Positions 1 through 42,010 of a DNA stretch of 42,010 bases are shown one piece after another. This stretch comes from Dehalococcoidia bacterium (lineage in GTDB: Bacteria > Chloroflexota > Dehalococcoidia > DSTF01 > JACRBR01). Within the stretch, counting starts at the first letter, position 1. Each line of letters starts with the position of its first letter. The notes beneath the pieces were generated by a model, which was given only the letters and a program-made list of their open reading frames with translations, searched no databases and was not told the DNA's origin. Both the position numbers and the translations under genes were made by a program. The stretch lies in contig JBBDXD010000014.1 in the NCBI GenBank assembly GCA_040902535.1, forward strand, positions 1 to 42,010. The letters run 5' to 3'.

Positions 1-1284
<1,284 letters not shown>

Positions 1285-1311
1285 CGTCCACAAACGCGAT
1301 CCTGAGTTGTC

Positions 1312-1343
1312 AGAAGGCTCCCCATGGGAGCCTTCTTGCTTTG
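1312..1343 (+). terminator. Intrinsic terminator after ftsH
   Basis: Perfect 11-bp stem, AGAAGGCTCCC at 1312-1322 pairing with GGGAGCCTTCT at 1326-1336, with a 3-base loop. It is followed by a short T-rich tail (TGCTTT). It lies between the convergent ftsH and archaellin genes. The tail favours the plus strand, but the stem could also slow transcription from the other side. Confidence 0.75.
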
Positions 1344-1362
1344 TGAGCGTTGGCGGCAGCGG

Positions 1363-1974
1363 TCAGTTGAGCTGGTTGACGAGCTGGAACGCCGGCGGGG
1401 CCGTGCGTTGAATAACCAGATAGGAGCCCGTCGGCGGCTTCACCTCCAGCGAGAACGAAGCATTGGGCCCGACTACCAACCCCTCGGCCGCAAGGTCGAT
1501 CGTGATGCGTATAAGTTCGCCGGGTTCCAGCAGCGTATCGGCGTCGCCACGAAGCGCGGCGGCGGTGAAATTCACGTCGGGGACAAGGTTGTCCGAGTCG
1601 AAGTATGTGATCACGGTGCTGTTGCTTACCGCGGTGGGATCGAGATTCACGGTGTCGCCGCCCGCGGCAAGCGTGAGGTCGAACTCGATCGTGTCAATCT
1701 GCGTCAGCCCCGCGTTCGCGTTCGCGACGAGACCGCTGGAGAGCGTCATGGTGCTGCGCGTTTTCGCCAGGCCGGCGTACACCGCCTCCTTGCCGCGCTC
1801 CGAGCTGAAAAGCCCCGTGCTGAGCACGACGAACGCAAACACGGCGGCGACGACGACGAACGCGATGAGGATGATCGCCGTTTCGAGGCCGGTGACGCCG
1901 TGTTCCTCCTGGAATCGCTTCCAGGCGCTGCGCACGCTGCTCAGGCGACGCGCCGTCGCTTCGATGAATCGCAC
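1363..1974 (-). CDS. Archaellin (archaeal-type flagellin), isolated paralog
   Basis: Predicted filament subunit of an archaellum, exported with a class III (type IV pilin-like) signal. From the GTG at 1974 the protein has 203 aa. It starts with a basic leader of about 26 residues ending in EEHG. The mature N-terminal helix then begins VTGLETAIILIAFVVV and continues to TGLFSSERGKEAVYAGLAKTR. The C-terminal part is beta-rich, with the archaellin-like pattern LAAGGDTVNLDPT and a closing segment KPPTGSYLVIQR. GGAGG lies 8 bases before GTG 1974, which favours that start over the GTG at 1983, where the same GGAGG abuts the codon. The helix is nearly identical to the paralog at 41399, some 40 kb away. 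Members of this family (PF01917) polymerise after cleavage by a prepilin-type peptidase. No motor gene is adjacent. Confidence 0.88.
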   Translation of the reverse strand: MRFIEATARRLSSVRSAWKRFQEEHGVTGLETAIILIAFVVVAAVFAFVVLSTGLFSSERGKEAVYAGLAKTRSTMTLSSGLVANANAGLTQIDTIEFDLTLAAGGDTVNLDPTAVSNSTVITYFDSDNLVPDVNFTAAALRGDADTLLEPGELIRITIDLAAEGLVVGPNASFSLEVKPPTGSYLVIQRTAPPAFQLVNQLN

Positions 1975-2150
1975 TGGAGCCACCTCCCGTCCCCGGCGCC
2001 TCGTTCCGGCGGGCGTCCCCCGGGGTCAACCTTCGTGGAACCACTAGGTGGAGTCCCTAGGGATGTTTCGGCCAGCCCATCGCGCGGCTTTAGGAGAGCG
2101 TGCATAAATTTTGCCGCCACGGCTGCCCGGCCAGCGCAGATTCGCCTCGT

Positions 2151-2180
2151 TTGACAGATTCAAGATTTCGTCGATAGAAT
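2151..2180 (+). promoter_or_regulatory. Sigma-70-type promoter of rplU-rpmA-rpmE
   Basis: TTGACA at 2151-2156, an 18-base spacer, and TAGAAT at 2175-2180. The -35 is consensus and the -10 is one base off. Transcription should begin near 2187, just ahead of the leader hairpin. Confidence 0.85.
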
Positions 2181-2190
2181 GACCTCCGAG

Positions 2191-2248
2191 CCTGCCGCCG
2201 CGGCAGGTGTTCCCTTGTCTGCAGGTGTTCCCTTGTCTGGAGGAAGCC
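2191..2248 (+). promoter_or_regulatory. rplU leader: hairpin plus tandem 18-bp repeat
   Basis: The leader opens with the hairpin CCTGCCG-CCG-CGGCAGG (2191-2207). It continues with two exact head-to-tail copies of GCAGGTGTTCCCTTGTCT (2203-2220 and 2221-2238) and then the GGAGG ribosome site at 2239-2243. Leaders of L21 operons are known autoregulatory elements in other phyla. Whether this one binds L21 is inference. The duplication may let either copy pair with the hairpin arm, because each contains GCAGG. Confidence 0.5.
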
Positions 2249-2842
2249 GTGTACGCCGTCGTACGGACCGGTGGGAAGCAGTACCGCGTCGAAGAAGGCC
2301 GCGCCGTGAAGGTGGACCGCCTTCCCGGAGAGCCGGGCGACACCGTGGAACTCGGCGACGTGCTGCTCATGGGCGAGGGTGAGGCGATCACCATCGGCGC
2401 GCCGACGGTCGAGGGCGCGCGCGTGCTGGGCACGATCGCCGAGCAGGGACGCGACGCCAAGATCGTGGTCTTCCGCTACAAATCCAAGACGCGCTCCCGC
2501 AAGAAGACCGGCCACCGCCAGCACTTCACGAAGATCGTGGTCGATGACATCCTGGCCGCGGGCCAGCAGGCGAAGCCGAAGCCGGTCGCCACGGCGCCTG
2601 AAGAGGAACCCGCTGCGGAAGCTCCGAAGAAGCGGGGACGTCGCAAGGCGGTCGCCGAGCAGAACATCGAAGTCGAAGAGCGCGTCGCGGGGCTCGCAGA
2701 TCCAAGCGCCGAGGCAGCCGAGACTCCCGATGCCGAGTCTGCGGAGGCTGCCCCCGAAGCCGCGGCCGACGAGGCGCCGGCTGAAAACGTCGAGGCGCCG
2801 GCGGAAAAGCCAAAGCGTCCACGCAAGAAGACGACGGAGTAA
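2249..2842 (+). CDS. rplU: 50S ribosomal protein L21 with long C-terminal tail
   Basis: Large-subunit protein that binds 23S rRNA. The start is the GTG at 2249, five bases after GGAGG. The upstream ATG at 2207 would read through the repeated leader and is rejected. The protein is 197 aa against about 100-105 for typical L21. Residues 1-103 carry the family core (YAVVRTGGKQYRV, then FRYKSKTRSRKKTGHRQ). Residues 104-197 form a low-complexity tail rich in Ala, Glu and Pro with basic patches (KKRGRRK, and KRPRKK near the end). It is followed six bases later by rpmA, the usual partner. The tail is probably disordered and exposed. Confidence 0.95.
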   Translation: MYAVVRTGGKQYRVEEGRAVKVDRLPGEPGDTVELGDVLLMGEGEAITIGAPTVEGARVLGTIAEQGRDAKIVVFRYKSKTRSRKKTGHRQHFTKIVVDDILAAGQQAKPKPVATAPEEEPAAEAPKKRGRRKAVAEQNIEVEERVAGLADPSAEAAETPDAESAEAAPEAAADEAPAENVEAPAEKPKRPRKKTTE

Positions 2843-2848
2843 CCAGGC

Positions 2849-3121
2849 ATGGCACATAAAAAAGGCGTCGGCAGTTCGCGGAACGGGCGCGACAGCAACT
2901 CGAAACGCCTGGGCGTCAAGCGCTCTGACGGCATGATCGTGCGTCCCGGGACGATCATTTTGCGGCAGCGCGGCACGCGGTTTCACGCCGGCGTGAACGT
3001 CGGGGTCGGCCGCGACCACACGCTCTACGCCCTCGAGGACGGACTCGTGAAGTTCGAGCCGTACGCGAAGGGCCGCCGCAAGCAGGTCAGCATTTACCCG
3101 GCGACATCGGATGCAAGCTAG
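2849..3121 (+). CDS. rpmA: 50S ribosomal protein L27
   Basis: Ribosomal protein at the peptidyl-transferase centre. The 90-aa protein begins [20 protein letters not shown] and contains [15 protein letters not shown], both diagnostic for L27. The N-terminus starts directly with the mature-type AHKKG sequence, so it lacks the cleavable extension found in Firmicutes. It lies between rplU and rpmE in one transcription unit. Confidence 0.97.
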
Positions 3122-3147
3122 ATAGCAGAGGAACGAGAACAGACGAC

Positions 3148-3375
3148 ATGAAAGCCAAGATTCACCCCGAATACACGGAATCGACGGTCCACTGCGCATG
3201 CGGTAACCGCTGGCAGACGCGCTCGACGAAGCCCGACCTGCACGTCGAGATCTGCAGTAATTGTCATCCGTTCTTCACGGGGCAACAGCGCATCGTCGAC
3301 ACGGCGGGACGCGTCGAGCGTTTTGCGAAGCGTCTCGAGAAGTCCCAGGCGGCGAAGGCGAAGCGCAGCAAGTAA
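3148..3375 (+). CDS. rpmE: 50S ribosomal protein L31 (zinc-binding type)
   Basis: 75-aa ribosomal protein. Four cysteines arranged as CAC near residue 13 and CSNC near residue 38 mark it as the zinc-containing (C+) form, which can also act as a cellular zinc store. It follows rpmA by 26 bases and is the last gene before a strong terminator, so the unit is rplU-rpmA-rpmE. Confidence 0.96.
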
Positions 3376-3396
3376 TCTTCTCGACCGAAAGGCGTA

Positions 3397-3431
3397 CGAA
3401 GGGCGGTGCTTGTGCACCGCCCTTCGCTTCT
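3397..3431 (+). terminator. Intrinsic terminator after rpmE
   Basis: Perfect 13-bp stem, CGAAGGGCGGTGC (3397-3409) with GCACCGCCCTTCG (3414-3426) and loop TTGT. The T-tail is weak (CTTCT). Confidence 0.8.
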
Positions 3432-3459
3432 CCGCATCGTGCGTGGTATCACACTGCGG

Positions 3460-5031
3460 ATGCACGATCTGTACATCCGCAACGCGCGCATCCCGGTTGG
3501 CGACGGAGCGTACGCCGATGCGGCGCTGATCCGCGACGGTCGATTTGCTTTCGTCGGCGCCGAGATCGACGCGAACGTCGCTGCGGACACGCAGACGTTC
3601 GACGCGCGCGGCCGCCTGCTCCTGCCGGGGTTCGTGGATGGACACGCGCATCTGCTGGGCACCGGCTTCGCGATGCGAAACGTCGATCTGAAGGAAACGT
3701 CGAGCGCTGAAGAGGCGGCGCAACGCGTGGCCGCACGAGCGAGTCTCGGCAAACCCGGTGCGTGGATCCGTGGCGCCGGTTGGGACCAGAACGACTGGCC
3801 CCGCGCGCGCTTTCCACATCGAAACGTGCTCGACAGGCTGATACCTGATCACCCGGTCGCGTTGAACCACACGTCTGGACACTGCATATGGGTGAATAGC
3901 GCCGCACTGGGCGCTGCGGGCGTGACGCGCGAGCACGAAGCGCCGTTCGGCGGCGCCATCGATCGCGACGAAGCCGGGGAGCTTACTGGCATCCTCCGCG
4001 ACACCGCGTCCAAGCTGATCACTGATGCAATACCGTCGCCGTCAGCAGCGGAGCGCGACGCCGCGATGTCCGAAGCGATCGCACACGCACATGCGCTCGG
4101 CGTCACGGGCGTCCACGCGATGAACGTGGGCCGCGGCGAATACCAGGCTGTGCTGGCGCTCCGTGACTCAGAGCGGCTGCGACTCCGCATTCGTGCGTTC
4201 ATGACCGCTGATCGCCTCGACGAGTGGTTGGAGCGCAATCTGGCTACGGGCGACGGTGACGACATGATGCGCATCGGCGGCGTCAAGTTCTTCGCAGATG
4301 GCGCACTGGGATCGATGACGGCATGGATGCTGGAACCCTACGAAGACGTACCGGACGCCGGGTTCCCGCTGCAGCCCGTCGAGGAACTCGAGATGAAGGT
4401 ACGCGCGTGCCTCGAGCACGGGCTGGCACCGGCGGTCCATGCGATCGGTGACCGCGCGAACCGCGAAGTGCTCGACCTGTACGAGCGGCTACGGGATGTC
4501 GCACCAACGCTTCCGCGGCGGATCGAACACGCCCAGTTGCTCACGCGCCACGAGATCCCCCGATTCGGCGCGCTGGGGGTGACTGCGTCCGTGCAGCCGA
4601 TCCATGCGACGCAAGACATGCAAAAGGTGGACAGATCGTGGGGCGCACGTGGCGACGGCGCCTACGCGTTTGCGTCATTACTCAACGCAGCCGCGACGCT
4701 GGCCTTCGGATCGGATACGCCCGTTGAGACCATGGATCCGATCGCCGGCCTCCACGCAGCCGTAACGCGACAGCGGCGAGACGGCGAGCCATCAGATGGG
4801 TGGCATCCGGAAGAGCGCATCTCGCTCGACGCGGCGATCCGAGCCTATACCGCGGGATGCGCACATGCCGTAGCTGAGGAAGACGTTTCGGGCAGGATCG
4901 CGGAGGGTTACTTCGCAGATTGCGTCGTTTTATCCGACGACCTGCTATCGGTCGACGACCCCGCACGCCTTCTCGACGCCCGCGTCGACGCTACGATCGT
5001 CGGCGGCGAGATCGTGTACGAACGCAACTAA
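3460..5031 (+). CDS. Amidohydrolase, YtcJ-like metal-dependent hydrolase
   Basis: Predicted cytosolic hydrolase of the amidohydrolase 3 family; the substrate cannot be told from sequence. The chosen ATG at 3460 gives 523 aa and avoids coding through the preceding terminator. No clear ribosome site is seen. Visible family features are the metal-binding GFVDGHAH near residue 60, VKFFADGALGSMTAW, VHAIGDRAN, IEHAQLL and FGSDTPVE, in the usual order, followed by the C-terminal beta domain that returns to the N-terminal sandwich. Relatives include N-substituted formamide deformylases and many uncharacterised enzymes. It stands alone between a ribosomal operon and a convergent aldolase gene. Confidence 0.88.
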   Translation: MHDLYIRNARIPVGDGAYADAALIRDGRFAFVGAEIDANVAADTQTFDARGRLLLPGFVDGHAHLLGTGFAMRNVDLKETSSAEEAAQRVAARASLGKPGAWIRGAGWDQNDWPRARFPHRNVLDRLIPDHPVALNHTSGHCIWVNSAALGAAGVTREHEAPFGGAIDRDEAGELTGILRDTASKLITDAIPSPSAAERDAAMSEAIAHAHALGVTGVHAMNVGRGEYQAVLALRDSERLRLRIRAFMTADRLDEWLERNLATGDGDDMMRIGGVKFFADGALGSMTAWMLEPYEDVPDAGFPLQPVEELEMKVRACLEHGLAPAVHAIGDRANREVLDLYERLRDVAPTLPRRIEHAQLLTRHEIPRFGALGVTASVQPIHATQDMQKVDRSWGARGDGAYAFASLLNAAATLAFGSDTPVETMDPIAGLHAAVTRQRRDGEPSDGWHPEERISLDAAIRAYTAGCAHAVAEEDVSGRIAEGYFADCVVLSDDLLSVDDPARLLDARVDATIVGGEIVYERN

Positions 5032-5053
5032 TCGGATCGCGCGGCCGCTGCGA

Positions 5054-6001
5054 TTACAGCGAGAACTGCTTCTTGCCCTCGTAGACGTCCATCGCCTCAT
5101 CGACACTGAGGCCGCCGTAGGTGACGGCCGCGATCGCGTTCGTCATTCGCACGGCTTCCTTCAGCGACTTCTGGTGAATGTTACGCCCGGTCGCACTGCC
5201 TGCCGCTCCGGCGATGAAAATCTGATCGTGCAGCGTCTGCAGGAACTTACGCACGTCGGTACTGGAACCGCCGGCCGTGATCACGCGGGTGCGCCCGGCC
5301 GCCTTCACGGCTTCCTTGAACGCCTCGGCGGCGGCGCCCTCCTTGGGCTTGGGATAGTTCACCTTCACGAAATCGGCACCCAGCGTCGCCCCGAGCCCCG
5401 TCGCGCCGGCGATCAGGTGCGGATCTTGCTCCTCGGGCACGGCTTCGCCGCGCGGGTAGATCCAGAGGACGGCGACCATGCCGCGGCGGTGCGCGTGCAT
5501 GCACGCCTGCGCGGCTTCGCGCATCTGATCGTGCTCGTACTCACTGCCGAGATACACGGTGTAGCCAACGCCGACGACATTGAGGCCGGCATCGCGGAGC
5601 GTGAGTGCATCGTCCACGCTGACCCACGCCAGGCTCTGCGGATCGCGCTGCTTCGTCTTGATCAAATGCGACTTGGAGTTGAGCTTGACCAGGTACGGCA
5701 GCGTGGGATAGTCGCGCCCGTAGCGCGCGATCAGCCCGAACTGCGTGGCGAAGCAACCGATCACGCCTTCAGAAGCGATGCGGAACAAGTGCTCCGGATC
5801 GGCATCGTCCATGTGGATCGGCTCACCGCTGCTGAGCGCGCCGTAGAAGTCGTCGTTGAGGTGCTCGACTTTTTGGTCGCCGGCAAACAGCATCAGCCTG
5901 CCGGTGCCCTTCGTGATGGTCTGGATGTTCTGCTCATACAGGTCCGCGTGCTCCGACGGGACGTCCGCCGGGACATCGACCTTGGTCAAGAGCGTCGTCA
6001 T
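5054..6001 (-). CDS. Class I fructose-bisphosphate aldolase, DeoC/FbaB type
   Basis: Schiff-base aldolase of the archaeal/FbaB-like (DeoC superfamily) type, expected to cleave fructose 1,6-bisphosphate in glycolysis or make it in gluconeogenesis. ATG 6001 is preceded by GGAGG at a spacing of 5-6 bases and gives 315 aa. Features seen: LMLFAGDQKVEH near the start, the likely Schiff-base lysine in DFVKVNYPKP, and the phosphate-binding RVITAGGSS and IAGAAGSATGRNI. A related aldol reaction on another sugar phosphate is possible. The gene converges on the amidohydrolase with a 22-base gap. Confidence 0.82.
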   Translation of the reverse strand: MTTLLTKVDVPADVPSEHADLYEQNIQTITKGTGRLMLFAGDQKVEHLNDDFYGALSSGEPIHMDDADPEHLFRIASEGVIGCFATQFGLIARYGRDYPTLPYLVKLNSKSHLIKTKQRDPQSLAWVSVDDALTLRDAGLNVVGVGYTVYLGSEYEHDQMREAAQACMHAHRRGMVAVLWIYPRGEAVPEEQDPHLIAGATGLGATLGADFVKVNYPKPKEGAAAEAFKEAVKAAGRTRVITAGGSSTDVRKFLQTLHDQIFIAGAAGSATGRNIHQKSLKEAVRMTNAIAAVTYGGLSVDEAMDVYEGKKQFSL

Positions 6002-6147
6002 TCGGTCCTCCATCGATCGCGGTGGCTTGCCTGCTCCCATGATCGCGTGCCGGCGTGACAGCTTCAAGGCTCGGCACCTTGACAGGAGGTAACAGCGGCG
6101 TTCATGAGCCGCTGCTAGCCGCACCCGAACGCAGCGGATAGGCTCCG

Positions 6148-7059
6148 ATGATGGCAGGAGTCAGGCGCCCCGGGACGCGCTTCGGCGGGCAGGCGGTCAT
6201 CGAAGGCGTCATGATGCGCGCGCCGACGCACATGGCCGTCGCCGTCCGCGCGCCGGACGGTCGCATCGTAACGATGTCGCGGCGATTCGAGCGGGCGGCG
6301 ACTGGCCGCGTCCGCGACATACCGTTGCTGCGAGGCATCGTCACGCTGTACGAGACGTTGACCCTCGGCGTTCACGCGCTCACCTGGTCCTCGCTCGTCG
6401 CCGCCGGCAAGGAAGACGAGCGCATCAACGATGCCCAGGTGGCGTCCACCGTCGCGTTCATGGTCACCATGGTCACCGCCGTTTTCTTCATTGCGCCCGT
6501 GCTGTTGACCGCCTGGACCAGCGGGATCCTGGGGAGTGAGTACGCAGAAGTGCTGTTCGAGGGCGTCCTGCGCGTCGTCATGCTGCTCGCGTACATCGCG
6601 TTGCTCGGCCGCTCACCGCAGATTGCCCGTGTGTTCGCCTATCACGCTGCGGAACACCGGACGATCCACGCGTACGAGCACGACCTGCCGCTCACGATCG
6701 AGAACGTACGCCGGTTTCCGAACGCACACGCACGTTGCGGCACGGCGTTCCTGCTCACCGTCGTAGTGCTCGCGATGATCCTGTTTCTGTTCCTGGGCGC
6801 CCCGCCGTTGTGGCTGCGGCTGCTCTCACGTATCGCGCTGGTGCCCGTCGTCGCCGCGCTGGCGTATGAAGTGCTGCGGCTCGGCCAGCGGTTCGAGCGC
6901 ACGCCGGTGCTCGGGCTGATTTATCGCCCGAACCTGTGGCTGCAATCATTTACGACGCGCGACCCGGACGACGCGCAAATCGAAGTAGCGATTCAGGCGC
7001 TCGACGTCGCGATCGCAAACGAGGTGCAGCCGGAGGCCGCGGAACAGCCGTTGACCTAG
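6148..7059 (+). CDS. YqhQ-like DUF1385 membrane protein
   Basis: Integral membrane protein of unknown biochemical role. The 303-aa product carries the family signature GGQAVIEGVMMR at residues 12-23. Hydrophobic helices follow at about 105-130, 145-158 and 208-245. The conserved AYHAAEHRTIHAYE is present near residue 170 and may bind metal. Two ATG codons (6148 and 6151) are equally plausible. The gene is transcribed away from the aldolase, and its stop overlaps the stop of hisI. Confidence 0.85.
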   Translation: MMAGVRRPGTRFGGQAVIEGVMMRAPTHMAVAVRAPDGRIVTMSRRFERAATGRVRDIPLLRGIVTLYETLTLGVHALTWSSLVAAGKEDERINDAQVASTVAFMVTMVTAVFFIAPVLLTAWTSGILGSEYAEVLFEGVLRVVMLLAYIALLGRSPQIARVFAYHAAEHRTIHAYEHDLPLTIENVRRFPNAHARCGTAFLLTVVVLAMILFLFLGAPPLWLRLLSRIALVPVVAALAYEVLRLGQRFERTPVLGLIYRPNLWLQSFTTRDPDDAQIEVAIQALDVAIANEVQPEAAEQPLT

Positions 7060-7379
7060 GCGGTCGCCGATCCTTCGACCTCGTTGAAGAAGCAGGACTT
7101 CGCGCCGGTGTGACAGACGGCGTTACCGAGCATTTTGACGCGAACCAGGAGCGAATTGTTCTCGCAGTCCGCCTTGATTGAGCGGACCTCGAGGTAATCG
7201 CCGCTCGTCGCGCCCTTGTGCCACACCTCGTTGCGGCTACGGCTCCAGAACACCACCTGGCCGATCTCCTTCGACGTTCGCAGGGTGTCGGCGTTCATGT
7301 AGCCAAGCATGAGCACGGCGTCCGTGTCGTCGTCCTGGATGATGGCCGGAATCAGGCCCTGGTCGTTGTAGTTAAGCAA
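7056..7379 (-). CDS. hisI: Phosphoribosyl-AMP cyclohydrolase HisI
   Basis: Third step of histidine biosynthesis: opens the adenine ring of phosphoribosyl-AMP. The 107-aa protein starts at TTG 7379, with GAGGAA about nine bases upstream. It shows LMLGYMN, VWHKGATSG, the metal-binding DCENNS and the cysteines of VCHTGAKSCFF. It has no HisE domain, so pyrophosphohydrolysis must come from a separate protein. It follows hisF by 74 bases; other his genes are not in the window. Confidence 0.95.
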   Translation of the reverse strand: MLNYNDQGLIPAIIQDDDTDAVLMLGYMNADTLRTSKEIGQVVFWSRSRNEVWHKGATSGDYLEVRSIKADCENNSLLVRVKMLGNAVCHTGAKSCFFNEVEGSATA

Positions 7380-7453
7380 CTGCGTGTTTCCTCAGCGCTA
7401 CGGCCCGCACGGGCCCGATGGACGATTCGTTCGCAGAAGGCGCCGGCACAGCA

Positions 7454-8212
7454 CTACAGCCGCACCGGCAGGCCATGCGCCTGCATGTAGCGCTTCGTCT
7501 CGCCAATGGAATACTCGCCGAAATGGAAAATGCTCGCGGCCAGCACCGCGTCCGCGCGGCCGTGGACAATGACGTCGACGAAGTGTTGCGGGTGGCCAGC
7601 GCCGCCACTGGCGATCACCGGCACATCGACAGCCTCCCCTATCGTCCGCGTCAGCGCGATGTCGTAGCCACTCTTGTGACCGTCGGTGTCCATGCTCGTC
7701 AGCAGGATCTCGCCGGCGCCCAATTCGACCACGCTCTTCGCCCATGCGACGGCGTCGAGGCCTGTTGCCCGCCGGCCACCGTGCGTGTACACCTCCCAGC
7801 GCCCCTCCCCCATCGCCTTTGCGTCGATCGCCACCACGATGCACTGCGAGCCGAAACGATCCGCGCTCTTGCCGACGAGCTTCGGATCCGCGACGGCGGC
7901 GCTGTTCAGCGACACCTTGTCGGCGCCAAGCTCGAGCAGGACGCGCACGTCCTGATCGCTGCGGACGCCGCCGCCGACCGTGAACGGGATGAATACCTCA
8001 CCGGCGGTGCGCTCGACCATGTCATACACCGTGGTACGATCGTCGCTGGACGCCGTTATGTCGAGGAAGACGAGTTCGTCGGCCCCCTGCTCGTCGTAGA
8101 TCTTCGCCAGCTCGACCGGATCCCCAGCATCGCGCAGTTCGACGAACGAAATGCCCTTGACGACGCGTCCATCGGCAACGTCGAAACACGGGATCACGCG
8201 CTTGGTCAACAT
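7454..8212 (-). CDS. hisF: Imidazole glycerol phosphate synthase cyclase subunit HisF
   Basis: Forms imidazole glycerol phosphate and AICAR with ammonia supplied by HisH. The 252-aa (beta/alpha)8 barrel has the catalytic Asp residues in [13 protein letters not shown] (residue 11) and VVAIDAK (about 131). Phosphate-binding VGGGVRS and IASGGAG are also present. HisH is not adjacent, which is unusual next to hisF, though the two often separate in scattered his pathways. It is probably in the same transcript as the upstream methyltransferase and the downstream hisI. Confidence 0.96.
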
Positions 8213-8253
8213 GGTGTTCGAATGGTAGCAAACGTCCTCGCGCCTGAGTCGGG

Positions 8254-8979
8254 CTATCGCCTGCGCCCGACGGCCAGCAGGTTGACGCGCAGGTGTTTCA
8301 GGGCGTCGAAGCGGTTGACGAGTCGCTCAAAGCCGACGCCCAGGGCGTAGGTCGGCGTGCTGAATGCCAGGTACTCCGGTTCCGTCTCGAACTGGAAGAG
8401 ATGCTCGATCTCCAATCCAGAACGCTCATACAGCCCACGCAGCCGTCCGGCGGTGTTGGCGCGGTAGACCGTCGGGAAGATATCGTCGACGTCGACCCCG
8501 CGCGATCGGTTGAAGCGAAGATGGAACCTATGCGGCAGCAGCGCCGCGCTCATCGTCACGTAATGCCACCGGTTCGGCGTGAGGACGAGCAGGCGGCCCC
8601 CAGGCTTAAGGACGCGAGCCAGCTCGCTGAACACTGCGTCGGGCCGGGTCAGGTGCTCGGCCACATGACTCGAGACGGCGATATCGAACGTCGCGTCGCG
8701 AAACGGGAGCCGCGCGAGGTCAGCGCGCGCGGCCGCATCGACGTTGCGGTTTCCCCGCGGTTCGGAGGTGAGGTCGACGCCCACGATGAGCTTCGGGCGA
8801 CAGGCATCCGCGAACGCGTACTGAAATACGCGTCCACTGCCGCAGCCGGCGTCGAGCATCACGTCGCCCTTGCGGACGTGATCGTGCACCACGTCGGAAA
8901 AGCGGTCATACATGCCGCGAAAGTCAGCCGGATAGAAGCGCTCGCGCAGGGCTTGTTTCTGCCAGCGAAGACGTGACAT
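8254..8979 (-). CDS. Class I SAM-dependent methyltransferase
   Basis: Predicted soluble methyltransferase of unknown substrate, 241 aa. SAM motif I is [12 protein letters not shown] (about residue 41), followed by VGVDL, an [20 protein letters not shown] segment typical of the Methyltransf_11 family, and [13 protein letters not shown]. It starts three bases after the HAAS-domain gene, so the two are probably co-translated. Relatives act on lipids, glycans or small molecules; nothing here decides. Confidence 0.85.
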
Positions 8980-8982
8980 GTG

Positions 8983-9354
8983 CTAGGGCCAGACGTAGAC
9001 GATCGACACGGCGACAGTCATGACCGCCATGGCGGCGAGCGCGAGGAGCATGCGGGCGGGCAGGTGATGGGCGCTGCGCCGTTCGAGGATCAATGCGCCG
9101 GCCGGCCGCGTGACCGGCCGCCGAAGCGGCGCCTTGCCCCGAGACGAGCGCAGGGAGCGGCCGAGCAGGGTCGCGTCGCCGAGATCGCGAACCGCTTGCC
9201 CGATCGCGGCATCTCCGTCGACGCCGTCAAGTTGCAGCTCGCGCACCTGGTCGCGTATGTGGCCGCGCAGTTCGTCGCGTGCGGCCTGCTGCTCCGCGAA
9301 CGAGCCGCCCATTGCCCACGAAACTTCGTTGAGATAGCCGTCGATGGGGTTCAT
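8983..9354 (-). CDS. Small HAAS-domain membrane protein paired with PadR
   Basis: 123-aa protein. Its N-terminal helical region (MNPIDGYLNEVS to LGDATLLGRSL) resembles the HAAS/permease-prefix domain that habitually sits beside PadR regulators. A basic linker follows, then one C-terminal transmembrane helix at about 101-121. Its ATG overlaps the padR stop (ATGA), indicating coupled translation. Family knowledge suggests it binds or modulates the PadR protein at the membrane. Here no permease domain follows, so its role may be purely regulatory. Confidence 0.65.
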   Translation of the reverse strand: MNPIDGYLNEVSWAMGGSFAEQQAARDELRGHIRDQVRELQLDGVDGDAAIGQAVRDLGDATLLGRSLRSSRGKAPLRRPVTRPAGALILERRSAHHLPARMLLALAAMAVMTVAVSIVYVWP

Positions 9355-9698
9355 CCGCTCTTTGACGTTCGATCTGGTTCAAGCACGAGCGACATCGCGC
9401 GCGAGAAGGCGTCCCACTCGCTGCGCTTTGCCTTGAGCTCGGCACGACCCCTGGCTGTGATCACGTAGCGCTTGCGGCTCGGCGTACCCGTCGACTGCTC
9501 CCACTCGCCGTCGATCAGACCGCGATCCTCCATCCGATGCAGGATCGGGTAGAGCACGCCCTGGCCCAGCTCCAGCGCGTCGCCGCTGCGACTCCGCATC
9601 TCCTTCGCGATCTGGTAGCCGTGCAGCGGCCCCTCATCCAGAATCGCGAGGACGACGGTGGCGGTATTGCCCTTGAGCAGTTCCCGGTCAAAGCGCAT
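9351..9698 (-). CDS. PadR-family transcriptional regulator
   Basis: 115-aa winged-helix repressor from ATG 9698; a longer frame to 9737 is less likely because it starts inside the intergenic space. The family pattern is clear: LLKGNTATVVLAILDEGPLHGYQIAKEM, then LGQGVLYPILHRMEDRGLIDGEW and the wing RKRYVITARGRAEL. PadR proteins bind AT-rich dyads as dimers. The near-perfect palindrome at 10920-10938, ahead of the Rieske genes just upstream in the same direction, is a candidate target (inference). Confidence 0.9.
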   Translation of the reverse strand: MRFDRELLKGNTATVVLAILDEGPLHGYQIAKEMRSRSGDALELGQGVLYPILHRMEDRGLIDGEWEQSTGTPSRKRYVITARGRAELKAKRSEWDAFSRAMSLVLEPDRTSKSG

Positions 9699-9737
9699 GG
9701 CAGCACCAGTATGAAGGGACGGAGGCGCAGGCGACAA

Positions 9738-10283
9738 TCATACGGCGGGCCACCGCACTGCCCGCATCGGGTTGGTCGGCGTACCTTCGCGGATCCTGGC
9801 CGCATCGATGATAACGTCGCCGAACGGCGTCACTCGCAGCGCGATCGTATCGAGCGAGCGTGGCGGCGGTCCGAAGACGCGGACGCCGGCCTTCGTGAAT
9901 ACGCCGCCACGGCACGGACAGACGAGCCACTCGGAGCCGGGTTGACTGCCGAGGTGGTAGTCATCTCGCCATCGCGCATCGCAATGGAGATGCGTACAGC
10001 GTGCGTTGACGGCCAGCAGGCCACCGGGCGCCGCGCCCGCGTGATCGGCTGCGTAGCCTTCTCCGGGCGTCAGGTTCACAAGCAAGACGCGCCCTTCGAC
10101 GCGTAGCGGAGGCGACCCTGGCGACGGCACATGGTCGCGCGGGACTACGACCTCGTTCCCGCGATTTGTCGCGCGAGGATAGGTGATTGCCACTACTGCC
10201 GCGCCGCCGGCGGCGCCCAGAGCGGCGATCGAGCCGGCGAGCGCGATCTTCGCGAAGCGCCTGCGGTCCACCGGCCCGATCAT
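9738..10283 (-). CDS. Rieske-type protein with second ligand His replaced by Arg
   Basis: 181-aa exported or membrane-anchored protein with a twin-arginine-like N-terminus (DRRRFAKIAL) and a hydrophobic segment at about 13-33. The Rieske fold is recognisable: LLVNLTPGEG, then box 1 CTHLHC (Cys96, His98, Cys101) and box 2 CPCRGG (Cys122, Cys124). Position 125, normally the second iron-binding His, is Arg (codon CGT). A standard two-Cys two-His 2Fe-2S cluster is therefore not expected. The start codon overlaps the stop of the upstream Rieske gene (ATGA). No cytochrome b gene is adjacent. It may be a structural or altered-cluster paralog. Confidence 0.82.
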   Translation of the reverse strand: MIGPVDRRRFAKIALAGSIAALGAAGGAAVVAITYPRATNRGNEVVVPRDHVPSPGSPPLRVEGRVLLVNLTPGEGYAADHAGAAPGGLLAVNARCTHLHCDARWRDDYHLGSQPGSEWLVCPCRGGVFTKAGVRVFGPPPRSLDTIALRVTPFGDVIIDAARIREGTPTNPMRAVRWPAV

Positions 10284-10903
10284 GTTTGGGCCGTCGATCG
10301 ATACGGCACGGCGCGCGCCGGATTGTCGGTGCCGCCCTCGGTGATGCTTCCCGTCTGCACGATGATGTCACCGCTATCACTCACCTCGATCGCCATCGTA
10401 TCCATGGAACGAGGTGCGGGGCCGAAGACGCGTACGCCGGCCCGGGTGTAGGTCGAGCCATGGCATGGGCAGAGAAAGACGCCTCGCAGGTCCTTGTAGC
10501 GGGCATCGCTCTTCCACGGGATCGTGCAACCGAGGTGCGGGCACTTCTTGTAGAGCGCGACGAGTCCGCCGGGCGACCGCGCCTCATCGCCGGGCATGGC
10601 GCCTTCTCCGGACTCGAGGTTCACGAGCACGAACCGGCCTTCCGCAAAGGATCGCGGCGCGTCGCCGGGTCCGGGAATCCGGCTCGCCAGCACGCTGATC
10701 GGCCCGCCGAATCCGGTGACGTTCCGCGGGTACAGCGAGTTGAGCACTGAGCCGACGCCTGCCACAACGAGCGTGCCGATCCCCGCCCAGAACGTGGCGA
10801 TCAGTGCGCGGCGTCGGCTCAGGCGTCCCGAGGCGACGTCGGCGGCGGGCGGGACCGAGACGGCAGGGGTGATCTTCGCGTCGGCGGTGATGATGTCGGG
10901 CAT
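10280..10903 (-). CDS. Rieske 2Fe-2S protein, QcrA-like
   Basis: 207-aa electron-transfer protein. It has a twin-arginine motif SRRRAL near residue 29 and one hydrophobic helix at about 33-55. Both Rieske boxes are intact: CPHLGC (Cys121, His123, Cys126) and CPCHGS (Cys145, Cys147, His148). Cys126 and Cys147 are the likely disulfide. It resembles the iron-sulfur subunit of bc-type quinol oxidoreductases but has no cytochrome b or c neighbour, so the complex is unproven. The ribosome site GGAGGG is strong, and the gene lies directly downstream of an AT-rich operator-like palindrome. Confidence 0.88.
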   Translation of the reverse strand: MPDIITADAKITPAVSVPPAADVASGRLSRRRALIATFWAGIGTLVVAGVGSVLNSLYPRNVTGFGGPISVLASRIPGPGDAPRSFAEGRFVLVNLESGEGAMPGDEARSPGGLVALYKKCPHLGCTIPWKSDARYKDLRGVFLCPCHGSTYTRAGVRVFGPAPRSMDTMAIEVSDSGDIIVQTGSITEGGTDNPARAVPYRSTAQT

Positions 10904-10919
10904 GCTGCCCTCCTCTACT

Positions 10920-10951
10920 TAGATGGTATTACTATCTAGTGAGGGGCGCAA
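10920..10951 (-). promoter_or_regulatory. Promoter and 19-bp palindrome ahead of the Rieske operon
   Basis: Reading the minus strand, TTGCGC (10951-10946), a 17-base spacer and TACCAT (10928-10923) form a plausible promoter. Overlapping it is the palindrome TAGATGGTATTACTATCTA (10920-10938), in which only the centre and one mismatched pair break symmetry. Such AT-rich symmetry is out of character for this genome and looks like a repressor site. PadR, encoded downstream, is the obvious candidate. Confidence 0.6.
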
Positions 10952-11012
10952 GGCCGCGGGTGCTTCGTGGGGGCGCGTGGAACGCATCGTTTTCACTCGC
11001 ATCGGGCGCTGA

Positions 11013-11097
11013 TATACTGCGGGCGTTCTGAGAACGAGAGTCCGGACGCTGGGGCCAAGGAAGGCCTCAAATTTATGTCTGGAAGATTGGAGAACCG
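11013..11097 (+). promoter_or_regulatory. rpsB promoter -10 and structured leader
   Basis: TATACT at 11013-11018 is a good -10; the -35 (about TTTCAC, 10990-10995) is weak. The leader of about 70 bases holds consecutive inverted repeats: CGTTCT/AGAACG, the palindrome GTCCGGAC, and GGCC-AAGGAA-GGCC. GGAG then lies nine bases before the rpsB ATG. rpsB leaders are autoregulated by S2 in several bacteria; that function here is inferred. Confidence 0.5.
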
Positions 11098-11937
<840 letters not shown>

Positions 11938-11955
11938 CCGAAGGAAGGACACCAC

Positions 11956-13216
<1,261 letters not shown>

Positions 13217-13282
13217 CGGGTAGAACGGGCTGAGGCGGCGGAGGCGTGATGTACCATGGAGCCGGTCGGAGGAAGCTGAGCG

Positions 13283-13840
13283 ATGATCGACGACGCGCTC
13301 CGTGATGCGGAGCACCGGATGCAGAGCGCCATCGCTGCGCTGGACCGCGAACTGGACACAGTGCGCACCGGCCGTGCACGGCCGGCGTTGGTCGAGTCGC
13401 TGAAAGTCGACTACTACGGTGCGCCGACGCCGTTGAACCAGGTAGCGACGATTAATGCGCCTGAGCCCCGGATGATCACGATCCAGCCCTGGGATAAGAC
13501 GCAGCTCGGCACTATCGAGAAGGCGATCCAGAAGTCAGATCTCGGTTTGAATCCGACGAACGACGGCAACATCATCCGCCTCGTCATTCCCGCGCTGACG
13601 GAAGACCGTCGCAAAGATCTGGTGAAGGTCGTACACAAGAAGACCGAAGATGGACGCGTAGCCGTGCGCAACGTGCGGCGTGACGCGCTGGAGGAGCTGC
13701 GTAAGCTCCAACACGACAAGCAGGTCTCCGACGACGAAGAGCGGCGCGCGCAGGAGCGGCTCCAGAAGTTGACGGACAAGTACGTCGCCGAGATCGAAAG
13801 ACACGGCCAAACGAAGGAACAGGAACTCCTGGAAGTCTAG
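13283..13840 (+). CDS. frr: Ribosome recycling factor
   Basis: Splits post-termination ribosomes together with EF-G. The 185-aa, three-helix-bundle protein has the signature VRTGRARPALVESLKVDYYGAP, split here across residues 28-49, and the C-terminal LTDKYVAEIE helix. ATG 13283 is preceded by GGAGGAAG. There is a 66-base gap after pyrH and a 30-base gap before the next gene. Confidence 0.97.
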   Translation: MIDDALRDAEHRMQSAIAALDRELDTVRTGRARPALVESLKVDYYGAPTPLNQVATINAPEPRMITIQPWDKTQLGTIEKAIQKSDLGLNPTNDGNIIRLVIPALTEDRRKDLVKVVHKKTEDGRVAVRNVRRDALEELRKLQHDKQVSDDEERRAQERLQKLTDKYVAEIERHGQTKEQELLEV

Positions 13841-13870
13841 GGTTGCCGACGGGCGCCGAACGGGTCTTTG

Positions 13871-14674
13871 ATGCGCATCAACGGGAAACGGAATGCAAAG
13901 GGCGCGACCGCTGAGCGCGAAGCGGAAGCGGCGCCCCTGCATGAGCCTACGCGCCACCCGGCACCGCCGCGTCATGTTGCGATCATCATGGACGGCAACG
14001 GGCGCTGGGCGGCGGCGCGGGGGCTCTCCCGCAACGCGGGCCATCGTGCCGGCACAGAGAATATACGGCGCATCATCCAGGCATTCGGCGAGCGCGGGGT
14101 CGAGGTGCTGACGCTCTACGCGTTCTCGACCGAGAACTGGAGCCGGCCCCGCCGCGAGGTAAACGCGCTGATCCGGCTCATCCCGCGCGTCGTAAGCCGT
14201 GAAGTGAAGGAACTGCACAAGCGCGGCGTGAAGCTCGTGCACATCGGCAGCCTCGAACCACTCTCGGCGGACCTGCGCGCAAAGGTCGAGGATGCGATTG
14301 CGCTCACCAAGGACAATAGCCGGATGACGGTAGCGCTGGCATTCAATTACGGCGGCCGCGCGGAGATCGTCGAGGCGGCGCGGCGGCTCGTGGCGTCCGG
14401 CGTGGCGCCGGAGGAGATCGATGAGGAGGTGTTTGCATCGCACCTCTTCACTGCGGGCCTTCCGGAGCCGGACTTGATCGTCCGTACCGGCGGCGAGGCG
14501 CGCATCTCCAACTTCCTGCTCTGGCAAGCGGCTTACGCAGAGTTCTACGCGACGGAGACGTACTGGCCCGACTTCGACGAAGTCGATATCGACCGCGCCC
14601 TCGACGCGTACACGCGCCGGGAACGGCGCTTCGGCGGCGTCGAAGCGCGAAATGGCGTGAAGCACCACGCGTAG
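13871..14674 (+). CDS. uppS: Isoprenyl transferase (undecaprenyl diphosphate synthase)
   Basis: Cis-prenyltransferase that makes the C55 lipid carrier for cell-wall and glycan synthesis. From ATG 13871 the protein has 267 aa; a TTG directly before it is an alternative. A basic, variable N-terminal 36 residues precede HVAIIMDGNGRWA. Then come TLYAFSTENW and the substrate-binding RTGGEARISNFLLWQ, where most relatives have RTSGE. The gene abuts cdsA with no gap. Confidence 0.95.
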   Translation: MRINGKRNAKGATAEREAEAAPLHEPTRHPAPPRHVAIIMDGNGRWAAARGLSRNAGHRAGTENIRRIIQAFGERGVEVLTLYAFSTENWSRPRREVNALIRLIPRVVSREVKELHKRGVKLVHIGSLEPLSADLRAKVEDAIALTKDNSRMTVALAFNYGGRAEIVEAARRLVASGVAPEEIDEEVFASHLFTAGLPEPDLIVRTGGEARISNFLLWQAAYAEFYATETYWPDFDEVDIDRALDAYTRRERRFGGVEARNGVKHHA

Positions 14675-15463
14675 GTGTTAGCGCAGCGGATCGCGACCGC
14701 CGTCGTCGGCGTCCCTCTCATCTTTCTTCTGATTCTCGTTGGCGGGAACTGGTACGTGGCGTTCGTCGCGGCGGCGCTTGCTATCGCCTCTCTGGAGTTC
14801 CAGCACCCGCGTCTTGGCTGGCTGCATCACGTGAGCCTGCTCGCGGCGGCCTTCTGCGCGGCGATGGCCAGCGGGGCGCACGTCGGGCTCAACTGGGTCC
14901 TCTGGTTCATGGCGGGCGCAATCCTGCTCACGCTCGCGGCATCGCTGATCCCGTTCGACGCAGACCGCATGCTTACGGATTGGCTGTGGACAATCGGGGG
15001 GATCGCCTACGTCGGGTTCCTGGGCAGCTTCATCGTGCTGCTGCGAGACTTCCCTAACGGCCGCGACTGGGTGTACCTGGCGCTCTTCAGCACGTTCTCC
15101 GTCGATACGACCGCCTACTTCACGGGTCGCGCATTCGGCAGCCACCCGCTGGCGCCCGCCATCAGTCCGAAAAAGACGGTCGAAGGATTTGTCGGCGGCT
15201 ACGCAGGGGGCTTCGCCGCCGTGCTGCTGCTCAATTATTTCCTTGGCCTGCGTATTGAAGCGTCGCAAGCCGTCTTGCTGGGGTTAGTGTTCCCGCTCGC
15301 TGCGACGGTTGGCGACCTCGCGGAATCCGGAATCAAGCGCTCCATGCATATCAAGGACGCCAGCGAACTGATTCCCGGGCACGGCGGCGTGCTCGACAGG
15401 CTGGATTCCATCCTGTTTACGTTCACGCTGGTATACTTGTTCACACAATGGATCATCCTGTGA
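14675..15463 (+). CDS. cdsA: Phosphatidate cytidylyltransferase
   Basis: Membrane enzyme that makes CDP-diacylglycerol for phospholipid synthesis. The 262-aa product is mostly hydrophobic, with about seven or eight transmembrane helices. It ends in the CTP-transferase signature SGIKRSMHIKDASELIPGHG followed by GVLDRLDS. GTG 14675 directly follows the uppS stop, so translation is probably coupled. Its 3' end overlaps dxr. Confidence 0.95.
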   Translation: MLAQRIATAVVGVPLIFLLILVGGNWYVAFVAAALAIASLEFQHPRLGWLHHVSLLAAAFCAAMASGAHVGLNWVLWFMAGAILLTLAASLIPFDADRMLTDWLWTIGGIAYVGFLGSFIVLLRDFPNGRDWVYLALFSTFSVDTTAYFTGRAFGSHPLAPAISPKKTVEGFVGGYAGGFAAVLLLNYFLGLRIEASQAVLLGLVFPLAATVGDLAESGIKRSMHIKDASELIPGHGGVLDRLDSILFTFTLVYLFTQWIIL

Positions 15464-16620
15464 CCGGCGTTGCAATTCTCGGGTCCACCGGCTCGATAGG
15501 ACGCCAGGCACTCGATGTCATCCGCCGGCTTCCCGGGCGTTTTCGCGTCGTGGCGCTGGCCGGCGGCTCCAACCACACCCTCCTCGAAGACCAGGCGCGC
15601 GAATTTCGGCCGGCCTACGTCTGGTGCCAGGACGATGCCAGGCACATGGACGTGAAAGCTGCCGCGGGCCGGACCGCGCGCTGGGCGACGATGGAAGAGA
15701 TGGCGTCGAACCCAGGCGTTGACGTGGTGGTCGTCGCGACGGCGGGCAAGGCGGGCTTGATGCCGACGCTGGCAGCGTTGCGCGCGGGAAAGGCCGTCGC
15801 GCTCGCCAACAAGGAAGTGCTGGTCATGGCCGGCCACATCGTCACGAAGGCGGCGGAAACGGGGCATGGCGAACTGCGGCCGGTAGACAGCGAGCACAGC
15901 GCCATCTGGCAATGTCTCTGGGGTGAGGACATCGCGGCCGTCGAGAAGATCATCCTGACGGCTTCGGGGGGCGCCTTCAGGGACCTTTCCGCCTCGGAGT
16001 TGGCGCGCGTGACGCCGCAGCAAGCGCTTCGCCACCCGACGTGGGACATGGGACGCAAGATCACGATCGATTCCGCGACGCTGATGAACAAGGGCTTCGA
16101 GGCGATCGAGGCGCGCTGGTTGTTTAACGTGCCGATGGATCGCATCGAGATCGTCATGCACCGCGAGAGCATCGTGCATTCGATGGTGGAGTTCAGCGAT
16201 GGCAGCGTGAAGGCGCAGCTCGGCGAGCCGGACATGCGACTGCCCATTCTCTGCGCGCTCACATATCCCGACCGTACGGCCTGTGACGACGTCCCGAAGC
16301 TGCATCTCGCACGAAAGGGGACGCTGACGTTCGGAGAAACAGATCTCGGACGGTATCCGTGCCTGCGTCTCGCGCTGGAGGCTGGCGCCAAAGGCGGAAC
16401 GTGGCCCGTCGCACTTGCCGCGGCCGACGAGGTCGCCGTCGAAGACTTCATGCGGGGTACGCTCGGGTTCACGGATATCGCGAAGGTGGTGGACGCGACG
16501 CTGTCGGCGCACGCCGGGCGGGCCGATCCTACACTCGACGAAGTGCTGGAAGCCGACGCATGGGCGCGGGAGTTCGCGCGTGAACATACGAAGACCCCGG
16601 CGGCGAGCCGGCACCGTTGA
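15448..16620 (+). CDS. dxr: 1-deoxy-D-xylulose 5-phosphate reductoisomerase
   Basis: Committed step of the non-mevalonate (MEP) isoprenoid pathway. The 390-aa protein has the NADPH-binding GSTGSIGRQALDVI near the start, the catalytic-site PVDSEHSAIWQCL, and LMNKGFEAIEARWLF. The listed ATG overlaps cdsA by 16 bases. An alternative GTG at 15460 would give a four-base GTGA overlap and a start MTGVAILGSTG, equally compatible with the family. It occurs with ispG in the same cluster. Confidence 0.96.
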   Translation: MDHPVTGVAILGSTGSIGRQALDVIRRLPGRFRVVALAGGSNHTLLEDQAREFRPAYVWCQDDARHMDVKAAAGRTARWATMEEMASNPGVDVVVVATAGKAGLMPTLAALRAGKAVALANKEVLVMAGHIVTKAAETGHGELRPVDSEHSAIWQCLWGEDIAAVEKIILTASGGAFRDLSASELARVTPQQALRHPTWDMGRKITIDSATLMNKGFEAIEARWLFNVPMDRIEIVMHRESIVHSMVEFSDGSVKAQLGEPDMRLPILCALTYPDRTACDDVPKLHLARKGTLTFGETDLGRYPCLRLALEAGAKGGTWPVALAAADEVAVEDFMRGTLGFTDIAKVVDATLSAHAGRADPTLDEVLEADAWAREFAREHTKTPAASRHR

Positions 16621-16660
16621 ACCAACTCCCACGGCGCGACGTAGTACCTGACGAGGGCCC

Positions 16661-18046
16661 TTGGACCTACTGACCCAGTCGATCATCCCGTTCGTCATCA
16701 TCCTGCTGGGACTGATCGTCCTGCACGAGGCCGGCCACTACTTCACCGCCAAGCTTTTCGGCGTGAAGGTGCTCGAGGCAGGGGTCGGGCTACCGCCACG
16801 CATCTGGGGATTCACCTGGCGCGGGACGGACTACACGATCAACGCGCTCCCGTTCGGTGCCTTCGTCCGCATGCTGGGCGAGGAAGACCCGAGCGATCCG
16901 CAAAGCCTCGCCGCGCAGGTGAAGTGGAAGCGGATCGTCATCATCGCGTCCGGCGCGGTCATGAATCTCATCGCCGCGATCGTGCTCTTCGCGGTCAGCC
17001 TCATGGTGCCGCAGGAGGTATCACAAGGTGGGGCCATCGTCACCGAGGTGATCCCGAATAGCCCCGCGCAAGAGGGCGGTCTGCAAGCAGGCGACCAGAT
17101 CCTCGCGATCAACGGACGCGATGCAGAGAGCGCCCAGGACGCGAGTTACCTCGTCCGGCTCTACCAGGGGTCAAACATCGACTTCACGGTGAAGCGCACG
17201 GATCCTCGAAGCGGGCCGCAGGAACTGGTCATCGAAGACGTGTACGCACGCTGGGATCCTCCACCGTACGTCGATGAGTGTGGCGTGGAGCAGCGTCAGG
17301 GCATGACGGGCATCGGCCTGGGCGTGCGCCACGGGCAATTCGTGCCCTATAGCGCTGACGACAAGGTAGAACTGCAGAAGATCAATCGCGAGGCGTTCAC
17401 CGAGTATCGTGAGAAGGTGCCGGGCGATGCGCCGGCATCGTGTTCGGACGGACGAGATTTCGGGTTCATTCCGCTGAACGCAAACCAGTGCGCCGACCTC
17501 GATGCGGACGTGCGGGCGCGTGCGGTTGCGCTGAAGAACGAACTGTTCCCCGGATCGACGGCGGACTGCTACCGGTTCGACCCGGGCCAGGACTTCGAGC
17601 CGTTCGTACGCACGCGATCGCAGCCGCCGTGGGAAGCGTTCCCGAACGCTCTGCGGCTGAGCTTCGAATCGCTCATCTACACGCGGAATACCGTCTGGAG
17701 CCTGGTCCGCGGCTTCGACACGGGTGGACCGGCGCTGGCGGGACCCGTCGGCATCGCGCAGGCGACTGGTGAGGTCGTCGAAGCCGGCGGCTGGCTGCCG
17801 CTGATCACGGTCGCGGCTTCGTTGAGCATGAGCCTCGCGATACTGAACATCCTGCCGCTTCCGATGGTCGACGGCGGCCGCCTGCTGTTTATATTCATCG
17901 AGTTCATAAGAGGTGGCCGACGCATCGATCCGCAGAAAGAAGCGCTGGTACACTTAGCTGGATTCGCCGCAATGATCGTGCTGGCGCTCGTGATGACGTA
18001 CTTTGATCTCGCGCGTTGGATTGGTGGAGATAGCCTGCTGCAATGA
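16661..18046 (+). CDS. rseP: Site-2 zinc metalloprotease RseP, M50 family, with Cys-rich insert
   Basis: Intramembrane protease that releases regulators such as anti-sigma factors. TTG 16661 follows GAGGG. Of 461 aa, HEAGH at residues 22-26 is the zinc site. A PDZ domain follows at about 123-195, then NILPLPMVDGGR at 396-407 with the third zinc ligand. Between PDZ and the last helices lies an extra extracytoplasmic stretch (about 200-325) with four cysteines (207, 261, 277, 303), not part of the ordinary family architecture. The stop overlaps the ispG start (ATGA). Confidence 0.93.
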   Translation: MDLLTQSIIPFVIILLGLIVLHEAGHYFTAKLFGVKVLEAGVGLPPRIWGFTWRGTDYTINALPFGAFVRMLGEEDPSDPQSLAAQVKWKRIVIIASGAVMNLIAAIVLFAVSLMVPQEVSQGGAIVTEVIPNSPAQEGGLQAGDQILAINGRDAESAQDASYLVRLYQGSNIDFTVKRTDPRSGPQELVIEDVYARWDPPPYVDECGVEQRQGMTGIGLGVRHGQFVPYSADDKVELQKINREAFTEYREKVPGDAPASCSDGRDFGFIPLNANQCADLDADVRARAVALKNELFPGSTADCYRFDPGQDFEPFVRTRSQPPWEAFPNALRLSFESLIYTRNTVWSLVRGFDTGGPALAGPVGIAQATGEVVEAGGWLPLITVAASLSMSLAILNILPLPMVDGGRLLFIFIEFIRGGRRIDPQKEALVHLAGFAAMIVLALVMTYFDLARWIGGDSLLQ

Positions 18047-19191
18047 TGAGCCCTCGCCGCACCTCGAAGCCCGTATTCGTCGGCGACGTGCAGATCGGTG
18101 GCGACGCGGCCGTCGTCGTGCAGTCGATGTGCGCGACGGACACATCTGACGTCGCCGCGACGGTCCGGCAGCTCGACGAGTTGAAGGAAGCCGGCTGCGA
18201 AGTGGTGCGCATCGCGGTGCCAGACCGTGCCGCGGCCGAGGCGTTGCCGGACATCGTGCGACAGAAACCGCTGCCGATCATCGCCGACATTCACTTCGAC
18301 TACCGGTGGGCGCTCGCGTCCATCGATGCCGGTTTCGATGCGTTGCGCCTGAATCCGGGCAACATCCGGGACGTCGACAAGGTGAAGCTCGTGGCGCAGA
18401 AGGCGAAGGAGCGCGGCATGCCGATTCGCATCGGCGTGAACGCCGGCTCGCTGCCGCCGATCCGCGCACTGGCGGACGGCGAACTGCCGCCGACGTTGCC
18501 CGACCGCATGGTGGAAGCGGCGCTCTGGGAGATCAAAGTCCTCAACGATGCGGACTTCGATGACATCAAGATATCGATGAAGGCGTTCGACGTGCCGACG
18601 ATGGTCGAGGCGTACCGGCGCATCGCGAAGCTCGTCGAGTATCCGCTGCACCTGGGCGTCACGGAAGCTGGCACGCCGCGGGCGGGCTCGGTGCGCAGCG
18701 CGATCGGGATCGGCATGCTGCTGGCAGAGGGTATCGGCGACACGATCCGCGTCTCATTGGCGGCGGATCCGGTCGAAGAAGTGCCCGTTTGCTGGGACAT
18801 CCTCAACACGCTCAACATTCGCAAGCGCGGCGCCACGCTGGTCGCCTGTCCGACGTGCGGCCGCATCGAGATCGAGTTGATCCCGCTCGCCAACAAGGTC
18901 GAGGAATACTTCACGAGGCGCGGCAAGGAGATCACGGTCGCCGTTATGGGCTGCGTCGTCAATGGCCCGGGCGAGGCGAAGATGGCCGACCTGGGCATCG
19001 CCGGCGGGAAGGGCCGTGGCGTCATCTTCCGCAAGGGCGAAATCGTGAAGACCGTCGACGAGCCGGAGTTCATGTCGGCGCTCATCGAGGAAGGCGAGAA
19101 GATCATCGCGGAGATGGAAGCGGGCACGTACACGCCGGTCGGTCACGGCGATGACAACGTGATCCCATTGATGGAAGTACCGGGCCGCTAG
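18043..19191 (+). CDS. ispG: 4-hydroxy-3-methylbut-2-en-1-yl diphosphate synthase
   Basis: 4Fe-4S enzyme of the MEP pathway that makes HMBPP from the cyclic diphosphate. The 382-aa protein begins with the TIM-barrel segment PVFVGDVQIGG and contains GVNAGSLP and IKVLNDADFDDIKIS. Cluster cysteines are in VACPTCGR and AVMGCVVNGPGEA. It lacks the plant/Chlamydia-type insert. It is the last gene of the cluster and is followed by a terminator. Confidence 0.96.
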   Translation: MMSPRRTSKPVFVGDVQIGGDAAVVVQSMCATDTSDVAATVRQLDELKEAGCEVVRIAVPDRAAAEALPDIVRQKPLPIIADIHFDYRWALASIDAGFDALRLNPGNIRDVDKVKLVAQKAKERGMPIRIGVNAGSLPPIRALADGELPPTLPDRMVEAALWEIKVLNDADFDDIKISMKAFDVPTMVEAYRRIAKLVEYPLHLGVTEAGTPRAGSVRSAIGIGMLLAEGIGDTIRVSLAADPVEEVPVCWDILNTLNIRKRGATLVACPTCGRIEIELIPLANKVEEYFTRRGKEITVAVMGCVVNGPGEAKMADLGIAGGKGRGVIFRKGEIVKTVDEPEFMSALIEEGEKIIAEMEAGTYTPVGHGDDNVIPLMEVPGR

Positions 19192-19217
19192 GCACCGCGA
19201 CGCGACGAACAAGCACG

Positions 19218-19246
19218 CGCCCGCGCACGATCGCCCGGGCGTTTTT
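19218..19246 (+). terminator. Intrinsic terminator after ispG
   Basis: CGCCCG (19218-19223) pairs with CGGGCG (19236-19241) and is followed by five T (19242-19246). It closes the long rpsB-to-ispG cluster. Confidence 0.75.
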
Positions 19247-19260
19247 CGTGGGAGGGGCGA

Positions 19261-20070
19261 GTGCACGAGTACATGGGGGCGAACCGCCGCCACTGGGACG
19301 AGGTCGTGCCGCTGCACGCGGCTTCTGAGTTCTACGACGTCGCAAACTTCCGGGCGGGCGCGTCCACGCTGAAGACCATCGAACTCCAGGAACTCGGCGA
19401 CGTGAGCGGCAAGACGCTGCTGCACGTGCAGTGCCACTTTGGCATGGACACGCTTTCCTGGGCGCGACAAGGCGCGATCGTGACAGGCGCGGACTTCTCG
19501 AAGCAGGCGCTGGCCACCGCGGCGCAGCTGGCCGTTGAAGCTGACCTCGACGCGCGATGGGTACAGTCGAACGTCTACGACCTGCCGAATAATCTCGACG
19601 GGCAGTTCGACATCGTCTTCACGTCGTACGGCGTGCTGAGCTGGATGCCCGACATCGGCGCGTGGGCGCGATCCGTCGCACACTTCGTGCGGCCCGGCGG
19701 CACGTTTTACATCGCCGAGTTCCACCCGGTGAGCATGATCTTCGATGATTCGGACGGCGCAGACGATTTGATCGTACGCTATCCATACTTTCCGACAGCG
19801 GAACCGCTCAAGTGGGACGGTGATGGCACGTACGCCGTGGGAAACGCCAATCTGGAGCATCGCGACACGTACAACTGGCCTTACACGCTCGGTAACGTCG
19901 TCACGTCCCTGATCGAGGCGGGACTGCGCATTGACTTCCTTCACGAGTTCCCGTTCAGCACGTACCAGTTCCTGCCTATTACGCACGTCGCCCACGACGG
20001 CAGTGTCCGGCTGACACAACACGACGGCTCCGTGCCGCTTGTGTTCTCCATCAAGGCGACCAGGCCGTGA
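19261..20070 (+). CDS. Class I SAM-dependent methyltransferase
   Basis: 269-aa predicted methyltransferase of unknown substrate. GTG 19261 is five bases after GGAGG; an ATG twelve bases later is less well placed. SAM motif I is LLHVQCHFGMDTL (about 53-65), which is the variant seen in a bacterial family with HFG in place of GxGxG. It is followed by TGADFSKQAL and a VRPGGTFYIAEFHP segment. It shares a GTGA overlap with the next gene, so the two are coupled. Confidence 0.85.
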   Translation: MHEYMGANRRHWDEVVPLHAASEFYDVANFRAGASTLKTIELQELGDVSGKTLLHVQCHFGMDTLSWARQGAIVTGADFSKQALATAAQLAVEADLDARWVQSNVYDLPNNLDGQFDIVFTSYGVLSWMPDIGAWARSVAHFVRPGGTFYIAEFHPVSMIFDDSDGADDLIVRYPYFPTAEPLKWDGDGTYAVGNANLEHRDTYNWPYTLGNVVTSLIEAGLRIDFLHEFPFSTYQFLPITHVAHDGSVRLTQHDGSVPLVFSIKATRP

Positions 20071-20987
20071 AGCGCAAGCCGCAGGCGAGCGCATCGCGAG
20101 CACGGCTGCAAGTGCTCGCGGCCGCCGATGCGAAGAAGTTCCGCGAACTCGTCGGTGAGATGCTCGCGTCGCCGCAACGCCTGGACCGCGAGGCCGCGTT
20201 GGAAGCGCTCGTCGAGCGGCCGGACTCGGAGCTTCGACTGGGCCTCCGCGACCTGTACTTCGCGCTGAACGCGGACGGCATCAAGCGCGACCAGGGCGCC
20301 ATCCAGCGCATCGCGATTATCAAAGTGCTGCGCTCGATCCGCGATTCGCGCGACGTCGATGTCGGCGTAGCAGCAATCGACGCGCGTGAGGTGGCGTTCG
20401 GCGAGGACATCGCGTGGGAGTTGCGCGTACACGGACTGTTGCTGCTCGCCGAGATCGCCCCCGACGTCTTTCCGTACTACGCCATCGAGCATCTCGACGA
20501 TATGGCGGGGCCAGAGGAGAGCGAGCCTGCGAGCACCGCGTTTCAGCTTCTAGCCGGAACCGGCAATGACGTGGCGCTCTACCAGTGGCTACTGCGATCC
20601 CCCGGCGGCGAGACCGCACAGCGCGTCTTCGAGCTGTTCATCGAAAAGGCGCCACCGGAGATCGTGCAGCGTTACGCGACGAGCGCGCTCACCATCGCGA
20701 TCAAACGCGAGGACGATGCGTTATGCACGGTGCTCGTAGAGTCGATCGTGCGGCTGGAGCTGCAGGCGTGCTATCCAGCGCTTGCGGCGATGATGTTCGC
20801 AAAGATCTCGGACGAACTGTATGCGTATGCCGGCATGCTGCTTGCCGGCACGAACCGCACGCCACTGCTGGCCATCCTCGAAGACCAGTTGCACCGCGGG
20901 CGACGTCCGAAGCTCATTGCCGAGGCGCTCCGCGTCCGGAACACGCCGGAGCAGGAAGCGATCCTGCAGCGATGGGAGGACGGCTAG
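20067..20987 (+). CDS. Helical-repeat (HEAT-like) protein of unknown function
   Basis: 306 aa, not assigned to a named family. It is almost wholly alpha-helical, with repeated hydrophobic helix pairs such as [22 protein letters not shown], here split by a turn, and later [16 protein letters not shown] and [13 protein letters not shown]. This suggests a HEAT/ARM-type scaffold. There is no signal peptide or membrane helix. GTG 20067 overlaps the methyltransferase stop. It may serve as a partner or substrate of that enzyme; this is inference from coupling only. Confidence 0.6.
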
Positions 20988-21024
20988 TCTCGCTCATCGG
21001 AGGCAGCTTCCGTACACTGCCGCC

Positions 21025-22518
21025 ATGCCCGAATATATCCTGGCGCTCGACCAGGGGACGTCCAGCTCACGCGCTATCTTGTTCGACCGTGAGGGCCGGT
21101 CCGTCGCGCAGGCTTCCCGCGAATTCCCGCAGATCTACCCCCAGCCCGGATGGGTTTCGCACGATCCGGAAGCGCTCTGGTCATCGCAGTTGGAAGCCGC
21201 CAGCCAGGTGCTTGCCGGGCGGGACGCGAACGCGGACGACGTCGCCGCCATCGGCATCACGAACCAGCGCGAAACAACGATTGTCTGGGACCGCGCGACG
21301 GGCGGCGCCATCAACGACGCCGTCGTCTGGCAGTGCCGCCGCACGGCATCGATCTGCGAAGACCTGCGCAACCGTGGCCTCGAGACGGACGTGCGCGCGC
21401 GCACCGGCTTGCTGATCGACGCATACTTTTCCGGCAGCAAAGTGCGGTGGCTCCTCGACAACTCCGGCGATGGCATCGCCGAGCGTGCCGAGCGAGGCGA
21501 GCTGGCGTTCGGCACGGTTGATTCGTGGCTCATCCACAAGCTGACGGGCGGCCGCATGCACGTCATCGATGCGACGAACGCTTCGCGAACGATGCTCTAC
21601 AACCTGCGCGACGGCGACTGGGACGAACGCCTGCTCTCCGAACTGGCGATACCGCGCGCGATCTTGCCGCGCGTCGTGGACAGCAGCGGTGTCGTTGCCG
21701 AGACGGAAGCTTCGATCTTCGGGCGGGCGATTCCAATCGCGGGGATCGCCGGCGACCAGCAAGCCGCATTGTTCGGCCAGGGCTGCTTCGAAGCCGGCGC
21801 CGCCAAGAATACTTACGGTACCGGTTGCTTCATCCTCCAGCACACCGGGGAAACGGCGGCATTCTCGAAACGCGGCCTGTTGACTACGGTCGCATCGCGC
21901 ATTGCCGGAACCCAGCGATTCGCCGTCGAGGGAAGCATCTTCATCGCCGGTGCGGCGATCCAGTGGCTACGCGACGGGCTCGGCGTGATCCGAACGGCTG
22001 CCGATAGCGAGCCGCTGGCCGGCTCGGTGCCCACAAGCGATGGCGTATACGTTGTGCCGGCGTTCGCGGGGCTCGGTGCGCCGCACTGGGATATGTACGC
22101 GCGCGGAACGATCGTCGGGTTGACGCGCGGTAGTACCGCCGCCCACATCACCCGTGCCACGCTTGAGTCGATCGCGCTGCAAACGCTCGATGTCGTCGAA
22201 CTGATGGAACGCGAAACCGGCACACCGATGCGCGAGCTGCGCGTTGACGGCGGCGCCGCGAGCAACAACCTGCTCATGCAGATCCAGGCCGACATCCTGC
22301 AACGGCCGGTCGTGCGCTGTGCGACCGCCGAGACGACGGCGCTCGGCGCCGCCTACCTCGCCGGCCTGGCGGTAGGATTCTGGCGCGACCAGAGCGAAAT
22401 CAGCAGGATCTGGCGCGCAGACCGCACCTTCGAGCCGCGCATGCCCGCGGGCGAGCGCGACGCACTCGTGGACGGCTGGCGCCGGGCGGTGGATCGCGCG
22501 AAGGGCTGGGCTTCGTGA
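21025..22518 (+). CDS. glpK: Glycerol kinase
   Basis: Phosphorylates glycerol to sn-glycerol 3-phosphate. ATG 21025 gives 497 aa, the usual length; the longer open frame to 20821 runs into the previous gene. FGGY-family features are [32 protein letters not shown], the [14 protein letters not shown] region and [15 protein letters not shown]. It overlaps glpD by four bases (GTGA), forming a glycerol-use unit. No glpF transporter gene is in the window. Confidence 0.96.
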
Positions 22519-24107
22519 GACGATCGCTCGCCGATATCGCGCCTGCCCGCTTCGACGTGATCGTCATTGGCGGTGGTATCAATGGCGCCGGCATCGCGCG
22601 GGAAACGCAGCTCGCCGGCTTTCGTACACTGCTTATCGAACGCAATGACTTCGGCTCCGGCACCACGTCCCGCGCGACGAGACTGATCCACGGCGGCTTG
22701 CGATATCTCGAGCATGGTGAGTTTGGCCTCGTCTACGAGTCGCTCGCTGAGCGAGAAGCGCTTGTGCGCGACGCCGCCCATCTCGTGAGGCCGCTTGAAC
22801 TGCTGGTGCCGGTGTATGCCGGTGACCAGCGGCCGCCGTGGAAGGTACGCGCGGGGCTCGTGTTGTACGACATCCTCTCGTTTCGAAAATCGCTGCCCCG
22901 GCATCGCGCTGTTCCATCGCGCAAAATCGATGAGTTGGCGCCGGCGCTGAACCGCGACGGCCTGCGCGGCGCTTTCACCTTCCACGACGCGCAGGTCGAA
23001 TTTCCTGAGCGCCTCGTCATCGAAGCCGTACGCGACTTCTCGGACGCCGGCGGCGTCGCGCTGAATCACGTATCGGCGCTGCGGCTGGTATCACCCGGCG
23101 GCGTGCTGCAAGGCGTCATCGCGCGAGATGAGTTGACGCACGATGAAGCGCAACTCAATGCCGGCGTAGTCATCAACGCCACCGGCCCGTGGGTCGACAA
23201 CCTGCTTTGCGGCAGCGATGCCGAGCGGCACGAACCGTTGATCGGAGGCACGAAGGGCAGCCATCTCGTCGTGGCCTGGCCCGATGCGCCGAAGCGCGCG
23301 ATCTTCGCGTCGGCGAAGGCGGACGGACGTCCGTTCTTCATCCTGCCCTGGTATCGCTGCACGCTCATCGGTACGACGGATATGCGTTACGACGGTGACC
23401 CTTCGACGGCGCGAGCGACGGCGGCCGAAGTCAGCTATCTCATCGACGAGACGAATCGCCTCTTCCCGACGACGCCGCTTGGTCGAGAACATGTGCTGTA
23501 TACGTACTCAGGCGTACGTCCCTTGCCGCACACAACAGGCAATGACGAGAGCACGATCACGCGCAGTCATTTCGTCATCGACCACGTGAAGCGCGGCGGT
23601 CCCGCGGGGCTTCTGACAATCGTCGGAGGAAAGTTGACGACATATCGAAGCCTGGCCCGCATCGCGCTCGGTGCGGTGAGGAAGCATGTCAAGCCGTCCG
23701 GCGATCCGCAGCCGTCGTTGCGTCCATCGCAGGCGCGCGCCGTATCCGCGTACGCGCGGATCGACGATGATCCGCTCGCGCTGTATGGTGCTCGCGCCGA
23801 TGAAGTGCGCGCGCTCGCCGGCGCCGAGCCGCGCCTGAACGAGCCGATGTCCGATGAGAACCCGGAACTGCTCGCGCAGGTGGCATACGCCATCGACCGC
23901 GAGCATGCGGTGACGATTGCCGATGTCCTGCTGCGCCGGTTGCCCTCGGGCTGGGCGAAGGGGCACGCGTTTGATGGAGTCGAACGAGTCGCCGAGGTGA
24001 TGGCCGAGCGCCTGGGATGGGATGCGTCGGAGCGTCTGCGCGCTATCGATGCGTATCAAGAGGAGTTGCGGCAGACGCTGGTGCCGCTCGATGCGATCTC
24101 GCAGTAG
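22515..24107 (+). CDS. glpD: Aerobic glycerol-3-phosphate dehydrogenase
   Basis: FAD enzyme that oxidises glycerol 3-phosphate to dihydroxyacetone phosphate and passes electrons to quinone. It is 530 aa. [16 protein letters not shown] is the FAD-binding fold at about 15-30, followed by [17 protein letters not shown]. The substrate-binding [15 protein letters not shown] region and the C-terminal DAO_C domain are present. GTG 22515 lies inside the glpK stop. Its stop abuts the stop of the convergent gene with no spacer. Confidence 0.95.
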
Positions 24108-24998
24108 CTAGAGCAAGTACTTCTTCGGCGCGCCGGATGGCTGCCGGCGAAAGTTTTGGACGAGCCAGCGCTTGAAGCCATCCTGCTCCACTTCCTCGAT
24201 GTGCGCTCGGCTGCGGCTCGAGAGGGCCTCGTTCACGCCAGCCGCGTAGTCACCGTAGGCGTCGTGCGCCTCTGGCGTGATATTCAATACATCCGGCATG
24301 TGTACCGCGACCGCGACCTGCCGCTCGTTGAGGCGCAGGAGCCATCCGAGCTCGATCTCTGCCCACCCAACGTGGAAGGCCGCCTCGCCAAACGTGTAGG
24401 CAAGACGCAGGTTGTTGGACTCCGGCCCGATCTCGAGCAGCGTAGCGCCGAAGTTCGGGCGGCCAAGATCGCTCGATGCGCGATACACGACGCGTAGCTG
24501 CTCATCAGCCGCCAGCGTCGTGCCGGCGAAGAAGTGGCCCATCCCGACGTCGAACGCCTTGTAGGCTTCGTCGGGTTTCAGGTGGCCCAGCATCCAGCCG
24601 ATGAACTCGCCCATCTCCTGGTGCACGACCTGATGCTGCGCCGCGAGCAGTTCGCACGCCGCTCGGACGAGATTCGGAACGCTGACGTAGGAGCCGCGCG
24701 TGACGAGCAGTGCAGCATCGGCGAGTGCGCTAAACGTCCGGGACCATTGGCCGACGACAGCGGCGTAGGCATGCGTGCGAAAGCGTGAGTGCGACGAGTC
24801 GTTGAGGATCCGGAGCTGCAGGTTCATGCCATCGGCGAAGATCCGCAGGTCGTCCCCGAGTACGAACGCGGTCTGGCGATAGGCGTCCTGCGCGGCGGCA
24901 GACGCAGCGTCGTCGGGCCTGGCCGGAAGCGCGTACGTCTCCGGGAAGTCGACGCCGCTGACGCGCTGGCCCGGGGTCGGGTACGGTGGCTGCACCAT
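24108..24998 (-). CDS. Conserved-looking protein of unknown function
   Basis: 296 aa, not recognised. ATG 24998 shares its A with the TGA stop of the upstream J-domain gene, so it should be translated by coupling. The sequence appears mostly helical and soluble, with segments such as LADAALLVTRGSYVSVPNLV and RAACELLAAQHQVVHQEMGEF. There is no signal peptide. I considered DUF5677-like helical proteins but cannot support that. The coupling suggests it works with the J-domain protein. Confidence 0.6.
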   Translation of the reverse strand: MVQPPYPTPGQRVSGVDFPETYALPARPDDAASAAAQDAYRQTAFVLGDDLRIFADGMNLQLRILNDSSHSRFRTHAYAAVVGQWSRTFSALADAALLVTRGSYVSVPNLVRAACELLAAQHQVVHQEMGEFIGWMLGHLKPDEAYKAFDVGMGHFFAGTTLAADEQLRVVYRASSDLGRPNFGATLLEIGPESNNLRLAYTFGEAAFHVGWAEIELGWLLRLNERQVAVAVHMPDVLNITPEAHDAYGDYAAGVNEALSSRSRAHIEEVEQDGFKRWLVQNFRRQPSGAPKKYLL

Positions 24999-25729
24999 CA
25001 GCGACGCGTCCAGCGGCGGCGGCGCTGACGGACGTAGGCGCTGTCGGTCGCGGGCACCACGCGTCGCTTCGTCGGCTCGTAGCCGGCAATCTTCACCGGG
25101 ATGACGCCCGTCCACTGGTTGCCGACAAACAGCGCACGCGCGATCCCCGGGAACGTCACCTTTCGCGCGACGACCTCAATGGGGAACTCGATCGTCTCGC
25201 CGGGGCCGGCCGTAAGCTTGCCGACGGGCCCCCACACCCACGGCTCGGATGTCGATACGTCGCCGGTGAGCGTACAGGCGCAACGATTCGTGATGCGGAT
25301 CGTGCGCCGCACACGCGCCGACGCACGCAGTTCCGCCATGTCAACTTCGATCTCGAGCGGTGCGATGAGAGGCTCGGTCGAATGAGCGTGCGCCGCGCGC
25401 CTACCGGGCACGTTCGCCGCGACGATGTCTTCCCAGTCCTCCTGCTCTGCCCAGTGCGCGTACATCCGGTCGTTTCGCATGCGCGTGGAACGCGGCTTCA
25501 CGACCGCCGGCGCCCGCTGTTCGTCGTAGGTACGCCGTTTCACCGGGTCGCCGAGCGTCTCGAAGGCGTGATTGATGCGCGCGGCCTTGCGCGTCGCTTC
25601 CGGGTCGCTGACGTTTGCGTCGGGATGCACCTCTCGCATCAGGCGGCGATAACGCCGCTTGATCTCGTCCTGCGTAGCTGTGCGCGGCAGGTCAAGCGTC
25701 GCGTAGTGGTCGGATTCGGGGTTCCTCAC
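24998..25729 (-). CDS. J-domain protein with C-terminal beta domain
   Basis: 243 aa. Residues 7-70 form a DnaJ J-domain, HYATLDLPRTATQDEIKRRY through the invariant HPD (residues 35-37) and ALGDP-like FETLGDP. There is no glycine-rich or zinc-finger region, so it is not classical DnaJ. A linker precedes a beta-rich region at about 125-225 (RTIRITNRCACTLTGDV, then FPIEVVARKVTFPGIARALF) that looks Ig-like. A basic, arginine-rich C-terminus follows. It should recruit an Hsp70 to a specialised client. The start is GTG 25729. Confidence 0.78.
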   Translation of the reverse strand: MRNPESDHYATLDLPRTATQDEIKRRYRRLMREVHPDANVSDPEATRKAARINHAFETLGDPVKRRTYDEQRAPAVVKPRSTRMRNDRMYAHWAEQEDWEDIVAANVPGRRAAHAHSTEPLIAPLEIEVDMAELRASARVRRTIRITNRCACTLTGDVSTSEPWVWGPVGKLTAGPGETIEFPIEVVARKVTFPGIARALFVGNQWTGVIPVKIAGYEPTKRRVVPATDSAYVRQRRRRWTRR

Positions 25730-25765
25730 GCCTTCATGGTATCGAACGGCGCTGCGTAGGCGGCG

Positions 25766-27590
<1,825 letters not shown>

Positions 27591-27656
27591 GGCGGCGTTG
27601 ACGGCTGGGGATCATGGTTCGATGAGCATACCCCCGCGCCAGACGAGGCGCGAGCG

Positions 27657-29576
27657 TCACTCGCGCAGTAGCTCGATGCTGTACGGCGCCCGCTGCGTCG
27701 TACCCTCGGTGGACGCGGCAACGGCGACCACGACGTCCTGAAGCCCCACGGTGTCGAAGGTCAGCGTGCCCGTCCCGCCAGGCGAGATCCTCGCATCAAG
27801 TACGACTGGCTCGCCGTCCGAACCCTCCGCGATCAGACGCACGATCCACGTCTGCGGCAGGGCCCTGTCGATGCGCACCCATCCGTCGAAGTCCCAATCC
27901 GGGTCCGTCCCGTCAAGGTCAGTGAGACCGGTGCCCTCGATCGCGATGTCATCGACGGCCCAGCCATCGCCGTGCGTCGAGCCGTCGGTGACATACTCGA
28001 ACCGCAACAGGATACGTTGTCCGGCAAACTCCGCGAGGCTGATGCGCTCGTCCACCCACTCGGCGACGTCGGCGCCGCCGCTCGTGTCGGTGTAGCCGGG
28101 CCCATATGCTACTTCGACAGGATCGTCATCGGTCGTATTCGCGCCCGCCAGCGCACGCCACGTGTTGCCGCCGTCCGTTGAAACGGCGACGTATCCCCAG
28201 TCATACCAGGGCTCGATCTTAAACCACGTCCTGAACGTCAGCGCGGGCGTCGTCGCGTCCGTAAGGTCGATGGCGCGCGTGAGCGTCGTGTCGACGTCGT
28301 CCTGTGCATTCGACCAGAGCATCGGCCCGCCGGCGGGGGACGTTGTCGGCAAGATCGCGACCTCCGACGAACCTTCAAAGCGGAGCGTGTGCGGTACGTC
28401 CTCTAACGCCTCGAACAGATAATAATCGGTGCCGAACTGAGTCGCTTCGGCATCGATCCTGTCGCCCGGCGCGAGTGTGTCCTCGATGCGCAGATCGAGC
28501 GGGCTGCCCGGATTGCCGTAGGGGCCCTCGACGCGATCGAGCGCGTTCGCGGCTATCCAGTCCGCAAAGACGTCCCGAAAGGAAGGTACGCCAGCCACAC
28601 CTGCAAGGAACTCATCGATGCCTGCTGCGCCATCGCTGCGCGCCGCGGCGATCTCACCGAGCGCCGCGTTGCCGCCGAACCGGTGCGCGAGATACCGGGT
28701 GAACGCGGCACCGGCTCCGTAATGCGCGGAGCTATCCTCGCTCGACCATGTGTTGAGCTGGATCGCAGGCTCGGCGGCAAAGCTCTCGACCGACGACATG
28801 GCGCCGCCAACCAGCGCTGACGCTGCCTCCGCCAGGCCTTCGTTCACCCACGCTTCCTCGCCGCTGTCGAGGTGCGCATGCACGAGATGCTGCAGCTCAT
28901 GCGCGAGCACGACGTTGAACGCCGCGCCGCCGATCCGCAGCGACTGGTCGAGATAGACCATTTCCGCCTCATTGCTCAGCCGGCGGACGGAACGCAGGAA
29001 TGCGTCGTCAGGCGAGTAGTAACCGCCGACTGCGCCACCAAGGTCCGTCTGTAGCACGATGATGCGCGGATCGCCGTCGACACCCGGGATGGCCGGGAGT
29101 CCGAACACGCGTGTGACTTCCGGCCAGACACCCCGCTCGAACGCATCCGCCGCCGCCTGCGCGTCCGCAGCACCCACATCCAGCGCATCGTCGACGTAGA
29201 AGTATGCGTGGTCGCTCTTGGCGAGCAGCATAGCCGTGATGGTTGCGTTCTCCGGCGGAGCGTCGCCCCGATACGCCGCCGCGCTGATGCGCTGGACCAG
29301 GAACTCGCGATCGTCTCCGAGCGTGGCCTCACCTGCGAAGGGCTTCGACGACGGCGCGCGTCCCGGTGTAAGCCCGTAACGTTCGGCCAGGTCGATCGCG
29401 TCGTTCGGAGGCAGTTCGCCGCGCACGCCGATGCTCTCCGCGAGATCGGCGACCGGCGTCGGCGAGGGCTGTGTCGGCAGTGGTTCGGTCGTCGCGGTGG
29501 GCGGCGGAGAGGCGTTGTCGGCGTCGTCACAGGCAGCCGTGAGCGCCCACGCTAACAACAGGAGAGCCGCCCACAT
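27657..29576 (-). CDS. Secreted zinc metalloprotease lipoprotein
   Basis: From ATG 29576 (GGAG ten bases upstream) the protein has 639 aa; a TTG at 29594 is an alternative that would add a basic residue to the signal. A hydrophobic signal ends in LTAAC, a somewhat atypical lipobox. A Thr/Pro-rich linker follows (PPPTATTEPLPTQPSPTP). The catalytic domain has HELQH with NEGLAE about 20 residues later, a gluzincin-type pattern. The C-terminal half carries YVAVSTDGGNTW and a VDDIAIEG segment, as in immune inhibitor A-like and adhesion-type modules. It should act outside the membrane on proteins. Confidence 0.8.
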   Translation of the reverse strand: MWAALLLLAWALTAACDDADNASPPPTATTEPLPTQPSPTPVADLAESIGVRGELPPNDAIDLAERYGLTPGRAPSSKPFAGEATLGDDREFLVQRISAAAYRGDAPPENATITAMLLAKSDHAYFYVDDALDVGAADAQAAADAFERGVWPEVTRVFGLPAIPGVDGDPRIIVLQTDLGGAVGGYYSPDDAFLRSVRRLSNEAEMVYLDQSLRIGGAAFNVVLAHELQHLVHAHLDSGEEAWVNEGLAEAASALVGGAMSSVESFAAEPAIQLNTWSSEDSSAHYGAGAAFTRYLAHRFGGNAALGEIAAARSDGAAGIDEFLAGVAGVPSFRDVFADWIAANALDRVEGPYGNPGSPLDLRIEDTLAPGDRIDAEATQFGTDYYLFEALEDVPHTLRFEGSSEVAILPTTSPAGGPMLWSNAQDDVDTTLTRAIDLTDATTPALTFRTWFKIEPWYDWGYVAVSTDGGNTWRALAGANTTDDDPVEVAYGPGYTDTSGGADVAEWVDERISLAEFAGQRILLRFEYVTDGSTHGDGWAVDDIAIEGTGLTDLDGTDPDWDFDGWVRIDRALPQTWIVRLIAEGSDGEPVVLDARISPGGTGTLTFDTVGLQDVVVAVAASTEGTTQRAPYSIELLRE

Positions 29577-29613
29577 GAGAAGGCGGCTCCACAAGACTCG
29601 AATGGCGGGAAGA

Positions 29614-30519
29614 TCAGCGTGCGCGGGGATGCGCCTTCTCGTACACGTGCCGGACGTGCTCGTTCGCAATCTGCGTATATACCTGCGTCGTCGAGATATT
29701 GGCATGCCCCAGAAGTTCTTGCACGTGGCGCAGGTTCATTCCGCCCCTCAGCATATGTGTGGCGAATGAGTGCCGCAACGTGTGAGGCGTGACGGGCGTT
29801 GCGATGTTCGCTTCCTTCGCGTACTGCTTGAGGATGAGCCAGAAACCCTGGCGTGTGAGACGCTCGCCCCGGCGATTCACAAAGAGCGCCGACTCTTTGC
29901 GCGCCTTCACGAGCGCAGCGCGACCATCGTTCATGTAGTCAGCAACAGCGCCGGCTGCTTGTTCATGGATCGGAATCGTACGCTCCTTCGAGCCCTTGCC
30001 CATGCAGCGCACGTACGGCCCCGACATGTTGATGTCGTCAACCTCGAGCGACACGAGCTCGGTCACGCGCAGACCTGTCGCGTACAACAACTCAAGCATC
30101 GCGCGATCGCGCTTTGCTTCAGGCGTGTTCCGTTTCAGTGGCTGCTCGAGAAGTTCGTCGACTTCCGTCACCGACAACGGTTTCGGAAGCGAGCGTCCAA
30201 CGCGAGGTGATTCAAGGCTCTCGGCAGGGTTGCGACGGATCGTGCCCTCTGCCTGGAGGTACTGGAAGAACGATTTGAGCGCAGCAACCTTGCGGGCGAC
30301 CGTCGCCTCGGCGTAGTTCTTGCGCCGCAGTGCGAGCAAGTAATCGACGATCGCGTCGCGGTCGAGCTTCTCCCAATCTCTTACTCTGCCGTTGGGACTT
30401 GCTCCCGTGAGATAACTGTCGAACTGCTGCAAGTCGTTCTTGTATGCCGCGACTGTGTTGCCCGATGCACCCTTCTCCACCGACATGAAGTTGAGAAAGT
30501 GCCCAATGTGATCATCCAT
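29614..30519 (-). CDS. Tyrosine recombinase XerC/XerD-like
   Basis: 301-aa site-specific recombinase, likely for chromosome dimer resolution. The N-terminal SAM-like core-binding domain (about 1-90) is followed by the catalytic domain. Its residues are Arg151 in TGLRVTEL, Lys175 in GKGSKER, His246 and Arg249 in HTLRHSFATHML, His272 in LGHAN, and nucleophile Tyr281 in TTQVYTQI. No mobile element, integrase partner or att site is seen nearby, which favours the housekeeping role. It has its own promoter. XerC and XerD cannot be distinguished from sequence alone. Confidence 0.9.
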   Translation of the reverse strand: MDDHIGHFLNFMSVEKGASGNTVAAYKNDLQQFDSYLTGASPNGRVRDWEKLDRDAIVDYLLALRRKNYAEATVARKVAALKSFFQYLQAEGTIRRNPAESLESPRVGRSLPKPLSVTEVDELLEQPLKRNTPEAKRDRAMLELLYATGLRVTELVSLEVDDINMSGPYVRCMGKGSKERTIPIHEQAAGAVADYMNDGRAALVKARKESALFVNRRGERLTRQGFWLILKQYAKEANIATPVTPHTLRHSFATHMLRGGMNLRHVQELLGHANISTTQVYTQIANEHVRHVYEKAHPRAR

Positions 30520-30580
30520 TGAAGCCCTCGCCGGACTAAACCAGATTTTGAAGCGCCAAGGGGGGTGGAAAGCAAGGGCG

Positions 30581-30608
30581 ATTGTAACACCAATCCCGTT
30601 CCTGTCCA
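30581..30608 (-). promoter_or_regulatory. Sigma-70-type promoter of the xer gene
   Basis: On the minus strand, TGGACA (30608-30603), a 16-base spacer and TACAAT (30586-30581). The expected start near 30574 leaves a leader of about 55 bases ending in GAGGG before the ATG. The rest of the 203-base gap to pcm shows no gene or clear terminator. Confidence 0.7.
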
Positions 30609-30722
30609 GCGGTAGCGTCGCTCAATTTCGAGTCGCATCGATACGAGTACAAGATAGGGGTGCGCCCGCGCGATTCGTAGTAGTTATTGCACCTTGAGCC
30701 TTATCGAAACACCGGCGCGGGC

Positions 30723-31379
30723 TTATCCGGCCTCGCGCCATGCTTCATCGCCGATCAGCGGCACGAATGCGCAGGGACCGTGACGCCGCAGTTCCACCCC
30801 GCGCGGCGTCGACTGCGCCGTGACAAGCTCCTGCGAGCGCGGCCCGCCGACGGGAATCGCGAGCCGGCCGCCGGGCGCGAGCTGTTTCAACAGGATCCGC
30901 GGCACGTGCGGCGCGCCCGCAGAGACCAGGATCCCGTCGTACGGGGCATCTTCCTGCCGGCCGAGACGGTCGCCCGCCGGATATGAACGGATGTTGCTCA
31001 GTCCCAGCGTTTCCAATGTTCGTCGCGCAAGGTCCAGCAGCACGTCGCTCCGTTCCACCGTCACGACCTCAGCGACCAGCTTCGAAAGCACTGCGGCTGC
31101 GTAGCCCGAACCCGTACCGACTTCGAGCACGCGACCTTTGGGATCGGGTTCGAGCGCCTGGATCATCAGACCGACCATGAGGGGTTGCGAGATCGTCTGT
31201 CCCTCGCCGATGGGCAGCGCGCGGTCCTCGTATGCCTGATCGCGCAGTTCGGCGGGCACGAACGCCTCGCGCGGCACCGCCGCGATCGCTTCGACGACGC
31301 GTTGGTCGTGGAGCTCGCGCCGCAGCGAATCCAGCAGGCGGCCGCGCTGAGCCTGGAACTGGCCGCCCTTCGCTTCCAT
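30723..31379 (-). CDS. pcm: Protein-L-isoaspartate O-methyltransferase
   Basis: Repairs isoaspartyl damage in proteins by SAM-dependent methylation. The 218-aa protein has VPREAFVP, LPIGEGQTISQPLMVGLM, the SAM motif VLEVGTGSGYAAAVL, and the PCMT-specific GGRLAIPVG. Its ATG shares one base with the uvrC stop, so it is the last gene of the repair operon. Grouping protein repair with DNA repair is functionally sensible but not proof of joint control. Confidence 0.95.
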   Translation of the reverse strand: MEAKGGQFQAQRGRLLDSLRRELHDQRVVEAIAAVPREAFVPAELRDQAYEDRALPIGEGQTISQPLMVGLMIQALEPDPKGRVLEVGTGSGYAAAVLSKLVAEVVTVERSDVLLDLARRTLETLGLSNIRSYPAGDRLGRQEDAPYDGILVSAGAPHVPRILLKQLAPGGRLAIPVGGPRSQELVTAQSTPRGVELRRHGPCAFVPLIGDEAWREAG

Positions 31380-33271
31380 CAGACTTGGGCCTTTACCTTC
31401 TCAGCCAGCGCAGCGGTGAAGCCGACCGTCGCGGCAATCTCCTGCACGGATGCTTCGCGGATGCCACGCACGGAGCCGAACTTGCGCAGCAGTGCCTTCT
31501 TTCGCTTCGGTCCAATGCCCGGGATGGTGTCGAGCGCGGACTGCATGCCCGCTTTGCTGCGGACACCCCGGTGATACGTGATGGCGAAGCGGTGCGCCTC
31601 GTCGCGAATGCGCTGGACGAGGTACAGCGCCTGGGAGTTGCGCGGCAGCACAACGGGCTCCGACACGTCCTGCACATACATCTCCTCGTGCTGCTTCGCC
31701 AGTCCGACGGTGGGGATGTGCTTCACCCCCATCTCGCGCATTACGTCGAGCACGGCGGCGAGCTGACCCTTGCCACCGTCGATGATCACGAGGTCGGGCA
31801 GAGCCGCGAATGACTCGTCGGGCCGCTGCCGCGGCGCCCGGCCGTTCTCCGGCGGCGCTTCGACATCCGGCGCCGTCGCGCCCGTCTCGGCGAGAAGTTG
31901 CTCACGCGCACGCCGGAACCGCCGGCGGAGCACCTCGGCCATCGACGCGAAGTCGTTCGCGCCATCGACGCTCTTGATCCGAAAACGACGGTACTCCTGC
32001 GGTCGGGGGTGGCCGTCGGTGAAGACCACCATCGACCCGACCGAAGACGTGCCCTGGATATTCGAGATGTCATAACACTCGATGCGACCCGGCAGCGACG
32101 GGAGATCCAGTTCGTCCTGGAGTCCTTCGAGGGCTGAGCGAGTCTTGCCGGTGTCCGCGAGCCACTTCACGCGTGCCATATCAAATGCCTCGCGGGCATT
32201 CGTCGTGGCCATCTCGACCAGGCGGCGCTTCTCACCGCGCTGAGGCACGAGCACCTCGACGCGCGATCCGCGCCGCTCGGACAGAAATTCCTCGATCAGC
32301 GACTGCTCGGGCAGACGAGCGGGCACGATCACGCGCCGTGGGACGTACGTCGCCGACTCATAGAACTGCTTGATGAAGCTGGCGATGATCCCGTCGTCGG
32401 GCTCGTCCCGGGTGCCGTCCAGCGTGAAGTTGTCGACACTGACCATCCGGACGCCGCGAATGAACAGCACCTGGACGACGGATTCGTCGTCCCCACGCGC
32501 CAGACCGAAGACATCTTCGTCCGATGGGCGGGTGCTGGCGACCGCTTGCCGCTCGGTAACACGCTCGATCGCCTGGATCTGGTCGCGAATGCGGGCAGCG
32601 CGCTCATACTCCATGCCGGTCGAAGCATCCGCCATCTCACGCTTCAGGCTTCGTACGACCTCCTCGGTCCGGCCTTCCAGGAAGAGGATCACCTGGCGGA
32701 TGACCTCGTCGTACTCCTCCTTGGAGCAATACGCCGTGCATGGCGCGATGCAGCGGTTGATGTAGTAGTCCAGACACGGCCGCGGGTCGTGGCCGGTGAT
32801 CGTCTTCGTGCAGGAGCGCCATGGGAAGAGCTTGTTGACGATATCGAGCGTCCGGCGGACCGAGCCGGCGTTGGCGAATGGACCGAAGTAGCGGCCGCCA
32901 TCTTTCTCGACCCGGCGGGTGATGTAGACCCGGGGCCAGGGATCCGCCAGGTCGACCTTCAGGTACGGATAGTGTTTGTCGTCCTTGAGGCGGACGTTGA
33001 AGAGCGGCTGATGCCGCTTGACCAGCGCTGCCTCCAGGTGCATCGCCTCTTGTTCGGTGTGCGTAACGACGTACTCAAAGTCGTCGATCTGCTCGGAGAG
33101 CAGACGCGTCTTCCCCTCCATGCTCGCGGGCGAGCCGAAGTACGACCGCACCCGGTTTTTCAGGTTGGCCGCCTTCCCGACGTAGATCACCTGGCCATCG
33201 CCGGCACGCATGACGTAGACGCCGGGATGGGAGGGCACGCGGGCGAGTTGTTCGGCGAATCGGCCGCTCAC
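31379..33271 (-). CDS. uvrC: Excinuclease ABC subunit C
   Basis: Makes both incisions in nucleotide excision repair. The 630-aa protein is complete. A GIY-YIG nuclease lies at about 14-92 (PGVYVMRAGDGQVIYVGKAA) and a cysteine-bearing linker at 150-180. A UVR motif that binds UvrB lies near 200-235 and the RNase H-like domain has IECYDISNIQGTSSVGSMVVF. C-terminal helix-hairpin-helices contain IPGIGPKRKKALL. GTG 33271 is four bases after mrfB. An insert of about 35 residues rich in Pro and Ala sits within the C-terminal half. Confidence 0.97.
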   Translation of the reverse strand: MSGRFAEQLARVPSHPGVYVMRAGDGQVIYVGKAANLKNRVRSYFGSPASMEGKTRLLSEQIDDFEYVVTHTEQEAMHLEAALVKRHQPLFNVRLKDDKHYPYLKVDLADPWPRVYITRRVEKDGGRYFGPFANAGSVRRTLDIVNKLFPWRSCTKTITGHDPRPCLDYYINRCIAPCTAYCSKEEYDEVIRQVILFLEGRTEEVVRSLKREMADASTGMEYERAARIRDQIQAIERVTERQAVASTRPSDEDVFGLARGDDESVVQVLFIRGVRMVSVDNFTLDGTRDEPDDGIIASFIKQFYESATYVPRRVIVPARLPEQSLIEEFLSERRGSRVEVLVPQRGEKRRLVEMATTNAREAFDMARVKWLADTGKTRSALEGLQDELDLPSLPGRIECYDISNIQGTSSVGSMVVFTDGHPRPQEYRRFRIKSVDGANDFASMAEVLRRRFRRAREQLLAETGATAPDVEAPPENGRAPRQRPDESFAALPDLVIIDGGKGQLAAVLDVMREMGVKHIPTVGLAKQHEEMYVQDVSEPVVLPRNSQALYLVQRIRDEAHRFAITYHRGVRSKAGMQSALDTIPGIGPKRKKALLRKFGSVRGIREASVQEIAATVGFTAALAEKVKAQV

Positions 33272-33275
33272 GCGT

Positions 33276-34541
33276 TCATTCTAACGAGCGGCGTCCAATG
33301 CCCCCGCCCGGCCACGACGCGACCCTGCCCCCGGCACCCGCCGAGCGAGCCAGCTTACGCTCCAGGCGGCGAAGTCGGTTATGCAGTGATTCTTCCTCTC
33401 GACCCTCCGCGGCATCGAGCAAGCGCAGCACCACTTCCCGCGCGGACGCAGCATCGCGCTGCCGGTGCTCGCGGTGCTTGGCCAACTCCAGGCCGGCCAT
33501 GCGATCCCCGCGCTGCCACAGCTGCTCCCATAGCGGTGCAGCCTCGTGGCGCAGGCCGGCGCGCTTGCACAGACGCGCGTGCCGGGCCGCCGCCCACGAC
33601 CAGTCGTCGCCGCCCTCGAGCCATGGCAGCGCGGCGCGGTAGAGCGCGATCGCGCGTTCGGGACGGCGCGCGTACTCCCACCAGCGCGCCGCAGCGATCG
33701 CATCGTCCGGGTTGAGTTCGGCGGCCGAGAGCAAGCGCGCACACCCGGCGAGTACGCCGACCAGCGAGAGCACGTCGTCCGTGTTATGTCGAAACACGGC
33801 GCGTAGCGGCGCCGCGCGGCCGGCACGGACATAGTCGAAGTACAACGGGGGAATCAGCGAACCCGGGACGTCGTCCTGCCGATCGATGCGAAGGAGATGC
33901 CGTTCTGCTTCAGACAGGCGGCAATTCGGCATGCGATGCCGGTAGAGGCGCCGCACCGCATGGAGCAGATCGAGGTGCGCATGCCTCTCGCACGGATACC
34001 GCACGCGCGCCAGCGTCATCCGGGTCTGCACGAAGGGCATGTCGAACGAGCGGCCGTTGTATGTGACCAGCCCTTCGAATCTCTCCAGGTCGGCGGCGAG
34101 CATGCTGAGCATCGCCCGCTCGTGCGCGATGTCAGCGAGGAAGTACTGGCGCATGCGGAATGCACCATCCTCATACGACCCGAGGCCCGCCAGGATGACC
34201 CAGGTGCCCGTACCGCCGGAAAGACCTGTCGTCTCGATGTCGAAGAAGGCCATGCTTGAGGCACGCGGTGCATCGGCGGCGCCAAGCAGGTGCGCGAGCG
34301 CTTCCGGCGGCGCGTCGAGGGCCGCCCGAAGCGGAGATGAGCCATGGCGGTGGTCAAGCGGGAACCATTCGTCGCGGATGAAGATGGGGCCGTGATCGGT
34401 CTCATGCCAGTCGCCGCGCAGGATCACGTCGATGGGCGGCAGACTGGCAATCGAGTCCGGTGGCCGGTTGGAGGCCCGCTGGATGGCCGTGTGCTGCGTC
34501 ACTGCATGCCGCAGGCGTGCCAGACGAGTGTCGATGACCAC
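33276..34541 (-). CDS. mrfB: MrfB/YprB-like RNase H-fold exonuclease
   Basis: Predicted 3'-5' DNA exonuclease partner of the MrfA helicase. Of 421 aa, residues 96-260 form a DEDD-type nuclease: Asp101 and Glu103 in FFDIETTGL, Asp167 in YNGRSFDMPF, and Asp256 with His252 in RHNTDDVLSL. The C-terminal 150 residues look like TPR helices, as in Bacillus MrfB (413 aa). It starts at GTG 34541, two bases after mrfA. In Bacillus subtilis MrfA and MrfB act in a mitomycin C repair pathway independent of UvrA; here the pair is joined to uvrC. Confidence 0.88.
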   Translation of the reverse strand: MVIDTRLARLRHAVTQHTAIQRASNRPPDSIASLPPIDVILRGDWHETDHGPIFIRDEWFPLDHRHGSSPLRAALDAPPEALAHLLGAADAPRASSMAFFDIETTGLSGGTGTWVILAGLGSYEDGAFRMRQYFLADIAHERAMLSMLAADLERFEGLVTYNGRSFDMPFVQTRMTLARVRYPCERHAHLDLLHAVRRLYRHRMPNCRLSEAERHLLRIDRQDDVPGSLIPPLYFDYVRAGRAAPLRAVFRHNTDDVLSLVGVLAGCARLLSAAELNPDDAIAAARWWEYARRPERAIALYRAALPWLEGGDDWSWAAARHARLCKRAGLRHEAAPLWEQLWQRGDRMAGLELAKHREHRQRDAASAREVVLRLLDAAEGREEESLHNRLRRLERKLARSAGAGGRVASWPGGGIGRRSLE

Positions 34542-34543
34542 GC

Positions 34544-36818
34544 TCAGGCCACCGCGACCGTCGCGGGTTCTCGCAACCGGGACAGCAGCAATGCCGCGGC
34601 GCGCTTGTTGGTGCCATGTTCACCGATCGATGGCCCGACGCACCCCGGGCAGCCGGCCGCGCATGTGCAACCTGTGACCAACTCCTGCGCCGCGCCCATG
34701 AGACGACCGTGGATCTCAAAGAGGCGGCGTGGCATGCCCACGCCGCCGGGCTGGTTCTCGTACAGGAACAGCGTGGGCCGTTCCGTAAAGGGAGAGCGGA
34801 TCTGGGCGACCGCCTGCAAATCCCGTGGATCGCACATGAGGAAGATAGGCGCCAGGTGACGCAACAAGTGCGCTAGGCCCCACAGTCCGTCCTGTAACTC
34901 GGTCCGCGAGAGGCCCGTAGTCGCAGCGTCATCAAGCGCGAACCAGTAGCCCGTCGTGTGTCGCGACTCTTCGGGGATGCTGATCCGGCCCCAACCGACG
35001 TTCTCGTTCGTGTCGAGTTTGATCTTCTTGAAGATCGTCGCGACCTCGCGTACGGCGACTTCGCCATGGTCGACATGGCAGCCAGGTGCCGGCGCACGTT
35101 CGAACGATTCGAGCACCTCCAGGTCGACGGCGAGGTTGGCGTCGGTGTAATAATCGACGTCGACCTTGCGCACGTAGGCCTTCTTTTCGTGCCAATCCAG
35201 GCGGTCGACATGGTATTGCGCACCGCCATGCATGTAGATCGCCTCTTCGTGGATCAGAAGCGGCGCCGCCGGACGATCGACCTCGCCGATCACGCGTGGC
35301 TTCGGCCCCTGCTCAATGACCACGAAGTTGTCGATCGCGGCGGACCGGAGACTCACCGATTCGGCCGGGAACACTTCCGCCATCCAGTGGTAGCGGCCTC
35401 CCGCCTTCACCAGCACGCCTTCGTCCGCGAGCAGTTCGAGGAGTTCGGTGGTATCCGCGCCGAACTCCTCGCCCTCCTCGAAGGGCACTTCGAAGGCGGC
35501 ACACTTGATGTGGCTGATCCGGACGAGGAGATTGTCCGGATCTACGAGGCCTGCCTCCGGCGACGCCTCGAACAGGTATTCGGGGTGTGTCGCCACGTAC
35601 TGGTTGAGCGGTGACGACGACGCGACGATAACGGAGAACGCGAGGCCGCTCCGGCGCCCGGCGCGCCCCATTTGCTGCCATGCGCTCGCCAGCGTGCCCG
35701 GATACCCCGTAAGCACGGCCGCGTCGAGGCTGCCGATGTCTATGCCGAGTTCCAGCGCATTCGTCGCCACGACGCCGCGGATGCGGCCTTCTCGCAGCCC
35801 GCTCTCGATGGCGCGCCGCTCGTTCGGAAGGTAGCCGCTGCGGTAGCCCTCGACCTTCGGCGCCTCACCGATGCGCTGCTTCAACGATTCCCGCAGGTAG
35901 CGCAGCAGAAGCTCCACCCGCACGCGCGACGGTGCGAAGACGATCGTCTGCACGCCGGCCTGGAGCAGCTTCGACCCGATCTTGCGCCGCGCCGACTGAG
36001 CCTTCGCGGATCCCCAGCTCGCGATTGACGATCGGCGGGTTATAGACGGCGACCACTTTGCGCGCTCGTGGTGCGCCATTGTCATCGATGAGCGCCATCG
36101 GCTTGCGCACGAGAGCCTCGGCTAACTCTCGTGGATTGGCGATCGTCGCCGAGCAGCAGATGAAGATCGGGTCGGAACCGTAGAACTTGCACGCGCGATG
36201 CAGACGCCGGAGCACGTTGCCGACGTGGCTGCCGAAGACGCCCCGATACTGGTGCAACTCGTCGATCACGACGTAACGCAAGTTCTCGAACAGCTTCACC
36301 CACTTGGTGTGGTGCGGCAGGATGCCTGTGTGCAGCATGTCCGGATTCGTGACGACGATATGCCCCGCCTCCCGCACTTTGCGACGGGCATCGCCGGGCG
36401 TGTCGCCGTCGTACGTGAAGGTTTTGATATCGACGCTCAGGTCCGTGATCAGCGCATGCAACTCCTGCATCTGGTCCTGCGCCAGGGCTTTCGTCGGAAA
36501 CAGGTAGAGAGCACGAGCCTCAGGCTGTTCGAGGATCGTCTGCACGACCGGCAGGTTGTAGCAGAGGGTTTTCCCTGATGCCGTCGGCGTCACGACGACG
36601 ACGTTCTGGCGCTGCAGCACCGCCGCGAGCGTCTCCGCCTGATGCGTGTACAGCCGGTCGATGCTCCTCCGGGCGAGCGCCTCGACCAGACGGGGGTCGG
36701 TCGCCAGGGGAAAGGGAGCGTGGCGCGCGGCCTGCTCCGGCATCACGCGCCACTCGACGAAGCCATCGGCGAGGTCAGCATCGGTGCGCAGGGCTTCCAG
36801 CGCTTGTTCGAGGGGCAT
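34544..36818 (-). CDS. mrfA: MrfA/YprA-like DEAD-box helicase with DUF1998 (frameshifted)
   Basis: Superfamily 2 DNA helicase. ATG 36818 follows GAGG. The first frame gives YTHQ (57-60), PTASGKT (78-84), DELH (186-189) and SAT (223-225), ending in family-like sequence at PPIVNRELGIR. From there the homologous sequence continues in another frame: KAQSARRKIGSKLLQAG, then NALELGIDIGS, QQMGRAGRRSG and the four-cysteine CTCAAGCPGC of DUF1998. One extra base near 36005 accounts for the shift. Corrected, the protein would be about 757 aa, close to Bacillus MrfA (749). The rest is undamaged, so a sequencing error or a very recent mutation is likely. Confidence 0.85.
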
Positions 36819-36851
36819 CCATACCTCGTTCGCACGTGCGTTCGAATGCCG

Positions 36852-36880
36852 AGTATAGGATCAGAACGAGCGTTCGTCAA
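36852..36880 (-). promoter_or_regulatory. mrfA promoter with LexA-like SOS box
   Basis: On the minus strand TTGACG (36880-36875), a 17-base spacer and TATACT (36857-36852) form a near-consensus sigma-70 promoter. Within it, at 36863-36876, lies AGAACGAGCGTTCG (plus-strand reading). This matches the LexA site CGAAC-N4-GTTCG of Gram-positive-type LexA at nine of ten defined positions. A repressor bound there would block the promoter. The expected transcript start is about 28 bases before the mrfA ATG. Confidence 0.7.
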
Positions 36881-36942
36881 CGCCCGACCGCCGACGAGAC
36901 GGGCGACGCGCGGCATTTAGGGGTTTCGCCCCTGACCCGCCT

Positions 36943-36956
36943 GGGTGCTAGCACCG
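36943..36956. promoter_or_regulatory. GGGTG-N4-CACCG dyad upstream of the sensor gene
   Basis: GGGTGCTAGCACCG, whose core GGTGCTAGCACC is a perfect palindrome, ends 17 bases before the sensor ATG. It matches the dyads upstream of the two tandem archaellin genes. It is flanked by AGGGG-TTTCG-CCCCT (36919-36933) and CGACG-ATAGATA-CGTCG (36955-36971), which could fold as RNA hairpins next to the start codon. Confidence 0.55.
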
Positions 36957-36973
36957 ACGATAGATACGTCGTT

Positions 36974-39592
36974 ATGGGAGCAACAGGCGCCCCTCAACTG
37001 TCACAGGATGGCGACGGTGACGCTCGCGTTGGCGGGAGGCTGGCGCTCGCCTCCAGGTGGCGGCTTCGTGCAGGGCTGCATCGTCCGTCGTCCCTCGTAG
37101 TCGCCGCTACTGTCGTCTGCCTGGCAGTTGGGTTCGTCGCAGTTCTGACGTACTTCGGCGCGCGCGCTTTCACGAGCCGGGCCGCCGATCAGCGGGCCGC
37201 CGAAGAGGCTGCGTCGTTCGCCATGCACAGCTCGCTCCTTGCGACCGGCGATGCCTTCAACGGCTATCTGCAGATCCTGCGCTACTCGGAAGATCCGGCG
37301 CTCCGATCGCGCGCCGCCTCGCCCGAGGCGCGACGGAATGCAATGCAGCAGTTGCTCTGGCTGAACACGAACAAAATGGCTGTTCTCGCCGTCGCGGACC
37401 GCTCGGGGCTGGTGCTCGAGAGCACGGACGGATCGATCCAAAGCGTGCGAGGGAGCGCGGCCTTCAACGAGTCGCGCGCGAACTTGGGGCCCGCTAACTC
37501 GGACATCGTGTTGCCTGAGGGGGGCGAGCGTGGTTATGTCGAGTATAGTGCCCCGCTGCGCGATCCCGATGGAACCGTGTGGGGCTTCCTGTACGCGCGT
37601 GCCGAACCGCAGGTCCTCTGGAGCGACACGCTCAACGCCTCCATCGATGGCGGCCACAACGTCATCATCAACAGCGAGGGCGTTTTCTCAGCGGGTGTCC
37701 CCGACGAATTGCTGAGGCAGCCGTGGAGTGGTTCGACCCTGGGGAACGGCAGTGTGCGAGCAGAAATCGCCGGCGTCGAAGCGATTTGCGGGCTCGGCGC
37801 CATCGGCAGAGACACGCAGATCGACCACGGCTGGTTCGTGGCCTCGTGCTTGCCTGCGTCCCTGATCCAGGTGGAAGCCGGGCGGGCGCTCGGGAACCAG
37901 GGTCAGATCACGATTGCCGGCGCCGTGCTGGCAGTTGTCATCGCGATCGGCCTTCTGCGTATCGCGCTCGGCTCGCCCGCGCCGCCTGCAGTCGCGCAGC
38001 ATCCCGATGAGATGGAGGACGCCGACGCGCCATTTGAAGTGGAGGAAGGCGGCCTAGCCGCGGAAACGCACGCCGTGATCGAAGCACCGGAGGCGTCGCC
38101 GGGTGAACCGGAAGCCGGCCCGGCGGAACCCGCAGCACCCATCGTCGTTATCGCAGACGTCGACGCACTGGCCGTGATGGACGCGTACGAGCGCCGCAAC
38201 GCGCTGCTCTCGAACGAGCTGCGAGAGAGCATTCAGGCACGCCTGATGATCGCCGTCACGCAGGCCGAGGAGGCCTACAACCTCAGTGCCACGGATCCGG
38301 ACCGGGCGATCGCGTTGCATCGGGCGGCGATGGATGAACTCGAGTCAGTGCGTGAACGCGGGTTGCGCGGCATGGGCCAGGAGTTGCACCCGAGCCTTGT
38401 GCGGCTCGGACTTCCGGGCGCGCTCCGGTCGCTCAAAAAGGAGTTCGCGGACCGTGTCACGATCGACCTCCAGGTGGATGCGAACGTCGACGGGGCGTCC
38501 AGTCGCGGGGGCAGGGTCACCATCGACAACAGGCTGCGGCTCATCGTGTACCGCGTCATCCGCGATGCGGTCCGGACTGCGTACGCCGGTCGTGCAGACA
38601 GCGTCACGATTGCGATCCAGCGAGACGGCCTCGAGATCACTGCTGCCGTGACCTCGAAGCTGTCGGGCGGCGACGCGGACGCTGCACGTGAAACACTCCT
38701 GGCAGGGGAGGTGGCGCTGAGGGCGTTCGGCGGCAGCCTGACGGTCGACACCGAGGGCGCGCTACGCGTCATCGCGCGCGTGCTCGCGCCTAACGTCGCG
38801 CAGCCTGAGCCACTGATAAGCGCGCGGACGGAGGACGACGACGCCATCGTCGCGCAAGGCACCCTGCATGCCGATTCAACTGCCAGCCGGATCGAAGACG
38901 ATCTCCAGGCCACCGCGCACGAACTCGCCTCCACAGTCGACATCCGGTTCGTGTCCACGGCGGATTCCGCTTCCCTGCGTCCGGCGGATGAGCTCTGCAT
39001 AGCGATGATCGACGTACTACGAGTGGCGGCCGCAGGATTCAGCGAAGCCGGCGCGAACACCTGCGATGCTTCGCTCAAGCTCGAACACGATGCGGGTGAA
39101 CTGAGGATCAGCGCCCGCACGCTTCTGAGCATGGAGCGCCTCGACGATATCCGTCAGCGCGGGGAACAGGCCGGCTGCTCCATCTCGATCGCGCGCGATG
39201 CATCCGGCATGTCGATCGCGCTGAGATTCGATCTGCTGCCTCAGCCCCGGCCGGCCATTGTGCGCTTCGCGCTGCCCGAAGACGAGCCCAGCGTCATTCC
39301 CGTCTCCGAACCCCCGCCCTATCTCGCCCCCGTGCTGCCGGCCACGGCCGTCACGTTTCGCATCCCCGACGGCGGGGCACTGTTCGAGTCGATGGACGAA
39401 GCGGCTGGGATGCCGGTGGCGGCGGTGGACGATGTCCTGCCGAGCGTCGTCCAGGTGTCGTCGCTTGCCGAGGTCATCCCCGCCGATGCGGATGCCGTCG
39501 AAGGCGAACCGTCGGAAGCAGACGCTGAGGTTGACGCGACCGCGCTCGGTGACGGCGATGGGCGACGCTCGCCGGACGAGGACGCGGCGTAG
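36974..39592 (+). CDS. Membrane sensor resembling a degenerate histidine kinase
   Basis: From ATG 36974 (no clear ribosome site; the longer frame runs antisense to mrfA) the protein has 872 aa. Transmembrane helices lie at about 41-62 and 312-332. They enclose an extracytoplasmic sensor of some 245 residues, probably Cache/PAS-like. An acidic Ala/Pro/Glu linker leads to a HisKA_3-like helix with GQELHPSLVRLGL (His472). The following ATPase-like region keeps IVYRVIRDAV, but the N-box Asn is Thr and no DxG motif is seen. A second similar region lies at about 635-765. ATP binding is doubtful. Convergent with the regulator gene next door, it is its likely partner. Confidence 0.7.
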   Translation: MGATGAPQLSQDGDGDARVGGRLALASRWRLRAGLHRPSSLVVAATVVCLAVGFVAVLTYFGARAFTSRAADQRAAEEAASFAMHSSLLATGDAFNGYLQILRYSEDPALRSRAASPEARRNAMQQLLWLNTNKMAVLAVADRSGLVLESTDGSIQSVRGSAAFNESRANLGPANSDIVLPEGGERGYVEYSAPLRDPDGTVWGFLYARAEPQVLWSDTLNASIDGGHNVIINSEGVFSAGVPDELLRQPWSGSTLGNGSVRAEIAGVEAICGLGAIGRDTQIDHGWFVASCLPASLIQVEAGRALGNQGQITIAGAVLAVVIAIGLLRIALGSPAPPAVAQHPDEMEDADAPFEVEEGGLAAETHAVIEAPEASPGEPEAGPAEPAAPIVVIADVDALAVMDAYERRNALLSNELRESIQARLMIAVTQAEEAYNLSATDPDRAIALHRAAMDELESVRERGLRGMGQELHPSLVRLGLPGALRSLKKEFADRVTIDLQVDANVDGASSRGGRVTIDNRLRLIVYRVIRDAVRTAYAGRADSVTIAIQRDGLEITAAVTSKLSGGDADAARETLLAGEVALRAFGGSLTVDTEGALRVIARVLAPNVAQPEPLISARTEDDDAIVAQGTLHADSTASRIEDDLQATAHELASTVDIRFVSTADSASLRPADELCIAMIDVLRVAAAGFSEAGANTCDASLKLEHDAGELRISARTLLSMERLDDIRQRGEQAGCSISIARDASGMSIALRFDLLPQPRPAIVRFALPEDEPSVIPVSEPPPYLAPVLPATAVTFRIPDGGALFESMDEAAGMPVAAVDDVLPSVVQVSSLAEVIPADADAVEGEPSEADAEVDATALGDGDGRRSPDEDAA

Positions 39593-39670
39593 CGGTACGG
39601 CCAAACGGGTCTCGGATGCGGTTGCAGTGGGGCTTGGTAAGCAACGGGCGCGAGACGGGCCGCGGTGAAG

Positions 39671-40387
39671 TCAGGCTGCCTTGCGGCTTCGTGCCTCGGG
39701 TTGTGCCTCGTCGGATTCGTCGGACGTGCCCAGCGTTTCCTGCAGGTACAGCAGGACAGCCTTCACGCGCGGGTGTGCGGCATTGTCACGGCTGAGGTTG
39801 AGCTGTCCGAAGATGGCGTTGATGTGATTCTCAACGGACTTCTCTTCGAGGACCAGCGAACGGGCGATAGCGGCGTTGTTGTACCCCTTCGCCATGAGCG
39901 AGAGCACTTCGAGCTGCCGCCTGGTGAGCGCCGAGAGACGGGTTTCGCGTCGCCCGAGGCTCTCGACGACAAGCGGATCCAATACGACGAGGCCCATCGC
40001 CGCGCCATCGATGGCCCGCACCAGCGTTGCCACGTCAGTCACCGACTGCCGTAGTAAGTACGACCAGCCAGCAGCTCGGAATGCGGGTAGCGCGGCCAGG
40101 GTGCGGCGGTCCGGGCGTTCGCCAAGGAAGACGATGCGCGAGCCGGCCTTCGCGCCGGAGATTGACTGCGCAATCCTCAATGCGTCGTGCTCACTCTCGG
40201 CATCGAGGCCGATGAGCGAGACGTCGGCGCGCTCGCTCGACGCCATGCGCATTGCCTCGGCGGCATCACCCGTCGCGCCGACGAGCAGGAGCCGAGGCTC
40301 GCTCGAAAGCACGGTGCGCAGCATGTCGCGAAGGAGGCCATCGGCCTCGATCACCAGGACGCGGATGCGGTTGTCTTGCTTATCCAT
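39671..40387 (-). CDS. NarL/LuxR-family regulator with degenerate receiver
   Basis: 238 aa from ATG 40387. Residues 8-128 have the receiver fold, but all conserved functional positions differ from NarL. The acidic pair is Glu14-Ala15 (IEADG), the phospho-Asp is Gly60 (SLIGLD), the Ser/Thr is Gly89, and the Lys is Arg113 (YLLRQ). Residues 150-217 form an intact LuxR-type helix-turn-helix (LTRRQLEVLSLMAKGYNNAAIA, broken by one turn, then KSVENHINAIFGQL). It should therefore bind DNA without ordinary phosphorylation control. It is divergent from an archaellin gene and convergent with the sensor. Confidence 0.85.
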   Translation of the reverse strand: MDKQDNRIRVLVIEADGLLRDMLRTVLSSEPRLLLVGATGDAAEAMRMASSERADVSLIGLDAESEHDALRIAQSISGAKAGSRIVFLGERPDRRTLAALPAFRAAGWSYLLRQSVTDVATLVRAIDGAAMGLVVLDPLVVESLGRRETRLSALTRRQLEVLSLMAKGYNNAAIARSLVLEEKSVENHINAIFGQLNLSRDNAAHPRVKAVLLYLQETLGTSDESDEAQPEARSRKAA

Positions 40388-40497
40388 GCCTACCTGAGCA
40401 ATTGTCGGCCCACGCGGCTTCGCCCACATAAGGGTGTTCGCTGATTCTCCCCGTTCCTGCGAAGGCTGAGGATGCGTTTCGCGGCAAGTGGCCGTAT

Positions 40498-40570
40498 GGG
40501 TGCAGGCACCCAAGGTCGGATGGGTGGCATCACCGTGCGGCTCCTGGGTGCTGATCACGACCTTAATACA
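40498..40570. promoter_or_regulatory. Dyad array and promoter-like element between regulator and archaellin
   Basis: TGGGTG occurs at 40497, 40521 and 40545, exactly 24 bases apart. The first two open clear dyads, GGGTGCAGGCACCC (40498-40511) and GGGTGGCATCACCG (40522-40535); the third is partial. ACGACCTTAATACA at 40557-40570 begins 35 bases after the second dyad and 66 before the archaellin ATG. The tandem archaellin gene has the same arrangement. The array also lies in front of the regulator gene and may autoregulate it. Confidence 0.6.
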
Positions 40571-40622
40571 GGTGCATGAAGCGCCTGAGCGATGCATGCG
40601 ACCGCATGGAGGCGACACGCGG

Positions 40623-41201
40623 ATGCACACCCGCAACCTGATCCGAAGACTGCGCCAGGAACACGGCATCACCGGCCTTGAGACGGCGATCGTCCTCATC
40701 GCCTTCATCACGGTGTCGGCTGTCTTCGCGTTCGTCGTGCTCAGCACCGGCCTCTTCAGCGCGGAGCGAGGGCGGGAAGCAGTGTTCGCCGGCCTGTCGA
40801 AGACGCGCGGCTCGATCACGTTGACCGGTGGCATCCTGGCGACGTCCGACCAGACGGAGATCACGGACCTGACGTTCTCGGTCGTGCTCGCTGCGGGCGG
40901 CGACTCTGTCAGCATTGATCCCGCGGCATCGAACGGCCGCACGGTGATCAGCTACATCGACAGCGCGATCGCCGATCCCGATCTCGAGTACACGGTAACG
41001 GCGGTGGTCGGGAACGCGGACAGCGTGTTAGGACCGGGAGAGATCATGGAGGTTGGCATCGACCTCACGCAGAATGCGCAGATCTCCCTTGGCACAAACG
41101 ACACCTTCACGCTGGAGATCAAGCCGCCCTCCGGGTCGTACCTCGTCGTGCGGCGGACCACGCCGGCATCTATCTCCGACACAATCATCGATTTGAACTA
41201 A
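40623..41201 (+). CDS. Archaellin (archaeal-type flagellin), first tandem copy
   Basis: 192-aa filament subunit. ATG 40623 lies ten bases after GGAGG; earlier in-frame starts would extend through the regulatory array. The leader is MHTRNLIRRLRQEHG (15 aa), and predicted cleavage leaves ITGLETAIVLIAFITV as the start of the mature helix. The globular part follows the archaellin pattern, with LAAGGDSVSIDP and KPPSGSYLVVRR. It is the most divergent of the three copies (FSAERGREAVFAGLSKTR in the helix). There are no cysteines. A prepilin-type peptidase and an archaellum motor must be encoded elsewhere. Confidence 0.9.
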   Translation: MHTRNLIRRLRQEHGITGLETAIVLIAFITVSAVFAFVVLSTGLFSAERGREAVFAGLSKTRGSITLTGGILATSDQTEITDLTFSVVLAAGGDSVSIDPAASNGRTVISYIDSAIADPDLEYTVTAVVGNADSVLGPGEIMEVGIDLTQNAQISLGTNDTFTLEIKPPSGSYLVVRRTTPASISDTIIDLN

Positions 41202-41223
41202 CCAGTCCCTTGATCCTCACAAC

Positions 41224-41255
41224 GCGGCGCCCTTGACTCACCGAGCAGGCGCCGC
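41224..41255 (+). terminator. Hairpin between the two tandem archaellin genes
   Basis: GCGGCGCC (41224-41231) pairs perfectly with GGCGCCGC (41248-41255) across a 16-base loop. No T-run follows, so it may be a weak terminator or an mRNA 3'-end stabiliser. Confidence 0.35.
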
Positions 41256-41276
41256 CGTTCGCCGCGATACGCGCGT

Positions 41277-41348
41277 GGGCGCTCACACCCACGCAAATCG
41301 GGTGCGCGTACCGTGAGAACTTCTCCTAGGGAGAACGACCTTTATCAC
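41277..41348. promoter_or_regulatory. Dyad pair and promoter-like element of the second tandem archaellin
   Basis: GGGCGCTCACACCC (41277-41290) and GGGTGCGCGTACCG (41300-41313) are 23 bases apart. They match, in order, the two dyads of the first archaellin gene, each with one departure. ACGACCTTTATCAC at 41335-41348 again begins 35 bases after the second dyad and 64 before the ATG. Between them TTCTCC-TAG-GGAGAA (41321-41335) is a further perfect inverted repeat. Confidence 0.6.
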
Positions 41349-41398
41349 GTAGGGGAATACACGAACCGATGGGTCTCCCCTCCCAGGAGGTGTTAGTC

Positions 41399-41980
41399 AT
41401 GAACCGAGTCAAGCAGTTCGTGCACAGACTGCGCAACGAGCGCGGCATCACGGGCCTCGAGACGGCAATCGTCCTCATCGCGTTTGTGGTCGTGGCAGCG
41501 GTGTTCGCCTTTGTTGTGCTCAGCACGGGCCTCTTCAGTTCGGAGCGAGGCAAGGAAGCAGTCTATGCCGGTCTGGCGAAGACACGCGGCTCGATGTCGT
41601 TGACCGGCGGCATCATCGCCGACTCCAACGGCACGTCGATCACCGATCTTCGGTTTGGCCTGACGCTTGCGGCCGGCGGCGACTCGGTGAACCTGGACTC
41701 GACAGACGCATCGAACCGCACCGTGATTTCTTATGTCGATGAGACGGTGTTCACGAACACGATGGACTACACCGCGACCGAGGTGCTCGGCGATGGCGAT
41801 CTGCTGCTTGAGCAAGGGGAGCTCGTGCAAATCGACATCGACATGGCAGCCGAATGCGGCTGCACAATCACCGAGAACTTCAGCTTCACGCTGGAGCTGA
41901 AGCCGCCGACGGGCAGCTACCTGGTGATCCAGCGGCTGACTCCGGCGTCACTGGCAGAAAGCATTATCGACCTCAACTAG
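41399..41980 (+). CDS. Archaellin (archaeal-type flagellin), second tandem copy
   Basis: 193 aa from ATG 41399, eight bases after GGAGG; an in-frame ATG ten codons upstream precedes the ribosome site and is rejected. Leader MNRVKQFVHRLRNERG (16 aa), then mature ITGLETAIVLIAFVVV and TGLFSSERGKEAVYAGLAKT, nearly identical to the copy at 1974. The globular part has LAAGGDSVNLDST and KPPTGSYLVIQRLTPAS. Unlike the other copies it has a Cys-Gly-Cys near residue 153. Two differing archaellins side by side suggest major and minor filament subunits, as in archaea. Confidence 0.9.
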   Translation: MNRVKQFVHRLRNERGITGLETAIVLIAFVVVAAVFAFVVLSTGLFSSERGKEAVYAGLAKTRGSMSLTGGIIADSNGTSITDLRFGLTLAAGGDSVNLDSTDASNRTVISYVDETVFTNTMDYTATEVLGDGDLLLEQGELVQIDIDMAAECGCTITENFSFTLELKPPTGSYLVIQRLTPASLAESIIDLN

Positions 41981-42002
41981 CTAACCCTCCGGGAAGGAAC
42001 CC

Positions 42003-42010
42003 GTGCGGCG
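42003..42010 (+). CDS. Probable start of a further gene cut by the window edge
   Basis: GGAAGGA at 41992-41998 precedes a GTG at 42003 by four bases; only Met-Arg and part of a codon are visible. If real, it is in the archaellin transcript. Nothing can be said about the product. Confidence 0.25.

Follow-up and report, generated by a model that had tools for sequence, protein, structure and literature searches.

How does a motility machine that has passed between domains of life, the archaellum, get wired into a bacterial host? The question is raised by a window of 42,010 nucleotides (the whole stretch of DNA that was analysed), in which archaellin genes lie beside a membrane sensor and a NarL/LuxR-type regulator; the locus supplies a candidate regulator, sensor and DNA operator for this machine. 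A functioning bacterial archaellum was demonstrated in 2025, with expression that varies with conditions. Two papers on the archaellum of Chloroflexota, the same phylum with the same filament and motor genes, cover machinery, structure and gene transfer (PMC12488501, PMC10444878); term searches of both turned up neither a transcription factor nor a sensor or promoter site. The literature searched yielded no regulator for the archaella of bacteria. In archaea, according to the accessible parts of the sources, the role of controlling archaellum gene transcription falls to EarA, ArnA/ArnB and CsmR; compared by description, ArnA and ArnB have FHA and vWA domains, whereas the window regulator is of the bacterial NarL type.

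The archaellum locus

Open reading frame and profile checks placed the sensor, the regulator and two archaellin genes on a Dehalococcoidia contig of the Chloroflexota (Table 1). The preliminary description had the pair flanking tandem archaellins. All of these genes are present, but the regulator gene separates the sensor from the archaellins, and the array extends past the window with two further archaellins, an arlC/D-like gene, arlG, arlF and arlJ, so that the window's archaellin pair is the beginning of a longer archaellum cluster. In profile searches of this cluster ArlJ scored 1e-134, ArlG 3.6e-11 and ArlF weakly, all below the NCBIfam cut-offs. Genes for ArlI and ArlH were found unlinked, on contig C18 of the same genome; with archaellins, ArlJ, the stator ArlF/ArlG and ArlH/ArlI all found, the locus is a bona fide archaellum locus. 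The host lineage comprises uncultured bacteria with archaeal-type swimming filaments.

Table 1. Features of the locus, with positions counted from the first letter of the window
Feature	Position	Strand	Evidence or remark
Stand-alone archaellin, same genome; without upstream tandem dyad	1363..1983	-	PF01917 1.1e-25
Dyad GGGTGCTAGCACCG, before sensor	36943..36956	.	Near-identical site at equivalent place in G169
Sensor, membrane pseudo-histidine kinase, 872 aa; TM1, dCache, TM2, acidic linker, DHp-like, degenerate ATPase-like domain	36974..39592	+	
TM1, extracytoplasmic dCache with invariant Cys pair (ICxL...ASCLP), TM2	37085..37987	+	AlphaFold2, Foldseek, invariant columns
DHp and catalytic-ATPase fold without phospho-His (Arg there), N box and G1 box	38156..38893	+	Alignment, AlphaFold2, Foldseek
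NarL/LuxR-type regulator: pseudo-receiver and GerE HTH	39671..40387	-	Pfam, alignment
GCCGACAA, sigma-28-like -10 element, 14 nt before regulator start	40402..40409	-	
Dyad 1, perfect GGGTGCAGGCACCC, regulator/archaellin-1 intergenic	40498..40511	.	
Dyad 2, 24 bp from dyad 1, regulator/archaellin-1 intergenic	40522..40535	.	
Third, weaker dyad copy GGGTGCTGATCACG, after dyad 2	40546-40559		
Archaellin 1, divergent from regulator	40623..41201	+	PF01917 1e-20
Dyad 1 before archaellin 2	41277..41290	.	
Dyad 2 before archaellin 2, 23 bp from its dyad 1	41300..41313	.	
Archaellin 2; array runs on beyond window end	41399..41980	+	PF01917 1.3e-26

A sensor without kinase residues

A HisKA_3-like helix with degraded ATPase regions had been proposed for the sensor, and structure prediction and alignment bore this out. 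The dCache region was modelled by AlphaFold2 with a pLDDT of 84.3, and its best Foldseek matches were the ligand-binding domains of PctA/PctB, Mlp37 and DctB (E ~1e-10 to 1e-9); the Pfam match to dCache_1 was weak and below cut-off, the tandem Cache fold between two transmembrane helices being recognised by structure. The cytoplasmic model (pLDDT 75.1) has the DHp and ATPase-like fold of HPK7/DesK-like kinases, with DesK as top Foldseek match (E 1.5e-9, TM only 0.4-0.5) and a weak match to MctS (5.7e-5). At E<=1 Pfam returned neither HisKA_3 nor HATPase for the window sensor, and at E<=10 no HATPase_c in three relatives; as a control, canonical relatives reached 1.1e-11 for HATPase_c and 5.5e-22 for Response_reg. 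The phospho-His position, His in the canonical relatives, is Arg in 6/6 aligned family sensors, and the same six are missing the N and G1 boxes. The sensor thus lacks both the phosphorylatable His and the ATP-binding boxes of a canonical two-component kinase.

A NarL-type regulator with a pseudo-receiver

The regulator carries a GerE domain above the Pfam cut-off (8.2e-12) and a Response_reg match below it (0.0041), and phmmer aligned it with VraR and NarL structures over most of its length; the receiver fold and GerE helix-turn-helix of the NarL/FixJ type are both there. Its receiver had been called residue-poor, and rightly so. In all six family regulators that have their N-terminus the phosphoacceptor Asp is replaced by Gly, the Lys by Arg and the acidic pair by E-x (E-A in the window regulator), and the alignment revealed a likewise altered Ser/Thr position. 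The family regulators are therefore without the canonical Asp, acidic pair and Lys, and belong with the pseudo-receivers, receiver homologs that have no phosphorylatable Asp. Judged by these residues, the regulator would no longer be phosphorylation-driven. That the pair handles phosphate by some unconventional route, or that another kinase phosphorylates the regulator elsewhere, appears quite improbable: a receiver-like domain, one acidic residue of the pair and an Asp two residues past the lost phosphoacceptor are retained, but that Asp aligns with the Glu/Asp following the true site in canonical relatives, and the changes at all four receiver positions, together with the loss of His, N box and G1 from the six sensors, weigh against it.

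The architecture resembles that of DesK-DesR and other NarL/HPK7-type systems, with a membrane sensor of DesK-like DHp/ATPase fold, a NarL-type GerE regulator and dyad sites; DesR, the partner of DesK, is itself a NarL-type regulator. Unlike DesK-DesR, the window pair has no phospho-His, ATP-binding motifs or phosphoacceptor Asp, and its target would be an archaeal-type filament. The regulator also resembles NblR, WhiI and CmrT, pseudo-receiver (atypical) response regulators covered in the accessible parts of a review (PMC12632262), in that a DNA-binding protein whose receiver has no phosphorylatable Asp must work independently of phosphorylation. Experimentally characterised regulators of this kind are, according to the same parts of the review, strongly enriched for orphans. 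As far as these descriptions go, our case differs in that degeneration extends to a dedicated sensor, and in that the two proteins derive from a pair still canonical in related bacteria.

Distribution and ancestry of the pair

Conserved synteny had been set beforehand as the check on this association, and a consistent pattern was found. Within the family, archaellins and sensor occur in 8/8 genomes, the best sensor matches in relatives being 40-57% identical, and the regulator in 7/8, the one genome missing it being a 76% complete assembly; the sensor is found in 0/10 remaining genomes of the order. All three gene types lie together in four of the eight (G000, G137, G169 and G191), while beside the archaellins G016 has the regulator only, G070 and G212 have the sensor only, and G231 is fragmented. 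The sensor adjoins archaellins in 6/8 family genomes, and the sensor and regulator genes are unlinked in G070/G212 and G016. Outside the family, archaellins without this sensor are common.

A NarL-type regulator was located within 2.5 kb upstream of archaellins in 20 of the 47 genomes examined (53 archaellin genomes minus G058, G061, G105, G185, G218 and G230), and was divergent in 17 of these; in several other Dehalococcoidia families a different divergent NarL-type regulator holds the equivalent position. The window genome has only 12 GerE genes above cut-off, about one per 265 kb. A chance neighbourhood, in which an ordinary regulator and a decaying sensor happen to lie beside archaellins, could appeal to the three genes not being adjacent in every family member. 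It is hardly credible, given the recurrence of such a sparse gene type upstream of archaellins, the presence and similarity of the sensor throughout the family and the conservation of the sites described below.

Canonical versions of the pair exist in other Dehalococcoidia, away from archaellins: the kinase carries LHGSVQNRL/EEALTN/NGQGF and adjoins a response regulator with intact DD/D/K. In sister family f3 a regulator with intact Asp accompanies the dyad sites described below and a divergent archaellin, with no sensor. Sequence comparison indicates that both partners descend from one ordinary phosphate-relay pair and dropped their phosphotransfer residues in the same family. Among archaellin-linked NarL-type regulators the phosphoacceptor Asp was lost twice independently, the tree requiring only two losses. 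Nature thus offers a series running from the canonical pair through an intact-Asp regulator at archaellin sites to two disarmed partners, useful for the study of pseudo-receiver switching, which a 2025 review terms a mystery.

Conserved dyads at archaellum promoters

Shared DNA dyads, another feature of the preliminary description, were confirmed: of five exact occurrences of GGGTGCNNGCACCS in the 3.18 Mb genome, three fall in the locus (36943, 40498 and C14:42133). The other two (C3:121551 and C14:126552) have neighbours without evident motility role. When one mismatch was allowed, dyads were not in excess of the reversed control genome-wide (29/32 vs 22/33), and a genome-wide regulon defined by single dyads was rejected on this ground. 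Across 18 genomes of the order, tandem GGGTGC-NN-GCACCC dyads 23-24 bp apart occur at 8 places, 7 of them at archaellin promoters and one (G191:C319) at no recognisable archaellum gene; the reversed-pattern control gave 0. None was detected in 8 genomes of families f2 and f4, which have no regulator ortholog and four of which have archaellins. The strict tandem is missing from 4/8 family genomes (G070, G137, G212 and G231), where just degenerate or single dyads are seen. A position weight matrix trained on families f1 and f3 scored 30.8 bits at G169:C26 and 14.8 bits at G191:C172, both untrained sites (0/60 shuffles each).

Single dyads also precede the unlinked arlH of the arlHI operon in G137, G231, G169, G016, G070 and G212, ending ~18 bp before GCCGAYAA where measured; arlH of G000 has a degenerate dyad only. 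The sensor promoter carries a dyad in G000 and G169. Because dyads stand both at archaellin promoters and before the unlinked arlHI operon, the link between regulator and archaellum is more than proximity. The idea of a bacterial regulator adapted to an archaeal-type filament thus gained support from the family co-occurrence and from the sites at archaellin promoters, with transcriptional control as its probable form.

One operator for all bacterial archaella was unsupported: with the same matrix, G059 was the only Group II genome to show a site, a weak one of 15.5 bits, and f51, f2 and f4 yielded no convincing hit. The long conserved 5' leaders of the archaellins prompted a search for a structured RNA or riboswitch, which was rejected, as Rfam gave no match, either in five related loci (E<=0.5) or, at gathering scores, in the window itself.

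A proposed phosphate-free switch

The genes, their folds, the lost residues, the family-wide co-occurrence and the conserved sites at archaellum promoters are direct observations. On balance we favour, with some confidence, a regulator of the bacterial archaellum that works without phosphorylation and would be gated through direct contact with the sensor. The regulator would be the transcription factor for the archaellum in this family, a dimer or tetramer predicted to bind the tandem dyads upstream of archaellins, whose spacing is about two helical turns; the single dyads before the sensor and arlHI are putative further targets. The dCache domain of the sensor may bind an extracellular ligand, and through direct contact the DesK-like scaffold, which has no kinase chemistry, probably retains the regulator or lets it go.

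The regulator is most likely an activator, since the dyads occupy the usual place of activator sites at ordinary bacterial promoters: those before arlH end about 18 bp ahead of GCCGAYAA, a position typical of activators, and most NarL-family regulators activate. Both points speak against a repressor that would keep the archaellins off until the sensor takes it off DNA, which we think rather unlikely even though tandem sites near promoters could block RNA polymerase, and both the third dyad and the one before the sensor fall close to the presumed -10. A broader scenario, for and against which we give equal weight, is that the archaellum, gained from archaea, has repeatedly come under NarL-type regulators of bacterial origin, that the regulator twice lost its phosphorylation site, and that here the whole pair may have become a phosphate-free membrane switch, one that would read an extracellular ligand through dCache and gate a two-site operator for archaellins and unlinked motor ATPase genes.

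The regulator promoter

The regulator might instead act at the archaellin dyads without the sensor as partner, set by its own expression level, with the sensor serving some other membrane function. Its own promoter has a sigma-28-like -10 element (in f3, TAAA-N15-(G/C)CCGATAA), and the two genes are unlinked in the genomes named above. Furthermore, the relation between regulator and sites does not require the sensor, since f3 has the first two and no sensor. We hold this reading to be somewhat unlikely, given that the sensor promoter itself has a dyad, that the sensor keeps its place beside archaellins in most of the family, and that both proteins come from one canonical pair and lost their phosphotransfer residues in one and the same family. 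Direct gating by the sensor remains our preferred reading.

Sigma-28 control of archaella in general is only a lead, as 2,256 kb contained 13 matches to TAAA-N13-16-CCGAYA compared with 7 for the reversed control, and FliA/WhiG-type sigma factors are encoded in 17/18 genomes of the order, among them the four without archaellins. Upstream of the regulator, CCGATAA is present in six of the seven other genomes looked at; G070 has GTCGATAA there.

Gene order at the archaellin locus

The window spans contig C14 from its first base to base 42,010, in a genome of 3.18 Mb, and its named relatives are Dehalococcoidia/Chloroflexi metagenome genomes. Beyond the window end, the archaellin array was found to continue with two further archaellin genes, arlC/D-like, arlG, arlF and arlJ genes, and genes for a small protein and an amidase; arlH and arlI lie on another contig, C18, unlinked to the array. 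At some archaellin genes we observed 5′ leaders of at least 200 nt with common AAGGAGGTGGC-like blocks (C14:42861-43264 in L008, and loci L013, L012, L058 and L055), and Rfam gave no match for these leaders at the loci searched. A contig labelled Acetobacteraceae (L120, JAIMBG010000020.1), which is probably mis-binned Chloroflexota DNA, encoded an archaellin with 61% identity to that of the window.

Genes and GGGTGC-NN-GCACCC dyads at the archaellin locus
Feature	Position	Strand	Remark
Dyad	36943		upstream of sensor
Sensor gene	36974-39592	+	
Regulator gene	39671-40387	-	
Dyads	40498 and 40522		upstream of archaellin 1; 24 bp apart, plus a weaker third copy
Archaellin 1 gene	40623-41201	+	
Dyads	41277 and 41300		upstream of archaellin 2
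Archaellin 2 gene	41399-41980	+	
Dyads	C14:42133 and 42156		upstream of archaellin 3

Loss of two-component residues in sensor and regulator

Pfam detected dCache_1 alone, and weakly, in the sensor. The modelled extracytoplasmic part (pLDDT 84.3) resembled the dCache domains with which DctB and amino-acid chemoreceptors bind their ligands, and the structure nearest to the modelled cytoplasmic part (pLDDT 75.1) was DesK. When canonical histidine kinases from other Dehalococcoidia were used as the alignment reference, the canonical LHGSVQNRL read LRESIQARL in the sensor, and we found that His was replaced by Arg and the N and G1 boxes were gone in all six aligned relatives. HATPase_c, which matched a canonical control relative at 1.1e-11, gave no match at E≤10 in three family sensors; the sensor of one family genome (G191) carried a weaker second copy of the ATPase-like module downstream of the first. 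The regulator had a clear GerE match and a receiver under the cut-off, and the family regulators (6/6) had E-x at the acidic pair, Gly at the phosphoacceptor position and Arg in place of Lys.

A tree of 54 proteins placed the family regulators beside those of the sister family, which retained the Asp and were likewise divergent from archaellins. Next out were canonical regulators, most of which adjoin a kinase gene and none of which lies next to archaellins. The Asp was also gone, now Gly or Ser, from a second clade, found in other families and distinct from the first, whose regulators are likewise linked to archaellins; the well-supported branches require that the Asp was lost at least twice. 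These second-clade regulators adjoin a membrane protein of about 100 residues (L044:9940-10245, L046:419-736, L048:8437-8850 and L017:4490-4789); Pfam assigned both scanned copies to DUF5658, and the protein is possibly their partner.

Distribution of the genes and of the dyads

PF01917 was found in 53 of the 294 genomes of the class, and archaellin arrays were fetched for 47. A full NarL-type regulator lay within 2.5 kb upstream of archaellins in 20 of these, 18 recovered by script and two (the window genome and G137) by reading, since over-long or partial open frames had hidden both. Seventeen were divergent and three on the same strand (G005, G012 and G145); the Asp was absent in 12 and kept in 8. 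Two additional genomes (G131 and G106) had the regulator cut off at a contig end, and no regulator was seen upstream of archaellins in the remaining 25, in some of which the contig stops first. Only 12 GerE genes exceeded the cut-off in the window genome. The sensor was present in all eight family genomes versus none of the ten others of the order. Sensor, regulator and archaellins stood in complete order in four of the eight; beside the archaellins, G016 had the regulator only, G070 and G212 the sensor only, and no regulator was detected in G231 (76% complete).

Across the 18 genomes of the order, a loose tandem-dyad pattern occurred at eight places versus none in the reversed control, and seven of the eight were archaellin promoters (two in the window genome, the others in G016, G169, G191, G085 and G158). 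The sole tandem dyad away from a recognised archaellum gene was at G191:C319:4496-4530 (L192). The pattern was absent from the eight genomes of families f2 and f4, and from G070, G137, G212 and G231; looser dyad forms were seen instead in the first three of these four. A PWM trained on nine sites also scored at two family promoters outside the training set, and a PWM scan of the G231 archaellin promoters returned nothing. A dyad was found upstream of arlH in six of seven family genomes examined, about 18 bp ahead of GCCGAYAA where measured; that of the window genome is degenerate.

Because the operators track the regulator, the unlinked motor operon included, we regard the regulator as the probable transcription factor of the archaellum genes. 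It probably acts as an activator, since the dyads lie at the usual position of activators relative to the promoter. Chemistry was lost in both partners, while the sensor was kept throughout the family and the folds are conserved, which argues for control by contact rather than decay of the pair. The sensor would then hold or release the regulator. The literature passages searched (from PMC12488501, PMC13319060, PMC10444878 and PMC12632262, among others) describe no transcription factor, sensor or operator for bacterial archaella.

Promoter elements and other two-component genes near archaellins

Sigma-28-like elements were observed at 40402-40409 in the window, ahead of the sister-family regulators (TAAA-N15-(G/C)CCGATAA; G085, L015:9234-9261; G158, L016:9468-9495) and upstream of stand-alone archaellins of G137 and G016 (CTAAAG...GCCGACAA; L085 near 11204 and L104 near 4731). 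Most genomes of the order, archaellin-less ones included, encode two FliA/WhiG-type sigma factors.

Genome G190 carried a divergent canonical NarL-type regulator (L041:3029-3760) 333 bp upstream of its archaellins, which comprise a six-gene array and others. Cultured SAR202 isolates reportedly have a six-archaellin array plus others, matching this layout; if G190 is that organism, the arrangement could be put to the test in a lineage that has been cultured. A canonical histidine kinase, a NarL-type regulator and a small receiver protein were found ahead of archaellins on the same strand in G012 and G145 (L049 and L065), an arrangement that is an independent tie of two-component genes to archaellins.

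Follow-up and report, generated by a model that had tools for sequence, protein, structure and literature searches.

In one group of Chloroflexota with genes for an archaea-derived swimming filament, these genes have in common a precisely spaced control region, and a neighbouring regulator probably activates it. We analysed a 42,010-nucleotide stretch of a Dehalococcoidia contig, referred to as the window, in which the tandem archaellin genes arl1 and arl2 are each preceded by a module of two dyads and a downstream core. The module very probably functions in archaellin transcription, and the best overall explanation, which we favour as fairly probable, is an activator-dependent promoter with two tandem operators whose regulator would be the divergently encoded LuxR/NarL-type protein. 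The function of bacterial archaella was shown as late as 2025, and the searchable papers do not address how bacterial RNA polymerase expresses an operon of archaeal origin, made for TBP/TFB promoters. With the module come precise DNA sites and candidates for both the regulator and the regulon, by which this question of expression becomes testable.

Each of the two start codons (40623 and 41399) is accompanied by a Shine-Dalgarno sequence and a class III signal peptide. The window breaks off at 42010, where the contig has a stretch of 100 N (L006:2011-2110), partway through a series of four archaellin genes in tandem, of which genes 3 and 4 lie past the window. Gene 3 carries a full module just past the window end (GGGTGCGCGCACCC, then GGGTGCGATTACCG 23 bp on, then ACGATCCTTC) and gene 4 a worn copy. 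A separate archaellin gene at 1363-1983 on the minus strand is without dyads and has a sigma28-like promoter instead; this class, with such a promoter in place of dyads, is also seen in G004-G007. Archaellins are present in all eight genomes of the window family (f1) and in 14 of the 18 genomes of the order. On L100, a contig listed as part of an Acetobacteraceae MAG (HOT.MB2.46), there is an archaellin with 53% identity to that of the window, through either misbinning or transfer.

Table 1. Positions of the archaellin genes, the module elements and the regulator genes (window coordinates, or locus handles for the last row)
Feature	Position	Strand	Remarks
Sigma28-like promoter	2065..2092	-	TAAAG-N15-GCCGAAAC; upstream of separate archaellin gene 1363-1983 (-)
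LuxR/NarL-type regulator, candidate binder	39671..40387	-	GerE HTH E=8e-12; receiver below Pfam cut-off
Putative promoter of regulator gene	40402..40446	-	GAATCAGCGAACACCCTTATGTG-N16-CCGACAA; layout like archaellin dyad 2 and core
Dyad 1 of arl1, putative distal operator	40498..40511	+	GGGTGCAGGCACCC; perfect palindrome
Dyad 2 of arl1 with right extension, putative proximal operator overlapping -35 region	40522..40539	+	GGGTGGCATCACCGTGCG
Putative promoter core of arl1	40557..40567	+	ACGACCTTAAT; CGA 25 bp past CCGTG
Archaellin gene 1 (arl1)	40623..41201	+	PF01917, E=1e-20
Dyad 1 of arl2	41277..41290	+	GGGCGCTCACACCC; one arm mismatch
Dyad 2 of arl2 with right extension	41300..41317	+	GGGTGCGCGTACCGTGAG; arms imperfect
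Putative promoter core of arl2	41335..41345	+	ACGACCTTTAT
Archaellin gene 2 (arl2)	41399..41980	+	PF01917, E=1.3e-26
LuxR-type genes divergent to archaellins	L111, L114, L116, L119, L127, L129, L133, L140, L146, L152, L164, L166

An earlier note on this DNA had described a pair of GGGTG-N4-CACC-like dyads ahead of each gene, and a check of the exact words finds them in place, with dyad 2 reading GGGTGGCATCACCG at arl1 (spacing 24) and GGGTGCGCGTACCG at arl2 (spacing 23). The first dyad of each pair ends in CACCC and the second in ACCG, and the element ACGACCTTWAT begins in both cases 35 bases past the start of dyad 2 and 66 (arl1) or 64 (arl2) bases ahead of the start codon, all as reported there. 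As symmetric sites the dyads hold up in part: the arms at 40498 are perfect, those at 40522 and 41277 have one mismatch each, and at 41300 (GGGTG/TACCG) 3/5 positions pair, hence its absence from the one-mismatch listing; dyad 2 is less symmetric than dyad 1. ACGACCTTWAT is present at both sites, but its invariant part is the CGA core only, and the element alone is unspecific, with three more copies in G000, one of them within a coding frame. The argument that bound dimers would sit two helical turns apart is weak, as 23-24 bp correspond to 2.2-2.3 turns.

Background frequencies were derived from genome pattern searches, shuffles and individual loci. When each of the two intergenic regions was dinucleotide-shuffled 20,000 times, no dyad pair arose, and in the whole window the pair pattern is found at 40498 and 41277 only, on the forward strand. 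The rest of the two upstream regions does differ, as had been claimed: the arl1 and arl2 modules are identical at 35/61 positions, and outside the module identity is at chance level (16/60 in the 60 bp upstream, 17/54 in the 54 bp downstream and 3/16 in the inner spacer). A search of Rfam gave no match.

Conservation in close relatives, on which the earlier note had made its reading depend, is found at archaellins of two families (f1 and f2), where the module or a partial form precedes 14 archaellin genes in nine genomes (G000-G004, G006-G009). With the CCR and CGA distance anchors placed by hand on aligned sequences, dyad 1 lies 34 or 35 bp from CCRTG in 14/14 cases, and CCRTG lies 25 bp from CGA in 12/14, with 24 and 26 bp in one each. 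The consensus is approximately RGGTGcnGCACCY - AARTC GGGTG..tCACCaTGCg - 16 bp - cACGAaCCTt; the informative positions are the module ends, and the spacer within holds almost no information. A search of 18 genomes for GGTGN4CACC-N9-13-GGTGN5ACC returned eight places, seven of them upstream of archaellins and the eighth (G007 C319) unrelated to archaellins, and the reversed pattern, used as control, returned none. Over all retrieved DNA, a regular expression for the module matched about 11 further unrelated single places, most without the right arm of dyad 1, and a match to the expression alone is therefore no proof. Across genomes the palindrome of dyad 1 is nearly perfect, and in G007 even its outer bases, A and T, match; that of dyad 2 is looser. 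Its symmetry is gone in G002 and G003 (AATTAAGCGTTATCCCCATAC and AATCAGCGTTACCCCCATAC), yet AATC...CCATAC, the distance to CACGAACC and the 25-bp distance to CGA are kept; at G007 C172 the pairing is lost too and the flanks persist.

The proteins of solved structure nearest to the divergent regulator in phmmer searches are VraR, NarL and DevR, aligned over both domains. At the phospho-Asp position VraR DLILMDL aligns with DVSLIGL of the regulator, which places a Gly there; Gly is found in 6/6 aligned f1 orthologs and Asp in both f2 orthologs. The Gly makes an ordinary two-component switch unlikely. The recognition helix VLEEKSVENHINAIF is invariant among orthologs, down to 47% overall identity. 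Orthologs (47-83% identity) are restricted to f1 and f2 (G000-G004, G006-G009), the module-bearing families, and f3/f4 contain relatives of about 30% identity only; no strong ortholog was found in G005, a genome that is 76% complete. Such co-distribution over two related families is common to many genes. In seven genomes the regulator gene and an archaellin gene are divergently arranged. The dyads lie between the two in G000, G004, G006, G007, G008 and G009; in G001 the regulator-adjacent archaellin is without the module and the dyads precede the next one, and in G002 and G003 the regulator gene and the archaellin are on different contigs. The binder at the archaellin genes is likeliest to be this regulator, an assignment that we make from linkage and distribution with moderate confidence.

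The regulator gene's own putative promoter has the form ATGYG-N16/17-CCGAYAA in the window family (GAATCAGCGCTCTCCCGCATGCG-N16-CCGATAA in G004, with related forms in G000, G001, G003 and G006) and contains an AATC-CCC-ATGYG element resembling dyad 2. This similar layout, and the loss of dyad 2 symmetry with flanks and distance retained, lead us to read dyad 2 as overlapping or forming the -35 region. A large protein encoded beside the regulator (36971-39592, plus strand) matches Cache weakly and, judged by eye, contains a core like that of histidine kinases in which the ATPase motifs are degenerate; relatives of it (38-47% identity) lie near the regulator in the G001, G006 and G007 loci.

We propose that each archaellin gene has an activator-dependent promoter, at which a dimeric regulator would occupy dyad 1 (RGGTGCNNGCACCY) and, by cooperative binding, also dyad 2, a weaker site about 23 bp further downstream that overlaps the -35 region. 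The bound regulator would bring RNA polymerase to a core that is poor in itself, CCRTG-N20-CGA (in many cases NACGAMCYTY), and transcription of the window genes would start approximately 50-60 bases ahead of the start codon. The analysis shows the sequences, their spacing and conservation, the linkage and the phyletic match; binding, activation rather than repression, the start site and the sigma factor are what we infer. Having lost the phosphate-accepting Asp, the regulator of this family would have to respond to some input besides ordinary phosphorylation, e.g. its own level or a partner, and the same operator as a single site would tie archaellins to cyclic-di-GMP enzymes and surface genes. 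The earlier description as two operators and a promoter core thus survives as the best reading, but dyad 2 is not a plain second copy, CGA alone is invariant in the core, and dyad 1 is not archaellin-specific.

The proposed arrangement can be compared with known systems. Targets of DevR/DosR, a NarL-subfamily regulator of Mycobacterium, have closely packed sites that are bound cooperatively, the proximal one overlapping -35 (PMC3029386). The window shares with them a regulator with receiver and LuxR-type HTH and two closely spaced inverted-repeat sites (dyad 2 being imperfect), and the CCR to CGA distance of 25 bp would be compatible with a proximal site over -35; the window differs in the half-site sequence and in a regulator without phospho-Asp. 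EarA controls archaeal archaellum operons via TACATA boxes with BRE/TATA (PMC10665913), which resembles the putative dedicated regulator with upstream boxes in the window and differs in DNA motif, regulator family and the bacterial promoter context. An archaellum is present in Litorilinea aerophila, also of the Chloroflexota (PMC12488501). Term searches of the 2025 structure paper (PMC12488501) and the 2026 envelope paper (PMC13319060) on Litorilinea returned no discussion of archaellum promoters or transcription regulators, and literature searches of open-licence papers found nothing on the control of bacterial archaella.

The dyad 1-type palindrome also occurs alone. The strict form RGGTGCNNGCACCY has 33 sites in the ten f1/f2 genomes, where the control has 5, and 4 sites in the eight f3/f4 genomes, where the control again has 5 (Fisher p=0.013; after removal of the eight archaellin sites, 25 versus 5, p=0.03), and among the 18 genomes the single palindrome is absent from three of the four without archaellins. 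Its neighbours include (i) GGDEF genes (G000 C3, G003 C5), with a GGDEF membrane protein in two genera, (ii) HD-GYP genes (G000 C9, G000 C14, G003 C12), (iii) cohesin-like genes (G000 C28, G004, G005, G006), an assignment below the Pfam cut-off, (iv) pilin-like proteins, the second of which, like some orthologies, was assigned by eye, and (v) a CoA-binding/CAP-like divergent pair in two genomes. This functional pattern, seen after the fact, is suggestive. Single palindromes of this or a near form stand beside GGDEF, HD-GYP, cohesin-like or pilin-like genes at L060, L061, L064, L195, L234, L067, L190, L255, L257, L232 and L258. At L260 (G000 C24) and L234 (G003 C12) a FliA/WhiG-like sigma gene is followed by a membrane HD-domain gene, and at L234 the palindrome lies between the two.

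The occurrence of dyad 1 at genes distant from the regulator means that another factor of equal phyletic range is possible, and the module may be an operator-promoter at which such a regulator, for instance one tied to cyclic-di-GMP, binds dyad 1 while the target of the LuxR-type protein is dyad 2 or another site. The single sites next to the GGDEF, HD-GYP, cohesin-like and pilin-like genes all lie away from the regulator gene, and HD_5 genes, 11 in all in G000, make up 2 of about 8 palindrome neighbours there (p ~ 4e-4; post hoc). Regulons are normally scattered, however, so distant sites are compatible with a linked regulator; the palindrome is not enriched in genomes missing the regulator ortholog, and the analysis put forward no specific rival factor. 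We consider this reading rather unlikely, and to a similar degree one in which dyad 1 is the sole operator and dyad 2 is the -35 part of a FliA/WhiG-family alternative sigma promoter. The sigma28 (FliA/SigD/WhiG) consensus at flagellin promoters, likewise promoters of motility filament genes, is TAAAG-N14-GCCGATAA; cores close to it, TAAAG-N14-GCCGACAA or TAAAG-N14-GCCGACAAT, precede other archaellins of the order. TAAAG-N13-15-GCCGAYAA is rare, with six places in 18 genomes: three archaellins, the regulator gene of G009 (f2) and two by unrelated genes. The regulator promoter of the window family also speaks for such a sigma factor, as does a FliA/WhiG-like match, at least one in 18/18 genomes and mostly two strong (in G000, C24 passes the NCBIfam cut-off and C26 falls slightly short of it), but these genomes include archaellin-free ones. 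Against it, no dyad-bearing module, those of arl1 and arl2 included, has TAAAG at -35, and CGA alone of GCCGATAA is kept at arl1 and arl2. Cores in G008, G009 and G001 C22 match GCCGATAA at about 6/8 positions, and the f2 cores GACGACAA and ACCGAAAA look intermediate between GCCGATAA and f1 CACGAACC. A degenerate sigma28-type core at the module promoters is plausible; the identification of the sigma factor itself is doubtful. The idea that archaellins throughout the Chloroflexota use sigma28 was rejected: most other upstream regions in the phylum lack the signature, with no enrichment beyond a few loci of this order.

Two further explanations have far lower probability. The dyads could be RNA hairpins, acting as a terminator or as the leader of read-through from the preceding gene, and a 5-bp stem is possible in GGGTGCAGGCACCC; but no T-run follows the dyads, the module also stands ahead of divergent genes with no same-strand gene upstream, its distances to the downstream core are fixed, and dyad 2 has lost its pairing but kept its flanks in G002, G003 and G007 C172, all of which makes this very improbable. 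It is still harder to credit that the likeness of the modules is left over from tandem duplication. The genes are tandem paralogs (58% protein identity between arl1 and arl2), but this origin is contradicted by flanks and inner spacer at chance identity beside a conserved module, and by the presence of the module in other genera and in the second family.

The linked regulator may have wider counterparts. When 80 named archaellin loci were searched with the regulator by tblastn, 12 further loci emerged outside the order, from several Chloroflexota lineages, in which a LuxR-type gene, 30-35% identical, lies upstream of and divergent to an archaellin (Table 1), and a thirteenth (L134) with such a gene on the same strand. 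Ten of the twelve carry Gly or Ser at the phospho position, and two carry Asp (L140, L166). Tentatively, a dedicated regulator with a dead receiver could have accompanied the archaellum through the Chloroflexota as a master switch that connected the archaeal machine to bacterial transcription and, within this order, also to a cyclic-di-GMP/surface regulon. Enrichment of k-mers over 66 other archaellin upstream regions gave mainly Shine-Dalgarno-like words and no operator; GGAGGTGA occurs in 16/66 of these regions versus 0.7 expected. The long leaders ahead of archaellin 4 and its relatives (L006:3005-3264, L015, L172, L012, L013) have a weak consensus fold (-15.6 kcal/mol for the alignment) and share, well ahead of the start, words similar to AAGGAGGTGGC.
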